A program made the position numbers and the translations under genes. The notes below the pieces were generated by a model, which saw only the letters and a list, made by a program, of their open reading frames with translations, made no database searches and was not told where the DNA came from. 64,000 bases of DNA from Tenrec ecaudatus (taxonomy: Eukaryota > Chordata > Mammalia > Afrosoricida > Tenrecidae): assembly GCF_050624435.1 (NCBI RefSeq), contig NC_134546.1, positions 17,569,001-17,633,000 of the forward strand, given 5' to 3'. Below, piece by piece: positions 1-64,000 of the stretch. Position 1 is the first letter of the stretch. The number at the start of each line of letters is the position of its first letter.

Positions 1-435
1 GGGCATGTTAAATTGCATCATATGCATATGAACGTTGGACATTGATTGAATAAGGAAGACAAAAGGAGAATCGATGTAGTTGAATTACAGTGTTGGATAT
101 TGAAAGTGTCATGCACTGCCAGACAAGCAATTCTGTTGTGGAAGAAGTCCAGCCAGAATGCTCCTTAGAGGCAAGGATGGTGACACTTCGTCTCACGTAC
201 TTTGGACATGTTGTCAGGAGAGACCAATCCCTAGAGAAGGACCTCATGCTTGGCACAGATTAGGAGCAGAAAAGAGAAGAGGCCTTGACAAAATAGATTG
301 ACACAGTGGCTGCAATAATGAACTCATGAGAAAAATTGTGGGGATGGCATAGGACCAAGCAGTGTTTCTTTCTATTATACATATAGTTGCTATGAGTTGG
401 AACTACTGGGTGACACTTAACAAGATGATTTAAGC
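1..435 (+). repeat. RTE-clade LINE, 3' end
   Basis: This is the 3' part of an RTE (BovB-like) LINE of the afrotherian type. The segment around 199-218 (actttggacatgttgtcagg) recurs in two other RTE remnants here, near 4,374 and 54,361. The end near 390-412 (gctatgagttggaactact) resembles the 3' tail of AfroSINEs, which fits SINEs that borrow RTE machinery. Frameshifts and stops break the reading frame, so it is a dead copy. The 5' end lies outside the window or is truncated. Confidence 0.75.
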
Positions 436-879
436 CTAACAGAACTCCACGCCTCCTCCTAACCACTTGGAATATGCAGGGAGTTTCCAGAACACTCTTC
501 GGTGATGCCGGCTTGCCCTGTAGGACTTTATTCTGGAACGTCTATTCCTGGTTGTCATCAAAGCTGTCAGAGCCCGTCTTGAAACTTAGGACTGAGGCCT
601 CAAAGAGAATCGGGAATCTTGTTCCTGGGCCATGGTTATCGCCACTATCTGCTGCCCTTTCCTCATACTCGGGCCAGCCGAAGGTTCTCCTCCTGATGCC
701 TTCGAGAGTCCACACAGGCTGTGTGCAGCTCACCGGAGTTCAGGCCTCTGGTCCTCATCTGAAACCCAGTCCCAAGGAGTGTCACATTCAAAAGAAACAA
801 ATGCCACTGATCGTGTGTTCAAAAATCCACAGATCTTTGAAGAGATAGCAAAATTAAATGGAGATTCAAATGCTTCACG

Positions 880-925
880 GAAAGAGAATTGAGAATGGAA
901 TTTTCCCATAAACTTTTTGAAGCCC
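880..925. repeat. Mariner-like palindromic MITE fragment
   Basis: It contains the half-palindrome tttcccataaactttttgaa. The same motif, with small changes, recurs near 16,140, 23,945, 26,100, 26,570, 36,905 and 53,400. Only one arm is clear here. Confidence 0.45.
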
Positions 926-1105
926 ACCTCTCTGCCCCACCCCCAACATGCATACAGCCAGCCTTGTATATCCTTGTCATTATTCAATTTAGTCCAATAC
1001 CAATGGTTGTTAAATAATGGGCGCTATCCTGGAAACATCTAACCCTCTTCTCATTTTTCTTCTATGGATAATAGATATCTTTAAAACCAAAAACCCTCCA
1101 AACTC

Positions 1106-1262
1106 ACTAATGCTGACTCATAGTGGTCCCCTGTGGGGTGCTGATGTAACTATGGGAATAAAAGCCCAGTACTTCTCCCAAGGAGGTGCTGCTGGTTTTG
1201 AACTGCCAACCATGTGGATCACAGCCCAATGCTTCTCCACTATCCTACCAGGGCCCCTAATG
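1106..1262 (-). repeat. AfroSINE, antisense
   Basis: On the plus strand the order is a degenerate tail (tgctgactcatagtggtccc), then a middle ending in ggttttgaactgccaacc, then a head ending in taccagggcccc. This is the reverse of the canonical AfroSINE order. The copy is substantially diverged. Confidence 0.75.
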
Positions 1263-1527
1263 AAGGTGGGCCTCTCTTCAATCCTGTCATTGTTCAACAG
1301 TGCTCCTGACCCCCCATCCCTTACATTCCCTCCCCACAATGAAGGCAGCAAACAATCCAAAGCCCAACAGACACAAATCTCCCTTCAAGTGAGGAAGGGA
1401 AACACTGTGATCTTGTAGAATGTGAAGGTGCCATGTCCCTACTAGACACACAAAAGGAGATTGTAGGTCTCGACATGAGGTATTTGGAGTTTAAACCAAC
1501 TGGTCTCTCATTCATCAAAGTTCTAGT

Positions 1528-1605
1528 TATGTGGCCTAGTGGAGAGTCTTTTGATCTTTCTGTGTCTTGCTTTCTTCATCTGTAAAGCTGGGAAGATCGG
1601 TCCCA
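1528..1605 (+). repeat. MIR-like SINE fragment
   Basis: A short stretch with the typical MIR segment (tttcttcatctgtaaagctg). This is an ancient mammalian repeat and only the 3' half is recognisable. Confidence 0.4.
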
Positions 1606-1609
1606 TCTA

Positions 1610-3240
1610 GTGGTGAGACAAGGCAGTACCCATAAATAAGAGCCTGGAACCCAGTCTGTATTACATCTCATGTAGCTGTGAGCTATTGTTACAGGAATGG
1701 GGCAGGCTGTGCTCACAGAGCTTACACAGGGGAGCGCTATGGCTTTAGGTGGGTGTTTAGAAAGCCTTGAAAATCTTCACTCCTACTGATCACACTGCTC
1801 ACTCTGGCTTGAGCTTCTACTCCTCCTAAAGCTACATTTCCATGGAAGATGAACAATCGCTTAGCTCTCCAGGTTAGCAAAACAGATGGAGATATGATTA
1901 GGTGTAGGTCCCAGAGAGGATGAAGATGGAAACCCCAAGGGATGGTGATGGGGGTGGGTGAGGGCAGATGGTCCTGAAGCCCATTTCTTCAAGTCGTGAC
2001 ATTGAGGATGAAATAGAGTTGATCAAATTTGTGACAGGCAAGGCTGTTTAAAGAACTGTGAAATTCCGAACGATCCGCAAAAATGAATAAATAAAGAGGC
2101 ACCATAACTTTCGAGTCTGCCTTTATTTGTCTCGAGGAGGTAGCTGCAGACCTCTGGGCTTTTCATATTTGAGGGAAGCTGAAACAGAGCAGAAAGTCAT
2201 GGTAAGTGGCCAACAAACCGTTCACAAAAGACGTACAACTAAGAACACAAAAATGAAAACATTAAGGTTCGCCCCTAATCAAAGATGCTTCTATTTCAAA
2301 TACAATTTTACTCCTTAATATTCTACCATTGCGGCGAGGATGAGATCAAATCAACACTCACGCAGCCTTTGGTTTTATAAATTGGCACCATATATTAAGT
2401 CATGGTATGTACCTACCTGTGACTCAGCACTCCAGCTTCTGGGAATTTAGCCTGGCAGGGGGAAAGAAACAAAACACAAAGAGCTAAACAGGTCAGATTA
2501 TTTACCGTGCTTAAGAATACAACGTAAATTCCCAACAATTAGATCATGTTTCCACTCTAAACACTTTTAACACTTGTTATAAAAACTATGTTGTAAATGC
2601 TACACGTGCCAATGGAAGAAAAGGCAGGACACGGAGTATGTGATAGTTTAATTTCTTAATTCAGTTGTACATAAAAAAAGCACTGGCAGTATCTTAATGT
2701 CTCTAGTGGTAGTTCCACTTTGATAATAAAATCATTTTGAGTCTTCCCAACTTTCTGAAATTTCAACTTGAAGGGGAAAAATATTAATTCATGACTTTAA
2801 AACTACCATGCTACCCTCCTGGGGCTTGACACAGGTTGGGTGGGGAAGAGTTACATAAGAGGAACCCAAGAAAGGTACCACACCAAGTTGAAGAAAAGGG
2901 CTGGGCCCTTCTCAGGAAGTAGCACCTCCGAGGAGGTCCCAGGCATAGGGGTCTGCCAGAAATCTCATAGCTCCAGCTGGTTATGAGGGACACCAGAGGC
3001 ACCAGAAGAGGCCCAGGCACAAATGAAGACATTCCAGTTGATCTGATATCGAAGCACCCACCATTGAGCCACGGAAACCCATAGTGAACAGCCAGCTCTC
3101 GTTCGGGGCAGTTAGAGGCAGTGCCCACACAAGTGCTCTCATTTCCCCTCGTAAAACATGCTCCCGCTGTGCCAGGAGATGGGAGAGGACCAGGGGAGCG
3201 TGCTTCAGAGGCACCAAGCTCCAGCTGGGGATCTGAATCT
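1610..3240. other. Non-coding, no feature recognised
   Basis: Both strands were read here. No convincing exon with splice sites, RNA gene or named repeat was found. Short open frames in this stretch have no recognisable protein similarity. Confidence 0.5.
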
Positions 3241-3244
3241 TGAG

Positions 3245-4562
3245 TTGACGGAGTTTAAATCCGAAGTGATTCAGTGTTTACTGAAAGGAATTTGGCCTTA
3301 AATAGACAAGATGAAATTTTCTACCATCTGTATCAGATGGTAAAGATTTATTCCATAGACAGCGGACCCAGCAGAAGGCCGACATCATCGAATGAGATCA
3401 GCAACGTCTCAAGCAAGGAAAACGTGGCTGGGAATCATCCCACAACAGCTGCAGCAGTGCGTTGACAAGGAGCTGCCAGGAATCCAGTGGGATTCAGAAG
3501 CAGCTGTGTGGCATGAGGGATAGCAGTGTTGACGTCAGATGGACCTTGGCTCGAAGAAGAGAACACCAGAAAGATGTTTACTTGTGTTCTGCAAAGGCAT
3601 TCGACTGTGTGGATCAGAACCAAGTGTGAACAGCATTCAAACAAAGGGGCTTTCGGGAATAGTTCACTGTGCTTGTGATTGGACTAGGAGCAGTCACTTG
3701 AACAGAAGGGAACTCTGCATGGTTGAACATCAGAGAAGGTGGGTGTCAGTGTTGTATCCTTTCACCATATTTGTTGAATCCGTGTGTTAAGCAAATAATC
3801 CAAGAATCTGAGTAGTGAAGAAAACCTCGGCATCAGGATTGAAGGGAGGCTTCATGTGCAGGGGACACGTCCTTGCTTGCTGAAAGCAAGGAGGACTTGG
3901 AGCACTTGCTGATGAGGATGAATGACTGCGGTCTTCCATGTGGATTACAACTCGGTGTGAAAAATCAAAATCCTCACACCTGGACCAGTGAGCATGAAAA
4001 ACATGATAAACACAGAAGAGATTAGAGGCGTCAAGGAAGTCATCTTGCTTGGCGGAAGCAGCGGTCAAGAAATTAAATGCCATACTGCATTGGGCAACTC
4101 GGCTGCGCACGACTTCGAAGTGTTGGAGAGCAAGGATGTTCCGTGGAGGACTAAAGTGCCGGGTCCCGCACCGTGGTCCTTTCGATCACCTGCTATGCGC
4201 GTGAAAGTCGGACCATGAAAAGGGAAGACGGGGAAGAAGTGATGCAGCTGAATGACGGTGTGGAAGAATATCGAAAGGACCGTGGACTGGCAGAAGAACA
4301 AACAAGTCTGTCCTGTGAGAAGGCCAGCCAGAATGCTCCTTGGAAGAGAGGATGGCAAGACTTCCTCTCCCATACTTTGGAGATGCTGTCGGGAGAGACA
4401 GGAACTCATGCTTAGGAAAGCAGACGGGCCGTGGAGAAGGCAAGGCAGAGGCTACAGCATTGGGCTCAAACCTAAGGACAACTGGGAGGCTGGCACGGGG
4501 CCGGCAATGTGCTGTTGCACACAGGGTCGCTGTGAATCCGAGCCGACTCGGACAACAACGAG
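3245..4562 (+). repeat. RTE LINE remnant with decayed reverse transcriptase
   Basis: Translation across several frames gives RT-like blocks in order: a FCKAFDCVD-type block near 3,590-3,620, a LSPYL-type block near 3,755, then the 3' domain and the same tail as the element at the window start (actttggagatgctgtcggg near 4,374). Its end near 4,540-4,562 carries the degenerate tail leading into a CAA-rich end. Many stops and indels make it non-functional. It belongs to the same family as 1-435 and 54,028-54,490 and is the longest of the three. Confidence 0.75.
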
Positions 4563-6130
4563 CATCCTAAGAGTCCTTCTGGGCATCTCAAGGGTAAGGT
4601 GGTACAGAAAGAAATCACCACCTCTAAGTGACGCCCATAACTTCACTGTGGTAGACCCTACACAGCACCACAGCCTCACCATCTGGTCTGGACGAAGAGC
4701 TAAACAGATGCTCTTTATAATGAACAGGGCTTTGGTCACCAAGCAAGATACAGTTAGCCTCTTCCCTTGGGGGCCTGACCCGCCCAGCACACCATGCTCC
4801 CTGGGCTCCACTCACCCCAGTCCCCCTCCACTAGGCCAGTGGCTCAGGTAAGTCTTCCTCCCCAGGGGTGCCTAGAGGACATATTCGGAGAGAGCAATGC
4901 CTTTCAAAAGAGGGTGATCCAGAGAGAACCAGAAGAGTCCTTAAAATCTCCCAGTCATGTTTATAAATCCTCCTCCTTCACACTAAGAGATCCATCTTTA
5001 ACCTGCATCCTTGCAGTCACTTTTGTCCCTGATCTGCTCTGGGGCATGCAGGAATTAGAATCAAAGGTAAAGCAGGGGCAGGGGCACCCCGAGTTCCCCA
5101 GGGGCTGGCTGATGTGTTGGTAGCAGTTGGTGCTTTCCTGCTGACACCAGAGACAGGTCAGAAGCACAGCAGAGAAGTCCTGTCTCTACATTAGAGAAAT
5201 CCTTCTACTCAACCCTGGCCAGTCTCCGCTGTACAAACCAATGAGATGAAACCTTTTATGAAATCCCCTATAAATATTCCCTCCAGAAGTCTGTGTAAAT
5301 GGATGAGCACCAACTTTAATAAATTAAATGTTTAAGTTTCATGAACTGTTTAAATTTAATGAACTTAATCATTTATCTCTAAGGCTTTCTCGAGCCATGC
5401 TCAGCTTGCTGACAGGGTCAGGGAGTGCACACTGGGCCGAGTTCTTGTCATAAACCCGCTGAACTTCACACTCACGCACCCATAGAGCAACTCCCAAGAT
5501 GACTTCAGCAATCAATGGTAAATCTTGTGTCCCCTAGGAGAAATCAAAGTTTCAACAAAAAGAATACCTCTGCTTTTATTTTCACAAAGAAACCCAAGTC
5601 TAAATCTGCCTTCCCTGTAACACAATCAGATTCCACCTCAAGCGTTTCCCTGGGAGGTCTGGATCAATCTTGCTGTCAGTCGGTGCGGCCTGAGAGCCCT
5701 CCACTGGAGATGGTGTCAGTCCAAAGTCAGACCAATCCTCTCCCGCATGCGCTGGGTGTCTCATCTTTCAACCTTCTCTAGAGCCTCCAGCTCTAAACCC
5801 TCAACGTTCAGAAAGTACAATCAACTCCCACACTCTCAGAAAGGTGGCCTTCCCTCTAAGCCGACTGCCTCAAATCCAGGGCTGCAGTCTTATTTTTCAT
5901 TCTGATGAGGTGGAATAGGTTCGGGGGGATATATTTTTAAAAATGGAAAGGCTCTGAAAAGCCAGACAGCACCCACTCCATCAAAATGAAAAATTGATGC
6001 AGTTAGATCACCTAATCATGTGATCTCCCTTTCGGACCCATTTTAAAGTTGTTTCAAGTTTTTAATATAGCCTGCTTATTTAAAATTGAGTTTTCTATGT
6101 TTGGTCTAGTCATTGCTGTCAGTATTATTG
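4563..6130. other. Non-coding, no feature recognised
   Basis: No exon, RNA gene or confident repeat assignment. The AT-rich part near 5,290-5,370 is simple, low-information sequence. The short open frames are unconvincing. Confidence 0.45.
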
Positions 6131-6139
6131 GAATGCCTG

Positions 6140-6385
6140 TTTGTGTTTTATATGATTTTCTGCCTATGAAGCCTAGGATAGGTAGCTCTGCAGACAGTAA
6201 CTGGAGGGGGGCCAGGCAGGGGAGGAAGGTGGGCAAGGGGGAGCCAACAATGAGGATGAAAAGAAAATGTTCTGAACTGGATCGTGGTCATGATTGCACC
6301 CCTGACCCTACTTAATTTGATGGAACACTTAAATTGTATGATACATGAAATATATGCCAAAAAAGCTATTTTTTAAATGAAAAAT
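6140..6385 (+). repeat. Afrotherian L1 3' end
   Basis: The block near 6,260-6,370 has the order AAAATGTTCT - GATCGTGGTCATGATTG - AATTTGATGGAACA - TATATGCCAAAAAA. The same order occurs at 41,290-41,405 and 46,660-46,770, and in antisense at 20,135-20,310. It ends in an A-rich tail and is the 3' UTR end of a truncated L1. Confidence 0.65.
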
Positions 6386-6419
6386 AAATTTAAAAAACAC
6401 TACTTTGCTGGCTAAATTG

Positions 6420-9400
6420 GAAGATGGCACAAATACCAGCATAGAGCTGTGGTAGACTTGTTGGCAGCCAGCATAGCTACTGCCTGGCAGAAAATCTGAG
6501 GCAGAAGCTTCTGGGCTTTTCCAAGACTCTAATACAACCATGCGACATCGCTGCCGTTAGGCACGATCCAGGCCACTCGGGCACATAGCGGTCTTAAACA
6601 CAACAGAAAGGAGCGTAGCCCACGGCCCCATGCCATCTGCTTGGTGACTTGAGTGAGTTCACTGCCGTGGGAATGCTGTCAATCCATCTCACTGAGCATT
6701 CCCCACATTTGTGCCAACTTTGCCCAACAGGGCAAATCACTGGGCTTCCCTGAATGGCCCGAAGTAAACACGCGAACAGCTCCATTATCTCTGGACCATC
6801 TCATTTCAGAGCATCAGATGCTATTAGGAGAACTCTCCCCGAGGCTCCAAGGGCACCTCAGACCCAGGTTCCCTACAACAGGAGGGAGACAGGGAGGTGG
6901 GTCTATATCCACCCAGGCTGCCTTCTCTCAGACCCCTTTTCAAGAAACACTCCCTGATACGCCAACATTTAGGGGACGCAGTGACAGCATAGTCAGGATC
7001 CTATAAAAGACCCTTAGGTTCAGCCACATGTGCCTCCTTTTCAGAGCCTGAACCTGGTACCCTGGACATCTCCCTCCAAAAGGGAACTCGGTCTTTTCCC
7101 AGGAACACGGCCTTGACAATATCACAGGCAACTTTCAACACAGGCGTGGCAAAGGAATGCACAATAATAGGGCAGCAAGCACCTTGCCGTTCAACAATGC
7201 CCATTCCCAATAGAACAAAAATCTGCACCTAAAACTCCACAATTTCTAAATGAGCCTCTCGAGGGCCTTAAAACCAGCCCGTCCCTTATGAGGTCAGATG
7301 GTATGGGCGACACGTGGCTCACGGCCCCACATGCCTGCTGTTTAGTCCCCAAGTAAACCTGCTCTGGCCCCAGGAGTTACTCTCCATCTCCACCACCAGC
7401 AGACTCTTGGGATTTTCCCATGCTGACACCCTCCCCTCCGCTCCCCCAATGCCCACCCCTGCCAACACGGGCATCCCAGCGCCCAGCTCCTCTCCGGGGG
7501 CAGCAGCCATGCAGCCATTGCTGCCAACTGATGGGAGAATTGCCTCCCAAACCCTCAGCCCCTCCTCGTGCCGTGTATTTCAGTCCAGAGCCATGTACCT
7601 GCCCCTTGGTTCCCAGTTAGGTCTCTGGCCTTTGGAGTCACCCTGATGGGTAAGCTGGCAGAGCCAGGGGAGGAGGATCCTTTCCTCCAAGAAAGGCTCC
7701 ATCTGAGCAGCTCTTCTCTCGGACTCTGTCTTAGGTGCCAGCCCGGCTCCTGACTGTAAAATGCAAGCTTTGCTCCCTCCAGATTCCTTAGCCCTCAACC
7801 CTAAACAATGGTCTGAGGGGCTTAAAGGAAAAAGGAGGAAAGTGAAACTGAAGTGGACTTGGAGTCTTGGGACAAACAAGTTCCCTTCAAACAATAACCA
7901 CAAAAAAATGCAAGCTTTGCAAAACTGATTTTAAAAAAATTAATTCTTCAGTCATATACAAATTAGGGTCTCAATGGGAAAGCTGTTGGAGGAAAACTAG
8001 CCAGAAGGCAGTTACATGTAGGTACTTCAAAGGGAAAAATCACCTCCCCTGCCCAAGCCATTCCGCTCCAATGTCATTAGTTGGGTCACAATAAGGTCGG
8101 GCGAGGGCTGGTCTCTCTGCAAAAGCTATGGGGGTGGGGGCGGTTTCTAACCAGGGTGAGGACTGCAATGGCTCATGGAGGAACCCAAACAGGATGGAGC
8201 GAGGGGGGTCTGCAGAGGAGGGTGCCCAGTGGGAAGTGTTAGAGCACTCTTCGTGGAAGGACAGCTTAGCTAGGCAATCAGAGTCCACACCAGGCCAGGA
8301 AAAGAGGCCATCAGTGTGAGGTGGGCAAGTCTGAGCAGTCAGACCAGTGTCCGTGAACCAAACCAGGGGCTGAGTGAGGAAAGGGGCCGGAGGTGGAAGG
8401 TCAGTGCCAGGAGGGCCAAGAATGGTGTTCTTGTGGAGAGGCAAGATGATCGTGGGTGTCAGAGGTCAGGAGGGCTGAGAATGGCCACCCAGGGAAGTGA
8501 TGACCAGCGGAGACGGACCACGGCTCCCATATAGGGCAAGTGCTCAGGACCTAAAGAGATAACCCTGGAACGTGCCTGTCAGGAAGAAGGTGATCAGAGA
8601 TGGAAAGTCATGCATCCGACAGGAGGGCAGCCAGGACCACACTGAGGACAATTTTAGCACCCGGCTAGATGGCATTACATGAAGCTCTAACGATGCACTG
8701 AATTAAATAGAAAACGATGACTCCGTACTAACATACAAACAAACAGATGAATACAGAAACAAACAGGTGTGACTCATTAGCATATGGTCCATTCACTCAT
8801 AGCATGGGATTGTATTCACAATAAAAGGAAAACGGACTATGGATAAACCACCACGTGGAAGGTCTCAAGGGTGTTCTGCGTCTCGAGTGGAAGCAAGTCA
8901 GTCTCCTAAGGCCTCGTACAGTCCGGTTCTGTTAATACCGTTTTCTTCAAACAATAATGTGATAGAGATGGAGAACAGGGTGCCAAGGGCTAGGGAGCAG
9001 GGGTGGGGTGGGGGGGTCTCTTTGTAGTGACCTAACTTCAGCGGTGATTACATGAATCTGCACATGATAAAATGACAGGGAACGACACGCATATATACAC
9101 ACGCACACATGAAGGATGCAAGCATGGAGGGATCCTGGGTGAAAAGCACATGGGACCTCTTGGTACCACCTTTGCGACTGTCCATAAATCTATAATGACC
9201 TCAAGTTAGAAAGTCAAATAAAATGTTTGATGAGTACAGGCTATTTAGTTTCACGCACGTCTGCAAAACACAGAACAGGCACCCCAAAAAGCATGTGTCA
9301 ACTAGAGAACACTGGAAGCACCACTTCAAACAAGAGACTACTGTTAGTGACTGGAGCGAATCAGAACTGTGTACCACTTCATAAGATGCAGCCAAGGACA

Positions 9401-10920
9401 TCACTGCTCTGATGCCCCTGCCAACCATACAGACCTGAACCTCACTGGGAGGAAACAGATGCACCAAGCCCAAGCATAACTGACCCATCATTATCAAGTG
9501 GCAAGGCCATAAAAGACTGAAAAGTCACAGCTAAATGTACATCATGATTCTCCACTGGATCCTTTGTCTACAAAGGGCATTAAGAAAATGAGACAAACAG
9601 TGGAACTTGAAGAGGGCCAGAGGGTTAGTGGATAGTAACACAGCCATGTAACTCTAACTCTGATGACTTGTGATTATGGGGGGGAGGTCCCCATTTATTA
9701 AACACACAAAATTAGCTAGGGATGGTGGGGTGGCAGGTCGGCCACTCTCTCAAATGGATCAGGAAAGAGTTCCGTGAACAGCATTTATAACTTTTGGGTG
9801 TTTCATATTGCTTCTGGGAAAAGTTCCACGGCTGGGAAATCCTTGTGAAAGGCGATGGAAACGGAGCGCTTCCCCTAAGAAAGTGGCCCTCTTCCTTCTG
9901 GCCAGGCCTCGGGAGTCAAGCATGAAGTCGAGGCTGCTTGACGGAGCTACAGATTTAGGCACAAGTATCAAGTGCTCCATTCCTTCTCTGTTCATTCCCC
10001 AAAAATCGCATCCAAAGAACCACTGCCAACCAATTTACAGACTTTACCAATTAACCACTTACACAGGGTTAGGAAAAAGATGGAAGATGAAGGGTGTCTT
10101 GTTTCCTTTAAAAAGCAAGTTCTGCTCAGGACGCTTGTTTCTCACTAAGACATTTCTGTGCCATGTGAACTGATGTTCTACAACTGGCCTGTTGCCAAGG
10201 TCAAGTAGCCTTGGAAACAAGGGCCCCCGACACCCCGGCTACCGCTGTGGTGCAGAGCAGGTCCTCATGCAACTCGGGGCCTAGAGGACGGGCAGGAAAG
10301 CAAAGTCTTTGCGTTGTGTTGTGAGCTATCTTGTTGTGTGGAGCTCACAAGAACGTCATTGTGATGTTTACCTGATAAGCAATGGTGAGGACTGAGTGCT
10401 TTAAGATGCCGGTCTTCTCTAGTATATCTGAATGCTAACATTTGTACAAGTATTATTAGTAATTCACACAGGCAGGGCTCAAGGTCCATCTCCAGTCTGA
10501 TCTTCACTCTTTGTGTGCTCAGGATCGACAAGTTCAGGATCGACAGCTGCGTGCTAAGGGTGACTGGCTAAAGAGGATTTATGGCCCAACTGGCCAAGAT
10601 GTGAAAATCTAGCCAGGGCAAAGTGGGAGCCTTAGAAAAAAAACAATCATCCAATCAGAAATGGGGGTCAAGGCCACAGTCAGTAAGAAACCTGAAGACC
10701 TCACCCCAGAGCGGAGCATGGGTGGGAGCCAAGAGAAAATTCAAAGCAATCACTGAACATAAAGCTGAAATATCTGTCTCCTCTAATTGACAGCTTGCTA
10801 GTCAATATTGATTGCTCATGTTCAGTCAAGCAAGTATCACAATACCTATATGTTCAAGGGAATGCTGACCTGCCAGATACCATGCTGGACAACTTGCTGA
10901 CAGGAAGGTATTTGAAACTC
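6420..10920. other. Non-coding stretch, no gene recognised
   Basis: About 4.5 kb between repeats without a supported exon. The part at 8,100-8,550 is purine-rich, with weakly repeated GGAGGGC-type words near 8,418 and 8,470. A plus-strand TTTATT at 9,694-9,699 would read as a minus-strand AATAAA, but I could not link it to an exon. The missing last exon of FIGLA, about 16 codons, could lie here, but I did not find it. Confidence 0.4.
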
Positions 10921-10924
10921 AGAG

Positions 10925-11055
10925 TTTTCTTATGTGCAAGGTGGGAACAGTCATCATGCTCATGTTACAAATGGGGGAAACGGAGGATTAGAGAGATTCA
11001 GTAGCTCACCCAAGGTCACACAGCAAACAAGTGGCATAACAAGGGTTTGAACCAT
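10925..11055 (+). repeat. MIR SINE
   Basis: The conserved MIR core and tail are readable: ggaaacggaggattagagag followed by caaggtcacacagcaaacaa and a GGGTTTGAACC end. The element is ancient and diverged, and an AfroSINE follows directly. Confidence 0.8.
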
Positions 11056-11071
11056 ATTAGTTCTATTCTAA

Positions 11072-11280
11072 GGAGCCCTGGTGATGAAGAGATCAACATG
11101 CTCAGAGATGAACTGCAAGGTCGGTGGTTTGAACCCACCAGCTGCTTCTCGAGAGAAAGAAGAGGCTGTCTGATTCCGTGAAGACTGCAGCCTTGGAAAA
11201 CCCTGTGGGGCAACTCTTCTCTGTCCTGTGGGGACTCAACATGGACTTGACAGCATTGGGTTTGGGTTTCTGGCTTTAGT
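11072..11280 (+). repeat. AfroSINE
   Basis: Nearly full-length. It starts with GGAGCCCTGGTGATG, then ggtcggtggtttgaacccac, then GAAAACCCTGTGGGG, and ends in the tail region with TGACAGCATTGGGT. The promoter-like head and RTE-like tail are both present. Confidence 0.9.
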
Positions 11281-11885
11281 CCTGCACCAAAGCTCAGACT
11301 CAAAGCTGCTCTTCGAATTCTCCTCCCACCAACTATCATTGATGACTCCCCCTAGGGCTTCCGCCTCGCTGCTTCCCCATTCCTACAAGTCCGCTTCAAT
11401 GGCAAGCAGGTGGCAGGGCGGTATGATACGTAGCAGGAGCCTGGAGGCTCACCTGTGTACTACTGAGCCACCGAGACACCGTGAGAGCATGAAGTTCAAT
11501 CTTTTAGACTGAGAGCAGCATGCTGCTCTTCCAGCTGCCTCATCAGTTTGGCAAATAAGCGCTGCTACAATAAGCTCCTTTGTGGTTATTTGGAAAAATC
11601 ATCGTGCTGCCTTCCAAACAGCACCGTCACTGCTGCCGCCCCGGTATCAGTGTGTCTACGGCAAGCTGCCTTTGGTCTCTCGCCCTTATCTCTACAGAGT
11701 CTAGAAAATCATTCAATGTGCTCATTAGTCATTAAAACACAAGCTCAAGTCTGTACTGGATGATTCTGGGGAGTTTACTCTCCACGCGAACATCCTGCCA
11801 ACTGATCTGGAAATAGAAGCATAGAAATCACAGATTTCTGCACTAGCAAGCTCCACCTCCCCACACGGATGCTACCATGAAATTA

Positions 11886-12460
11886 CAAGGGTAAGTCAGA
11901 AAGGGTTGCTATAAAATCAGAGAAAGCGTTATTGAACAGAAAATATCAACATGTAAAGGGATCATTTCTCAGCATATCTCCGTTCCCCCCCCCCCCCAAA
12001 TCCAGATCTAGGCACTTCTGAAACGAGTGTTTCTCTCTCTCGAACCCTTGCCCTTCAGCTCACACCACGTCTAAGCGACAGTGTGGGCAACCTTGAGAGG
12101 CTTGGGTCATGCTCCTTTGAAATGTTCTTTGAGTTTGGGGAGTAAAGAGAACATCGGAAGGGCAAGGTCAGGACCGTAGGGTGGACGGGGTAAGGTTTCC
12201 AGTGGGATCATCCTGGGGCGACCCTTGCGGCCTCTGAAAAATAAACAGCTCCACTGTCACGACAGAAAAAAAAATTCCTTGGCCTAGCCTTTTCCTCACC
12301 AATGCCGTTTTCCAGTTTCCTGAAACTCCTTCGTAATCAGGCCAGGATTGTCCTGCGTCTTTGGGAACATCTGGAAGATTACTCTTTTAAAATCCCAATA
12401 AACAGTCACCAGACCTTCTGAACTGACCTCTGTGCCTTGAATGTATGCCCTTGGAAGCCA
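11886..12460 (-). pseudogene. Mariner-family transposase relic
   Basis: The minus-strand translation, in two shifted frames, gives VTVYWDFKRVIFQ near 12,370-12,410. This resembles the mariner block around the second catalytic region. Further on is PPYGPDLALPMF followed by LLPKLKEHFKG near 12,110-12,180, corresponding to the mariner PPYSPDL...FPKLKEHL motif. Stops and a frameshift separate the blocks. The plus-strand start (gtaagtcagaaagggttgct) may be the terminal inverted repeat. It sits just downstream of FIGLA exon 3. The family is called from motif order only. Confidence 0.6.
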
Positions 12461-12645
12461 CTATTTCCATCAGATTTCTCTGAGCCACCCTGAGGAGAGG
12501 AAGACAGATGCACCACTGAGAGAACTTGTCTGCAGCAACCCGCTGATCGGAAGCAGGTCTGCCTGCACGGTTAGTTTCGAATAAGCTCCTGGAGATATGA
12601 GCTGGAGCCCCCGTAGCGGTATTTTTTAACGTACCCTGTTTGCTT

Positions 12646-12738
12646 TCACCATGTCTTAACATTGAAAATGTCCCACCTCACAGTACTCCTTCTGACTCTT
12701 TGGATGGCTTTGTGGATATTTAAGAAAGAATAATTTAC
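12646..12738 (-). other. Possible read-through end of FIGLA exon 3
   Basis: If the donor at 12,738-12,737 (CTG|GTAAAT) is not used, the FIGLA frame stays open for 30 more codons and stops with TGA at 12,646. The added residues (starting VNYSFLN, ending NVKTW) do not resemble the human C-terminus. Splicing to an unseen last exon is therefore more likely. Confidence 0.3.
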
Positions 12739-12957
12739 CAGATTCCTACTCGGGGAGAGAGCTCCAGTCACAGCCATCATGCTCTGGTGACAGGTATATG
12801 GCGCCTCACGACCGCCACCGTCTGGCCAGGGCCCTTCCTCCTCCTTCTTCAAGCCCAAGGCACACTTGGTGAGTTGGGTTCCTGAGGGCTGTCGAACCAA
12901 GGACATATATGGTTCCGGAGCATTGTTGCTGAAGTTCTGGTCCCCTGAGGCTTGTTC
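12739..12957 (-). CDS. FIGLA: FIGLA exon 3 (C-terminal region)
   Basis: 73 codons in phase 0. The acceptor is TTTCTAG|GAACAAG and the donor is AATCTG|GTAAAT. It encodes the variable C-terminal region, which has the family landmark [14 protein letters not shown] and ends SPSRNL, matching the human SPTRSL just before its last exon. Similarity outside the EEEGPW block is modest, as expected for this fast-evolving part. Confidence 0.88.
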
Positions 12958-15900
12958 CTAGAAATCACATTTTATTTGTCAGACAGCACGGCAGTCGGAC
13001 AACGAAGCTCTCAATCAATATATTTCAAAGTTTTCACTGATGATATTTCATTTATGTGATAAGGACAGTGTTCAAGTCATAAAAGGAAAAGTACTATTCA
13101 ATAGACTTTACATTTAGATGTTCTGCAGCGGGATGCTGCATTAATAGGATTATAGCATTGGACAGATCTTATGTTTTAAAATGAATGCAGAGCAGAGGAT
13201 GGGGGAAAAGCGCATCCACTCTACAAATAACACCCAAGTAAAAACTAAGGCTATAGGCATGCCACACAACGCAACCGTCTAAGTTAGCCAATCCTCCTGT
13301 GCAGGACAGATCCTCCCAGCAGCCTCCTGACTGGGCCTCTTGGACAAGTAGACAGAATTAACCGGCACCAATATACACATGGCGGTGTTTGCGCTGACTT
13401 CCTAGACTGGTTCTGTTCCTCTGCTCGATGACAGCTTTCCTTCTCCTCTGCCCTAAACACGATCAGATCTCGACTTACTAAATATCGTTGCTTGATGCAC
13501 ATCCTTCCTTGCATTCGTTCAACCCCCCTCCTTTCTCGGGCCTTCACATTCACCAGTGCCTTGAGTGGGCTCCACATCTTTGTCAAGAAGGCTCCCTTAA
13601 CCCCCTACGAGCTGACCTCCGACTTTCAAATGCTAGATTTGTTTCCCTCCTCCTTCTGGCCTTTCTCACCCTCTCTGTAGCTTCTCACATTACTTTCTTC
13701 CATCAGATTCCTGGGACCACCCCCCTTGGCATTATGACCCCATCTTACTCCACTGCCTCCTGCAACAGGTGCTCCAGAAGACCCATCTCTAAGGGCCTTA
13801 CTCTTACCTTTGAATACCCGGTCTCTGGTGACCAATGCATCTTCATGCCTTCAACGTCTACCTCTCCATGGAATGGGCCCATTAAATGCCAGCCCACACC
13901 TTCCATGCCTAACACACACTTCTGGGCACCCCCACCCTGATAATGGCAGTGACGTGATGGTGCTTCAGTGTACAGGTTCATTTACACTGTCCCCCGCGGG
14001 GTCACAAAACGCTGTGAAATTGGTATTACCGAGACTCTGCTGAGCTCTGCAGTAGAAAAGCTGCCCCCCCCCCCTTGGGATCATTTAGAGTCCCTTAGAG
14101 AAAGGAAGGCCTCTTCCTTTCTGAGACCCGTCTCATGTGTGTCCCTCTGAAGGGAAACAACCCCCTTAGGTCAGGGTCCTACTAAGCTAGGAGCTCTGGG
14201 TCTTTAATAGGACTGCCCCCTGTGGGTTTCTGGGTTTCTGAGCTGGTAACTCTTTCCGGGATTGCAAACCTCCGCCTTTCTCCCACAGAGCCACTGGGGG
14301 GCTTTGAACTTCTGATCGTATGGTTAGCAGCCCAACAGGCAACCAATACGCCACCAGGACCCCTCATATGCCAGCTGCGATCTAGGTGCTGTTAAATGTG
14401 CTTACTTGGCAGCCTTGGATTCTAACCCCAACCCCCACAGCTGTGTGTGCGCTTCGCCTCGATCTCATCCTCCACAAAATCAGAATCATTACCAGCTCAG
14501 GGAGGAGCACTGTAAACCTGAACTGCAAAGTGTGTGGGGAAATGCTGATCAAGTGCCTGGTGTGCAGAAAGGCTCAAGTCTTAAACCTTTACCTCAGAGT
14601 CTTTGGCTTCTTCCAAAATGTCACCAAGTGCTTGGATGTACTCGGTGGCACCTTTAAGGATGTCCACTTTGCTGGGCTTCCTGCTTTGTGGGAGAAAGGG
14701 CACAAGCGCCTTCAGTTTGGCAAAACCGTGGTTGAGGTTTTTGATCTAGAAAACAAAAAGGCACAGTGACCCAGAGAGAAGCTAATTTGTACAGAAACGA
14801 CCCAAACCACAGAAGGGGTCCCAAGAGCTCGATCTGGGTGGTGCATTGACGCGGGCACACAGAGATGTTGGCCCCTTGACCGAGCAGTTCGTGCCAATGG
14901 AAAGGGTGACGTGCGCTCGGCATGGAGCGGCCGATATGTCCCCATCCTGTTGATCTCGGAGAGCTTCCTCGCTGTGTTATAAAGCATCTGCAGCAGGAGG
15001 CAGTGGTTATAAGCTGCATCAACCACACACGGAGCTCCGTCATTTAAGAGCTTGGCAACAGTGTGTGGGACGCATCCAACCCTTCTAGAATGTGAGAGAG
15101 CAACCTGCACCAGGAGTCGAAAGATGGAACATGTTCTCTTGTTTGGTGGCAATGGTTACCTGCCAGTGGGTTCCAGCACATGGTGAGCCTGTGGGTTGAT
15201 CATGGCTGTACTCACCAGGCCTTCTCTTTGGGAGCACCCCTGGGTGGGCGCATACCACCAGCTTTGACATTTGCATCTGTGTTAGTCTGGCTAGACTAGA
15301 GAAACAAATTCATAGGCACTCGTGTGTAAGAGAACTTTATATCAAAAAGCAATTGTACATTAAGCATTCTAGTCCAGATCAAGCCCGATATTACTCCATA
15401 TGTCAATACTAATCCATAAATTCCTCTTTAGACTCATGCAGCCATGCAATGATGCCAAATGCAGGAAGATCACAGACCAGTGGGTGCAAAGTCTTGTGGG
15501 TCCAATGGCGGTAGAAGCATCTCAGCCCTGGTGTGGGTCTCCACGTGGCTCCTCCAGCTCCAGGACTCTGGCTGCATCAGTGTAGCTCCATGTGGCTTGT
15601 CAGCAGAAAGACGAAGCAGGGAGTGTCTCCCACACTCCAGGGAGGAATGCACGGAGTTCCCAGAATCCTCAGAAGGACATGCCCACACGGAGGCCTCATT
15701 GGCCATGACCTGATTGACAGGCTAGACTCCACCCCTTCAAAAGTTGACAGGAGATGTCGTCACTGCCACAGCATCGAACAGAAACCATCGCATCACTCGG
15801 GCACTTTGTGTATGTCTTATTGCCCAGGAATGCCCAATATCTCGTCCCAAAGCATTGTCATCCATGCACGTAGCTTTCTGGGCCAAACTGTAGGACATTT

Positions 15901-17975
15901 GGTTTGCCCATGTGATTGCAAACATTATGGTTTGCCCATGTGATTGCAGTCCAAACATGTTCGTTGAAAGATACTTGGTCTGAGTTTTGATCATGTGAAG
16001 CAAAAGAGATCTCTAAAGAGACGTACAGGGTGGGCACAGCTTTCTGAAGCAGCATATGCTAACACATACTAGGGGAAAGACTGAGAGGGAAGGCACAGGG
16101 GCTTCCAACATTTCTTGGGGGGAAAAATCCACCATCTTTTCATTCCATTTTCCCACAAACTTTCTGAGACCTTTTCGTTACAATGTTTATGGTTGCGATC
16201 TTCCTGCCACTGGGGTCTCCATCCTCTCTTTACTTGTGGACCATGACCTTCCATAGAGAAACCAGGACCAAGTCTTGGCAGAAGGCAATCCTCTCCTGGT
16301 GGGAAGGCCCACTTAGAACGCAAGCTAGTGGATCAGCAGCTTACATGAAGGCCAGGAAACAGACCACTGGGTTATTTCCATAAAGGGTCTCATGCCTGGT
16401 CAAAGCATGCTTCTGTTCCCTCTTTCAAAATGTCCTCATTAAGTCTGGTACTTATGGGGTCGCCCCTTCCTTTCTCCTTACACCATTATTGGGGTGCTAT
16501 GCCCCCCAGCTGACTCCTATGTTCTTTTTTTAAAGAACACCCCTTACCCCACTCTACCCCCATCACCCTACAGGAGCTCTCCAATCCTTCCGCCTGTGTG
16601 TGCCCCACCCCCTCTTCCACCAGCACATGCTGCCCTCTCCGAAGACCAAACCTACACAATGTCACTGCCTTTTCCCGCAAAAAGTTACAGTCTCCGAAAC
16701 CCACAGGGCCAGGTCTGCACGGTCCTATAGGGTCTCTAGGAGTCAGAATTAACTCCGTGGCAATAAGTATTTTGGTATTATGTAGATCCTGGCTCATTGT
16801 GACCCCTTAGGGCTGAGTAAAGAAAATTTTTTTTTAATTCACTACATTCAAGTCAATGCCAACTCATAGTGACTTCATAGGGCAGGGTGAACCAGAGACT
16901 TAGTAAGGCCTTGTCTTTCTCCAGAGCAGCAGCAGGTAGCTTTGAACAGATGAACTTGCATATTGCAGCCCAATATGTAACCACTGCACCACCGGGCCTT
17001 CTGGCACTGCCTTTTCTCCCTCCGAGTCGGGGATGAGTCGGAGCCACAGACCTGGCCTTGCCTTGCCTGTTGCAGCTCCGCTTGCCGGGCACCTGCCTCG
17101 CCCGCAGGGCCCTTCCGAAGACGAAATGGGAGAAAGGCAGCGGCGTTCGAGGCCGAGCTCAGAACTACTCAAAGCGACCAGCAGAAGGCGCTCAACCACA
17201 GGCCACAGCGCTTTTCCGCGGGGCGCGGGGCGCGCCTGCCGTCTAAGCGGAGCCGGCACTGCGTACCCCGCCCGGGGTCGCGCGGACGCCTGGAGGCATC
17301 CCCGGGCGGGGCGGGCGCTGCCCGTTAGCTTAGAAACAAACCAGGGGGCTGCCGCTAGCCCGCCTTTCTCCCCCGACCCCATTGCTCTGAGGCCCAGATG
17401 CAGACGGCGGGGGCGAGGGGAGAACGGGGTGGAGCGCTCTTGGGGCCCCCAAACCCCAACCAGCCAGAACTCGCCGTGGCGAGATGCGCGCGCAGCTGGT
17501 CCGCGCCGAGTGCGGGTCCAGAGCCGATGCAAGGGAGGCGTTCGCGCACGTCGTCGCGGCCCCGCGGCCCGCGGGGACCCCCGGCCCGGCAGCACGTGCC
17601 TGCAGCTGCGCAGCCCTAGAGGCGACCGGACCACCGTCCCTCCCCGCCCGTCTGGTGACCGGTCGGCGGCCTCGGAGCCCCGAGGGAGGCTGCGCGTGGG
17701 TCCCCCAGGTGCGGCCCAGGTGTCCGGGGACGGCAGGGCCTCACCCGCTCGCGCTCCTTGGCGTTGGCCGCGCGCCGCCGCTCCAGCACCAACTGGAGGC
17801 CCTCGGTGGACGAGTAGCCGCCCGAGGGCAGCCGCTTGAGCCGGCAGATGGCGGCCAGCTGGTGCAGCGGCCCGAACTGCTCCCGCAGTACGTCCTCCAG
17901 CACCTCGGCCTGCGGGGCGCAGAGGAGGGAGGCCAGCGGCTGGCCCGACCCCACAGGCGAGGTCGCTGCGTCCAT
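12739..17975 (-). CDS. FIGLA: FIGLA, oocyte bHLH transcription factor (exons 1-3)
   Basis: FIGLA is a germ-cell nuclear bHLH factor. It pairs with E proteins such as TCF3 on CANNTG E-boxes to switch on zona pellucida and other oocyte genes. The exons are 17,975-17,745, 14,745-14,593 and 12,957-12,739, all phase 0, with AG acceptors and GT donors. Joined, they encode 201 residues. The human protein is 219, so a last exon of about 16-18 codons should follow, and I did not find it. The basic region ([12 protein letters not shown]) ends exon 1 and the helix-loop-helix is in exon 2. The recognised part shows no stop or frameshift. The symbol rests on close similarity over all three exons and on the neighbour CLEC4F. 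Confidence 0.93.
14195..14365 (-). repeat. AfroSINE, antisense, in FIGLA intron 2
   Basis: Read on the minus strand: GGGGTCCTGGTGGCG, a box-B-like centre (ATCAGAAGTTCAAAG) and AACCCACAGGGGGCAG. The 3' tail is truncated or diverged. Confidence 0.85.
14593..14745 (-). CDS. FIGLA: FIGLA exon 2 (helix-loop-helix)
   Basis: 51 codons in phase 0. The acceptor is TTTTCTAG|ATCAAAAAC and the donor is TCTGAG|GTAAAG. It encodes helix 1 ([19 protein letters not shown]), the loop (QSRKPSKVD) and helix 2 ([19 protein letters not shown]), almost identical to human FIGLA. The intron falls between the basic region and helix 1. This exon gives the firmest identification of the gene. Confidence 0.95.
15283..15745 (-). 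repeat. Unclassified dispersed repeat (antisense)
   Basis: The plus-strand start (gactagagaaacaaattcat) is the reverse complement of the end of the repeat at 45,128-45,690 (tggttttgtttctctagaga). The internal text, such as GAAGCATCTCAGC and CATTGGCCATGACCTGATTGACAGG, resembles a repeat common in afrotherian genomes. I cannot tell whether it is an LTR or a DNA-transposon derivative. It lies in FIGLA intron 1. Confidence 0.5.
16128..16168. repeat. Mariner-like MITE arm
   Basis: The motif cattccattttcccacaaac is shared with 36,903-36,922 and related to the arms at 23,945 and 26,570. Only one arm is visible. Confidence 0.4.
16710..17005. repeat. Two AfroSINE pieces in opposite orientation
   Basis: 16,710-16,775 is a plus-strand AfroSINE tail (GGTCCTATAGGGTCTC, then AGTCAGAATTAACTC). 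16,843-17,005 is an antisense, nearly complete copy (CAACTCATAGTGACTTCATAGG ... GCACCACCGGGCC). They lie about 70 bp apart in FIGLA intron 1, just before the CpG island. Such inverted pairs can fold into a hairpin when transcribed. Confidence 0.8.
17745..17975 (-). CDS. FIGLA: FIGLA exon 1 (N-terminus and basic region)
   Basis: 77 codons from ATG at 17,975 to the donor GAGCGG|GTGAGG. This start gives an N-terminus ([10 protein letters not shown]) of the human length. The stretch [17 protein letters not shown] and the block [15 protein letters not shown] are FIGLA signatures. The exon ends in the DNA-contacting basic segment ([13 protein letters not shown]). Confidence 0.95.
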
Positions 17976-18020
17976 GGCGGGGCCCCGGGGGCACGGGCGG
18001 CGCAGCGGCCTTTCACGCGG

Positions 18021-18130
18021 CACCTGCGTGCGGCCGCACGAGGCCCGGGGCGTGGGGGGGGAGGGGCGCGCGCCAGGACCACCTGGCGCCCATTCCCAGG
18101 GCCTGCGGTGTTTAACGAGCTGCCCACCTG
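18021..18130. promoter_or_regulatory. FIGLA: Three CACCTG E-boxes upstream of FIGLA ATG
   Basis: CACCTG occurs at 18,021-18,026, 18,080-18,085 and 18,125-18,130, that is 46-155 bp before the start codon. FIGLA-E-protein dimers bind CANNTG, so autoregulation is possible. Chance occurrence in GC-rich DNA is also possible. Confidence 0.4.
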
Positions 18131-18309
18131 AGCCCGGGCACGCCATGGCCGTCGTTGAGTGGCCGCTGGGGTCAGCGCGGGGTCTCAGACTTGATGCTAG
18201 GCTGGATCACCTGGAAGGGCTCCTCGTGGTCTGGGGAACTATCCGCTTGTCTGAGTCCCAGCCCCGCAAGGACTGATTGATGTATTCCGGGTCGAGGCCC
18301 GTGTGTACG

Positions 18310-18640
18310 CACACAGGTGGGTACGCGTTGGGCTGTTGGTTGCAAGGTGAGCGGTTTGAAACCACCAGCTGCGCCGCCTAAAAAGTTAAGTCTACTCCGG
18401 TAAAGAGTTAGTCGCAGAAACCCACAGGGGCAGTTGTACTTTGACAATGAGTTTGGGTTTTGCCCCGTTTGGAATATCCGCAGGAGTTCTAGCGGCGTTA
18501 GGGGCTAACTGCAAGGTCGGCAATTTAAAACCACCAGACTCCGCGGGCGCTTTCTACTCCCGTCAAGAGTTCGGGTCTGGGAAACCCACCGCGGTCGCTC
18601 TACCCCGTCCTACAGGGTCTCTGAGGCTGGATGGATGCAG
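18310..18640 (+). repeat. Two AfroSINEs in tandem
   Basis: Copy 1, about 18,310-18,480, contains CAAGGTGAGCGGTTTGAAACC, then GGTAAAGAGTTAGTCGCAGA and AAACCCACAGGGGCAG. Copy 2, about 18,485-18,640, repeats the same order (CTGCAAGGTCGGCAATTTAAAACC, CCCGTCAAGAGTT, TCCTACAGGGTCTCTGAGG). Both read on the plus strand, directly upstream of the FIGLA promoter island. Confidence 0.85.
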
Positions 18641-18659
18641 ACAACCCCTTCAGCAATGC

Positions 18660-19755
18660 TTTCTGAAAAGAAAATGGCAGCTCCTGTACCCTGTTCCGTG
18701 AGCATCTCGCTTGGAAACATTTTATCCATTTGCAACAAGGTCCTCTTTCTAGGCGGAGCCTCGTGTTTCCTCACTGTTTTTCTGAGCTGGTGGTTACTTT
18801 TTGTTTTTTAATTGTTTTAAGGTTTAGACATGATGCCCTGTCATCCCTAAACACTATCATTGTCTATTTCCTGCTCCACAAGGACACTCTCCTGCGTAAC
18901 CCCAGCACAGTCAATCCGGATACAAGTTAACAGTCACACTGTTCAACAAAGACTTTTTCTTTTCTGGTCAACATCCGTTTTATTTCATTCCCATCTCCCT
19001 CATCGGCCTTCAGTGGATCATCCCTCGGTCATGGCCTGACTTCACGACCTTGGCAGTTTTACAGAGTATGGCTTTTCGTTCTGTGGGGTGAACCTCTGTG
19101 TGAGTCTGTCCCAAGTTTCCTCCTGTCCATACTCGGGCCATGCCTTCTGGGCCATGATTCCATAGAAAGGATGCTGGACTCTCTTGGGGCATGCCTTCAT
19201 CAGGAGGGACATGCTGCTGACCACCGCTGGGGACTCGGACCTTCACTGCCCTTGTCATGGTGATGTCTGCCAGCCTTCCTCCCCCCCTCCCCCACGAGTG
19301 GAATTTTATTTCCCTTGTCACTTTGTAGCCTCCATGGTTGATGCCTGCCAGAATCAACCACCACCCTGATGATGGGCCACTGTTGGCCTTGGGCTGTGAG
19401 GGAGACCTTGCCCTTCTCCTCACTTATTCATTTTCTTAACATGGACCAAACGTGTTTATTCATTTTCATTTATTTCAGATGTACTTGTAAATTTTACTTA
19501 TATATTTGTATCAGTATTGGTTATATTGTTATCATTTGTTTTATTCAGTAGGTTGTAATCCACTCAAAGCACTTTGAAATATTTTTCTACTTCAGCAACG
19601 TTACCTGTATAGCTCAGGGCCATTGATTGTACTCTTCGTGGTGGACAACCATTATTGATCTTCTTTTCCAAATTATTACACCACCATTCACATAAACTCA
19701 AAGCCCCCTAAGCAAAAACCCTTCCTCCTCCTCCTCCTCCCCTTCCCCTTCTTCT
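18660..19755. other. Non-coding, no feature recognised
   Basis: Moderately AT-rich DNA with thymidine-rich runs (18,790-18,830; 19,430-19,560). It may be old LINE-derived sequence, but I could not assign it. No exon seen. Confidence 0.4.
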
Positions 19756-19759
19756 AAAA

Positions 19760-19953
19760 CAGCTGTTCTCAACCTGTGGGTTGCAACCCCTTTGGGGGTC
19801 GAACGACCCTTTCACAGGAGTCCCCTGATTCATAACAGTAGCAAAATTACAGTGATGAAGTAGCAACAAAAATAATTTTGTGGTTGGGGGGCTCACCACA
19901 ACATGAGGCACTGCATTAAGGATTCGAGGCATGAGGAACGTTGAGAAGCACTG
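19760..19953. mobile_element. SPIN-like hAT MITE
   Basis: The ends form an inverted repeat (cagctgttctcaacc and gttgagaagcactg). The interior has GGGGGTCGAACGACCCTTTCACAGG and AGTGATGAAGTAGCAACAAAAAT, shared by six copies in this window. This copy has the same orientation as 47,090 and 57,071, opposite to 29,058, 29,875 and 39,674. It has no coding capacity. Confidence 0.85.
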
Positions 19954-20134
19954 TTCTCAAGTCATCTTCCCTCGAAGCACTTTGTATTGTACTGCTTGAA
20001 TGGTCTCAGGTTTGGCCGGTGAGGGCCCCTGTACATAGGCAGCTCCGTCTTTGGCATGCCCCCATCATTCTCTGAGCAACTTCTTACTTTCTAGCCTATC
20101 ATGATGTTCCAGGCACATCTCGAAGTTCCCCCAC

Positions 20135-21170
20135 CCCAACTCAAGTTTTTTAATGTTTTATTGGTATCTATATATCATACAATGTAATCATTCAATCAGA
20201 TGAAGATTTTCAGACATATTGTACAATTTAATCATCCAATCAGATTAAGAAGATTTGCACAAAAAGTGCCACAATCTGTTTCAGAACATTTTCTTCTCGT
20301 ACTCTTTGGTATTAGCTCCTCATCTCCTCACATCCTCCCCAGCTGTGTACCTAGGCAGACACTGCAGTGTCTCTACAGATCCGGACTTCATCTACAGAAA
20401 ATCATATGAAACCAAAATAGGAAGCAAACAAACGAAAGTCAACAACAATGACTAGACAAAACAGGAAGACCTCCGTCAAAAAGGTAAGCAGAAAATATTA
20501 AAAACTAAAACCACTTTAAAATTAGTCAAAATGGAGAGCAAATGACCAGGTGTTACATTTTTTTTTCTTTTCTCAGGGTACCCTTTTTATTTCTGGTTCT
20601 TTTTAACAGCTTTATTGGCATATAATTCACATATATGAATCAATAATTCAACCACATGAAGAAGATTTGTGCAATCATCACCACAATCAATTTTAGAACA
20701 CTTGCTTTTGGGGGGGGGATATTTCCTTCTAGTACTCGTTATTAGTTTCCCATTTCTCCCAAACCTCCACTGCCTCACCCCCAAAACCATTAATCGAGCT
20801 ATTGTCTTAATAGATTTACCTATACAGAATTTCATGTACAGGCAGAAATTTTTTAACAATAACAAAGTGAAACAGAAACCCCTCAATCACAATGAAAGCA
20901 GAAAATATTAAAAATATTAGAAAACTCTAAAATAAGTCAAAACTACATCTGCCATAACCGACTTCATAAGCTCTGTGTCTGATAGGAAAGCTATTCATAG
21001 CTCTCACCTATGGTCACGGGATTCCCCAGAGGCTTAGTCCACATGGGGATCATGCAAATGGATTCTGGGCTTCCACTGTCAACCAGAGCCTTCTGCAAAC
21101 CAGTGCTCACAATTTAAGCTCTGATACCATCCCTTCCTTCAGATTTGGATTTTATTATTTACATTTATTT
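20135..21170 (-). repeat. L1 3' UTR segments, antisense
   Basis: 20,135-20,330 and 20,595-20,720 are two antisense copies of the L1 3' terminus; both begin with a T-rich run followed by the reversed ATATGCCAATAAAA-type end and reach AACATTTTCTTC or AACACTTGC. 20,880-21,170 (gcagaaaatatt ... ctcacaatttaagctctga) matches 36,980-37,440. This suggests one or two truncated L1 copies broken by insertion. Confidence 0.6.
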
Positions 21171-21174
21171 AACT

Positions 21175-23130
21175 ACAGAAATATGCCCCCCCCCATGTTC
21201 ATTGCAGGACAGTTCACAATAGCAAGAAGCTGGAAACGGCCCAAATGCCCAGCAGTAGAAGAAAAGATTAAGAAATTCTGGTACATACACACAATGGGAT
21301 GAATACGAAGCATCCCTAAAAAACAGTGATGAAACAAACACCTAATGGCATGGAGACACCTGGAAACCATTGTGTTGACTATTAAGTTAGTCAGTCACAA
21401 AAGGACAAATATTGTACAAGTCCACTATTATAAGGATAAACACCAAGACAATGGCAGGCTGCTGCTCTCAGGGAATGTCATCTTCGAATCCAGTCTCCCA
21501 AGCAACACGCTCATGACTACCTATCACCCCTTACATCTTGAAGACCACTTCAACAGTGGCCTCCCCTCAGCTGGGATCATTTTTCTTTTTTTTGGCGGGG
21601 GGGCGGGGAGAATCATTTTTCAAGAGGGAGGGAGAGGGAGAAGACCATTCAGTTGCTGCCACAGACCATTGTGCTAAGGTCATTCCAAAATCAGCAGACA
21701 CTCCTACAAGAATGAAAAGCAAACCTGACTGGGAAGTCGAGTCATGATAGAGGGAGGGGGAGGCAATTTCTGTTGGTTGGTAACCTGGGAGGAGCAGCCT
21801 CCCAACTGGAGAAAAACACTTACAAATACTGATATAGATCCCAAGGGGAGAATACACCCAATATCATGTTCCTTACTGTACACTTTTGACCTAGTTTCTA
21901 TCCATCCCTTGGTGACCCAGGCCATATAATATAGACTACTAGAACTTTACACTCTGACTTTTCATGGTGCACAAAATCCTTCATAGGCCACACCAGAAGG
22001 ATTCAATGTGGAAACCCCACTAAGTGAACGGGGCTTGGCCACAGACTCACCTGTAGCAGATTTAAGGAACCTACATACTCCCTTGGACTTAAGGCTGAAA
22101 CACCCAAGTGTGAGAAGAAGCAGATGACTGCTATCCCAAGGCTATGGAATTGGTGGTCTTGGAATTTGGTTCAGATCTCCTGCTTTAAGGGTGCCCAATG
22201 AATGATGGCCTGCAACTACCAGATGCATACTATTTTAATGCTTTATTATGATCTGTATTAATCGTGTAGGCATGGTTCTGCCATTGTGAATGAGTGTTAT
22301 TGAAAGTTTTACCCTGTCACTAACTCCCATTGTTTGTGTAGTGTCAAGTCACCTAAGAGTCTACATCCGTACAAGCCAGCAATTATGTATTGAAGAAGCC
22401 CCAGCCAGCCCATGCTTGTATGATTTCCTTTTCTCCACAGTGTTTTTTCAAATTCGATGCTACTGGCTAAATTAATGACACTCTCAAGAGAATTGCCTTG
22501 TGCCCCCGGTGGGGGGGGTTGATTTAAAATGATCATGATGTCTCAGTCTAAAATGAGCCAGAGACATATATCAATCATAAGTGCATGAATGGATCGGGGG
22601 CTTGCACTTGATTATAGCCCCAATCTAAGAACAGTTGGTTCTATGACATGGCCCTGCTGGATGCTCATCCTCACGAAGAGATCACTGCACATATGGGTGT
22701 AGCGAAGAAGCCAGATGGTGCTATCAGGAAGAATAGCATTTGGGGTCTTAAAGTCTTGTCTTCAAACAAGCAGCCTTCTAAGTGACGTGTCAACTAAGTC
22801 CACATCCAAGAAGCACACTCGCCTGTGTGATCCAAGGGTTGTAAAGAAGACAATGCAACTCTCCTTTTCATAGAAGATGGAACTTATAAATCAAGATCTG
22901 GATCTTTTATTGAACCTTTTAGAATGTCATTGCCCCTAAGTCCTTCCTGCAGACAAAAATTATATGTAAGTATGCACACAAACTTATACACATGTACAAT
23001 TATATCTCTATATTGTTATTTGTATAGCTGTCTATATCTGTACATGCTATAAGTGTACACCAATCCTTCCTATTTCAATCCAACACTTCAGATTTCTAGT
23101 CATCTGCCTTTGCTTATTTTGTAACTCCTC
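21175..23130 (+). repeat. L1 fragment: ORF2 end and 3' UTR
   Basis: 21,195-21,420 carries the conserved end of L1 (CATGTTCATTGCAGGACAG, caaatgcccagcagtagaag, cacaaaaggacaaatattgt). The 3' UTR follows, including GGGGTCTTAAAGTCTTG near 22,743, a segment typical of afrotherian L1 3' UTRs. Open frames in it are short and irrelevant. The end, probably near 22,950-23,130, is not sharply defined. Confidence 0.65.
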
Positions 23131-23159
23131 ATATGGTGAAAAGCTTGACTCCCATTACC

Positions 23160-24200
23160 CTGACTATACTAGTTTTCTCAATACCCTGGTATATATTAAC
23201 TATATTCATTACACCCACTCTTTGGGCACCTTTGCCTCACCGACATCTCCGGGGCCACACTCCCTGCTTGGCAGCCAGCCATGTCCTGGCCTCCCAGGGG
23301 AAGGCAGGGGCAGAGAAGAGGTCTCCCCAGTGTTTCACAGGACTCCCCTGGGCAGTGAGTTTGTGAGTGAGGAGGCGTGAGCAGTGCATCATAGCTTCTA
23401 TGTTCTCATCTTTCACAATAAGTATGGGTCATCTTTCTGATGAAAAAGAAATTTTTTTAAAAAAGCAAAGTAATTTGTCTTCTCGATGTTTATTTGGTGT
23501 TCTCTGCTGGCCGGCAGAAGGAAGGCAAGGAGAGCAACTGTGAGGAAAGAGCTTTTCACAAAAGGACATGACTTTATCGCCAAATCCTACAAAGTGGGGC
23601 GCACCAGGAAGGAGCCCAGAATAAGAGCCCAAGACTTGACTCCTACATGTTTGCTCCCCGATGGGAACCTTCTGCCCCTTGTCTGTTAGGTTTGTCTCCC
23701 TCGGGCTCTCTGTGCTGAGGAAGACTAGTCGCACCCACAGGCATGTGCTAATGGATTAAACCTGATAGCAATGCAGAGCTGATACCTTGCCATCACATAG
23801 CATTTTATGCTTTTCACACAGTCTAGTGGCTGTAAATCTCATTGGCTGCTCTTCACCCCATTGTGAAAGGCAAAAGAAGTACTGTGACTCATATCTAATG
23901 ACAAGGCTTCACAAAGATTTTGAGGGGGGTGAAATCCGTTCCCTATTAATTCCATTTTTCCATGAACTTTTGGAAGCCCCCTTCCCCTTATATATTTATT
24001 CATTCAAATGTATTTCCTGACCGCCTATTCAGACCTTGTGTTAGCCGCTGGATCACAAAGGGTTATTAGCCTTGCCCTTGAAGATCTTCTGAGAAGCCAA
24101 CCTGTAACTGGCAACCCTTTGGTGTGATGCAATCTTCCCGTGGCATCAATGAGGAAGGAAGGGAGGGACTGATGCCCCCTTTGAATAAGACATGAAGTCA
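23160..24200. other. Mostly unassigned; one MITE arm
   Basis: No exon seen. 23,905-23,980 contains a mariner-like palindromic MITE (TTCACAAAGATTTTGAGG ... ttccatgaacttttggaagc analog), the best feature of this stretch. Confidence 0.4.
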
Positions 24201-24214
24201 TCAACCACAGCCTG

Positions 24215-24345
24215 TGGTGGCTAAGAGCCCAGACTCTGGAGTCTGACAGGAGCGACATGTGACCTTGGACGAGGCGCACATTCTCTCGCAGCTCAATTTC
24301 CTCTTCTGTAAGAGGGACAATAGAATCAAGCTTCAAAAGCATGTG
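24215..24345 (+). repeat. MIR SINE
   Basis: Readable as MIR from start to near the end: AGAGCCCAGACTCTGGAGTC, TGTGACCTTGGACGAG, CTCAATTTCCTCTTCTGTAAG, GGGACAATAG. Confidence 0.85.
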
Positions 24346-24399
24346 TGGGACAATGTGCTATAGTCAGTGTCTAATGAATAGGAAGGCAGTAAAGTCTTG

Positions 24400-25850
24400 C
24401 TCTGGAAACCGAGAATCCAGGGCCTATTTCCCCAAAAAGTAGCAAATCAACATGGGCAACTGAATGCGTGTGGTTTGTGGCTCCTTGAGAAATGCCAGCT
24501 CTGTCTTCAGCCTGGTGGTTTTCACGTGTCCAAATCAGCCTGCCTCGGGGCCCTCTGGCTTTCTGTGGGGCTTGGCCAATGGTGGGTCCCAGCCGAAAAT
24601 CCCCAGGCAGCAGGAGAGTGCACTAAGATGTGTGCATGCCCCAAATCCCGTGTCTCACTCCAGCTCCACAACTGGATCGTTGGTAAAGTTTAATCAAGCC
24701 ATCGTTTAGCGCCCAGCTTAGTTCCGCTTGTCGCCGTCACCTTTGCGTTTCCTTGTGTCTCATTGGGTATTGCAGAGGCATCTGAGAAAACCACGGACCA
24801 GACGCCATTGCAAATAGAAAGGGTCCCTCACCCAGACTTTAAATGGCACCCTTTCATTTAAAATTGAGAAGCTGCTTCTTCGCCACTGTGGGATTAGAAG
24901 GCACACACTGAGAAAGAAGCCTCCGCTTTTCCCACAGTGAACTGACGAGTCGGGGCTTAGCCCCTTCCCAAAAGGCGATCATCGATCATCGTACCCCGGT
25001 GCCCTCATCTTCCCAAGCCTCTGAGAAGGCGTTTAATGTGAGGAGGGAAGTTTCGTGTCATTGCTCAAAGTGAATGGTCCTTTGAAGTCCTCTGAGATTG
25101 CTGGGGACCGGCAGCAATCTGTTGTGCAGTCCCAGTGTCCTTAGGCCACTCACCCCAGTCAGGGTTCAGTGCAGGATCAGAAATTCACCTAGGTGGTTCA
25201 AGCAGATTGCAAGGGACTTAATACCAGGATTCAGTGGCTTCTCCAGTCTTTGAGCTCGAGGCCACTGTCGCTGCAGCTGCTGTCAACACCTACCACGCTG
25301 GTGGGCACGCACGGGACTGGAGCACTGCTATGGAGAAGTACCTCAACTCCGTCCCCCGGCTCAGTAACAGACAACACGAAGATACCCTCTGCCTCACACC
25401 CACCTTCTCAATCTCACAAACGGCTGCCAAGACAATCGCCTTATATGACATCCAGAACTCTGGGAACAAGAGAGTCTGGAAAACGGGAAATGGAGTTTTG
25501 CCCTTCCTACCTCTCTAGTTCCACAGGGCACTTCCCAGGGGGGGAACTGAGAGACATCGCTGTGCTGCAGATGCTTTGCTGCTTGGGGCCTTGTTCGGCC
25601 TTGTTCTACAGACAAAAGCTCAGCGGCCTCCTCAAGACTCAGTCCTCCTCGTGCCCCTGCAGATTGCCCTCATCAGTCGTGCTTGATGCTGGCCCGAGCT
25701 AGAGAAACACAACCCTCCTGGCTCTGCCATCCTGCACCTCCGCAGCTCCTCATGACACAGGGGTCTCTCGGGCACAGCTCCTTCTTCACCTGGGCTCAGT
25801 CAAGATAGGAAAGAGCTGCTGAAAGTCAGCTCCAGCCAGGACCTCCAACA
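24400..25850. other. Non-coding, no feature recognised
   Basis: Fairly GC-balanced DNA with no repeat that I can name and no exon with plausible splice sites. Open frames of up to 169 codons at 25,193-25,702 lack any recognisable domain and probably arise by chance. Confidence 0.4.
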
Positions 25851-26087
25851 GGTACCAGTGTCCATTGCCGCACTAGTCACAGAAGCCAAAAGTTACAAAC
25901 AGCTCAACCTCATCCGATGAGCGGAGAAGCAAAATGTGGCATATAGATATATATCTATATAGATATATATATGTCATTCAGCCCTCATGACAAGTCAAGC
26001 TACCACATGGATGAGTCAAGAAAACACGCTAAGCAAAGAACACCTGCCATAAGGGGACAGCTATAAATGACCCCCACATACAAGGAG
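25850..26087 (+). repeat. L1 3' fragment with AT microsatellite
   Basis: CCATTGCCGCACTAGTCAC and ACAAACAGCTCAACCTCATCC match the end of L1 ORF2, with a self-complementary TATAGATATA run at 25,940-25,972 inserted where the GTGGTACATA region is expected. It ends near CACCTGCCATAAGG. Confidence 0.55.
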
Positions 26088-26160
26088 GCTTCAAAAAGTT
26101 CGTGGAAAAAATCCATGACCTTTCCATTTTCCATGAATTTTTTTGAAGCTACCCCACACA
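26088..26160. mobile_element. Mariner-like palindromic MITE
   Basis: The arms ggcttcaaaaagttcgtgga and ttccatgaatttttttgaag are near-perfect inverted repeats around a short AT-rich loop. This compact (about 70 bp) palindrome resembles mariner MITEs known from other mammals. It is the clearest copy in the window. Confidence 0.65.
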
Positions 26161-26529
26161 TAAACGATCTAGATCAGACAAGTGAATAGAGATGAGAAAG
26201 CAGACTGGAGGCCGCAGGGGGCAGAGGGGAGAGGGGATGATGAGCTATTTCTCAATGAGAACAGCTTCTGTCTGAGATGAAGTGGTTTGGGAGGTAGACG
26301 GTGGGATGGTCACACAACTATGTGCACGCGTAACTGGAAAATGGAAGATGTGCCACGGAATTATGTGCTTTAAAATGATTCACACTTAAAACTTTTTTTA
26401 AAAAACCATTGAAAGAGAAGGCAAAGAGTAACATAGAAAAAGAACTAAAAATTACACAGACAAGTCTACCTAAGTTGCCCAGATTCTCTACCTATATCTA
26501 TTTGGCAATTTCCTATTATGGTTACATAC

Positions 26530-26605
26530 AAGGCTTTAAAAGTTTGCAGAAAATTTTCATTACCTAGTCATTCCATTTTTCCACAAGCGTTTTGAAGTTC
26601 CCTGT
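26530..26605. mobile_element. Mariner-like palindromic MITE
   Basis: Diverged arms AAGGCTTTAAAAGTTTGCAG and CACAAGCGTTTTGAAGTTCC flank a centre with CATTCCATTTTTCC, as in the copy at 26,088. Confidence 0.55.
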
Positions 26606-27280
26606 CTTACGCATTATATAATATGCCTCCTACACTGCATGGCTTTTCATTTTATCTCACCGCATTTCTGAGAATTTGACTTCCTTCCCATTGTGTACAT
26701 GAGGATATGGGTGGCAGAGAAGTTAATCACTGGCCAACGTCACACTGCTGGTGACAGGAGCGTCGTTCCAGCTCGTTTCCCAAAAGGTCTGTGTCACCTC
26801 CATTCCCAGGTCCCTGAGCCCAGTGCTGGCTTCCTGGTCCAGCAGATGCATAGGTCCTCCTCCTCTCTCACGCTCTGGTTGCTGTACTCCATATCTTACT
26901 CCCTTGGGGCTCTTCCTTCTACCCCTATCCCAGGCAGGAGCCGAACCCAAAGTCATGGTCATACCACCAGTAGGGTTCACGGTGGGTCAGAAGTACTTCT
27001 CCACAAAGAAGAGAAGAGAAACTAATCTTGGCCTTCATCCCCAAGAAATTGCAAACGGTCATCTGCTTTCGAGGTCCTGCCGTCCACCCCCCGGGAGCCG
27101 CCATAGCTGCCCTCCTCCCCAGGCCAACGTCTCTGCTCCTGGCTCTGCGCCACCACCATGGTCAATGTGGACGGCAGCGAGGAGCCAGGCGTCCTCTCCT
27201 CTCACTTCCGGGGGCGCAGGTTCCAAGACGGGAGCCAATCAAATGTTTTCCCTCAAAAAGTGGAACTCGGTGGCAGGTTG

Positions 27281-27375
27281 GGGCTGGGATGCAGAGTGTG
27301 GTACCTGGGCTGGGATGCAGAGTGTGGTACCTGGGCTGGGATGCAGAGTGCGGTACCTGGGCTGGGATGCAGGGT
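27281..27375. repeat. 26-bp minisatellite, about 3.6 copies
   Basis: The unit gggctgggatgcagagtgtg plus GTACCT (26 bp) begins at 27,281, 27,307, 27,333 and 27,359. One unit has a C for T change and the last is partial. It lies in intergenic DNA. Confidence 0.9.
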
Positions 27376-27865
27376 CCAGGTGATGGAGGCCTGCCTTAGA
27401 GGTCAAGCTGAAACCCAACAAGAGCGCGGTGTTGTGGTCCCAGGTGAATGTAATCACTCCTTCCACAACAGCCGCACGTCCCTGTGGGTGGAACAGAACA
27501 ACCTTGTCCCCTCTCCGGCAAGACTGGGTGGGTGGTCCAAAGAATGGGCAAATGAGAGTGGAGGAAGGCGTTCCTAGTGCCCAGCCCCGGTGTCATCACC
27601 TGGTCATCAAGGCTCTGCCTAGACTTCGGCACTCCCGGAAGTGGTTCCTGCAACAGGCTGGGAAGAACCGGTAATCCTCTGGCCCTCGACAGGCCTGGTT
27701 TCGCATTTTGTCAAGTTTTGTTTTCAGAAAATCTCCGCATTTAAGAAGAAAATTTATTAAGGATGGTCTTTCCTACCTCGTGTTGTGCATCACACACACA
27801 CTGCTTAGAAGTGCACCGGAAGAGGAGAGAACTACAAATTGAATGCCCTTTAAATATATATAAAA

Positions 27866-28830
27866 TCATTTTATTGGGGCTCTTACAGCTCTTGCAACAA
27901 CCCATACATCAATTGTATCAAGCACATTTGTACATATGTTGCCATCATTACTTTCTAGACATTTTCTTTCTTTCTTTTTTTTAAATTGTTTTATTAGGGG
28001 CTCATACAACTCTTATCACAATCCATACATACATCAATTGTGTAAAGCACATTTGTACATTCATTGCCCTCATCCTTCTCAAAACATTTGCTCTCCACCT
28101 AAGCTCCTGGCATCAGCTCCTCAGTTTTCCCCTCCCTCCCTGCTCCCCCATCCCTCATGAACCCTTGATAATTTATAAATTCTTATTTTGTCATAGCTTG
28201 ATCGGTCCAAAGTCTCCCTTCACCCACTTTCTGTTGTCCGTCCCCCAGGGAGGAGGTCACATGTAGATCCTTGTAATCAGTTCCCCCTTTCCAACCCACC
28301 CTCCTTCCACCCTCCTAGTATCACCACTCTCACCCACTGGTCCTGAAGGGATCATCTGCCCTGGAGTCCCTGTGTTTCCAGTTCCTATCTGTACCAGTGT
28401 CCATCCTCTGGTCTAGCTACATTTGCAAGGGAGAATTCGGATCATGAATTCAGATAATGGGGGGGGGAGCATTTAGGAACTAGAGGAAAGTTGTATTTTT
28501 CATCATTGCTACATCACACCCTGACTGGCTCGATTCTTCCCTGAGACCCCTGTGCAGACATTTACTTTCTATTGAGCCCTTGGTATCAGCTCCTCTTTTT
28601 TCCCTCCCCCCCCCACCCTCGTGACCCCTTCATAAATGATAAATCATTAATATTTTCATATCTTACACTGACTGCTGTCTCCCTTCCATCGTGGTTTCTA
28701 TTGTTCGTCCCCCTGAGGGGAGTGTGTGGTTATGTGTTGATCATTGTGATCGGTTCCCCCTTCCTCCTGTTGATACCCAAGAGACCAAGGAAATGGTGTC
28801 GTTTAGAGGACAGTTGTTTGCATGCTTATA
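27866..28830 (-). repeat. Tenrec-type L1 3' UTR copies, antisense
   Basis: Two copies begin with the reversed polyadenylated end: aatcattttattggggctct at 27,866 and a second at about 27,984 after a T run. Both continue with CAAGCACATTTGTACAT-type text, and the longer one runs on as pyrimidine-rich sequence through GTCCCCCAGGGAGGAGG to about 28,830. This matches, in reverse, the plus copies ending at 42,485 and 46,495. The second copy interrupts the first. Confidence 0.65.
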
Positions 28831-29057
28831 GGTGATCAGTTAAAAAGAAAGAATAATAATAACAAAGCATGGTCTGAAATTCAACTTTTATCCTTAATTT
28901 TTGTTCCTGATATTATTTTTGTGAGTGTGGAGAGGAGGAGGTAATAGTTAAGGAAATCTTTGCTATGAAGGTAACTTTAAGTTACATATATACAAATGAA
29001 CCCAGGGTACAAAAAATTTAATTTGCAGGCACTTGAGATTTTGATCACCTTTTAGAG

Positions 29058-29257
29058 CAGTGGTTCTCAACCTTCCTACTGCCTCGACCCTTTGATACAG
29101 TTCCTCATGTTGTGGTGACATCCCCCCCCAACAGTAAAATTATTTTCATTGCTACTTCATCACTGTCATTTTGCTACTGTTATGAATCAGGTAATCCCTA
29201 TGAAAGGTGCGTTCAACCCCAAAAGAGGTCGAACGACCCACAGGTTGAGAACCGCTG
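29058..29257. mobile_element. SPIN-like hAT MITE
   Basis: The ends are cagtggttctcaacc and ggttgagaaccgctg. The flanking 8-mers TTTTAGAG and ATTTAGAT agree at 6 of 8 positions, a decayed hAT target-site duplication. The interior matches the other five copies. Confidence 0.9.
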
Positions 29258-29761
29258 ATTTAGATGGTCATGTTCGTTAACTCAGCAATAAAACTAGGTC
29301 TGCACCACTCCCCTGTCAAGCCATTGCATGCTTGCAGACACACATGTTTTCCATGTCTAGCCAGATTGTGTTATAATTTCACTGGGTTTTATGTGGAATG
29401 TCAATGAGGTGAAATGCCTACCACTGCACTGTTAGCTCAGAAAGTGTATTCTATCACATGATGTTTTAATAAATGACTTATTCTCCCTTTGTATGAATTT
29501 TCATTATGGCCATTTTATGTACAACCCTCAGCTGAACTTAATAAGCTCATTTGTCAAATGACAAAAGGTCTGCTTTTGTGTAAGCGTGCTGCTCTGAAGT
29601 AGTAATCTCCACGATGCCTCAAGGCCCGGCAAGACCCAGCTAGATGGCTGCCTGGCGGCCTTGAGTACAGGCAGATGGAAGCTGAGAGCCCCACGCCCTG
29701 TGGAGGCATCTCAGAAGAACGAAGGCTTAAGCAGGCCTGGCATAACAAGGTTACACATGTT

Positions 29762-30150
29762 ACAAGAGGGTGACAGCCTTCATGGCGCAGATGGTGTTAG
29801 GTTAGCTACTTACGAACTTAAAGGTTGCGGAGTTCTGATCCATCAAGTAGCATCACCTGCTGATCTCTTTCCTGCAGGGCTTCTCAACCTTCCTAACGCT
29901 GTGACCCTTTCATACAGGTCCTCATGTGGTGACCCCCCAACCATAACATTATTTTCATTGCTACTTCATCACTGTCATTTTGCTACTCTTATGAATTGGG
30001 TGACCTCTGTGAAAAGGTCATTGGACCCCCAAAGAGATCGGGAACCGCTGCCTTAGGGTACAGCCACAGAAAGCCTTATGAGGCACTTACTTCTGCTTTG
30101 ACGCCCATGGGGTCATTATGAGACAGATTGGACTCAACAACTTTGGTTTT
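29762..30150 (+). repeat. AfroSINE interrupted by a SPIN MITE
   Basis: The AfroSINE head and body are at 29,762-29,874 and its tail at 30,051-30,150 (GGGGTCATTATGAGACAG, GGACTCAACAAC). The SPIN-like insertion separates them, so this SINE is the older element. Confidence 0.7.
29875..30050. mobile_element. SPIN-like hAT MITE nested in AfroSINE
   Basis: The ends are cagggcttctcaacc and a degenerate GGGAACCGCTG. It is shorter than the copy at 29,058. No clear target duplication survives (CTTTCCTG before, CCTTAGGG after). Confidence 0.8.
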
Positions 30151-30189
30151 GTGGCACAGGACAGGGGTCACAATAGAACCTGTCTCTAG

Positions 30190-30300
30190 ACTAGATTGTC
30201 AAAATAAGGGTAACAACTAACATTTGTACAGTGAGAGCTATGCCAGGCACTGTCCTAACCACCTCACTGAGGAGGCCTCAAAACATTGCAGAAGAAACTT
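30190..30300 (+). repeat. MIR/L2-like fragment
   Basis: The segment AACAACTAACATTTGTACAG with GCCAGGCACTGTCCTAA is typical of an ancient MIR or L2 end. Confidence 0.55.
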
Positions 30301-30545
30301 ACATTATCATATATATATGAAAAAATGCCATTATCTTAGATAGATGTGTGACATATACACACATGTATTTTAATATATATGAATACCACATATATATGGT
30401 CCTGCAATTGTTCATATATCTATATCATATATCAATAAGAAATTACATATGTATATGTGTGTATATAGGTATAAGTCTTGCCTTGTGTAGATATGTGTGT
30501 ATATGCACACATATATACATGCATACATATACACATACACATATA
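30301..30545. repeat. AT/AC-rich simple repeat
   Basis: Irregular TATATA, CACATA and TGTATA runs. A related run resumes at 30,693-30,750, on the far side of an AfroSINE. Short open frames here are artefacts. Confidence 0.85.
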
Positions 30546-30700
30546 GATTCGGCTGCAGTCGCATGGTCGGCAGTTCAAAACCACCATCCTCTCCGCAGGA
30601 GAAAGACAGGGCTTTCGGCACTCATAAACAGTTACAGTCTTGGAAACCCATGGGGAGGTCACTATGAGTCAGCATCAACTCGATGATTTGATTTGATGTA
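30546..30700 (+). repeat. AfroSINE (5' truncated)
   Basis: Contains GGTCGGCAGTTCAAAACCACC, GTCTTGGAAACCCATGGGG and the full tail CACTATGAGTCAGCATCAAC. It has landed in the simple repeat. Confidence 0.9.
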
Positions 30701-30756
30701 TATGTATACATATATGTGATAATGGAATTATATATTGATATGTATATAACTTCCTG

Positions 30757-33700
30757 TTTTTAAAACGTTATTGTGAATTAGATGAAGGTTTACAGATCAG
30801 GCCATTAATTATACAGCCAACGAGTCATACACATTTTGTTTCATATCATCCCTTGCAATTCCTACAACATAACATCACTTACTCCACTCTCCTGTTCCAT
30901 TCCTCCTTCTTTTTTAACCCTTCTTGTGGTAAACTGAGGGACTGGATGAGTATGTAATGTGGCTAAATCATTCATGCTTATAATGACGGGTCGGGAAAGC
31001 TGACTCTGGTGGGGGAACTCGCTCATGTTGATGAGATACAAGTAAGTCTATATACATTCCAATGACTGAACACAGTCCCTCCAATATCCCCCCATAAAGG
31101 AGCTACCATATAAGATGAATCATTCCTGTGTCTGGCTACTTCACAACGCCTAAAGTTGTCTGTAGATAAAGGCAATCAGGTTCTGTAGCCAACCCACCAT
31201 AAATGTAGCAGCCCCTGGGGAGGGCTCAGGGGGTTCAAGGTCAACTAGCACTAGGCCAAGACAATGACTCACTTCATTGCTTATGCTACTCATTTATGAT
31301 ATCACCCAGCAACTTTGTGATATGTTAGCTGTGTGGCATGCATGCCTCATGAAAGATCTGGAAGCCCCAATAGAAATGCTCTTTGGAAAATACAATCAGT
31401 TCTGACATGGGACAAGGAGCCCCTGTGCTATACTGTCTGTCTGTCTTTAATATTTTCCACAGGCGCAAAGTCGCTCCTGAAGACTCATTAGAGTGTTGAG
31501 GACCCCTCACCCCCACACCTTCTGAAATTGTCCTGGGGTAAATACTGCCCTTTTGATCTCAAACGGCTAACAATTCTAGGATGTACCTATCTTACCAAGT
31601 GTTTTTGTCCCCTCATAGCCTCGTCATGTGTTTCTATTGCCTGCTTTTGGGGGAAGAGCCACATTGCTTCTGCAGTGGTTATGCCATTGGTCAGTTCCAC
31701 CAGCAGTGTATGAGGGTTTCCAGGCACGCCCTCCCCAGCACTTGCTGTCTCCTATTATTTTGAACTTTTCCATTAGTGCTGAGTTACGAGGATATCTCAT
31801 GGTTGTTTTTACTTACATCTCTCTAATAACTAATGACCATAAATATTTCTTCATATGTTTGCTAGCCACTTAGATGTCTTCTGGAGAAGCGGCCATACCC
31901 TTTGGTCCTTTCTTTTCCTTTCATTATTTGCCTCTTTGTCTATTTCTTGTTGAGGTGTTGACGTTTTCTACACATTTTAGAAATTAGTCCCTTCTCTGAT
32001 ATGCCATTATCAATTTATTTCCCTAGTCTATGGGTTCTCTTTTGATTCTTTTGGTGAAATCATTTGATGCACATAAATGTCTAATTTTAGAAAGTCCCTG
32101 TCACCTAGTTAGTCTTCAAGTATTTGATATTTTCACTTATGTTTAATAGTATATTTATAGTATGTACTAGGCTACCATGACTTTGTCTCTATTTTTCTGT
32201 TGTTGATGATCTTTATAGTTCTAGGTTTTACTTCTAGTTCTTTAGTCCATCTTGAGTTTTATATATCATGTGAAATATGGATCCTGTTTCATTTTTCTGC
32301 AAGTGGATATCTAGTTTTTCCAGCACCACTTGTTATATCATCACCAGTTAATGTGTCTTGGTTCTTTGTCAAAGATCAGCTATTAGTAGGTAAATGGATT
32401 GACTTCTGGGTTCTCAATTCTGTTCCATTGGTCTACCTGTCTGTTATTTTACTAATCCCATGGTTGTCTACTCAGTTTTGGGATTGGGAGGTGCAAGGCC
32501 TCCTACTTTGTTGTTCTTTAGTAGTGCTTTCTTTATCTAAGTTCACTTTCCTATCTACATAAAGTAGGTGGTTGCTTTTTTCATTTATTTAAAGAATGAT
32601 GTTGGAATCTGGATTGGCATTGCATTGTGTCTTTGGATAGTTTGGCATTTTCACAATGTTAATTCTTCCTATCCATGAGCACGGTATATTCTTCCATTTA
32701 TGTAGGTCTCTTTTTGGTTTCTTGTAGTAGTGTTTGGTATTTTTTTGTTATTTACTTGTTGTAGCTTTTGAGGATTTCTGTTTTGTTTTGTATAGATCTC
32801 TTATTTCTCTGATTACATTTATCTCTAAATATTTCATCTTTTGGGTGGCTATTAAAAATGGCATTGTTGTTCCAGATTTCCTTTTCAGTCTTCTCTGTGC
32901 CATTATAAAGAAATCCAACTGAATTTTTTACATTAGCCTTATACTCTAACACATTGCCTAATTTTCCAATTAGTTTCTAATAATCCTTTACTAAATCTTT
33001 GGGATTTTTATGTAGAAGATCATATCATCTGAAAATTGAGGTTTATTTCCTTTTGCCAATTTGGATGTCTTTAATTTCCCTTTGTTTGGTTACAGCTCTC
33101 GCTAAGATTTCCAGCACAATATTGAGAAGGAGGGATGACAGAGGCCATTCTTCATTGATTCCCATTCACAAGGAAAATGCGTTCGGCTTCTCTCTCCATT
33201 GAAGGTAATGTTGGTCATGTATATATACACTTAATTATGTTGAGAGATTGTCATACTATTCCTATTTCTGTTGAGTGTTTTTTTTAATCAGGAATGAGTG
33301 TTGGCTTTTATCAAATGTCTTTTCTGTGTTGGTTAATATGATCATGTGGTTGTTTTCTTTTGTGATTAGTTACATTGATTAGCTTCCTAGTGTTGAATCA
33401 TCCTTGTATACCTAGTATGAATCCCACTTGGTCATGGTGTTCTTGTTTTTATTGGCTAGAACTTTGTCAAGAACTTTTGCATCTGTGTCCATGAGGGATG
33501 CTAGTGTACAATTTTATTTTTTAGTGATTTCTCTGTTTTGATATCATTTTCCCCTCATAAAGTGAATTTGGGGGTTTTCTATCTTTTTCTGTACTCCAGA
33601 AGAGTTGGCATCAAATTGCCGTCACTCTCCTCTGCCTGTCTGATAGAATTCACCAGGAATGCAGTCTGGGACTGGCCTTTTCTGGAGGACAGAAATATGA

Positions 33701-36700
33701 CCTAAAATATTTCCTCTATTTTTATGAGTCTGTTCAAGATTTCTGTCAGTCCATGTTAGCTTAGATAGGTAGAACATTTCTAGAAATCGGTTCCATTTCT
33801 TCTAGGTTTTCAAATTTGTTGTAGTACAGTTCTTCACAGTATTCTGTTGACATTTTTATTTCAGTGAGTTCTGTTGTGATGTCTTCCATTTCATTTCTTT
33901 TTTGTGTGCTATTAACATCGTCTTTATTCCCTTTGTTAGATTTGCCAGTGGTTTGTTGATTTTATGAAGCCTTTCAAAGAACCAACCTCTTGTCTTGTTT
34001 ATTCTTTCTATTGTTTTTCTGTTTTCTATTCCATTTATTTCTACTCTAATCTTTATTATTATCATTACTACTTGTTCTAGTGACTGTAGAGTTATCTTGC
34101 TGTTCTTTTTCTAATTGGAGATGTTGAGTTCGGGTGTTGATTTTTATTCTGCCTTCTCTTTTGGTGTTTGTGTTTGTGGCTATAAACTCCCTGCTGGGCT
34201 ATGCCTTTGCTCTACCAACGGATTTCGAATGTTGTGTTTTCATTCTTATTTGAGTCAGGGAGTCTCTCAAACTTGTCTTCTATTTCTCCACAGCTTTAAA
34301 GCAGGATGTTATTCAGTTTCCATGTACTTGCTCTTTAGTTGATCTTCCTTTTATTGATTCCTAATGTCATAGTGCTGTAATCTGAAGAGATGCTTTGCAA
34401 TATTTTGGTGTTTTTAAATGTATTGAGGCTAACTTTGTGACCTCACCTACGCTCCATTTTGAAGACTGTTCCATGCACTTTGAAGGGAAATATGTAGTGT
34501 ACTGTTGGTGAGTGGAGGATATGTTCATGAGATCAGGTTTATTGGTCATATTGTTTAGTTCTTCTATGTCTTTATTGAATTTCTTTCAAGTTACTCTGTC
34601 AAAAAAGTGATATATGAAATATATCGCAAAAGTGATGTGTTAAAGTCCCTTACTATTATTGTAGAGTTGTATATTTGATTCTGCTAGAGTTTGATTTATG
34701 CCTTTTGAGGCTCTTTCATTGGATGCATAGATATTTATTATGGTTATGGTCTCTTGCTCAGTTAACCCTTTCAACATTACATAATGCCCTTTATCTCTTA
34801 TCCTGGATTTTGCCTTACAGTCCATTTAATCAGAAATCAACAGTTACTCATTTTTAAAATTGTTATTGAATATGGTTTTTCCCATACATTGATTTTTAGT
34901 CTGTTTTTGTCTCTGTGACTAAGGTTGCCTCTTGTAGACAGTGTAGTGATGGGTCCTGTTTTCTTATCCATTCTGTTGCTCTGTCTTTTGACTGGCTGAT
35001 TTAATATATTCACAATAACTATAGTGTACTATATTTATATTTCTTCCTGTCCTTTTGTTCATGTGCGTGTGTTGCTTTTTTAAAATCATTTTGTTGGGGG
35101 CGCATACAACCCTTATCACAATCTATATATCTATCCATTGTGTCAAGCACATTTGTACATTTGTTGTCCTCATCATTTGCAAAACTTTTGCATTCTACTT
35201 GAGCCCTTGATATCAGCTCATTTTCTCCTCCCTCCCTTCCCCTCCCTTCCTCGGTGTGTGTGTTGCTTATGGTTTCTCTATTGCGTATAACTTTCTGTTC
35301 TGAGATAATTTTGTTTGTGAGTTTTATTGTCATTTCTGCTTGCTGTTTTTGTATGGTTTCTAATTTTCCATTTATTTTGTCATTTTCTCAGTGTTTTCAT
35401 GAGTTCTTCTAGAGGTTTTTCTGTGTTTTCCTTGAATTTATAGATCTCCTTCTCAATCTGTTGGAGTCAAGTTACCATTTTTTTAAATTCCTTACCAGGT
35501 AGTTCTAATACCTATTATTCTTAAGAAAGGTCTTCTAGGTCTGTATATTGAACAATTCTTTTAGCCATTCTGTCTTACTTCCTTGTGTGAACTGAAATTA
35601 TAATTTTTCTCTGAGGTATTGTGATTTTATTATATTTTTATTTAATTGAAGGTTGGATGTTAGTGTGTCCTTAAGCACTCACACCTGCCTCTAGTGTCTG
35701 TGAGAGAATGAAAGTTTACATGCAGGTCTCTGCTCACTGTTCATGTAGCAGAGTTGGTGGTGGGTTTGTCTGGGTTTGGCCGATGTCCATCATAGATAGG
35801 GTAATATAAGAAGGAGCAGGCAGAAGACTTTACCCATAGGTGGGGCTATAGGGAGTATAGGTGTGGCTGGGTTGTGAGGGCACAGTGGCTGTCTCTCATC
35901 AGGTATAAGAGAAAAGACAAAAACAGAAACAAACAACAGAAAGGAAATAATAAAGAAAATGGGAGAAAGCAGATAAGCATCAACAAAATAAATGTTAATC
36001 ACTAGATAACAAAAAAGTAAGGGAAAAATGAAAACAGGTGAAAAGAAAAAAGTGAGAAAATACCCACTAGCTGTTTCCGGAGAAAAAAGTAAGAAAATTT
36101 AGAAATAAATAAAATAAAAATAATTAAGAGAATGAAGGGTAGGGAAAAACAAAATACAAATAATTTTTAAAGGAGAGAACAAACTAAAGGAAGGAAAAGA
36201 AAAATACTAAAGAAGAAGAAAGAAATGAGAAAGCTGGGGAGGAATTAGAGCCCAGAGAAGACACCTGAGAGACAGGGTAGCCGGGATGGATTAGCACCCT
36301 CCGCCAGCCAGGAAGCTCATGGGACAGGGGGAGGGGTGGGATACCCAGTCCTAGACAGAGCTTGTCCCAGCCTACATATCGTCTGGGACCAGGGCACCTG
36401 ACCTGAAAGCAGGTGGGGTCAGCTCAGAAGGTGGTCAAGGTCACCATGCTTGTTCCCAGAAGCACCTTTTTTGCTTAGAGAGCAGCTGGAGGTAGGGTAG
36501 GTGGCTATAGAATGAGCCCACTTGCTCACCCGTGGGTAGCCGGGGACAGGTCTGAATTTGCATGGTCTTCTGTACCGGATGGTGAAAGTTGCATGCCTTC
36601 TGATGCTGCCCTGGTGTGTCTGGCACACAACTGTGGTGTCAGGCTGTTATCTCACTTGACTACTATTTGGAAAAGTTCAAGATGGCTGCACCACATCAGG

Positions 36701-36890
36701 CCAGCCAACAATTCACTCATCTGTCTCCTCTCTTGCTGCTTTTCTTTAGCTTCTTCAAGCCAGCATGTAATCTACATCTGTGTCCTTTAAAAGCTCATGT
36801 TTCCCGGATTATCATCGCTATTTCATTTGGTCTTTTATGTGACGAAGCTCTACAGCGTGTCTGCCTAGTCCAACATCTTGCCAAAACCTT
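30757..36890 (-). mobile_element. Long L1 LINE, antisense, decayed
   Basis: Read on the minus strand, the order runs from a 5' region near 36.9 kb through ORF2 to a 3' UTR ending at 30,757 (reverse of TAGATGAAGGTTTACAGA, a hallmark of afrotherian L1). ORF2 pieces can be translated: endonuclease-side text near 34,640-34,825 (GHYVMLKGL, INIYASNE), and pre-RT text near 33,860-34,065 (IENRKTIERINKTRGWFFER). The conserved 3' ORF2 text (reverse of AATTCTTCCTATCCATGAGC) is at 32,660. All frames are broken. About 6 kb makes it the largest element here and close to full L1 length, although I cannot define ORF1 within 35.7-36.9 kb. Confidence 0.8.
35075..35262 (-). repeat. L1 3' end inserted within the L1
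   Basis: The text aatcattttgttgggggcgc ... GTGTCAAGCACATTTGTACATTTG is the same antisense 3' end as at 27,866 and 27,984. It interrupts the host L1 between 35,074 and 35,263, so it is a younger insertion. Confidence 0.7.
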
Positions 36891-36929
36891 GCCTTATCTT
36901 CTCATTCCATTTTCCCACAAACTTCCTTT

Positions 36930-37790
36930 TTAAACATACAATAACAAGATAGAGCAGTAAAAAAAAAACTCAATTGAAAAGAAAGCAGAAAATATTAAAC
37001 ACTAGAACAAATTTTAAATGCATCAAAAGGTAGATCCAATGATAAGGTATTAAATTTTAACCCAACTACACCTGCAATACACCCTTGTCCAATGCCCTCT
37101 GCGTGTAGCAAAGGCATTCCCACCTCTGGTCTATGATCGGAGGAAATTCACTGGAGGCTTAATCCATGTATATTTCCCCATCACTTTTTTTAACTGAAAC
37201 CACTTTAAAATGTGCCAAAGGGGGGATCAAGTGATAAGGTGTTAAATTCTAACCTTACATCTTCCATAATCACCTTGACCATGCTCGCTCTCTGATAACA
37301 AGCCTATGCACATCCCTGAACTATGGTCAGAGGGATTCGCCGGAGGCCTAATCCTTGTGGGGACCCTGAAAACGGATTTGGGGGCTTCCACTGTCCTCCA
37401 TAGCCTTCTGAAAATTGGGTGCTCACAATTTAAGCTCTGATACCAATCCCTCCTTCAGCTTTATATTTTATTATTTACAAACCTTGGATTATACAGGCTG
37501 GTATGCTTCTACCATGTAGACTTAGTTGATGCCTCACTTGTTTGAAAATAAGCTTTTGAGACCCCAGACGCTATTCGTTCTGATAGCCAGGCACCATCTG
37601 ATTTCTTCACCACACTTTGCTGGAGCACTCCTACCTTCAATCATCTCTACATAAGCATTAAGCAGGGCCATGTTGTAAGAACTCATTATTTTTAGATTGG
37701 GGCTAGAATTAAGTGTGAGCCCCAAACTCATTCATGTATCTATGGTTTATGTATGTCTCTGGTTTACTTTAGAGACATCATTGTCATTTT
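36930..37790 (-). repeat. L1 3' UTR, antisense
   Basis: 36,930-37,440 holds two related blocks (gcagaaaatatt ... cacaatttaagctctga) shared with 20,880-21,150. The part 37,545-37,680 (CTTTTGAGACCCCAGACGC, GCCAGGCACCATCTGATTTC) is the reversed afrotherian L1 3' UTR signature. A mariner-like arm at 36,903-36,922 lies at its left edge. Confidence 0.65.
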
Positions 37791-38119
37791 ATGATAGAGA
37801 ATACTATAAATCACCCCCCTGAGGCATAAGGTCATTCTACAGATAGTCTCATTAATTCAGCCAATTGTGTTGAACTTAAAACACTGTTAAGAACAGGAAA
37901 TCATACAAGCATGAGCTGGCTGGAGCTGCAATACGTGAATTGTTGACTTGTACAGATTAAACTTTTATGCGACTGGACCCTGCACAAGCAATGGGAGCGG
38001 TGACAGGGCAAAACTGTCAGTAACACTCGTTCACAATGGCAGAACCCTGACTACAGGACTAATCCATGCCATAATAAAGCAAGGAGGGCATTCAAATAGT
38101 AAGTATAGGTTCATGAGGG

Positions 38120-38292
38120 AGAGGGGAGGGAGGGGGAAATGAGGAGCTGATATTAAGGGCTCAGGTAGAAAGCAAATGTTTGAGAATGATGATGGCAACA
38201 AATGTACAAATGTGCTTGACACAATGGATGGATGGATGGATGGATGGATAGTGATAATTGCATGAGCCCCTAATAAAATGATTTTAAAAAAC
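38120..38292 (+). repeat. L1 3' end with (GGAT)n
   Basis: GGGCTCAGGTAGAAAGC, GACGGCAACAAATG-type text and a (TGGA)n run at 38,225-38,250 lead to the polyadenylated end (gcccctaataaaatgatttt). The same 3' end occurs at 46,360-46,495 and 42,350-42,480. Confidence 0.7.
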
Positions 38293-38556
38293 AGTAAGCA
38301 TATGGTCATCCTGGGCCACCATTCACTGGGCACCCTCAAGGCAGGAGATCTGCGCCAAAGCCCAACAACTGTCAGGTCCATACCTTTGGGTAGCAGTCAT
38401 CTGCCTCTTCTCACACTAGTCAGTTACAGCTTTAAGTTCAAGGGTCAAAGGTGAAGTTGAGGTAGAGCCCAGTTCACTTAGTGGGGTTTGCATATTAAAT
38501 CCTTTTGGTGTGGCCTATGAAGGATGTTGTGCACCTTGAAAGGGCAGCGTCTAAAG

Positions 38557-38778
38557 CAGGGATCCTCAAACTTCTTAAACAGAGGGCCAGTTCACTGTCC
38601 CTCAGACCTGTGGGAGGGCCGGATTATAGTTTTTTAAAAACCGTGAACAAATTCCTATGCACACTGCACATATCTTATTTTGAAGTAAAAATAAAATGGG
38701 TCAAAAACAACCAGTGGGCCAGATGAATGTCCTCAGCAGGCTGCATGTGGCCCGCGGGCCGTAGTTTGAGGACCGCTG
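38557..38778. mobile_element. hAT MITE, OC1-like, perfect 8-bp target duplication
   Basis: Inverted ends CAGGGATCCTCAAACTTC and (reversed) CAGCGGTCCTCAAACTAC. The interior includes CTGTCCCTCAGACCTGTGG and GGCCCGCGGGCC. It is flanked on both sides by the identical 8-mer GTCTAAAG (38,549-38,556 and 38,779-38,786), the length made by hAT transposases. The family name (OC1, OposCharlie1 type) is from memory of the end sequence, and the superfamily is firm. It is non-autonomous and 222 bp long. Confidence 0.88.
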
Positions 38779-38854
38779 GTCTAAAGTTCCAGTGGCCTAT
38801 AGTACACAGCCTGGGTCACCACGGGCTGGACAGACACTTTTTGAAGGTCTTCAT

Positions 38855-38965
38855 ATATGAACCCTCTTAATCCTTACTACTGCCATGACAGGGGGTTACT
38901 ATAATTTTCCTCATTTCGCAGAAAAGAACACTGCGACGCAATAGGTAAGAAATCAGCTTTTCCCA
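38855..38965 (+). repeat. MIR-like fragment
   Basis: Contains CTCTTAATCCTTACTACTGCC, CTCATTTCGCAGAAAAG and a trailing AATAGGTAAG, as in MIR or MIR3. Confidence 0.55.
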
Positions 38966-39673
38966 ACTAGGGCTGGGTAAAGTTGGGATTGGATCCAGAC
39001 TGAGTCTGGGTCAATAGCCACCAATTACTTCTGACTCATGGAGCCCCACTTTATGACAATGGCTGTAATACCTGTGAGGATTTATAAACCAGCTAGAAGT
39101 CCAGAAGCCTACTTATTATACAGATAAACCCCGAAAGACCCAAGTAGAGATAGGGCCTGGCACCAACACAGAGGCTGAAATCAGACACGGCTGAGGAGAG
39201 ATGGCTGTTAGGTCCCATAACCCAATAGAAAAGATGTGACGGTCGACCGGCTGGGACCACCCAGAAGAGGACCTAGCATCCCAGCCCTCGAGTGGAGTGG
39301 AAAGTGCGTGTCAGAGCTAAGGAAAGCAAGACAGCAACAAACACGGAGGTTGAGGGGAGATTCAGGAGACGGTGGGGCATAAGCTGCTCCGTGCACTGAG
39401 AGACAGAGCTGCGCTGTGGACGTCCTGCTGCCTGGAGTCTCGTTCTATAGAAGGAAACTGAGGCGGCCTCTTTCTTGCAGCCTGACTACCGGGACCCTCT
39501 TCTCTGCAAAGTCATCGGATCCTCTCAAGTCCCAACAGCATCTCGGGCTCGTGGGAGCAGTGGGGTTTGTGCTCAGCGGAGCTGCCAGCCACAGAGGTGC
39601 TGCTCCTGAGTCATGCAAAGGGAGAGGGGCCATCGGGCAGCCGTGGGGGAGGCATACAGGTAGACCCCTAGAG

Positions 39674-40197
39674 CAGTGCTTCTCCACCTTCCTCATGCCG
39701 CCACCTTTTCCTCATGTGGTGGGGACCCCCAACCATCAAATTATTTTCATTGCTACTTCATCACTGTCATTTCGCTCCTGTGATGAATCATCATGGACAT
39801 ATCTGAGAGGCAGGATGTCTTTTCATGGTTACAAATGGCACATCATGAAAGTATTGGGATGAATCACAAAAACAATGTCATTATCAATTGTGAGATAGTG
39901 ATTCCTAATGACAAAGAACTTAAATTTTGTCTTGAAGCATGGTGTAGCATGGGTAACAGTCTTAATATAGCAACAGTAAACTACATTGCTACATTTTGTG
40001 ACAGTATGCGTAAAAAAGCCAATGCTAGTGGGAAAGGTTGAGATAGCTTCTTTCTCTCCAGATCAGCATATCTGCATGTGGGTGGACCCGCCTAGAGACA
40101 GATAGAGGAGCCGTGTTTCAGTTCCTATGTGTTTTTCGATGGTCTTAGGCGACCCCTGTGAAAGGGTCGTTGAAGACCCACAGGTTGAGAACCACTG
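39674..40197. mobile_element. Longer SPIN-like element (524 bp)
   Basis: The ends are cagtgcttctccacc and ggttgagaaccactg. The flanks CCCTAGAG and CCATAGAT agree at 6 of 8 positions. It is about 330 bp longer than the other copies: the extra interior (39,790-40,140) is not in them and contains an 82-codon open frame (39,793-40,041) without recognisable domains. It may retain more of the autonomous SPIN element, or it may have gained foreign DNA. Confidence 0.8.
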
Positions 40198-41199
40198 CCA
40201 TAGATGGACATTCCAGTTTCCTGGGCTGCCTGGAACGTGCCCAGGCCCAAGTTAGGATGGGTGAGAAGGAAGTGTCACAGATTTCTGGAGGGCCAAGGAC
40301 TGAGGATCACATGATGGAAGCAGGGCAAAGTTGCTGACTAAGCTTGGGCGGTTTCCCCTAAACTCGTGAGCTCCCTCCACCTCTGGGAGCTGTGACATCT
40401 TGCCTCCAGGAGGTTACAGACTTCCTCCAGAAAGTGAAGTCCGTTTCCTTTCCACTCCTCACTTCACCAAGGCTCCCTACACCAGGCCTGGGGGTCCTTT
40501 CATGCCAAGCAAGAAGCCCGTGCCTGCGCCTTTCCTCCCCCAAGTGAGGCTCTCCCCTAAATCACAAGGTGCTTCTGTCAGGTCGAGTCCTCAGTCCAAA
40601 AAAGATGGAGAGCCACGGCTTAGAATAAAAGGCCATGAGCGCCAAAGTGCCAATAGCTCACCTCGTGGGGCAACAATTATCTGCTCTAGTCAAAGCTGTG
40701 ACACAGTGGGGACCTACCATGCAGGGTCGCAGAGAGGGAGAGTGGGTGCCACAGAGGAGCTGGGTGGGGCAGGCACTTCACAGCAACAAGCTGACCGCTT
40801 CCCACCAGGTCAGCAGAGGGCTTTCTCTCGGTCACCCCCGACGGCTCCGGTCAGTCTGTAGAGAACTGCAGTCCTCTGCCTCGCTGCCTTTCTCTTGAGG
40901 AAATTGCCACTTTCAGAACTTCCTCTGAGATGTCCTGGGGTGTCCTTGGGTGGGAGTCCTTCCCATTTACCTGCCCCTGCTCCCCTATCCTCAGACCTGG
41001 TTGGCTGATGGATGATGAACAGGTGCTTGATACTCCAGACTACTGCTACCCAGGCTTCTAGATGTCCCAACTACCTTTTCTAGTAGAACGAAGGGTGAGC
41101 ATTTTATCTTCTTACGATGGAACCCCTGAGACCTAGAGGGGTACTTACTTCACATGTAGTAGAGGGCTTCCAACCAGAATCGCCTGGTGACGTCAGAAT

Positions 41200-41405
41200 A
41201 AGTGAATCTACAGACAGTACCTGATCAATGGTTCCTTGGGGGGATGGCAGGGGGAACGGGGAGAAATGGGGAGCTAATAACGATGAGTCCAAGAACAAAG
41301 AAAATGTTCTAAAATTGATCGTGGTGATGATTGTACAACTCTTCTTGATGTGATTGAACTATTTAATCATATCAGTTTGGTGAATTATATGCCAAAAAAA
41401 ACTAT
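41200..41405 (+). repeat. Afrotherian L1 3' end
   Basis: Closest in this window to the consensus: gaaaatgttctaaaattgat, TGATGATTGTACAACTCTTC and ATTATATGCCAAAAAAAAC. Same family as 6,140 and 46,545. Confidence 0.7.
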
Positions 41406-41639
41406 TGAGAAATTATAGATTCTAATTTAGTATCTGGGGTGGAAGTGCAAATTTCCAGCAACAGGCGGAGTTCGAATTTAAAGGCCTGGTAGCAACGCAA
41501 TAGATATTCTTTGAATAAATAAATGTGATGAAAAAATAAATGGTTCAAGTAGACGTCATGATCCTGTATCTGTATTCATAAGAAACATAAAGTAAATGCT
41601 ACTAGAAATTCAAGGAGAAAATGAGAAACATACCAACCA

Positions 41640-41765
41640 AACCAAATCCACTGCCACTGAGTTGATTCTGACTCATAGGGACCTGATAGGGCAGGTAGGC
41701 CTGCTCCTGACGGCTTCTGAGACTGAATCTGTACAAGGACAGAGAGCCTCATCTTTCTCCCACGA
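41640..41765 (-). repeat. AfroSINE fragment, antisense
   Basis: Contains CACTGCCACTGAGTTGATTC, TGACTCATAGGGACCTG and ends at CATCTTTCTCCCAC. The head half is missing. Confidence 0.85.
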
Positions 41766-41879
41766 TAATAAGCACAGTCGAGTTTCTTGTTGTTTGTTTG
41801 CTTGTATTTCCTCAATGAAATTGATGGATTGAGTAAGGAAAATAAGACTATAACATACTTGAATAACAACAAATGCAAG

Positions 41880-42485
41880 CCATCTGGAGACAGCTGGACA
41901 CCCCTTCCAGAGGGGTAGTGTGGAGGAGATGGGCCACTCAGGGTTCAGTGTAGCAACAATGAAACTCAAAACCTTCCTCTAGTTCCTGAACGCTTCCTCC
42001 CCTCCCAATCATCATGACCCCAATCCTACCTTGCCTTGCGGACCTGGTTATACCAGAGGATGTACAGCGGTGCAGTGGGGATCTGGAGGCACAGGGAATC
42101 TAGGACAGACGAACCCCTCAACACCAGCGGTGGGAGTGGTGACACCAGGAGGGAAGGGGGTGTAGAAAGGTAGAATCGATCTTAGAGATCTATGTGTAAC
42201 CTCCTCTCCGGGAGATGGGCAATGGGGAGGCAGGGGAGGGGAGACATCAGGGAGTGTAAGATAAGATATAATAATTATTTATAAACTATCAAGGGACCAG
42301 GGGTGGGATCGGGGAGGGAGGGGGACGGGGGGGGAGGGAAACCGAGCTGATTCCAGGAACCCAAGTAGAAGGTGAATTATGAGAATGACGAGTGCAACGA
42401 ATGTATAAGGGTACTTTGCTCAATTGATGTATGTACAGACTGTGATAAGAGCCTTATGAGGCCCAATAAAAAGATTTTTTTTAAA
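41880..42485 (+). repeat. Tenrec-type L1 3' UTR copy
   Basis: It runs parallel to 45,880-46,495 over about 600 bp: both have a GGACA..CCCCTTMCAGA start, AACCCCTCA, GGAGACATC and the end GAGGCCCAATAAAAAGATTTT. It ends at the exact left edge of the 167-bp duplicated block. Confidence 0.75.
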
Positions 42486-42652
42486 AGGACATTATTAATA
42501 TGATGGACTGTGTTAACTTAAAAAGAAAAGGCTCTTATTAATGTTTTAATATATATTAAAAACCATTTGATACATTCAAAATCCATTAAACTATGCATAG
42601 TGTGGAATTGGAGAAAATTCACCTTATAAGGAGAGATTATCAGAAATCAACA
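42486..42652 (+). repeat. 167-bp direct repeat, copy 1
   Basis: It differs from copy 2 (42,996-43,162) at only two positions, 42,513 and 42,608 (both T versus C), at a fixed offset of 510 bp. An L1 poly(A) end lies immediately to its left. Confidence 0.95.
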
Positions 42653-42689
42653 AATGCCTGTAGAATTATTGTAAAATGTAGCTAAATAC

Positions 42690-42745
42690 CCATACCTGTT
42701 GCTATTGAGTTGATTTTGACTCACAGTCACCCTATGGTAGGACAC
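42690..42745 (-). repeat. AfroSINE tail fragment
   Basis: CTGTTGCTATTGAGTTGATTTTGACTCACAGTCACC is the reverse of an AfroSINE 3' tail. It lies in the spacer between the two 167-bp repeats. Confidence 0.75.
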
Positions 42746-42995
42746 AAAGAAAATTCTTATAAATTTAAGAAGTAGGACATGTGGTCGAATGCTGGCTTCT
42801 GATGATACAAAGCAAACGGAATTCTAAATCAAAGAATAGAAACGCATACAAAGGAAACACCAAGTCCCCTGACATGGCTGTACCTACAAAACTCAACAAA
42901 TGAATCGTTAGGAAATTAAATCCTGCAAGTTTTTCTTTTTAAATATGGTGACAAAATAGGCTTCTGTTTTAAAAATGCAAAGGCATTTGATTATT

Positions 42996-43162
42996 AGGAC
43001 ATTATTAATATGATGGACTGTGCTAACTTAAAAAGAAAAGGCTCTTATTAATGTTTTAATATATATTAAAAACCATTTGATACATTCAAAATCCATTAAA
43101 CTATGCATAGTGTGGAACTGGAGAAAATTCACCTTATAAGGAGAGATTATCAGAAATCAACA
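42996..43162 (+). repeat. 167-bp direct repeat, copy 2
   Basis: The second copy of the block at 42,486. Flanking sequence differs on both sides, so the duplicated block itself is exactly bounded. Confidence 0.95.
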
Positions 43163-43406
43163 GCAATCAACACAATAAAGAGTGCACAATGAGAAATAGT
43201 CGATTATCATTAGGACAAAGCTATCAATGCCTGCTTCCATTACTGCTGGACAGCATCATGCTAAGACCTTGCCTATCCAGTGACAAAAGGAACTAATAAG
43301 GTATAAATTCCAGAACAGAGTAACATTACTTATAAATACTTTTGTTTGTGTACAGAGCCCAATTAACTAGAGGGAAAAACAGTTCCCTCATGAAGAGAAT
43401 CCTTGG

Positions 43407-43606
43407 CATTGAGCCCTGGTGATGTAGTAGTTCTGAGTTGGGCTGTGATCCATAAGGTCAGTGGTTCAAAACCACAAGCTGCTCCTCGGACAAGGTTGGA
43501 CTTTCCCCTCCCATCAACAATGTCAGTCTTGGAAACCCACCGGGGCAGTTCTACCCTGTCCTATAGGGTCACTATGAGTCAGCATCAACTCAACAGCAGT
43601 GAGTTT
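43407..43606 (+). repeat. AfroSINE, full-length
   Basis: Well preserved from TTGAGCCCTGGTGATG through AGGTCAGTGGTTCAAAACC and CCTATAGGGTCACTATGAG to CATCAACTCAACAGCAGTG. Confidence 0.93.
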
Positions 43607-43767
43607 TTAAATACCTATTCAGTAATATAGCTAAATAAAAGATAAATACACAAAATTAATAGTTTTCCTTAATATCATAATGTCTTATTGGAAGATATCA
43701 TGAACTTCCCATTAAAAAGAAGTTTAATTAAATGCAGATTATAGAAGCTGCTTAAATGAACACCTTG

Positions 43768-43945
43768 ATAGATCACTACCACTGAGTCGATATTGACTCA
43801 GTGGCCTTGTGGGTTTCCAAGACTGTAACTCTCCATGGGAGTAGAAAGCTTCCTCTTTCTCCCGCCTAGAGAGTGGTGGCTTCAAACTGCTGACCTTGCA
43901 GCTAGCAGCCTAACCCAGAGCACACTGTGCCAGCAGGGCTCCTCT
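43768..43945 (-). repeat. AfroSINE, antisense
   Basis: Tail at the left (CACTGAGTCGATATTGACTC), then GGGTTTCCAAGACTGTAAC, AACTGCTGACCTTGCAGC and the head TGCCAGCAGGGCTC. Together with 43,407-43,606 it forms an inverted SINE pair 160 bp apart. Confidence 0.92.
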
Positions 43946-45127
43946 GCTTCCTTTTGCAGATTTCTTAAACTCTTTCCCTGCCTTCTCCCCAAACCCACTA
44001 GAATGATGATCAAGGAATGAAAGGGGGAGGGGCGTTCATAATGACAAAGAACGTAGAAGATGAATCAAAGCAAACAGGAATATCAATAGAAATTTGGAAG
44101 CCACAATGACTGATGAAGCAAAACTGAGAACACGGGATCTAGTAAGCAGTTGGGCGGAGTGGGGGGGGGGGGCACAAATTAAAAGCTGGGCCACCCATGC
44201 TGCAGACGCCAGCTAGCTCACAACTCAGGAGTAGCTGTCACCTACAAAAGCAAGAGTGGGGAGCAAGAAAGAGGAGCACTAGCTACAAGCTTCCAATAAC
44301 AATCATGCCGAGTGGTACTCAGGTTCTCTTCTTCCTGGAAGCAGGCCACAGCCCCTTCAGCGCCACGGCAGATGGGAGGTTTGTAGCCAGAGGTTTGCCC
44401 AGCCAGATGGAAGGCAGGGGGACCCAGGGAACTTCTCTGCACCCCACAGTGAGATGCCGGTCCTCTCTCCCCAACTTGGGTGCCCAGAATGCTTGCAACT
44501 GAGTTTTTTCTTACTCAGGCATTGAAGACAGAAATTTGAGAGCTCCTTTGGGAAGAAGCTGACTGGCTAAAGAGAAAAGGTCATTCAAAGATCCCCAATT
44601 TATTTGACCTATTGCCCCCTTTTAAGGAAAAAAAACCCCTCAGTATCCCGTAAGCAATTAAAAATATTTCCACTACAGCCCATAAACCAGGATAAAATGT
44701 AGACATCTGCTTTTGCAGCCCCTCTGGCTCATTCCAGCGCCCTGCAGAGGGCAGTGCTGCCCACGCTGGGAAGCACCCACATAGAGAGATAATGAAACGT
44801 GGGCATGCCCCAGTGAAAAATCCTGCTGGCCACTCTACACCCTTCAAGGGCATTCACTGATCACCAAGCACTATACTTCAGAGCTGAGAGTTTGTTGGTT
44901 CACATGTTTGTTTTTCAAAGTCCAAAGAGATACTGTCTTACTGAATTATGAAATCTATAAAACTACAATCATTAAAACAATGCAGTTCCAATAAAGGAAG
45001 AGAGCTCATTGGAATACAATCAAGAGTCCAGACACCAGTTCATAAATGTAATGTTAATGAGCTTGACTTTTAGATTCGTGAAAAAGAATGGGTTTATTTG
45101 GATTTTTATCTTTGTGTTATTTTATCA

Positions 45128-45685
45128 TCTATATATATGATAGTTTATTGTGCCAACCTGGCTGATAAACACATGTGGGATAAATTGAAGGGTGGAGAGA
45201 TAAATGGCTCGGAGAGCCTCGCCTTTCTTGTCTCTTGCTCTTTGATCATTAGACCAGTGTGCAGCTGCCTTGCTTGTTCTGTGCCTCAGTTTGCAAGCTA
45301 CACTACCTATGGGACACCTAACCTGGGGACTTTGTCACTGTAATTTCAGGTTCTTTCTAGACCTGCTTCACCACACCATTGGAATGTACATCTCTTGAGC
45401 TGGGGACTGTCGGACCCTGTCATCTGGCTGACTGTTGGTGACCTGCCTTGCTGTTTGCTGCCTGTGCCCGGATAGCCTGAATTGCTCTACAGAGGACTAC
45501 CTGATGGCCCTCAAGGCTTGAAGGGCTGCCAGTGTCTCACAACTGTCTCACAGGAGTGAGTTGCACTGAGCCATTTGTACTGCTTTATAATTTAGTTAGC
45601 TGCTTATTTCTTATGTTATCTATCTGTATAAATGTATATAAAATTATTAGCATTCTGGTTTTGTTTCTCTAGAGAAATATATATG

Positions 45686-45700
<15 letters not shown>
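45128..45700 (+). repeat. Unclassified dispersed repeat plus (TA)n
   Basis: It starts at AGTTTATTGTGCCAACCTGG and ends at TGGTTTTGTTTCTCTAGAGA, the end seen reversed at 15,283. A (TA)n microsatellite follows at 45,676-45,720. It may be the same class as 48,952-49,376. Type unknown. Confidence 0.5.
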
Positions 45701-45723
<23 letters not shown>

Positions 45724-45824
45724 CTTTTGATAGTTCTGTTGGGTTTTCCAATTTGTGGAGCACAGAAGGAGTGGATGCATAGTGTTAATAACTGATGCAA
45801 GTCAATAGGATCAGATAGCAGGCA

Positions 45825-46500
45825 TCAAAGAACAAAATAATCACATCATTGTGAATGAGGGGGAGTGTGGAGTGGAGGCCCAAAGTCCATCTGTAGGCAA
45901 CTGGACATCCCCTTACAGAAGGGTCACAGGGTGGAGATAGCTAGTCAGGGTGCAGTGTAACAACGATGAAACATACAACTTTCCTCTAGTTCTTTAATGA
46001 TTCCTCCCCCCACACACACACACTATCATGATCCCAATTCTACCTTACAAATCCAGCTAAATCAGAGGATGTACACTGGTACAGACAGGAACTGGAAACA
46101 CAGGGAATCCAGGACAGATGAACCCCTCAGGACCAGTGGTGAGAGTGGCGATATCAGGAGGGTGGAGGGAAGGTGGGTTAAAAAGGGGGAACCAATCACA
46201 AGGATCTTCATATAATCCCCTCCCTGGGGGATAGACAACAGAAAAGTGGGTGAAAGGAGACATCGGACAGTGTAAGACATGACAAAATAATAATAATTTA
46301 TAAATTATCAAGGGTTTGGGGGCGTGAAAAGGGGGGGGAGTAAGAAGCAGATACCAAGGGCTCAAGTAGAAAGCATATGTTTTGAGAATGATGATGGCAA
46401 CAAATGTACAAATGTGCTTGACACAATGGATGGATGGATAGATGGATGGATTGTGATAAGAGTTGTACGAGCCCCCAATAAAATAATTTTTAAAAAATAA
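45825..46500 (+). repeat. Tenrec-type L1 3' UTR copy
   Basis: It parallels 41,880-42,485. Contains GGGTGCAGTGTAACAACGATG, GAGTGGCGATATCAGG and (GGAT)n at 46,428-46,450, and ends GAGCCCCCAATAAAATAATTT. Confidence 0.75.
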
Positions 46501-46544
46501 TAACTGATGCAAGGGTTTGCAGGGGAAGGAGGAGTGGTGGGTGG

Positions 46545-46775
46545 GAGAGAAAGTGGGTGAGGTGATTCCAGAAGTGAACAGAGAAGGCAGGAGGGGAGAG
46601 AGAGCTATAGAACTGATTGTGATTACACACCTATTTTAAAGGCAAAGTAACCATGAAGAAAAGAAAATATTCTAAAATAGATTGGGGAATGGTTATACAG
46701 CTCTTCTGGGTATGATTGAACCTTTGGATTGTATGATGTGAGGATTCGGTGCAAATAAAACTGAAAATAAGAGGA
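46545..46775 (+). repeat. Afrotherian L1 3' end
   Basis: Contains gaaaatattctaaaatagat, GGTTATACAGCTCTTCTGGG and a terminal AATAAAACTGAAAATAA. Same family as 41,200-41,405. Confidence 0.65.
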
Positions 46776-46800
46776 ATGGGTTGTGATCTAATGATAATTT

Positions 46801-47024
46801 AGAAACAGTAGATGTCTACCGCATGTTACTTTAGAAACAGGAGATGTCTACCGCATGTTACTGTAGAAACAGGAGATGTCTACCGCATGTTACTGTAGAA
46901 ACAGTAGATGTCTACCGCATCTTACTGTAGAAACAGGAGATGTCTACCGCATGTTACTGTAGAAACAGGAGATGTCTACCGCATGTTACTGTAGAAACAG
47001 TAGATGTCTACCACATGTTACTGT
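46801..47024. repeat. 32-bp minisatellite, seven copies
   Basis: The unit starts agaaacaggagatgtctacc and continues with GCATGTTACTGT. Starts are exactly 32 bp apart at 46,801, 46,833, 46,865, 46,897, 46,929, 46,961 and 46,993. There are two main variants (CAGGAG and CAGTAG). There are no spacers. Confidence 0.97.
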
Positions 47025-47400
47025 TAGTTGCCAGTGAATTGATTCACTCATGGAAACCCGGAAGTGGAGAATAGAACAGCTCCCTAAGGCAGTGGGGCTC
47101 AACCTGGGGGTTGAATGACCCTTTCACAGGGTTGCCCAATTCATCACAGTAGCAAAATGACAGTGATGAAGTAGCAACAAAAATAATGTTATGGTTGGGG
47201 GTCACCACAACATGAGGAACGATATGAAAGGGTCGCAGCCTGAGGAAGGTTGAGAACCACTGCCATCAAATATTCAAAGTGGACCTTTTCAGAAGCAGGT
47301 CACCAGCCTTGTATTCTGCAGCATCTCAGGAGGGATTTGAACTGCGAACCTTTCAGCTAGTAGTTGAGCACTTAACCACTTGCACCACCCAAGGGCTCAC
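47025..47400 (-). repeat. AfroSINE (antisense) split by a SPIN MITE
   Basis: The tail half is at 47,025-47,089 (CAGTGAATTGATTCACTCATGG), and the body and head are at 47,263-47,400 (GATTTGAACTGCGAACC, GCACCACCCAAGGGCTC). The MITE at 47,090-47,262 is inserted between them. Confidence 0.85.
47090..47262. mobile_element. SPIN-like hAT MITE nested in AfroSINE
   Basis: The ends are cagtggggctcaacc and ggttgagaaccactg. The interior has AGTGATGAAGTAGCAACAAAAAT and CCACAACATGAGG. Flanking 8-mers CCCTAAGG and CCATCAAA agree at only 4 of 8. Confidence 0.9.
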
Positions 47401-47479
47401 TAATCTTTTAATAGTCTCAAAAATTAATCACGTACTTACATATACGTAAAGAATAAAATTATGAAACTCCTGGAAGAAA

Positions 47480-47670
47480 CACGCCAGTACCGATTTCTCT
47501 CAGGCTGATTCTGACGTGTGTGTCAGGGCGGTGTGTTTTCCACGGCTCATTTGTCTCAGAAGTAGATCCCCAGGCCTCTGTCCTAGGTCCTTCTGAATGA
47601 AGTTGAACTCCAGCCTTTCCGCTAGCAGCCGAGTGCATCAGCTGTTTACACCACCCAGCTGGAGTTTCCA
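47480..47670 (-). repeat. AfroSINE, antisense, diverged
   Basis: Tail GGCTGATTCTGACGTGTG, body AGTTGAACTCCAGCC, head TTTACACCACCCAGCTGG. Confidence 0.75.
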
Positions 47671-47689
47671 AGCTGGATGACAGTTTAAG

Positions 47690-48950
47690 AAGCAGTAACG
47701 GAAAAAACTGATAAACATAAGCAGGAGGGAGTTAGCATCCAGTTCAGCCAACGCTGTCCTAGATGATAGAACAAGTTTCCATTTCGGACCATGAAAGAGA
47801 GCCTGGACCTAGAACATGGAACAAACGGTCCGAAACAAATGTTTTCAGATGTTGAACAACTGATAAACCCTAACTATAGCCCTTGAGTTCCTGAGAAAGG
47901 GGCGTAGGCAGGGAGGCTTCCGGGAGGCACCTTCCAGATCACAGAGCAGAGGGAGGGGCGGGGATGGGGGTGGGGTCCTAAACAGGATCCGGTGATCTTG
48001 ACAAGCTGAGCAGAGAAGAGATGGAGTTTGGGAAAGAGAGCATTCGATGTGGGGGAAGAGTATGAAGAAGGGAGCTCTGCTGAGAGAGAGTTCTAGAAAT
48101 CTGCACAAGCTTCTCTGTGCATGCGTGGCGTTACAGATTTGTGTCTGGTCACCAGCTCTCTGACCACCACCAAAAATACAAACCTGTCAATTTGGCGAGG
48201 TGGTCATTCTCAGTATGAAGTCATGGTCCTCCACTCTGGGATCTGTTGACTACTATACCATGTGTTGTAAACTGTTATGTTAACGAGGCATAATTAGAGG
48301 CAGTTCTGTATATTCATGAGGCGGGATGCAGTCCACAGCACCAAGTTGGTTCTTGAGTCAATCCTTGTTGATATCGAAAGGAGATTAAACAGAGGAACCG
48401 GAGGAAAGACGCAATGACCACCAAGAAGGAAGAGCCCAGAATGAAGCGACAACTTGGGACCCGGGGTCCCTGTGCGAATAACCTCGATCCAGGGGAAGAT
48501 GGGTGCCAAGACATGTGGAGATCTCCCAGGGACATCAGGCCCACAGACGTGAAAGGAGACAAGGACCGACCTTCCTCCCTAGCTGACACAGAGACAAAAG
48601 CTTCCCCTAAAGCCAGTGCCTGGAATTCGGACTTCTAGCTTCTGAAGCTCCTTGTGTTGTCTGTGTTATAGCAGCGCTAGACCACTAAGACCCATAGAAG
48701 GGGATGCACCAGCACCAGGCAAAGAGCGACTCAAGAAATTCGCATTCTAAGCTGCATTTGCAGGAGACTGCATTCCTACAACAATGAATGGAATCCGAAG
48801 CCTGCCTCTGAGGTTGAAGAGTAAAAAGATGTATTGGACCAGCCCAACTGGGACAACTAGGAGGCCTGAGGAGTCAGAATCTGGGGCGCGGTTTGGAGTG
48901 AGGTAAGAGCCTCTGGGTGCTACGAATGGGCACCAGGGGTACTATCAAAT
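47690..48950. other. Non-coding, no feature recognised
   Basis: No exon or confident repeat. The intergenic sequence here has no striking composition. Confidence 0.35.
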
Positions 48951-48951
48951 G

Positions 48952-49376
48952 TGGTAGTTAGATACGTTTATGTCAACTTGATTATGAAAGTGTAGAGATG
49001 GTATCCAACCTGTCCATCAGGCCACAGCCTGATGATGCCTCCTTGTGGGCGTGGCTTTCTCCTCTGGAGAGTCCTGGGAACCCCACCCCTCTCTACTACT
49101 GACCCTGAGAGCCACAGGAGCCCAGCCTTGCTTCCACTGGCCTTGGGTCTGCTGGACCTTGCACCTGCCTCTCACTTCCTGCACCATTGCATGGGCTCCG
49201 TGAGTCTAAAGTGCTACTTGTGGACTGGGCTTGAACTCATGGGCTTGAGTTGGACTGGGCTGGGCTGCTTTCTTGATACATAATTACTTCGTGACATACA
49301 GCTCTTTCTTACACACACGAGTGTCGCTGGATTTGTTTGCCTAATCAGCCCAACCTAACGCATTACAGTACCTGGG
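48952..49376 (+). repeat. Possible LTR-like dispersed repeat
   Basis: Starts TGTGGTAGTTAGATACG and ends AACCTAACGCATTACA, so the ends are TG and CA as in LTRs. The interior (ATGTCAACTTGATTATGAAAG, GGGCGTGGCTTTCTCCTCTG) resembles that of dispersed repeats in other afrotherians. The class is uncertain. Confidence 0.45.
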
Positions 49377-50042
49377 GAGTGGGGTCCTAGAGAAACAAAT
49401 TGTGTAGGTGGAGGGCGGAGGCTTGGCTGACCTGTGCCTTATGGCAGTTCGGCTTCTTTGGCTAGCTGGAGTGCAGATGCGGGCACGTGGTTCGCTCGGC
49501 TATTTTCTGGAAAGGGCATGGGAAGTCCAGGGTTTGCCCCTTAGACGTCGGCGCTGGATGTTCCTTACTGAAGTATGAAGGGAATGGATGTTACAACCAG
49601 GCCTAACACACCGAATAGTTGGAGGTTTAGGTCCACCCTGAGGTGCCTAAGAAGAACACTCTAACAATGGACTCCTAGGAAATTGGCGTCAGTCCCTGTG
49701 AAGCAAGCACAGGGATACTTGAGCATACTTGAGGTTGCCCTGGGTCAGAATCCACCCACGGCAGCTGGCTTACTGCTTGGAGCGCACTGAAGGACGCATC
49801 ATCTCTAATTCCCACCCCTCTGAGCACAAAGGGAGCCCAAGTAGCTACTGGAAAAGCAGGGGCTTCTTTGCGGTCTCAGCCCCTCCTCTTTATAGTGGTC
49901 AAACTTCTGTTGCTTTACAGAGAACTAAAAGCAATGACGCATGCTCGCTTCAGGGCAGAGGGGCACAGGAGGAGGGTGAGTTCAGGCAGCAGAGATCAAT
50001 GACTGTCACAGCATGGAGCTTCCTTCCATTCTTTCAACAAGT

Positions 50043-50048
50043 GTTTAT
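50043..50048 (-). promoter_or_regulatory. CLEC4F: Candidate CLEC4F poly(A) signal inside an L2/MIR tail
   Basis: Minus-strand AATAAA about 150 bp after the CLEC4F stop. It lies in text (GGTCCTCAATAAACACTTG then TTGAAAGAATG) typical of an L2/MIR 3' end. The signal therefore seems to have come from an old repeat. Confidence 0.5.
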
Positions 50049-50194
50049 TGAGGACCTGCTGTGGGACAGGCCTGGGCTACCTACGGAGAGGTGAAAGGAA
50101 CCAATGGTCTACCGGGCAGGACACACAAAAGACAAGTGGAAGCCCCTGGAGAATAAGTTGAGGGGGGGGGGTGCCAAAAGTAGACCCCTTGTGC

Positions 50195-50345
50195 TCAGGC
50201 CAGCCCCTGCCCCACAGGCTTCTTGCAGACCCATTGGTAGGGTGTGTCACAGTCCATGTCATTCCACTTCTTCTCCACATGGACACAGTCCTCAGTCTGC
50301 CCATTATTATGTTTCCAGTTATCCGGCTGATTCGGACCCCAAAAC
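50195..50345 (-). CDS. CLEC4F: CLEC4F exon 7 (lectin domain, C-terminus)
   Basis: The acceptor TTTTCAG|GTTTTGG joins the preceding GG to give GFWGPNQPDNW. The exon encodes QPD (galactose-type), the later glutamate in GQTEDC, WND and the last cysteines (DCD, WVCKK), then PVGQGLA and TGA at 50,197-50,195. These are the primary Ca2+/sugar-site motifs of C-type lectins, and all are intact. Confidence 0.93.
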
Positions 50346-53300
50346 CTGAAAACCAAAGGGCTTCATTCAGCTAAAGGAAAGGAAGTGGCCATCCCCCCTG
50401 GTGGGACGTATGGAACTAAAGTGACATCAATTCCCAACCCCTTGTGGACAAAGAACTAGGACTCAGAATGCCCTCCGAGTGGTTCGGCTTAGGCCCAGGG
50501 AATGGTAGGGGAGGTGCCCCTCTCAGCCTGGGCCCTCCCCTTTACCCCCACCCAGAATCCTTTCAACTGGAGCCCTTTGCAAATGGGCCTGAGACCGTAA
50601 AAGGGAGTGGGTGGGTGTGGGTTTGTGTGTGTCTGGGAGAGGGGGACACAGGACAGGGAGACTCCTGGTAGCCCCAGCTGCAGGACCTGTCCTGCTGAGG
50701 ATCCTCTAAGACTGGGCCCGGCAGAGCCTCACACTATGCCTAAGTAGACGCACACATGCCTGCCTGCACACATGCAAGCACACACACACAACAGGGCCAC
50801 CCAGGAGGCAGTGCCAGGCAGCAGTGGGCTCACCCTGTACTCTGGGCAGCATTGAACGGTGTCCCATCCACCCAGCGCCAGGAACCCTCTCTGCCCCTGT
50901 CTGTGAGGCCGATCCAGTGGTAAGAGGTGCTCGTTGACATTGTCAGAAATTTCTGTAGAGAAAAGACAGAGTCGCTGTCTGAGGAGCTGGTTCTCCGCGT
51001 GGTGTGAAGGAGGACTCTGGGTGGTTCCTTCCCCAACCCTTCCCTGCAGGGGCCTCAGAGGCCTGAAGCTCACTTCTCTGTCTGCCACAAAGACAGATGC
51101 TCCTAAGTACTGGGTGATCACCTGGCTCTGCGGCCAGATGCCTCGGGCGAAGTCCCCTTTACTCCATGCTCCCTATCCCTGCATAGGATAAGAAGCATGG
51201 CTTGACTAGGAGACACCGTTTCATGGGATGTGCTTTGTGAGGAGCATACCCAGACTCGGGAGAGCCACCGGGGCTGGGCCGTCTAGTTAAAGTGGCAGCA
51301 AATGCTGAGCAGGAGCCTCGGCAGATGATCCACCCAGGATGACCTTACTTTCCTTCGCTGGCCCTCAAACCCACAGGGGTGCAGATGGCCTTCCCAAGAA
51401 CCCTCGTTCTCCCGCTCAATGGCTCCCCATGGCTATGGAATGGCCTGACATCAAGATCAAGATTGTGACTGGAAGAATGCTGAGAGGAAAAGCAGGGGCG
51501 GCCCTGCGCTCCCCAATACTTTAACGTCTCTGCCAAGGCCTCTCTCAGAGGAGAAAGTCCATGATACACCAAGTGCATCAGAAGCGCCCAAGCCCTCATC
51601 AGCTCTGACCTGCTCCCCTGCAGATGTCACCGAAGCCAGGTGGGCTCCCTGGGACACACAGAACTGCTCAGCCCCATGCCAAGACTTCTTATCATCGGAA
51701 AAGTAATACAAATGTCTATTGTAGACCTTCCAGCCGTTCAGGATCAGCTTGAGCAGTTCATCTGGAAAGAGAGGGAACCAGGCCCAAGGTGAGTACAGAA
51801 AGCTGACCTTCATCGCTTCTCTTGGGACTGGCCAGTGCAGTTCACTCCCGTGCAATCCTTCAGACCCAGGTCTCCAGGAGCAAGGCCTGCAGCAGCTGTA
51901 CCCCCTCCCACTCCCCTCTCCCCAGAGTGCAGGAGTGCTAAGGCCTGGGCTCAGCCCTTCCTGGAACACTCCAACCCCACTAGGGTGTCTCCTACTTTCT
52001 GGCCACACCATCCTCGTGTCCAATGCATTGCTTCCACCCTACAGTCCTCTCTACCTCAATTGCCGCCATTTCCTGGGAGTTTGTTTTTTTTCCACCCCAT
52101 GGCCTTGCTCACTTCCTGGCCTTCATATCTCCAGCCTCTTCGGCTGTCCTACACCTACGACCATACCTGGGATGCTGCCGTCCGTCATCTGATCTGCCCC
52201 AACTCACATTTTCCAGATAGCTCATCCTGACAGCACGAGCCCCAATTCCCTTGACGATTTCATTCTTCCCCATCACCCCACCCTTTAAGATAATCTATTC
52301 CAAGGTTCCGGGGAAAGATGAAACTCTCCACTCCTGTTAAGAGTCGGTCTCAGAAACCCACACGGACCATTGGCCATTCCCTAGTACTTGACAAGGTTGG
52401 GCTGTCACATGCTAGTTTTGTACCCTCAAGCGACGTGCAGTCCAGGAAAGAAGGCAGATGTCACAAGGTGTTGAAGATGCATTGCTCTGAAACCATGTGC
52501 ATGTTAGAGTTCAGGCTGGAAGAGAGTACGACCCATTTCATCTGGGCTGGTGGCAGCGCCTAGGAGGGACATTCTAAATGAGATGTTGCCCGAGCTGAGT
52601 CTCAAAAGACAGAGGAAGTTTTCCAAGTGGCCAACCCCAGAAAGATGTTCGAGGCGGGGGAAATAGCAGGCACAGAGACTCACGGGCATGAAACAGCATG
52701 TCACAGACTGATCATTTCAAGTATTAGGGAATGGCCATCTGCTAGGAGATGAGAGATGAACTTGGAGCCGATCACCGACACTACATCCCATGTCAAGGAG
52801 TCTGGATTTTTCTGTGTGAGCACGGGAAGCCCTGAAGAATAGTCATATGTTCTGATTTGCACTGGGAACCAAACAGGAAAAAGGCTATCCTAGTTGAGCC
52901 AGAAATACCAGTCAAAATGCAATTGCTAAGGTCTCAGTGAGAGGTGTTGGGTGTTTCATCGGGGTGCTCAGAGCACGGTACTGGGATCAGCAACAGGAGC
53001 ATCGCCTCAACACTTGGGAGAAATGCAGAGTCCCGGGTCCACCCCAGACCTGCTCAGTCCTAAAGGGTTTCTTAACCCTTTTGAGGGCAAATTATTTCCT
53101 GCTCTGGATGTGTGTGTGTGTGTGTGCACTCGAGCGTGAGAGAGCGAGACCTGTGCTTTCGATAACGGACAGTATTTTGAAGTAACATGGATTTTGATAC
53201 AAGCACTAGAGTGCCATGGTCCCAAAGGCCACTGGAGTTGGTGGGAGTAGGCCCCGGTTCCTTCAGAATCACTGTTACATAGGCCCCGACTAGACGGCAG

Positions 53301-56300
53301 CACACACTAACAGTGGGATAACAGCTTCCCACTAAGTCCCAGAGGCAGAAAATGCAGGTGGGTGGTATAAGAAGGCTTTCAAAAAGCTCCTGGGGGTACA
53401 ATGGAACTTTTTGAAATCAGAATTTTTCAACAATTTTTGGAAGTCCCCTTTCCCCTCCCACCCACCACCCGCCCCTGCCATCACGTGTCCCACAGGTCAT
53501 GAAAAGGTTAACAGGCTGAGTTTTAACAAGCCCTCCAGATCATTCTAATGCTCCCTAAACTATGAGAACCAGTTAGCCAGAACCCAAACCAAAAGGAAGC
53601 CTCAATGCCATGGAGTGAGGACTGACTGTCGGCCACGCCACCGGTAGGACAGGGTAGACTGGCCCCTGCGAATCCCTGAGCGTGTGACAGTGGACGGGAG
53701 TAGAGAGCCCCACGGAGTCACTGGTGGTTTCCAAAGGCTGCCCTCGGGGTTAGCAGCCCAGCGAGTCAGCACTGTGCCACCATGGCCAGGGGGCAGACTC
53801 TTTCATAAACGCCGTTTCATTGCCTTTGGCAGCCCTGACTCACTGTTGTCCCCGGTAAGGGCCTCGCCCTCCCACAGCAGGGAGAAACGGTCTGGCTCGT
53901 GTGCCTACAACATTTACTGTGTGATCCTTGAAGAACAAGAATGAACTAATAGTTCTCTCCCCGGAGTGCCTGTTCGATTCACCTGGGAGCTTTTTAAAAA
54001 TTCCCGTGGGCTGCATCGGCTCCACCGGCAATGCTCACGGAAGCCGCGGGCAAGAGATCCAATGACGCGACCGAGTCGGTGAGTCTGCTGCACAAGACCT
54101 GTGTGAAGTGGGGGGAAGCAAGGATGCTACTCTGAGGTCTAATGTGCACCTGGCCCAAGCCAGGGTGTTGGCGATCGCCTCCTCTCCATGGGAAAGTTGG
54201 ACACCGAACGAGGGAGACTGAAGAGGAATAGGCACATGTGACAGTTCTTCGCCAGCGCCACCATTCAAGGTACCACGGACTGCTGACAGGACAGATTTTC
54301 TCGAAAGGGGTACAGCTAGGATGCCTCTTAGAGGCAATGGCAGGGAGAATCCGTCTCACCTACTTTGGACACGTTGTCGGGAGAGACCAGGTTTCGCGTA
54401 GACTAGGGGCAGTGACCAGACGGATCAGCACAGTGGGCTCAGACATGACCACAGTTGTGAGGACAGCACCGTGATGCACAGGGCGCTGCTTCATTCTGTT
54501 GTTTTGAATCAGAACTGGGTCAACTGCACTTAACCACAGCAACAGGCTCCATCCCAAACTCCTCACCCCTCTTAAGAAAAAAATCCAATTTCCGCAGTTG
54601 ATTTCCCAGGCATCCGTAATTTAAAAAGAGTTTCCAACCTGTTAGAAATGATGCAGCCCTAGCCTGTGGAAACAAACGCAGCATGCCTGCTGCGTAGCCC
54701 CCAACTCTTTTGTATGTTAGCTTTTGGACCCGGGCTTCTGGGTTAGGTATGGGGCTGCTAACCAGCAGGTCAGTGGTTCAAGCTCACCTACGACTCTGAG
54801 AGAGAAAGGTGAGGCTGAAAATTCCTGGAAAGATTTACCGTCTCGGGAACCCTCCAGAAGATCACTGTAAGTTGAAATCAAGTCGACTGCAGTGAGTTGG
54901 GCTCCAGTGTACACGAACCAAGCAGCTGCACACCCTTCAAAGATGGCGGCCCACCACACCCACAGCACACACTCAATGTGGGGCCACCCAGCAGCATCTC
55001 AGAGAAGGATTGCTGCCAATCTCCAAACCCAAACCCACTGCCACTGTGCCCATTTTGACTCGCAGAACCCCTATAGGAGAGATGGCACTGCCCTATGGGG
55101 TTTTCTGAGGCTGGGCATCTCTACAGAAGCAGACACTATCACATCTCCTGCCCACAGAGCAGTGAGTGGATGCTAACCAACCTTCGGGTCAAGCTCTTTA
55201 AGGCCATTCGGCCACCAGAGCTCCTGGCCAGTCTCCCACTCAGGTCACTAGCTGACACGCAGGAGATCTGGTTGTGACACAGGACAGACGCCGCCCTGGT
55301 TGCCTTCTCCCGTTAGTGAGTCTTGAAAGAGCCCGGCGAAACCATGGTTCAGTGCGTGGCTGCTAACTGCAAGGCTGGCTGTGTGAACCCCCCAGCAGTG
55401 GCTCTGCGGGAGAAGAGACCTCGAGGCGGCTCCCACCAAGTTTACAGCCCACAAAACCCCACGGGGCAGTCCTGCTCTGTCATAGAGCACGTCGCTCTAC
55501 CTTGGAATCAACAAGTGATTCTAATGGGCCACCAAGGCGGAGAACTAGTAGACAGCCTTGCGCTAGAAGGGCAACAGCGGGCCCTGAGAGAGGTGTCGGT
55601 CAGGGAAACCTGCCAGGCGTCCAGCCAGGGTCATGACTAGTGCTAACCATGAACAGGAAGCAGAAGGAGCCATTGGCGCTACCTGTCAAGCTCCTTGTCG
55701 CTGGCCCTTCTCTTCAGCAGCTGTTCCAAATGGTCCCATCTTTCTCCCAGCTCCCTCTGTCCACCTTTCCCCTTAGCAAGGACCCCCACTCTCCAGGAAT
55801 GTGGTTATTGTCGGCTCCCATCACGTTCATCCCCGACTCATGAAGACCACGTGTCCATCAGAACAAAACCTCACCTAGTGCTGGGCTGTGGGCAGCACCA
55901 TTGTGACCCACAGGGGTTTAGTTGGCTGGATTTTCAGAGATAGATCGCCAAGCTTGTTTCCTAGCCTGTCTGAGTCGGGAAGCTCTGCTGACATCTGTTC
56001 AGCATCATACAAGCCTCCACGAAGAGACAGGTCGTGGCTGACCCTGAGAGACACCAGTCAGGGACCAAGCCCCAGCTCCCATGTGACAGGAATTCTACCA
56101 TGAACCACCACTGACTCATGAAAGGTCAACGTTCTCCCTTCCCGCCACAACAAACTCAGGCGAGCATCTACTTACAACCCCCGTCTCCTCCAGCCTCAGC
56201 GGCTCAAGGATCATCCCAACTGAGGCCCATCACTCAGTTGTGCACTCAATTCTCCCTCCTCCCTCCCCAGGCCTCCCACTCCTGGCTAGTGCCTCTCAGT

Positions 56301-56948
56301 GGACCTCACATCAAGACAACTGTTCTCTAGGAACTGCGCTTAAAGCAATTCACCGGAACGCTAGCAGCGGGTTCATGTGGACAACGTAGAGGACAATACA
56401 GTCGGCTCCTTTCTCAGCGCCCGGTGTCAATATTGGCTACCATGCCTTTTGTTAATATGTTGACTCCATCATGGAAAACTATGCATACTGCTTTTCAACC
56501 CCTCCCACAGCCATACTCAGCCCCCTCACTTCATCCTCACTTCTCTCCTTCTCTTCTCAGGCAGGACCCCAAAAGGCTCACGTTCCTGATTTCCCGTTCA
56601 CCCTCAAATGACCATGTTCTGGCCCCCACACCACCACTACCCTTGAAACTTCATTCCAAATGGCTCAATGGCTCGTCAGTGGACTCTTGGTTCATTGACC
56701 CCTGTGGCCTGTGCCTGAACTAACCCTTCCCTTCTTAAAATTATCTTTCCTTGGATTCCCCAACTGCTCATCTCCCGTCTCTAAGGGCTTTCTCCAATCT
56801 CCTTCCCACATACCTCTTTCCTTCTGGCCTCCTGAACTTCCTGCTTCTACCCTGAGTCCCCGGCAGGAATTACCTAATAGCCAAAGCATGGGCTTGCTTG
56901 TGCTTACTTCCTCACCCGTAGTGGAAAGGTTCACGTGTTTGTGGGTGG

Positions 56949-56982
<34 letters not shown>

Positions 56983-59900
56983 TTGTTGTTGTTGTTGACC
57001 ACAGCAAAGAAACTGTTCCCTGCAGAAGAGGAAGTAAGCACAAGTCAGTCCACTTTAACGTCACTCAAGACAGCGGTTCTCAACCTGTGGGTCGCGACAG
57101 TAGCAAAATGACAGTGATGAAGTAGCAACAAAAATAATTTTATGCTTGGGGGGGTCCCCACCACATGAGGAACTTAAAGGCTCGCGGCATTCGCCACCAC
57201 ATGAGGAACTGTCTGAAAGGATCACGGCATAAGGAAGGTTGAGAACCACTGGCTTAAGAAGTATTCCATCCCTGCCAGGGATTGTGAATTTGAGGAGAGG
57301 GTTTGATTCTGTAGGAAGGTGCTATGGGCTGGGAAGACAGACAGACAGATGCCAGCTAGACCTGATGTGTGTGGGGTGGGGTGGGGTGGGGGGATGAAAT
57401 TGTTCATGACAGATTAGTAAGTAAGCACAATTGAGCCTGTGCTTATTTTGTCTGCGGAGTCATCCGACATGGTTCAAGCCTCTTCTCAGGGCGCATTTTG
57501 TCTCCTGAAAACTCCTGTGTCCTGATGCTACAGCCTATACCGGACTCCAGGTCCCAGCCTTCAATGGGGCCAAGACCTCCCTCCTGGGTGCCAGGCAGCC
57601 TGCCACTCAAGTATTCAAGTATCTCCAGAGCCGCCCAGACTCGGCATGTCCCAATCACGCTGCTCTTCTCCTCTCGTCATCCCTTCTAGCCCCGCCCCCG
57701 CCCCCCACTCCATCGTCCCTCAGCCAGAACCCCCCCGCCCCCCGCCCCCCGCATCCTCCTTAAAACCCTGCAGTGGCTCCTCACTTCCAGCAGGATAAAA
57801 CCCAGACCGGTTCTACAGCCACAGTGTCCCACGGCCTTCCAGGCCTGCCTGCCTTTTCAAACGGCACTCACCCACCCATTCCCACGGCCACTGAGTCGAT
57901 GCCAACTCACCGGAACCCACAGGGCCAGTGCTACCCTGTCCTGTAGGGTCTCGGAGATGGGAAACCTTCACAGGGACAGACAACCTCGTCTTTCTTCTGC
58001 AGAACACCTGGTGGAATGTGAACTGCTGACCTCACCGTTAGCATTCCAACACCTCTGCCCAGAGTGGCCTTATATGTCACTGAATTTGGGATTCCCTCCA
58101 CTACCCACACTCCTTCCCAGAGAGGTCCCCTGCTGAGAGCAGCAAATAGACTGAAGGGCCAGAGGGTCCCTGAGCAGGCCATGCTCCCCGGCCCAGCCAC
58201 CCTGCCCTCCACTCACTCTGCGTCCTTTGCAGCTGCTCCAAGGACGCAAAACCCGAGCGCAGTGTCTCCAACTGGTTCTGCTTCTCCTGGATTCGGGTAG
58301 TGAGAGTCCTGGTGTTCTGTAAGTCACCTTGGAGCCTCTGGATCTCAGCATTGGCCTTCTGCAGGCTGCCCCCCAAGGTCTGGACCTGAGTCTTCAAGGC
58401 TGCACCGTCCTGCAGCCCTCGTTTTAAGACCTGTATCTCTTTGTTGGCATTTTTCAAGTTCTCATTTAACACTGGCATCTGAGAATTCAAAGCATTGGCA
58501 ACTTTCAATTCTGCTTTTAATGCCTGGACCTCAGCGTTCATCTGCTTCAGGCTGCTGTTGGCCACTTGGCCCTGGGCCGTGGCCCTCTCCAAATCCGTTC
58601 TCATCACCTGAATCTCACCGCCAGCCCTTTCCAAGTTGCCTTTGAGTACCTGGATCTCAGCACTGGTCTTCTCCAGGCTGCCCCTCACCAAGGTCTGGGT
58701 CTGGGAATTGGCTGCACCTGCGCTCTGCAGCCCTCCCTTCAGCTTCAGGATCTCTGCAGTGGCCCTTTCCAAAGTAGTTCTGAAAGTCTGGCTCTGGGTC
58801 CTTAAGGCCTCGACGCTGTTCAGATCGCCTCTCAGAAGGACGATCTGAGCACTGACATCCTTCAAACTACTGTTTGCCAACAGCGTCTGGGCATTTGCCA
58901 TCTCCAAGCCTGCTTTTAACATCTGAATGTCCGTGCTGGCATTTTCTAAGCCTCTGCTTAGTGTGTGGAGCTCAAGGCTGGTGCTCTCAGAGCTGTTTTT
59001 TAAGAAACTCTGAGTCTGGGAGTTCAGAGCATTTGCCTTTTCCAAATCTCCTTTGAGCCTCTGGATCTCAGCATTGGCCTTCTGCAGGGTGCTCCCCAGG
59101 GGCTGAATCTGAGTCTTCAAGGCTGCACTGTCCTGCAGCCCTCGTTTTAAGACCTGTATCTCTTTGTTGGCATTTTTCAAGTTCTCATTTATCACTGGCA
59201 TCTGAGAATTCAAAGCATTGGCAACTTTCAATTCTGCTTTTAATGCCTGGACCTCAGCGTTTATCTGCTTCAGGCTGCTGTTGGCCATTTGGCCCTGGGC
59301 CGTGGCCCTCTCCAAATCCGTTCTCATCACCTGAATCTCACCGCCAGCCCTTTCCAAGTTGCCTTTGAGTACCTGGATCTCAGCACTGGTCTTCTCCAGG
59401 CTGCCCCTCACCAAGGTCTGGGTCTGGGAATTGGCTGCACCTGCGCTCTGCAGCCCTCCCTTCAGCTTCAGGATCTCTGCAGTGGCCCTTTCCAAAGTAG
59501 TTCTGAAAGTCTGGCTCTGGGTCCTTAAGGCCTCGACGCTGTTCAGATCGCCTCTCAGAAGGATGATCTGAGCACTGACATCCTTCAAACTACTGTTTGC
59601 CAACAGCGTCTGGGCATTTGCCATCTCCAAGCCTGCTTTTAACATCTGAATGTCCGTGCTGGCATTTTCTAAGCCTCTGCTTAGTGTGTGGAGCTCAAGG
59701 CTGGTGCTCTCAGAGCTGCTTTTTAAGAAACTCTGAGTCTGGGAGTTCAGAGCATTTGTCTTTTCCAATTCTCCTTTGAGCCTCTGTATCTCAGCATTGG
59801 CCCCATCCAAAGAGCTCCTTAACTTCTGGGTCTGGACACTCAAAGTACTGGCATCAGTTAGCTCTCCCTTTACCATCTGAATGTCGGCATTGGCGTGTTC

Positions 59901-62900
59901 CAGGTGGCCGCTGAGCATCTGGATCTGAGAACTGACATTGTCCACACTGCACTTCAACATCTGGATCTCCACACGCCAGGTGCTGGTGTTCTCCATCTGA
60001 ACTTTCAACATCTGAAGAGCCTCTTGCACCGCTGCCACCCTAGAAGGGTAGGGACCTGGATGGTGGAAATGGACACAGCTGTCAAAAGGGCACCATTATG
60101 CAGGGAAGTGTTGCATCGTCCAATCAGAGCAGTCTCAAGACTTCCCCCCAAATATGTCATCTACAGAGCCCTGAGTGTGCTTGGCCAGTGGCCTGTGGGT
60201 CCTGGCAGCCTCCCTGGTCCTGGGGGTGGACCACCTGAAACTATGAGTCAAAAAGAGCTGCTTAACACACGTGAGCTAACTAGCAGGATCAAAGGTTTAA
60301 ACTATTTGCCTCCCATAGACTAACCACCCAGAGTCGCGCTGGTAAACAGTAAAGTATTTCTCCACCGTAATTGAACTTGAAAGTAACTTACATAATTTAG
60401 AACTGTGGGCGTTTAATTCCACTCAAATTTCACCATTAAGTGGGTCTTTATGAAAACAGAAACGACATCTCAGTAATTTCCCTGTTTTCAACCTGTCCTA
60501 CATTTGCTTGACAACCATGAGCCCCCTTGATTAATCAGTTACTTCCTAACATGATGCAGAACACACACCTGTAGGTTTTCTGATCCCAGATCCCATGAAA
60601 AACAGAAATGAAACAAAATGAACACCCGTGGCAGAATCACCCTGTTCAGTTGACCCCCATGGCTAAGACAAAGACCCACCACATCCTTCAGGAGAAGCTA
60701 AGCCACTGAGCCAGGATTACACGTGTCCTCGGGGATATTCCAAAGGACAGGGAGCCCTACAGGTCAGTCTGGAGATATGGGAGGCCTGAAGGCAAGGCCT
60801 CGATCACTGTGTAGTCCATAATAAGTACAGCTCCTTCCATATGCATGGGCTTTCCTGCCACCCTCACCGGCAGCGCCCCGATCCTGCTCTATCACCTTTT
60901 GCTCAGTTCATGAGCTATACTCGTCTCAGACATTCATGGTCACCTCCTGATTCCAGCCTCCCTTCAGGAATGGAGACAAGAACCCAAGGGAATAGGGCCC
61001 CTTTCTGGGGGACCCCTTCCCTTATTCCTTGCACCTGGCCAGGATTCAGTCACTGTGCTAGCGTCAAGCCAGGTGGCAAGATCGTCCAGTAGACCTATGG
61101 AACGGAATGGAAATCTATTGCTGATGGCCAGAAACAGATCCGTATACATCTAGACAATTGATGCGCAATAAAATTTCAAAGGAGAGTCAATGGAGAAAGG
61201 ATCATCTTTGCAACAATTGGATATCCATGGGCCAAAAAACAAAAACAAATGTCAAGACAGACATTGTACCATCATCTGAAAATGAACCATCGACCTAAAT
61301 GTAAAACTGAAAACTATAAAATTTCAAAAAGCAAAGTCTGTGGAAACTTGGTCTAGGCACAATCCATAAGAGCAAAGAGAGTGGTAAGTTGGACTTTATC
61401 TACATTGAAATCGTGTCGAGAGACTAGAAGGACAAGGCACAGGCTAATTGAAACATGCGAGTCACAAATCGCATGTCTGACAAACTTGTGTCCAGAATAC
61501 ATTAAGAATTCTCAACATTTACTCATAAAAACTGAATCTTTGCAAACAACCTGCCTGATGAAATGCAAGCAAGAGACCAACAATCGTAGTGGAAGATCCA
61601 CTTCACCAAAAAGTATTGACAGGTGACAAAGAAGCTCATGAAAAAAAATACTCAACATACTTAAGTAAATGCTAATTAATATCACGCACCAACTGGAATA
61701 TCTAAGCATGTTTTTGATGACCTAGGCAAGTGTTAGTGAAGCAGTGGAGGTACTAGAACACGGCCAGACAGTGCAAATGGTACCATCCCTCTGGAAGTTG
61801 TGCATTAGCGGGGGAATGGAGAAACTGATTGTGATGTATCCATTCTGTGGAATACAAGACAAAACCATTGCTATTGAGTGGGCTCCAACTCATAGCGACC
61901 CTGTAGGACAGAGTGGAACTGTGCCATTGGGTTTCCAAGGCTGTCCTCTTTGTGGAAGCGGGCTGCCACACCTTTCTTCCGCAGAGCGCCTGGTGGGTTT
62001 GAATTTCTGGTCTTTCAGGTGGCAGCCAAGTGCATCTCTAGGGCTTTTCACATAAGGAAACGCCTACGTTTATTGATACACCCAACAATGGGGATAAAAC
62101 CCGAACTAGTTTGCAGGCTGAAAGAGGTCATACACCAAACAAACTCCTCCTGTGTCTGTCCTTTCCTTAGAAACCTTCAGAAAGTCCAAAGAAATCTACA
62201 GTGACAGGAAGTAGGTCAGTGGTTGTTTGTGGGTGAAGCAAGGAAAGGCGGGGAGCTTTTAGAGTCACAACAAAGAATGAATTATGAAATAATTCATTAT
62301 GAATAGGTCCACTACCGGGGTTGTGGTGATGGTGTCGCCGTGTCAATGCTTGGCACATGGTACATCTTTCGGTACATACGTTGTATTATGTGTCAGTTAC
62401 TCACTAAAGCTGCTTGAGGAACCCAGGTGGCTTAGCGGTTTATGAACTGGACTGCTAACATCAAGATCATCAGTTCAAACCCACCAGCTGTGCCACAAGA
62501 GAAAGAAAGATGTCGCTTCCGTGAAGCTTCAGTCTTGGGAACCCTCCAGTCACTCTGGGTCAGAATCAACCCAATAGCAGCGGGTTGTGACTTAGAGTTG
62601 TTTTTTGGGAAAAAAAAAAAAAAAGATTCTGTGAGATAAGTGGGAGCCATTCAAGGGTCTGAGGATGATGGGAGAGGATGGGCCTGGGGTTTGAACATCC
62701 TAGTGCCCCCACTCCCTCCCGGCCCTCACCCTTCATGGCTACTCACTTTCTGGGTCCCCAGAGCCGGTGATGTTGTCTCCCCCAACGGCAGCTTGAAAGG
62801 GTTGGAGTGAAGGATCCTCAGCTCCTGAGTGATGTAGAACTGAAACACAGCACCACACCCCCATCAGCACAAAGGTCCACTCTTAAGCCTCGGGGGACCA

Positions 62901-63241
62901 GCTGCCCCACCCCCCATTAGGAGTTGGCATCAAGACCTCCTTCAGAGTCTTGCCCTCAGGGAGCTTCGGTTCTGGAGAGGATAACCTGTGGATAGGGATC
63001 TCTGTTTGGGCCCAGAAAAAGTCTGGGCTAGAGGCAGAGTTACCTTCTGGGCTTCTCCGGGTATCTTGGTGGCTTTGGGGCGTGGGGGAAGAACAAGGAT
63101 GGTTTGGGTCATGTAGGAGCTTACCGACAACAAAGAGAGCCGCAAGGAAGAAGACCAAGGTCATAGCCACAAAGGCCAGCATGGCCTGGGCAAGTCTCGG
63201 CACCTTGGGGGCTGCAGGGGTTGCTGCTGCTGACTCCATAC
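50195..63241 (-). CDS. CLEC4F: CLEC4F, Kupffer-cell type II C-type lectin (exons 2-7)
   Basis: CLEC4F is a type II membrane receptor, known in rodents as a Kupffer-cell marker that binds galactose/GalNAc-type sugars. Exons by number: 2 (63,241-63,125), 3 (62,839-62,747), 4 (60,055-58,217), 5 (51,761-51,610), 6 (50,952-50,834) and 7 (50,345-50,195). Splice phases agree throughout. Together they give about 822 residues, against about 589 in human. The domain order is: membrane span, short linker, a very long coiled-coil stalk (all exon 4), then the C-type lectin domain. The excess over human matches a 241-codon stalk duplication. The initiator exon with the cytoplasmic tail was not found and probably lies past 64,000. 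No frameshift or stop was seen. Confidence 0.95.
50834..50952 (-). CDS. CLEC4F: CLEC4F exon 6 (lectin domain, middle)
   Basis: Acceptor TCTCTACAG|AAATTTC, donor ACAGG|GTGAGC. It encodes KFLTMSTSTSYHWIGL, then TDRGREGSWRWVDGTPF and NAAQSTG. WIGL and the W-W pair are conserved core residues of the fold. It is close to human CLEC4F over the whole exon. Confidence 0.93.
51610..51761 (-). CDS. CLEC4F: CLEC4F exon 5 (neck end and lectin domain start)
   Basis: Acceptor CTTTCCAG|ATGAACTG, donor GAGCAG|GTCAGA. After completing the codon of exon 4 it encodes NELLKLILNGWKVYNRHL, then YYFSDDKKSWHGAEQFC and VSQGAHLASVTSAGEQ. The YYF, W..AE.FC and HLASV landmarks identify the domain. A longer open frame overlaps it but runs into intron sequence at both ends. 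Confidence 0.94.
52310..52375 (+). repeat. AfroSINE-like fragment
   Basis: Contains GATGAAACTCTCCACTCC, TTAAGAGTCGGTCTCAGAAAC, then CCCACACGG. Only the central segment of the SINE is recognisable. Confidence 0.55.
52420..53365. other. CLEC4F intron 4, no other feature
   Basis: Intronic DNA with no exon signal. A (TG)n run is at 53,107-53,127. Confidence 0.4.
53368..53450. mobile_element. Mariner-like palindromic MITE, diverged
   Basis: The arm AAGGCTTTCAAAAAGCTCCTGG and the far arm ACAATTTTTGGAAGTCCCC match in inverted order, with an extra AACTTTTTGAAATC between. The family is that of 26,088. Confidence 0.5.
53600..53795 (-). repeat. AfroSINE, antisense
   Basis: TCAATGCCATGGAGTGAGGAC at the tail, TTAGCAGCCCAGCGAGTCAGC and GTGCCACCATGGCCAGGGG at the head. 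Located in CLEC4F intron 4. Confidence 0.8.
54028..54490 (+). repeat. RTE LINE, 3' end
   Basis: The same tail as at 1-435 and 4,374: actttggacacgttgtcggg at 54,361, GCAGGGAGAATCCGTCTCACC before it and CAGCACAGTGGGCTCAGACATG after. In CLEC4F intron 4. Confidence 0.75.
54735..54905 (+). repeat. AfroSINE
   Basis: GGGCTGCTAACCAGCAGGTC, AGTGGTTCAAGCTCACC and tail TCAAGTCGACTGCAGTGAGT. Confidence 0.85.
55025..55215 (-). repeat. AfroSINE, antisense
   Basis: AAACCCACTGCCACTGTGCC at the tail, TATAGGAGAGATGGCACTGCC, then GATGCTAACCAACCTTCGGG at the head side. Confidence 0.8.
55345..55500 (+). repeat. AfroSINE
   Basis: CGTGGCTGCTAACTGCAAGG, AGTGGCTCTGCGGGAG, CCACGGGGCAGTCCTGCTCTG. Oriented opposite to the copy at 55,025, about 130 bp away. 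Confidence 0.8.
55500..56945. other. CLEC4F intron 4, no other feature
   Basis: Pyrimidine-rich, unassigned intronic DNA. No exon with plausible flanking splice sites and reading-frame similarity was found. Confidence 0.4.
56951..56997. repeat. (TG)n and (GTT)n microsatellite
   Basis: About 16 TG units followed by four GTT units, in CLEC4F intron 4. Confidence 0.95.
57071..57251. mobile_element. SPIN-like hAT MITE with internal duplication
   Basis: The ends are cagcggttctcaacc and ggttgagaaccactg. Flanks ACTCAAGA and GCTTAAGA agree at 6 of 8 positions. The piece CCACCACATGAGGAACT occurs twice (57,157 and 57,195), a small internal duplication absent from other copies. Confidence 0.9.
57885..58065 (-). 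repeat. AfroSINE, antisense, next to exon 4
   Basis: GGCCACTGAGTCGATGCCAAC, CCTGTAGGGTCTCGGAG and GAACTGCTGACCTCACCG. It lies about 150 bp downstream of the CLEC4F exon 4 donor. Confidence 0.9.
58217..60055 (-). CDS. CLEC4F: CLEC4F exon 4 (coiled-coil stalk)
   Basis: 1,839 bp without a stop, encoding 612 codons of heptad-like stalk. It starts SPYPSRVAAVQEALQ after the acceptor CACCATCCAG|GTCCC (chosen because it alone keeps phase with exon 3). It ends LEQLQRTQ with donor CGCAGA|GTGAGT. Repeated text of the form ALNSQTQ, SAEIQVLKG and LERA fills it, with several NxS/T sites such as NASTD and NSSLKD. The frame runs on beyond the donor to 58,101, but that part is intron. Human CLEC4F has the same exon without the duplication. 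Confidence 0.95.
58340..59062 (-). repeat. CLEC4F: Stalk duplication, C-terminal copy (723 bp)
   Basis: It matches 59,063-59,785 at an exact offset of 723 bp (241 codons). For example, a 79-codon antisense frame at 58,566-58,805 is identical to one at 59,289-59,528. About ten residue differences are visible, such as SSSES/NSSES, QIILL/QIVLL and VINEN/VLNEN. Confidence 0.95.
59063..59785 (-). repeat. CLEC4F: Stalk duplication, N-terminal copy (723 bp)
   Basis: The upstream (N-terminal) copy of the unit above. The junction lies within the LQKANAEIQRLKGDLEKA text. An older, weaker repeat of the same pattern continues to 59,830, so the exact break is uncertain by a few tens of bases. Confidence 0.95.
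60060..61085. other. CLEC4F intron 3, no other feature
   Basis: No exon, RNA gene or named repeat recognised. Confidence 0.4.
61088..61862 (+). repeat. L1 ORF2 3' fragment
   Basis: GTAGACCTATGGAACGGAATGG, aatggagaaaggatcatctt, CACCAACTGGAATATC and ATGTATCCATTCTGTGGAATAC are successive parts of the L1 ORF2 3' end. All frames are interrupted. An AfroSINE is inserted at 61,866, and the L1 text appears to resume at 62,046 (GGAAACGCCTACG). Confidence 0.75.
61866..62045 (-). repeat. AfroSINE, antisense, nested in L1
   Basis: GCTATTGAGTGGGCTCCAAC, CATAGCGACCCTGTAGGAC, TTGAATTTCTGGTC and the head GGCAGCCAAGTGCATCTCTAGGG. Confidence 0.9.
62418..62625 (+). repeat. AfroSINE with poly(A)
   Basis: GAGGAACCCAGGTGGCTTAG, TCATCAGTTCAAACCCACC, GGTCAGAATCAACCCAATAGC and a run of A at 62,610-62,625. 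In CLEC4F intron 3. Confidence 0.9.
62747..62839 (-). CDS. CLEC4F: CLEC4F exon 3 (membrane-proximal linker)
   Basis: 93 bp in phase 1. Acceptor TGTTTCAG|TTCTAC, donor CAGAAA|GTGAGT. It encodes VLHHSGAEDPSLQPFQAAV then GGDNITGSGDPE. GDNITG, with an NxT site, is shared with human CLEC4F. Confidence 0.9.
63125..63241 (-). CDS. CLEC4F: CLEC4F exon 2 (transmembrane segment)
   Basis: 117 bp. Acceptor CTCTGCAG|GTATGG, donor TTGTCG|GTAAGC. It encodes MESAAATPAAPKVPRLAQAM, then the membrane span LAFVAMTLVFFLAALFVV. APK.PRL.QA and LVF..ALFVV match human CLEC4F. The ATG here is probably internal: in human a cytoplasmic exon with FCTDNQC precedes it. Confidence 0.9.
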
Positions 63242-64000
63242 CTGCAGAGGACAAGAGTGGCTGTATCACCAGGGACACCTGCCAGACTGATCATACAGGG
63301 CGGTAGGGGGAAAGGACAGGGAGGCACCTAGCAATGCTCATGAGGATTACCCAAGCCGAGTGGGGCAGCCGAGCTGACAGCTCTCAGGAAGTGGAGGCAG
63401 CTCCATGGTGCACTGGGCACAGACCCGGCACAGGGCAGGAGGACAAGTTTGGTTTGAAGGGAGAGAGGGAGAAAGGAGGGACGGGACCCTGGCCCTGGAA
63501 TCTGGAAGCAGACTCACTCATGGAGCATGACCTGAGCAAGGCTCATCACCTTTGGGGGTTGCTGCTTCCCCATTAACTGACGTGAGGTCCCTGGACTGTG
63601 TAAAGGTGTTTGGGTTTGTTTGTTTGTTTTCTCTCCGCAGACCAGTCCTAAGACTTTCCTTTGTCGGAGTCAGAATGTGCCCCCTGCCTCCACCGGCTGT
63701 CTCAGCAAAGCTGTGCCTGAGGATTCTGGGACTGAGTGCAGGTGGCGAGATCTTAGCCCACGGGCCTCTTGGGCCAACCCAGTGTAAAGAGCTAGAAATT
63801 CAAAGCCAAGTCTATGTGGATTCTAAGTACATCCCTTTCTCCTGGTCGGTTTCCATCCTTAACCTATGGGCAAGGGAAGTGTCTGGAAAGATTCCCAGAG
63901 AGTCCTTCCTCCACCCACCCACCATGGCCTTCGTCTGTTTCCCCGGAGGCCAGGAACACCATGGGCAAGGCAGCAGAGGGGGGGCCACCAGCCGCCTGGA
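63242..64000. other. CLEC4F intron 1 or 5' flank, exon 1 not found
   Basis: No sequence encoding FCTDNQC-like text was found on the minus strand. A minus-strand ATG frame near 63,345-63,410 (MELPPLPESC) has a following GT but the wrong phase. CLEC4F exon 1 is probably past 64,000. Confidence 0.45.

Follow-up and report, generated by a model that had tools for sequence, protein, structure and literature searches.

Neck length in the C-type lectin DC-SIGNR has already been the subject of debate. CLEC4M alleles in people carry 4 to 9 neck repeats of 69 bp (PMC3261175), and the necks of DC-SIGN and DC-SIGNR are built of 23-residue units, are tetrameric, and form proline-linked four-helix segments (PMC2971551). 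For CLEC4F of other mammals, a published account describes seven exons, with the cytoplasmic, membrane, spacer, and neck parts taking one exon each and the head three; a trimeric protein in rodents and bovines, whose neck is helical and extended; a tandem order of CLEC4F and langerin in the species examined; and a human gene that reportedly encodes no functional receptor (PMC6422238). Our search of the literature returned no publication on CLEC4F together with tenrec, which we do not take to mean that none is in print.

Within a 64,000-nucleotide stretch of the Tenrec ecaudatus genome (positions 17,569,001 to 17,633,000 of NC_134546.1, referred to here as the window), 241 of exon 4's 371 neck codons of CLEC4F are duplicated. 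We give a probability of roughly 80% to the reading that this is a real, probably recent, in-frame 241-codon duplication of the CLEC4F neck, made by one unequal homologous exchange between sub-repeats. As in DC-SIGN and DC-SIGNR/CLEC4M, the neck length of a C-type lectin has been altered by gain or loss of whole repeats inside one exon (PMC3261175). Unlike in DC-SIGNR, with its 23-residue units and tetramer (PMC2971551), the change here involves one 241-residue block that runs across many sub-units, a trimer would be expected, and the neck is not known to be polymorphic in length. The 23-residue unit of the DC-SIGNR type was not found in the CLEC4F neck, where the lags were 14, 31, and 105 and where the 25 top lags listed did not include 23. 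The neck-length change of DC-SIGNR/CLEC4M is of the same general kind, but the present one concerns a different lectin, a far larger unit, and a breakpoint that is still legible.

Table 1. Features of the tenrec CLEC4F locus, in window coordinates unless otherwise marked
Feature	Position	Strand	Remarks
CLEC4F exon 1	64091-64016 (extended window coordinates)	-	16 bp beyond window
CLEC4F exon 2	63125..63241	-	transmembrane segment
CLEC4F exon 3	62747..62839	-	spacer with sequon NIT
CLEC4F exon 4	58217..60055	-	whole coiled-coil neck, 1839 bp, phase-1 introns on both sides
CLEC4F exon 5	51610..51761	-	start of C-type lectin domain
CLEC4F exon 6	50834..50952	-	lectin domain (WIGL)
CLEC4F exon 7	50195..50345	-	QPD and WND motifs, stop codon, acceptor AG present
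Duplicated unit, copy 1	59064..59786	-	membrane-proximal, 723 bp, counted from crossover block
Duplicated unit, copy 2	58341..59063	-	head-proximal, 723 bp
Crossover block A	59778..59786	-	N-terminal outer boundary, within sub-repeat encoding NAEIQRL
Crossover block B	59055..59063	-	chimeric junction
Crossover block C	58332..58340	-	C-terminal outer boundary

We assigned the gene to CLEC4F because its predicted lectin head best matches a CLEC4F chain, 6jjj_A, among the solved sequences (E = 1.2e-65, the best of 42 with E of 1e-20 or below) and because the exon plan and the tandem order with langerin agree. The model has seven coding exons with GT-AG introns and an open frame of 848 residues, and it appears intact (Table 1); the neck coincides with exon 4 and the head with exons 5 to 7. 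Lengthening of the protein had been proposed in the first-pass annotation, at ~822 residues plus exon 1, and the modelled total with exon 1 comes to 848. By comparison with human CLEC4F, which has 589 residues, this protein has a neck that a tandem duplicate makes 241 residues longer. The human gene is a poor functional yardstick, being reported as non-functional (PMC6422238); unlike it, the tenrec gene has kept the acceptor AG of the last exon. The seven-exon plan, the heptad neck, and the galactose-type head otherwise resemble those described for CLEC4F of other mammals (PMC6422238). QPD and WND of the head align with those of 6jjj_A, so that the galactose-type motifs are kept, and the head matches Pfam Lectin_C (E = 6.9e-28). 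Eleven sequons are present in the 848-residue model, one of them within the predicted cytoplasmic part; at residue 449, in copy 2, a serine-to-asparagine difference creates the sequon NSS, which copy 1 is without.

Upstream of CLEC4F, on the same minus strand, lie the exons of a langerin-like (CD207) gene, in which EPN and WND motifs are present (71310-66083, extended coordinates). Langerin is the neighboring paralogue and has a related coiled-coil neck; the only two solved sequences that the CLEC4F neck matched at E up to 0.001 were langerin chains. Unlike CLEC4F here, langerin has a much shorter neck and the mannose-type EPN motif, and no similar neck duplication was seen in the neighboring langerin-like copy. 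In Pfam, the neck matched 43 families at E up to 1, some of them passing the cut-offs, with HMMR_N at the top of the best 25 (7.4e-14); these assorted coiled-coil families were taken as a sign of generic coiled coil, and kinship with any of them was rejected.

The duplicated units stand head to tail inside exon 4, adjacent, in frame, and without a stop codon, as the first-pass annotation had proposed from an exact offset of 723 bp; the tandem pair that it placed at 58340..59785 was found with measured limits of 58341-59786. The copies differ at 14 of 723 nucleotides (98.1% identity), which affects 13 codons and changes 12 of the 241 residues; the resulting protein identity of 95.0% bears out the earlier estimate of about 95%. 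Self-identity at offset 723 was 80-100% per 30-bp bin from ~58330 to 59079 and lower outside, and an ungapped repeat search returned one family with two 300-bp copies, likewise spaced by 723. Tandem Repeats Finder did not report an array in exon 4, because its longest period is 500. When one copy was removed from the exon, the longest repeated exact word was only 15 nt (copy 1 kept) or 25 nt (copy 2 kept), which excludes a chance origin of the units.

A longer neck may hold the predicted galactose-type head farther from the cell. On perfect-coil arithmetic the extra 241 residues amount to 35.8 nm and the whole neck to 90.9 nm; because three prolines lie within the array (residues 382 and 414 in copy 1, residue 623 in copy 2), these values are upper estimates and a straight, continuous coil is doubtful. 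The ~35 nm gain suggested in the first-pass annotation therefore holds as arithmetic for a perfect coil and is an upper estimate. By analogy with rodent and bovine CLEC4F (PMC6422238), we expect the tenrec protein to be trimeric and its neck to be helical and extended. The lengthened rod, expression of the gene, and any effect on reach or on clearance of the glycocalyx are inferred. The change could also be neutral or mildly harmful, possibly polymorphic or housed in a poorly expressed gene, and there would then be no functional longer receptor; we regard this as possible though not favored: the prolines in the array agree with it, as does the pattern of change between the copies (12 nonsynonymous and 2 synonymous differences), which fits the neutral expectation (P = 0.37), and CLEC4F is reported to have been lost in humans and some monkeys (PMC6422238), but the frame, the splice sites, and the sugar-site motifs have all been preserved. 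With 14 differences, the comparison of the copies gave no departure from neutrality and no sign of positive selection or strong constraint. Should the longer form prove to be fixed and expressed, its comparison with a single-unit form would offer a direct test of whether neck length tunes the reach of a lectin.

The boundaries of the units point to how the duplication may have arisen. A sub-repeat encoding NAEIQRL occurs at three places, the outer boundaries A and C and the junction B, exactly 723 bp apart, and a 9-bp block within it is identical at all three. Junction B is a chimera of A and C that switches parent inside that block. Of the 33 sites that distinguish A from C in the 60 bases leading up to the block on the left, B agrees with C at 30; of the 38 such sites in the 66 bases to its right, B agrees with A at 36. 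B departs from its expected parent at the other 3 left and 2 right sites, and at 5 more it has a base unlike the one that A and C share, so later change or patchy conversion must be added to the exchange model. The chimeric junction thus lies between homologous sub-repeats, the pattern looked for in intragenic unequal crossing-over. In the exon reduced to a single unit, A paired with C outscored every other ungapped self-match when copy 1 was kept (28 of 30 bp; 24 versus 20 for the runner-up); when copy 2 was kept, the pair was still at the top, by a small lead (27 versus 26). In both reconstructions A and C hold the sole exact repeat of at least 14 nt (at most 15 exact bp on the copy-1 evidence). 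All of the six best self-match offsets listed for each reconstruction were multiples of three.

We hypothesize that one unequal (non-allelic) homologous exchange took place between two NAEIQRL-encoding sub-repeats 723 bp apart; judged from the sequence, exchange between A and C was probably the mechanism. Such an exchange would join one half-unit to its equivalent and leave the reading frame in place, and its outcome would be a predicted trimeric receptor with an intact galactose-type head and a neck of ~612 instead of 371 residues. Frame and unit order would be kept because the top self-matches sit at offsets divisible by three and because unit order carries the coiled-coil pattern. Template switching or a microhomology-mediated event during replication, in place of meiotic unequal crossing-over, is a rather unlikely origin that nevertheless deserves weight, since the exact block common to the three boundaries is only 9 bp and the A/C match of at most 15 exact bp (copy-1 evidence) is short for classical homologous exchange; against it, the surrounding 30 bp are identical at 28 positions, and the exon has no better-matching pair than A and C. 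A single-unit ancestor for the proposed exchange is tentatively suggested by human CLEC4F, which has 589 residues and a single unit, with the parental sub-repeats 241 residues apart; its neck gave leading lags of 105 and 241, the same as here.

The internal periodicity of the neck is compatible with exchange of this kind. In the single-copy neck, a super-repeat at a lag of 105 residues scored 1.05, versus 0.04 in the best of 200 shuffles, and lags of 31 and 14 were also found; at the DNA level, identity was 47.0% at a lag of 315, while lags 30-699 averaged 25.8%. This 105-residue (315-bp) super-repeat is older, its protein identity being ~32% over the 210 positions compared. Motif starts along the neck were spaced by 14, 31, 46, 28, 31, 32, 14, 28, 31, and 31 residues, where 46 is read, with the help of the lag-105 alignment, as one unit (32 + 14) that the motif pattern missed. 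The neck therefore consists of a 105-residue super-repeat that is itself made up of ~31-residue units. Since 241 equals 2 x 105 + 31, mispairing between units preserves frame and unit order.

The first-pass annotation had pointed out that 241 leaves a remainder of 3 on division by 7 and that copy 2 would thus sit in a shifted heptad phase. The arithmetic is right, but a problem specific to the junction mostly dissolves: the spacings at the junction, 31 followed by 46, are each seen in the native neck as well, so the remainder of 3 is what a single 31-residue unit of that neck already leaves. We accordingly rejected a break in phase at the junction. The hydrophobic period of the neck is 3.49. 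Scores of our own making, which are crude and do not amount to a validated coiled-coil predictor, placed 69% of 28-residue neck windows above the 95% level of shuffles. On the same crude scale, heptad window scores at the junction (0.24, 0.45, 0.51, 0.45, and 0.40, versus a shuffled mean of 0.17) were similar to the scores at the two outer boundaries, which ranged over 0.25-0.53 and 0.30-0.58. A register model built on these scores put phase jumps near residues 374, 405, and 436 at penalties of 3 and 4, resembling the native run at 615, 646, and 677; at penalties of 5 and 6 the third jump moved to 457, and the N-terminal boundary showed jumps at 164 or 166 and at 209.

On a more tentative level, the CLEC4F neck might be a self-mispairing module, in which, thanks to the super-repeat, a single exchange could add or remove tens of nanometers of receptor length with frame and coil order kept. 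Neck length would then be evolvable and perhaps variable within populations, the rod would reach up to ~91 nm here, and the same sub-repeats could form a standing hotspot in other mammals, a suggestion that we consider doubtful. The tenrec gene offers a single large step of receptor-neck elongation whose breakpoint can still be read, and it shows how a long coiled coil can grow with frame and unit order kept. It also makes 723-bp length alleles a simple genotyping target in CLEC4F of other mammals.

Total divergence of the copies is 1.94% (95% limits, 1.06-3.25%) and synonymous divergence is 1.25% (2 of 159.5 sites; limits, 0.15-4.5%). If rates of 2-4e-9 per site per year are assumed, the duplication is probably a few million years old (~2-5 Myr). 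The differences are clustered: 10 of the 14 fall in the outer 200 of the 723 nt (P = 0.0008, with 100-nt margins chosen after seeing the data), the longest difference-free gap is 276 nt (P = 0.018; 20,000 simulations), and the outer parts of the units differ by 5.0% versus 0.8% in the center. This clustering near the ends means that the middle may have been homogenized and the event may be older. An older duplication, common to a wider group of relatives and homogenized in its middle by gene conversion, would account for the clustering and the long central gap, but it is improbable given the low overall and synonymous divergence, and even the outer parts date to only ~6-12 Myr.

A false tandem copy assembled from one unit or from two haplotypes is very improbable, because the copies, with 14 differences, are not a single unit read a second time, biological exchange would leave just such a chimeric junction at the best self-match of the exon, the locus lies within an 88.3-Mb contig with zero N in the window and the next 20 kb, and the whole-exon DNA has one place in the genome (among the best candidates, which were the ones scored). 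A simple assembly loop or false copy thus appears unlikely, and of the two possibilities left side by side in the first-pass annotation, lineage-specific remodelling is the most likely and assembly error is made unlikely by the sequence pattern (14 differences and the chimeric junction).

The window also contains other elements. A short element at 57071-57251 has inverted ends, CAGYGGTTCTCAACC, a pattern matched 7 times with at most 1 mismatch in the window versus 0 times in 100 shuffles; it resembles the SPIN-type hAT transposons. SINE-core matches with at most 3 mismatches were found at 16740, 41652, 43784, and 57886 (n = 4 versus 0 in 100 shuffles); the core is of the Afrotheria type, in keeping with a tenrec genome. 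At ~17765, on the minus strand, lies a basic helix-loop-helix-like fragment, possibly of FIGLA, the neighbor of CLEC4F.
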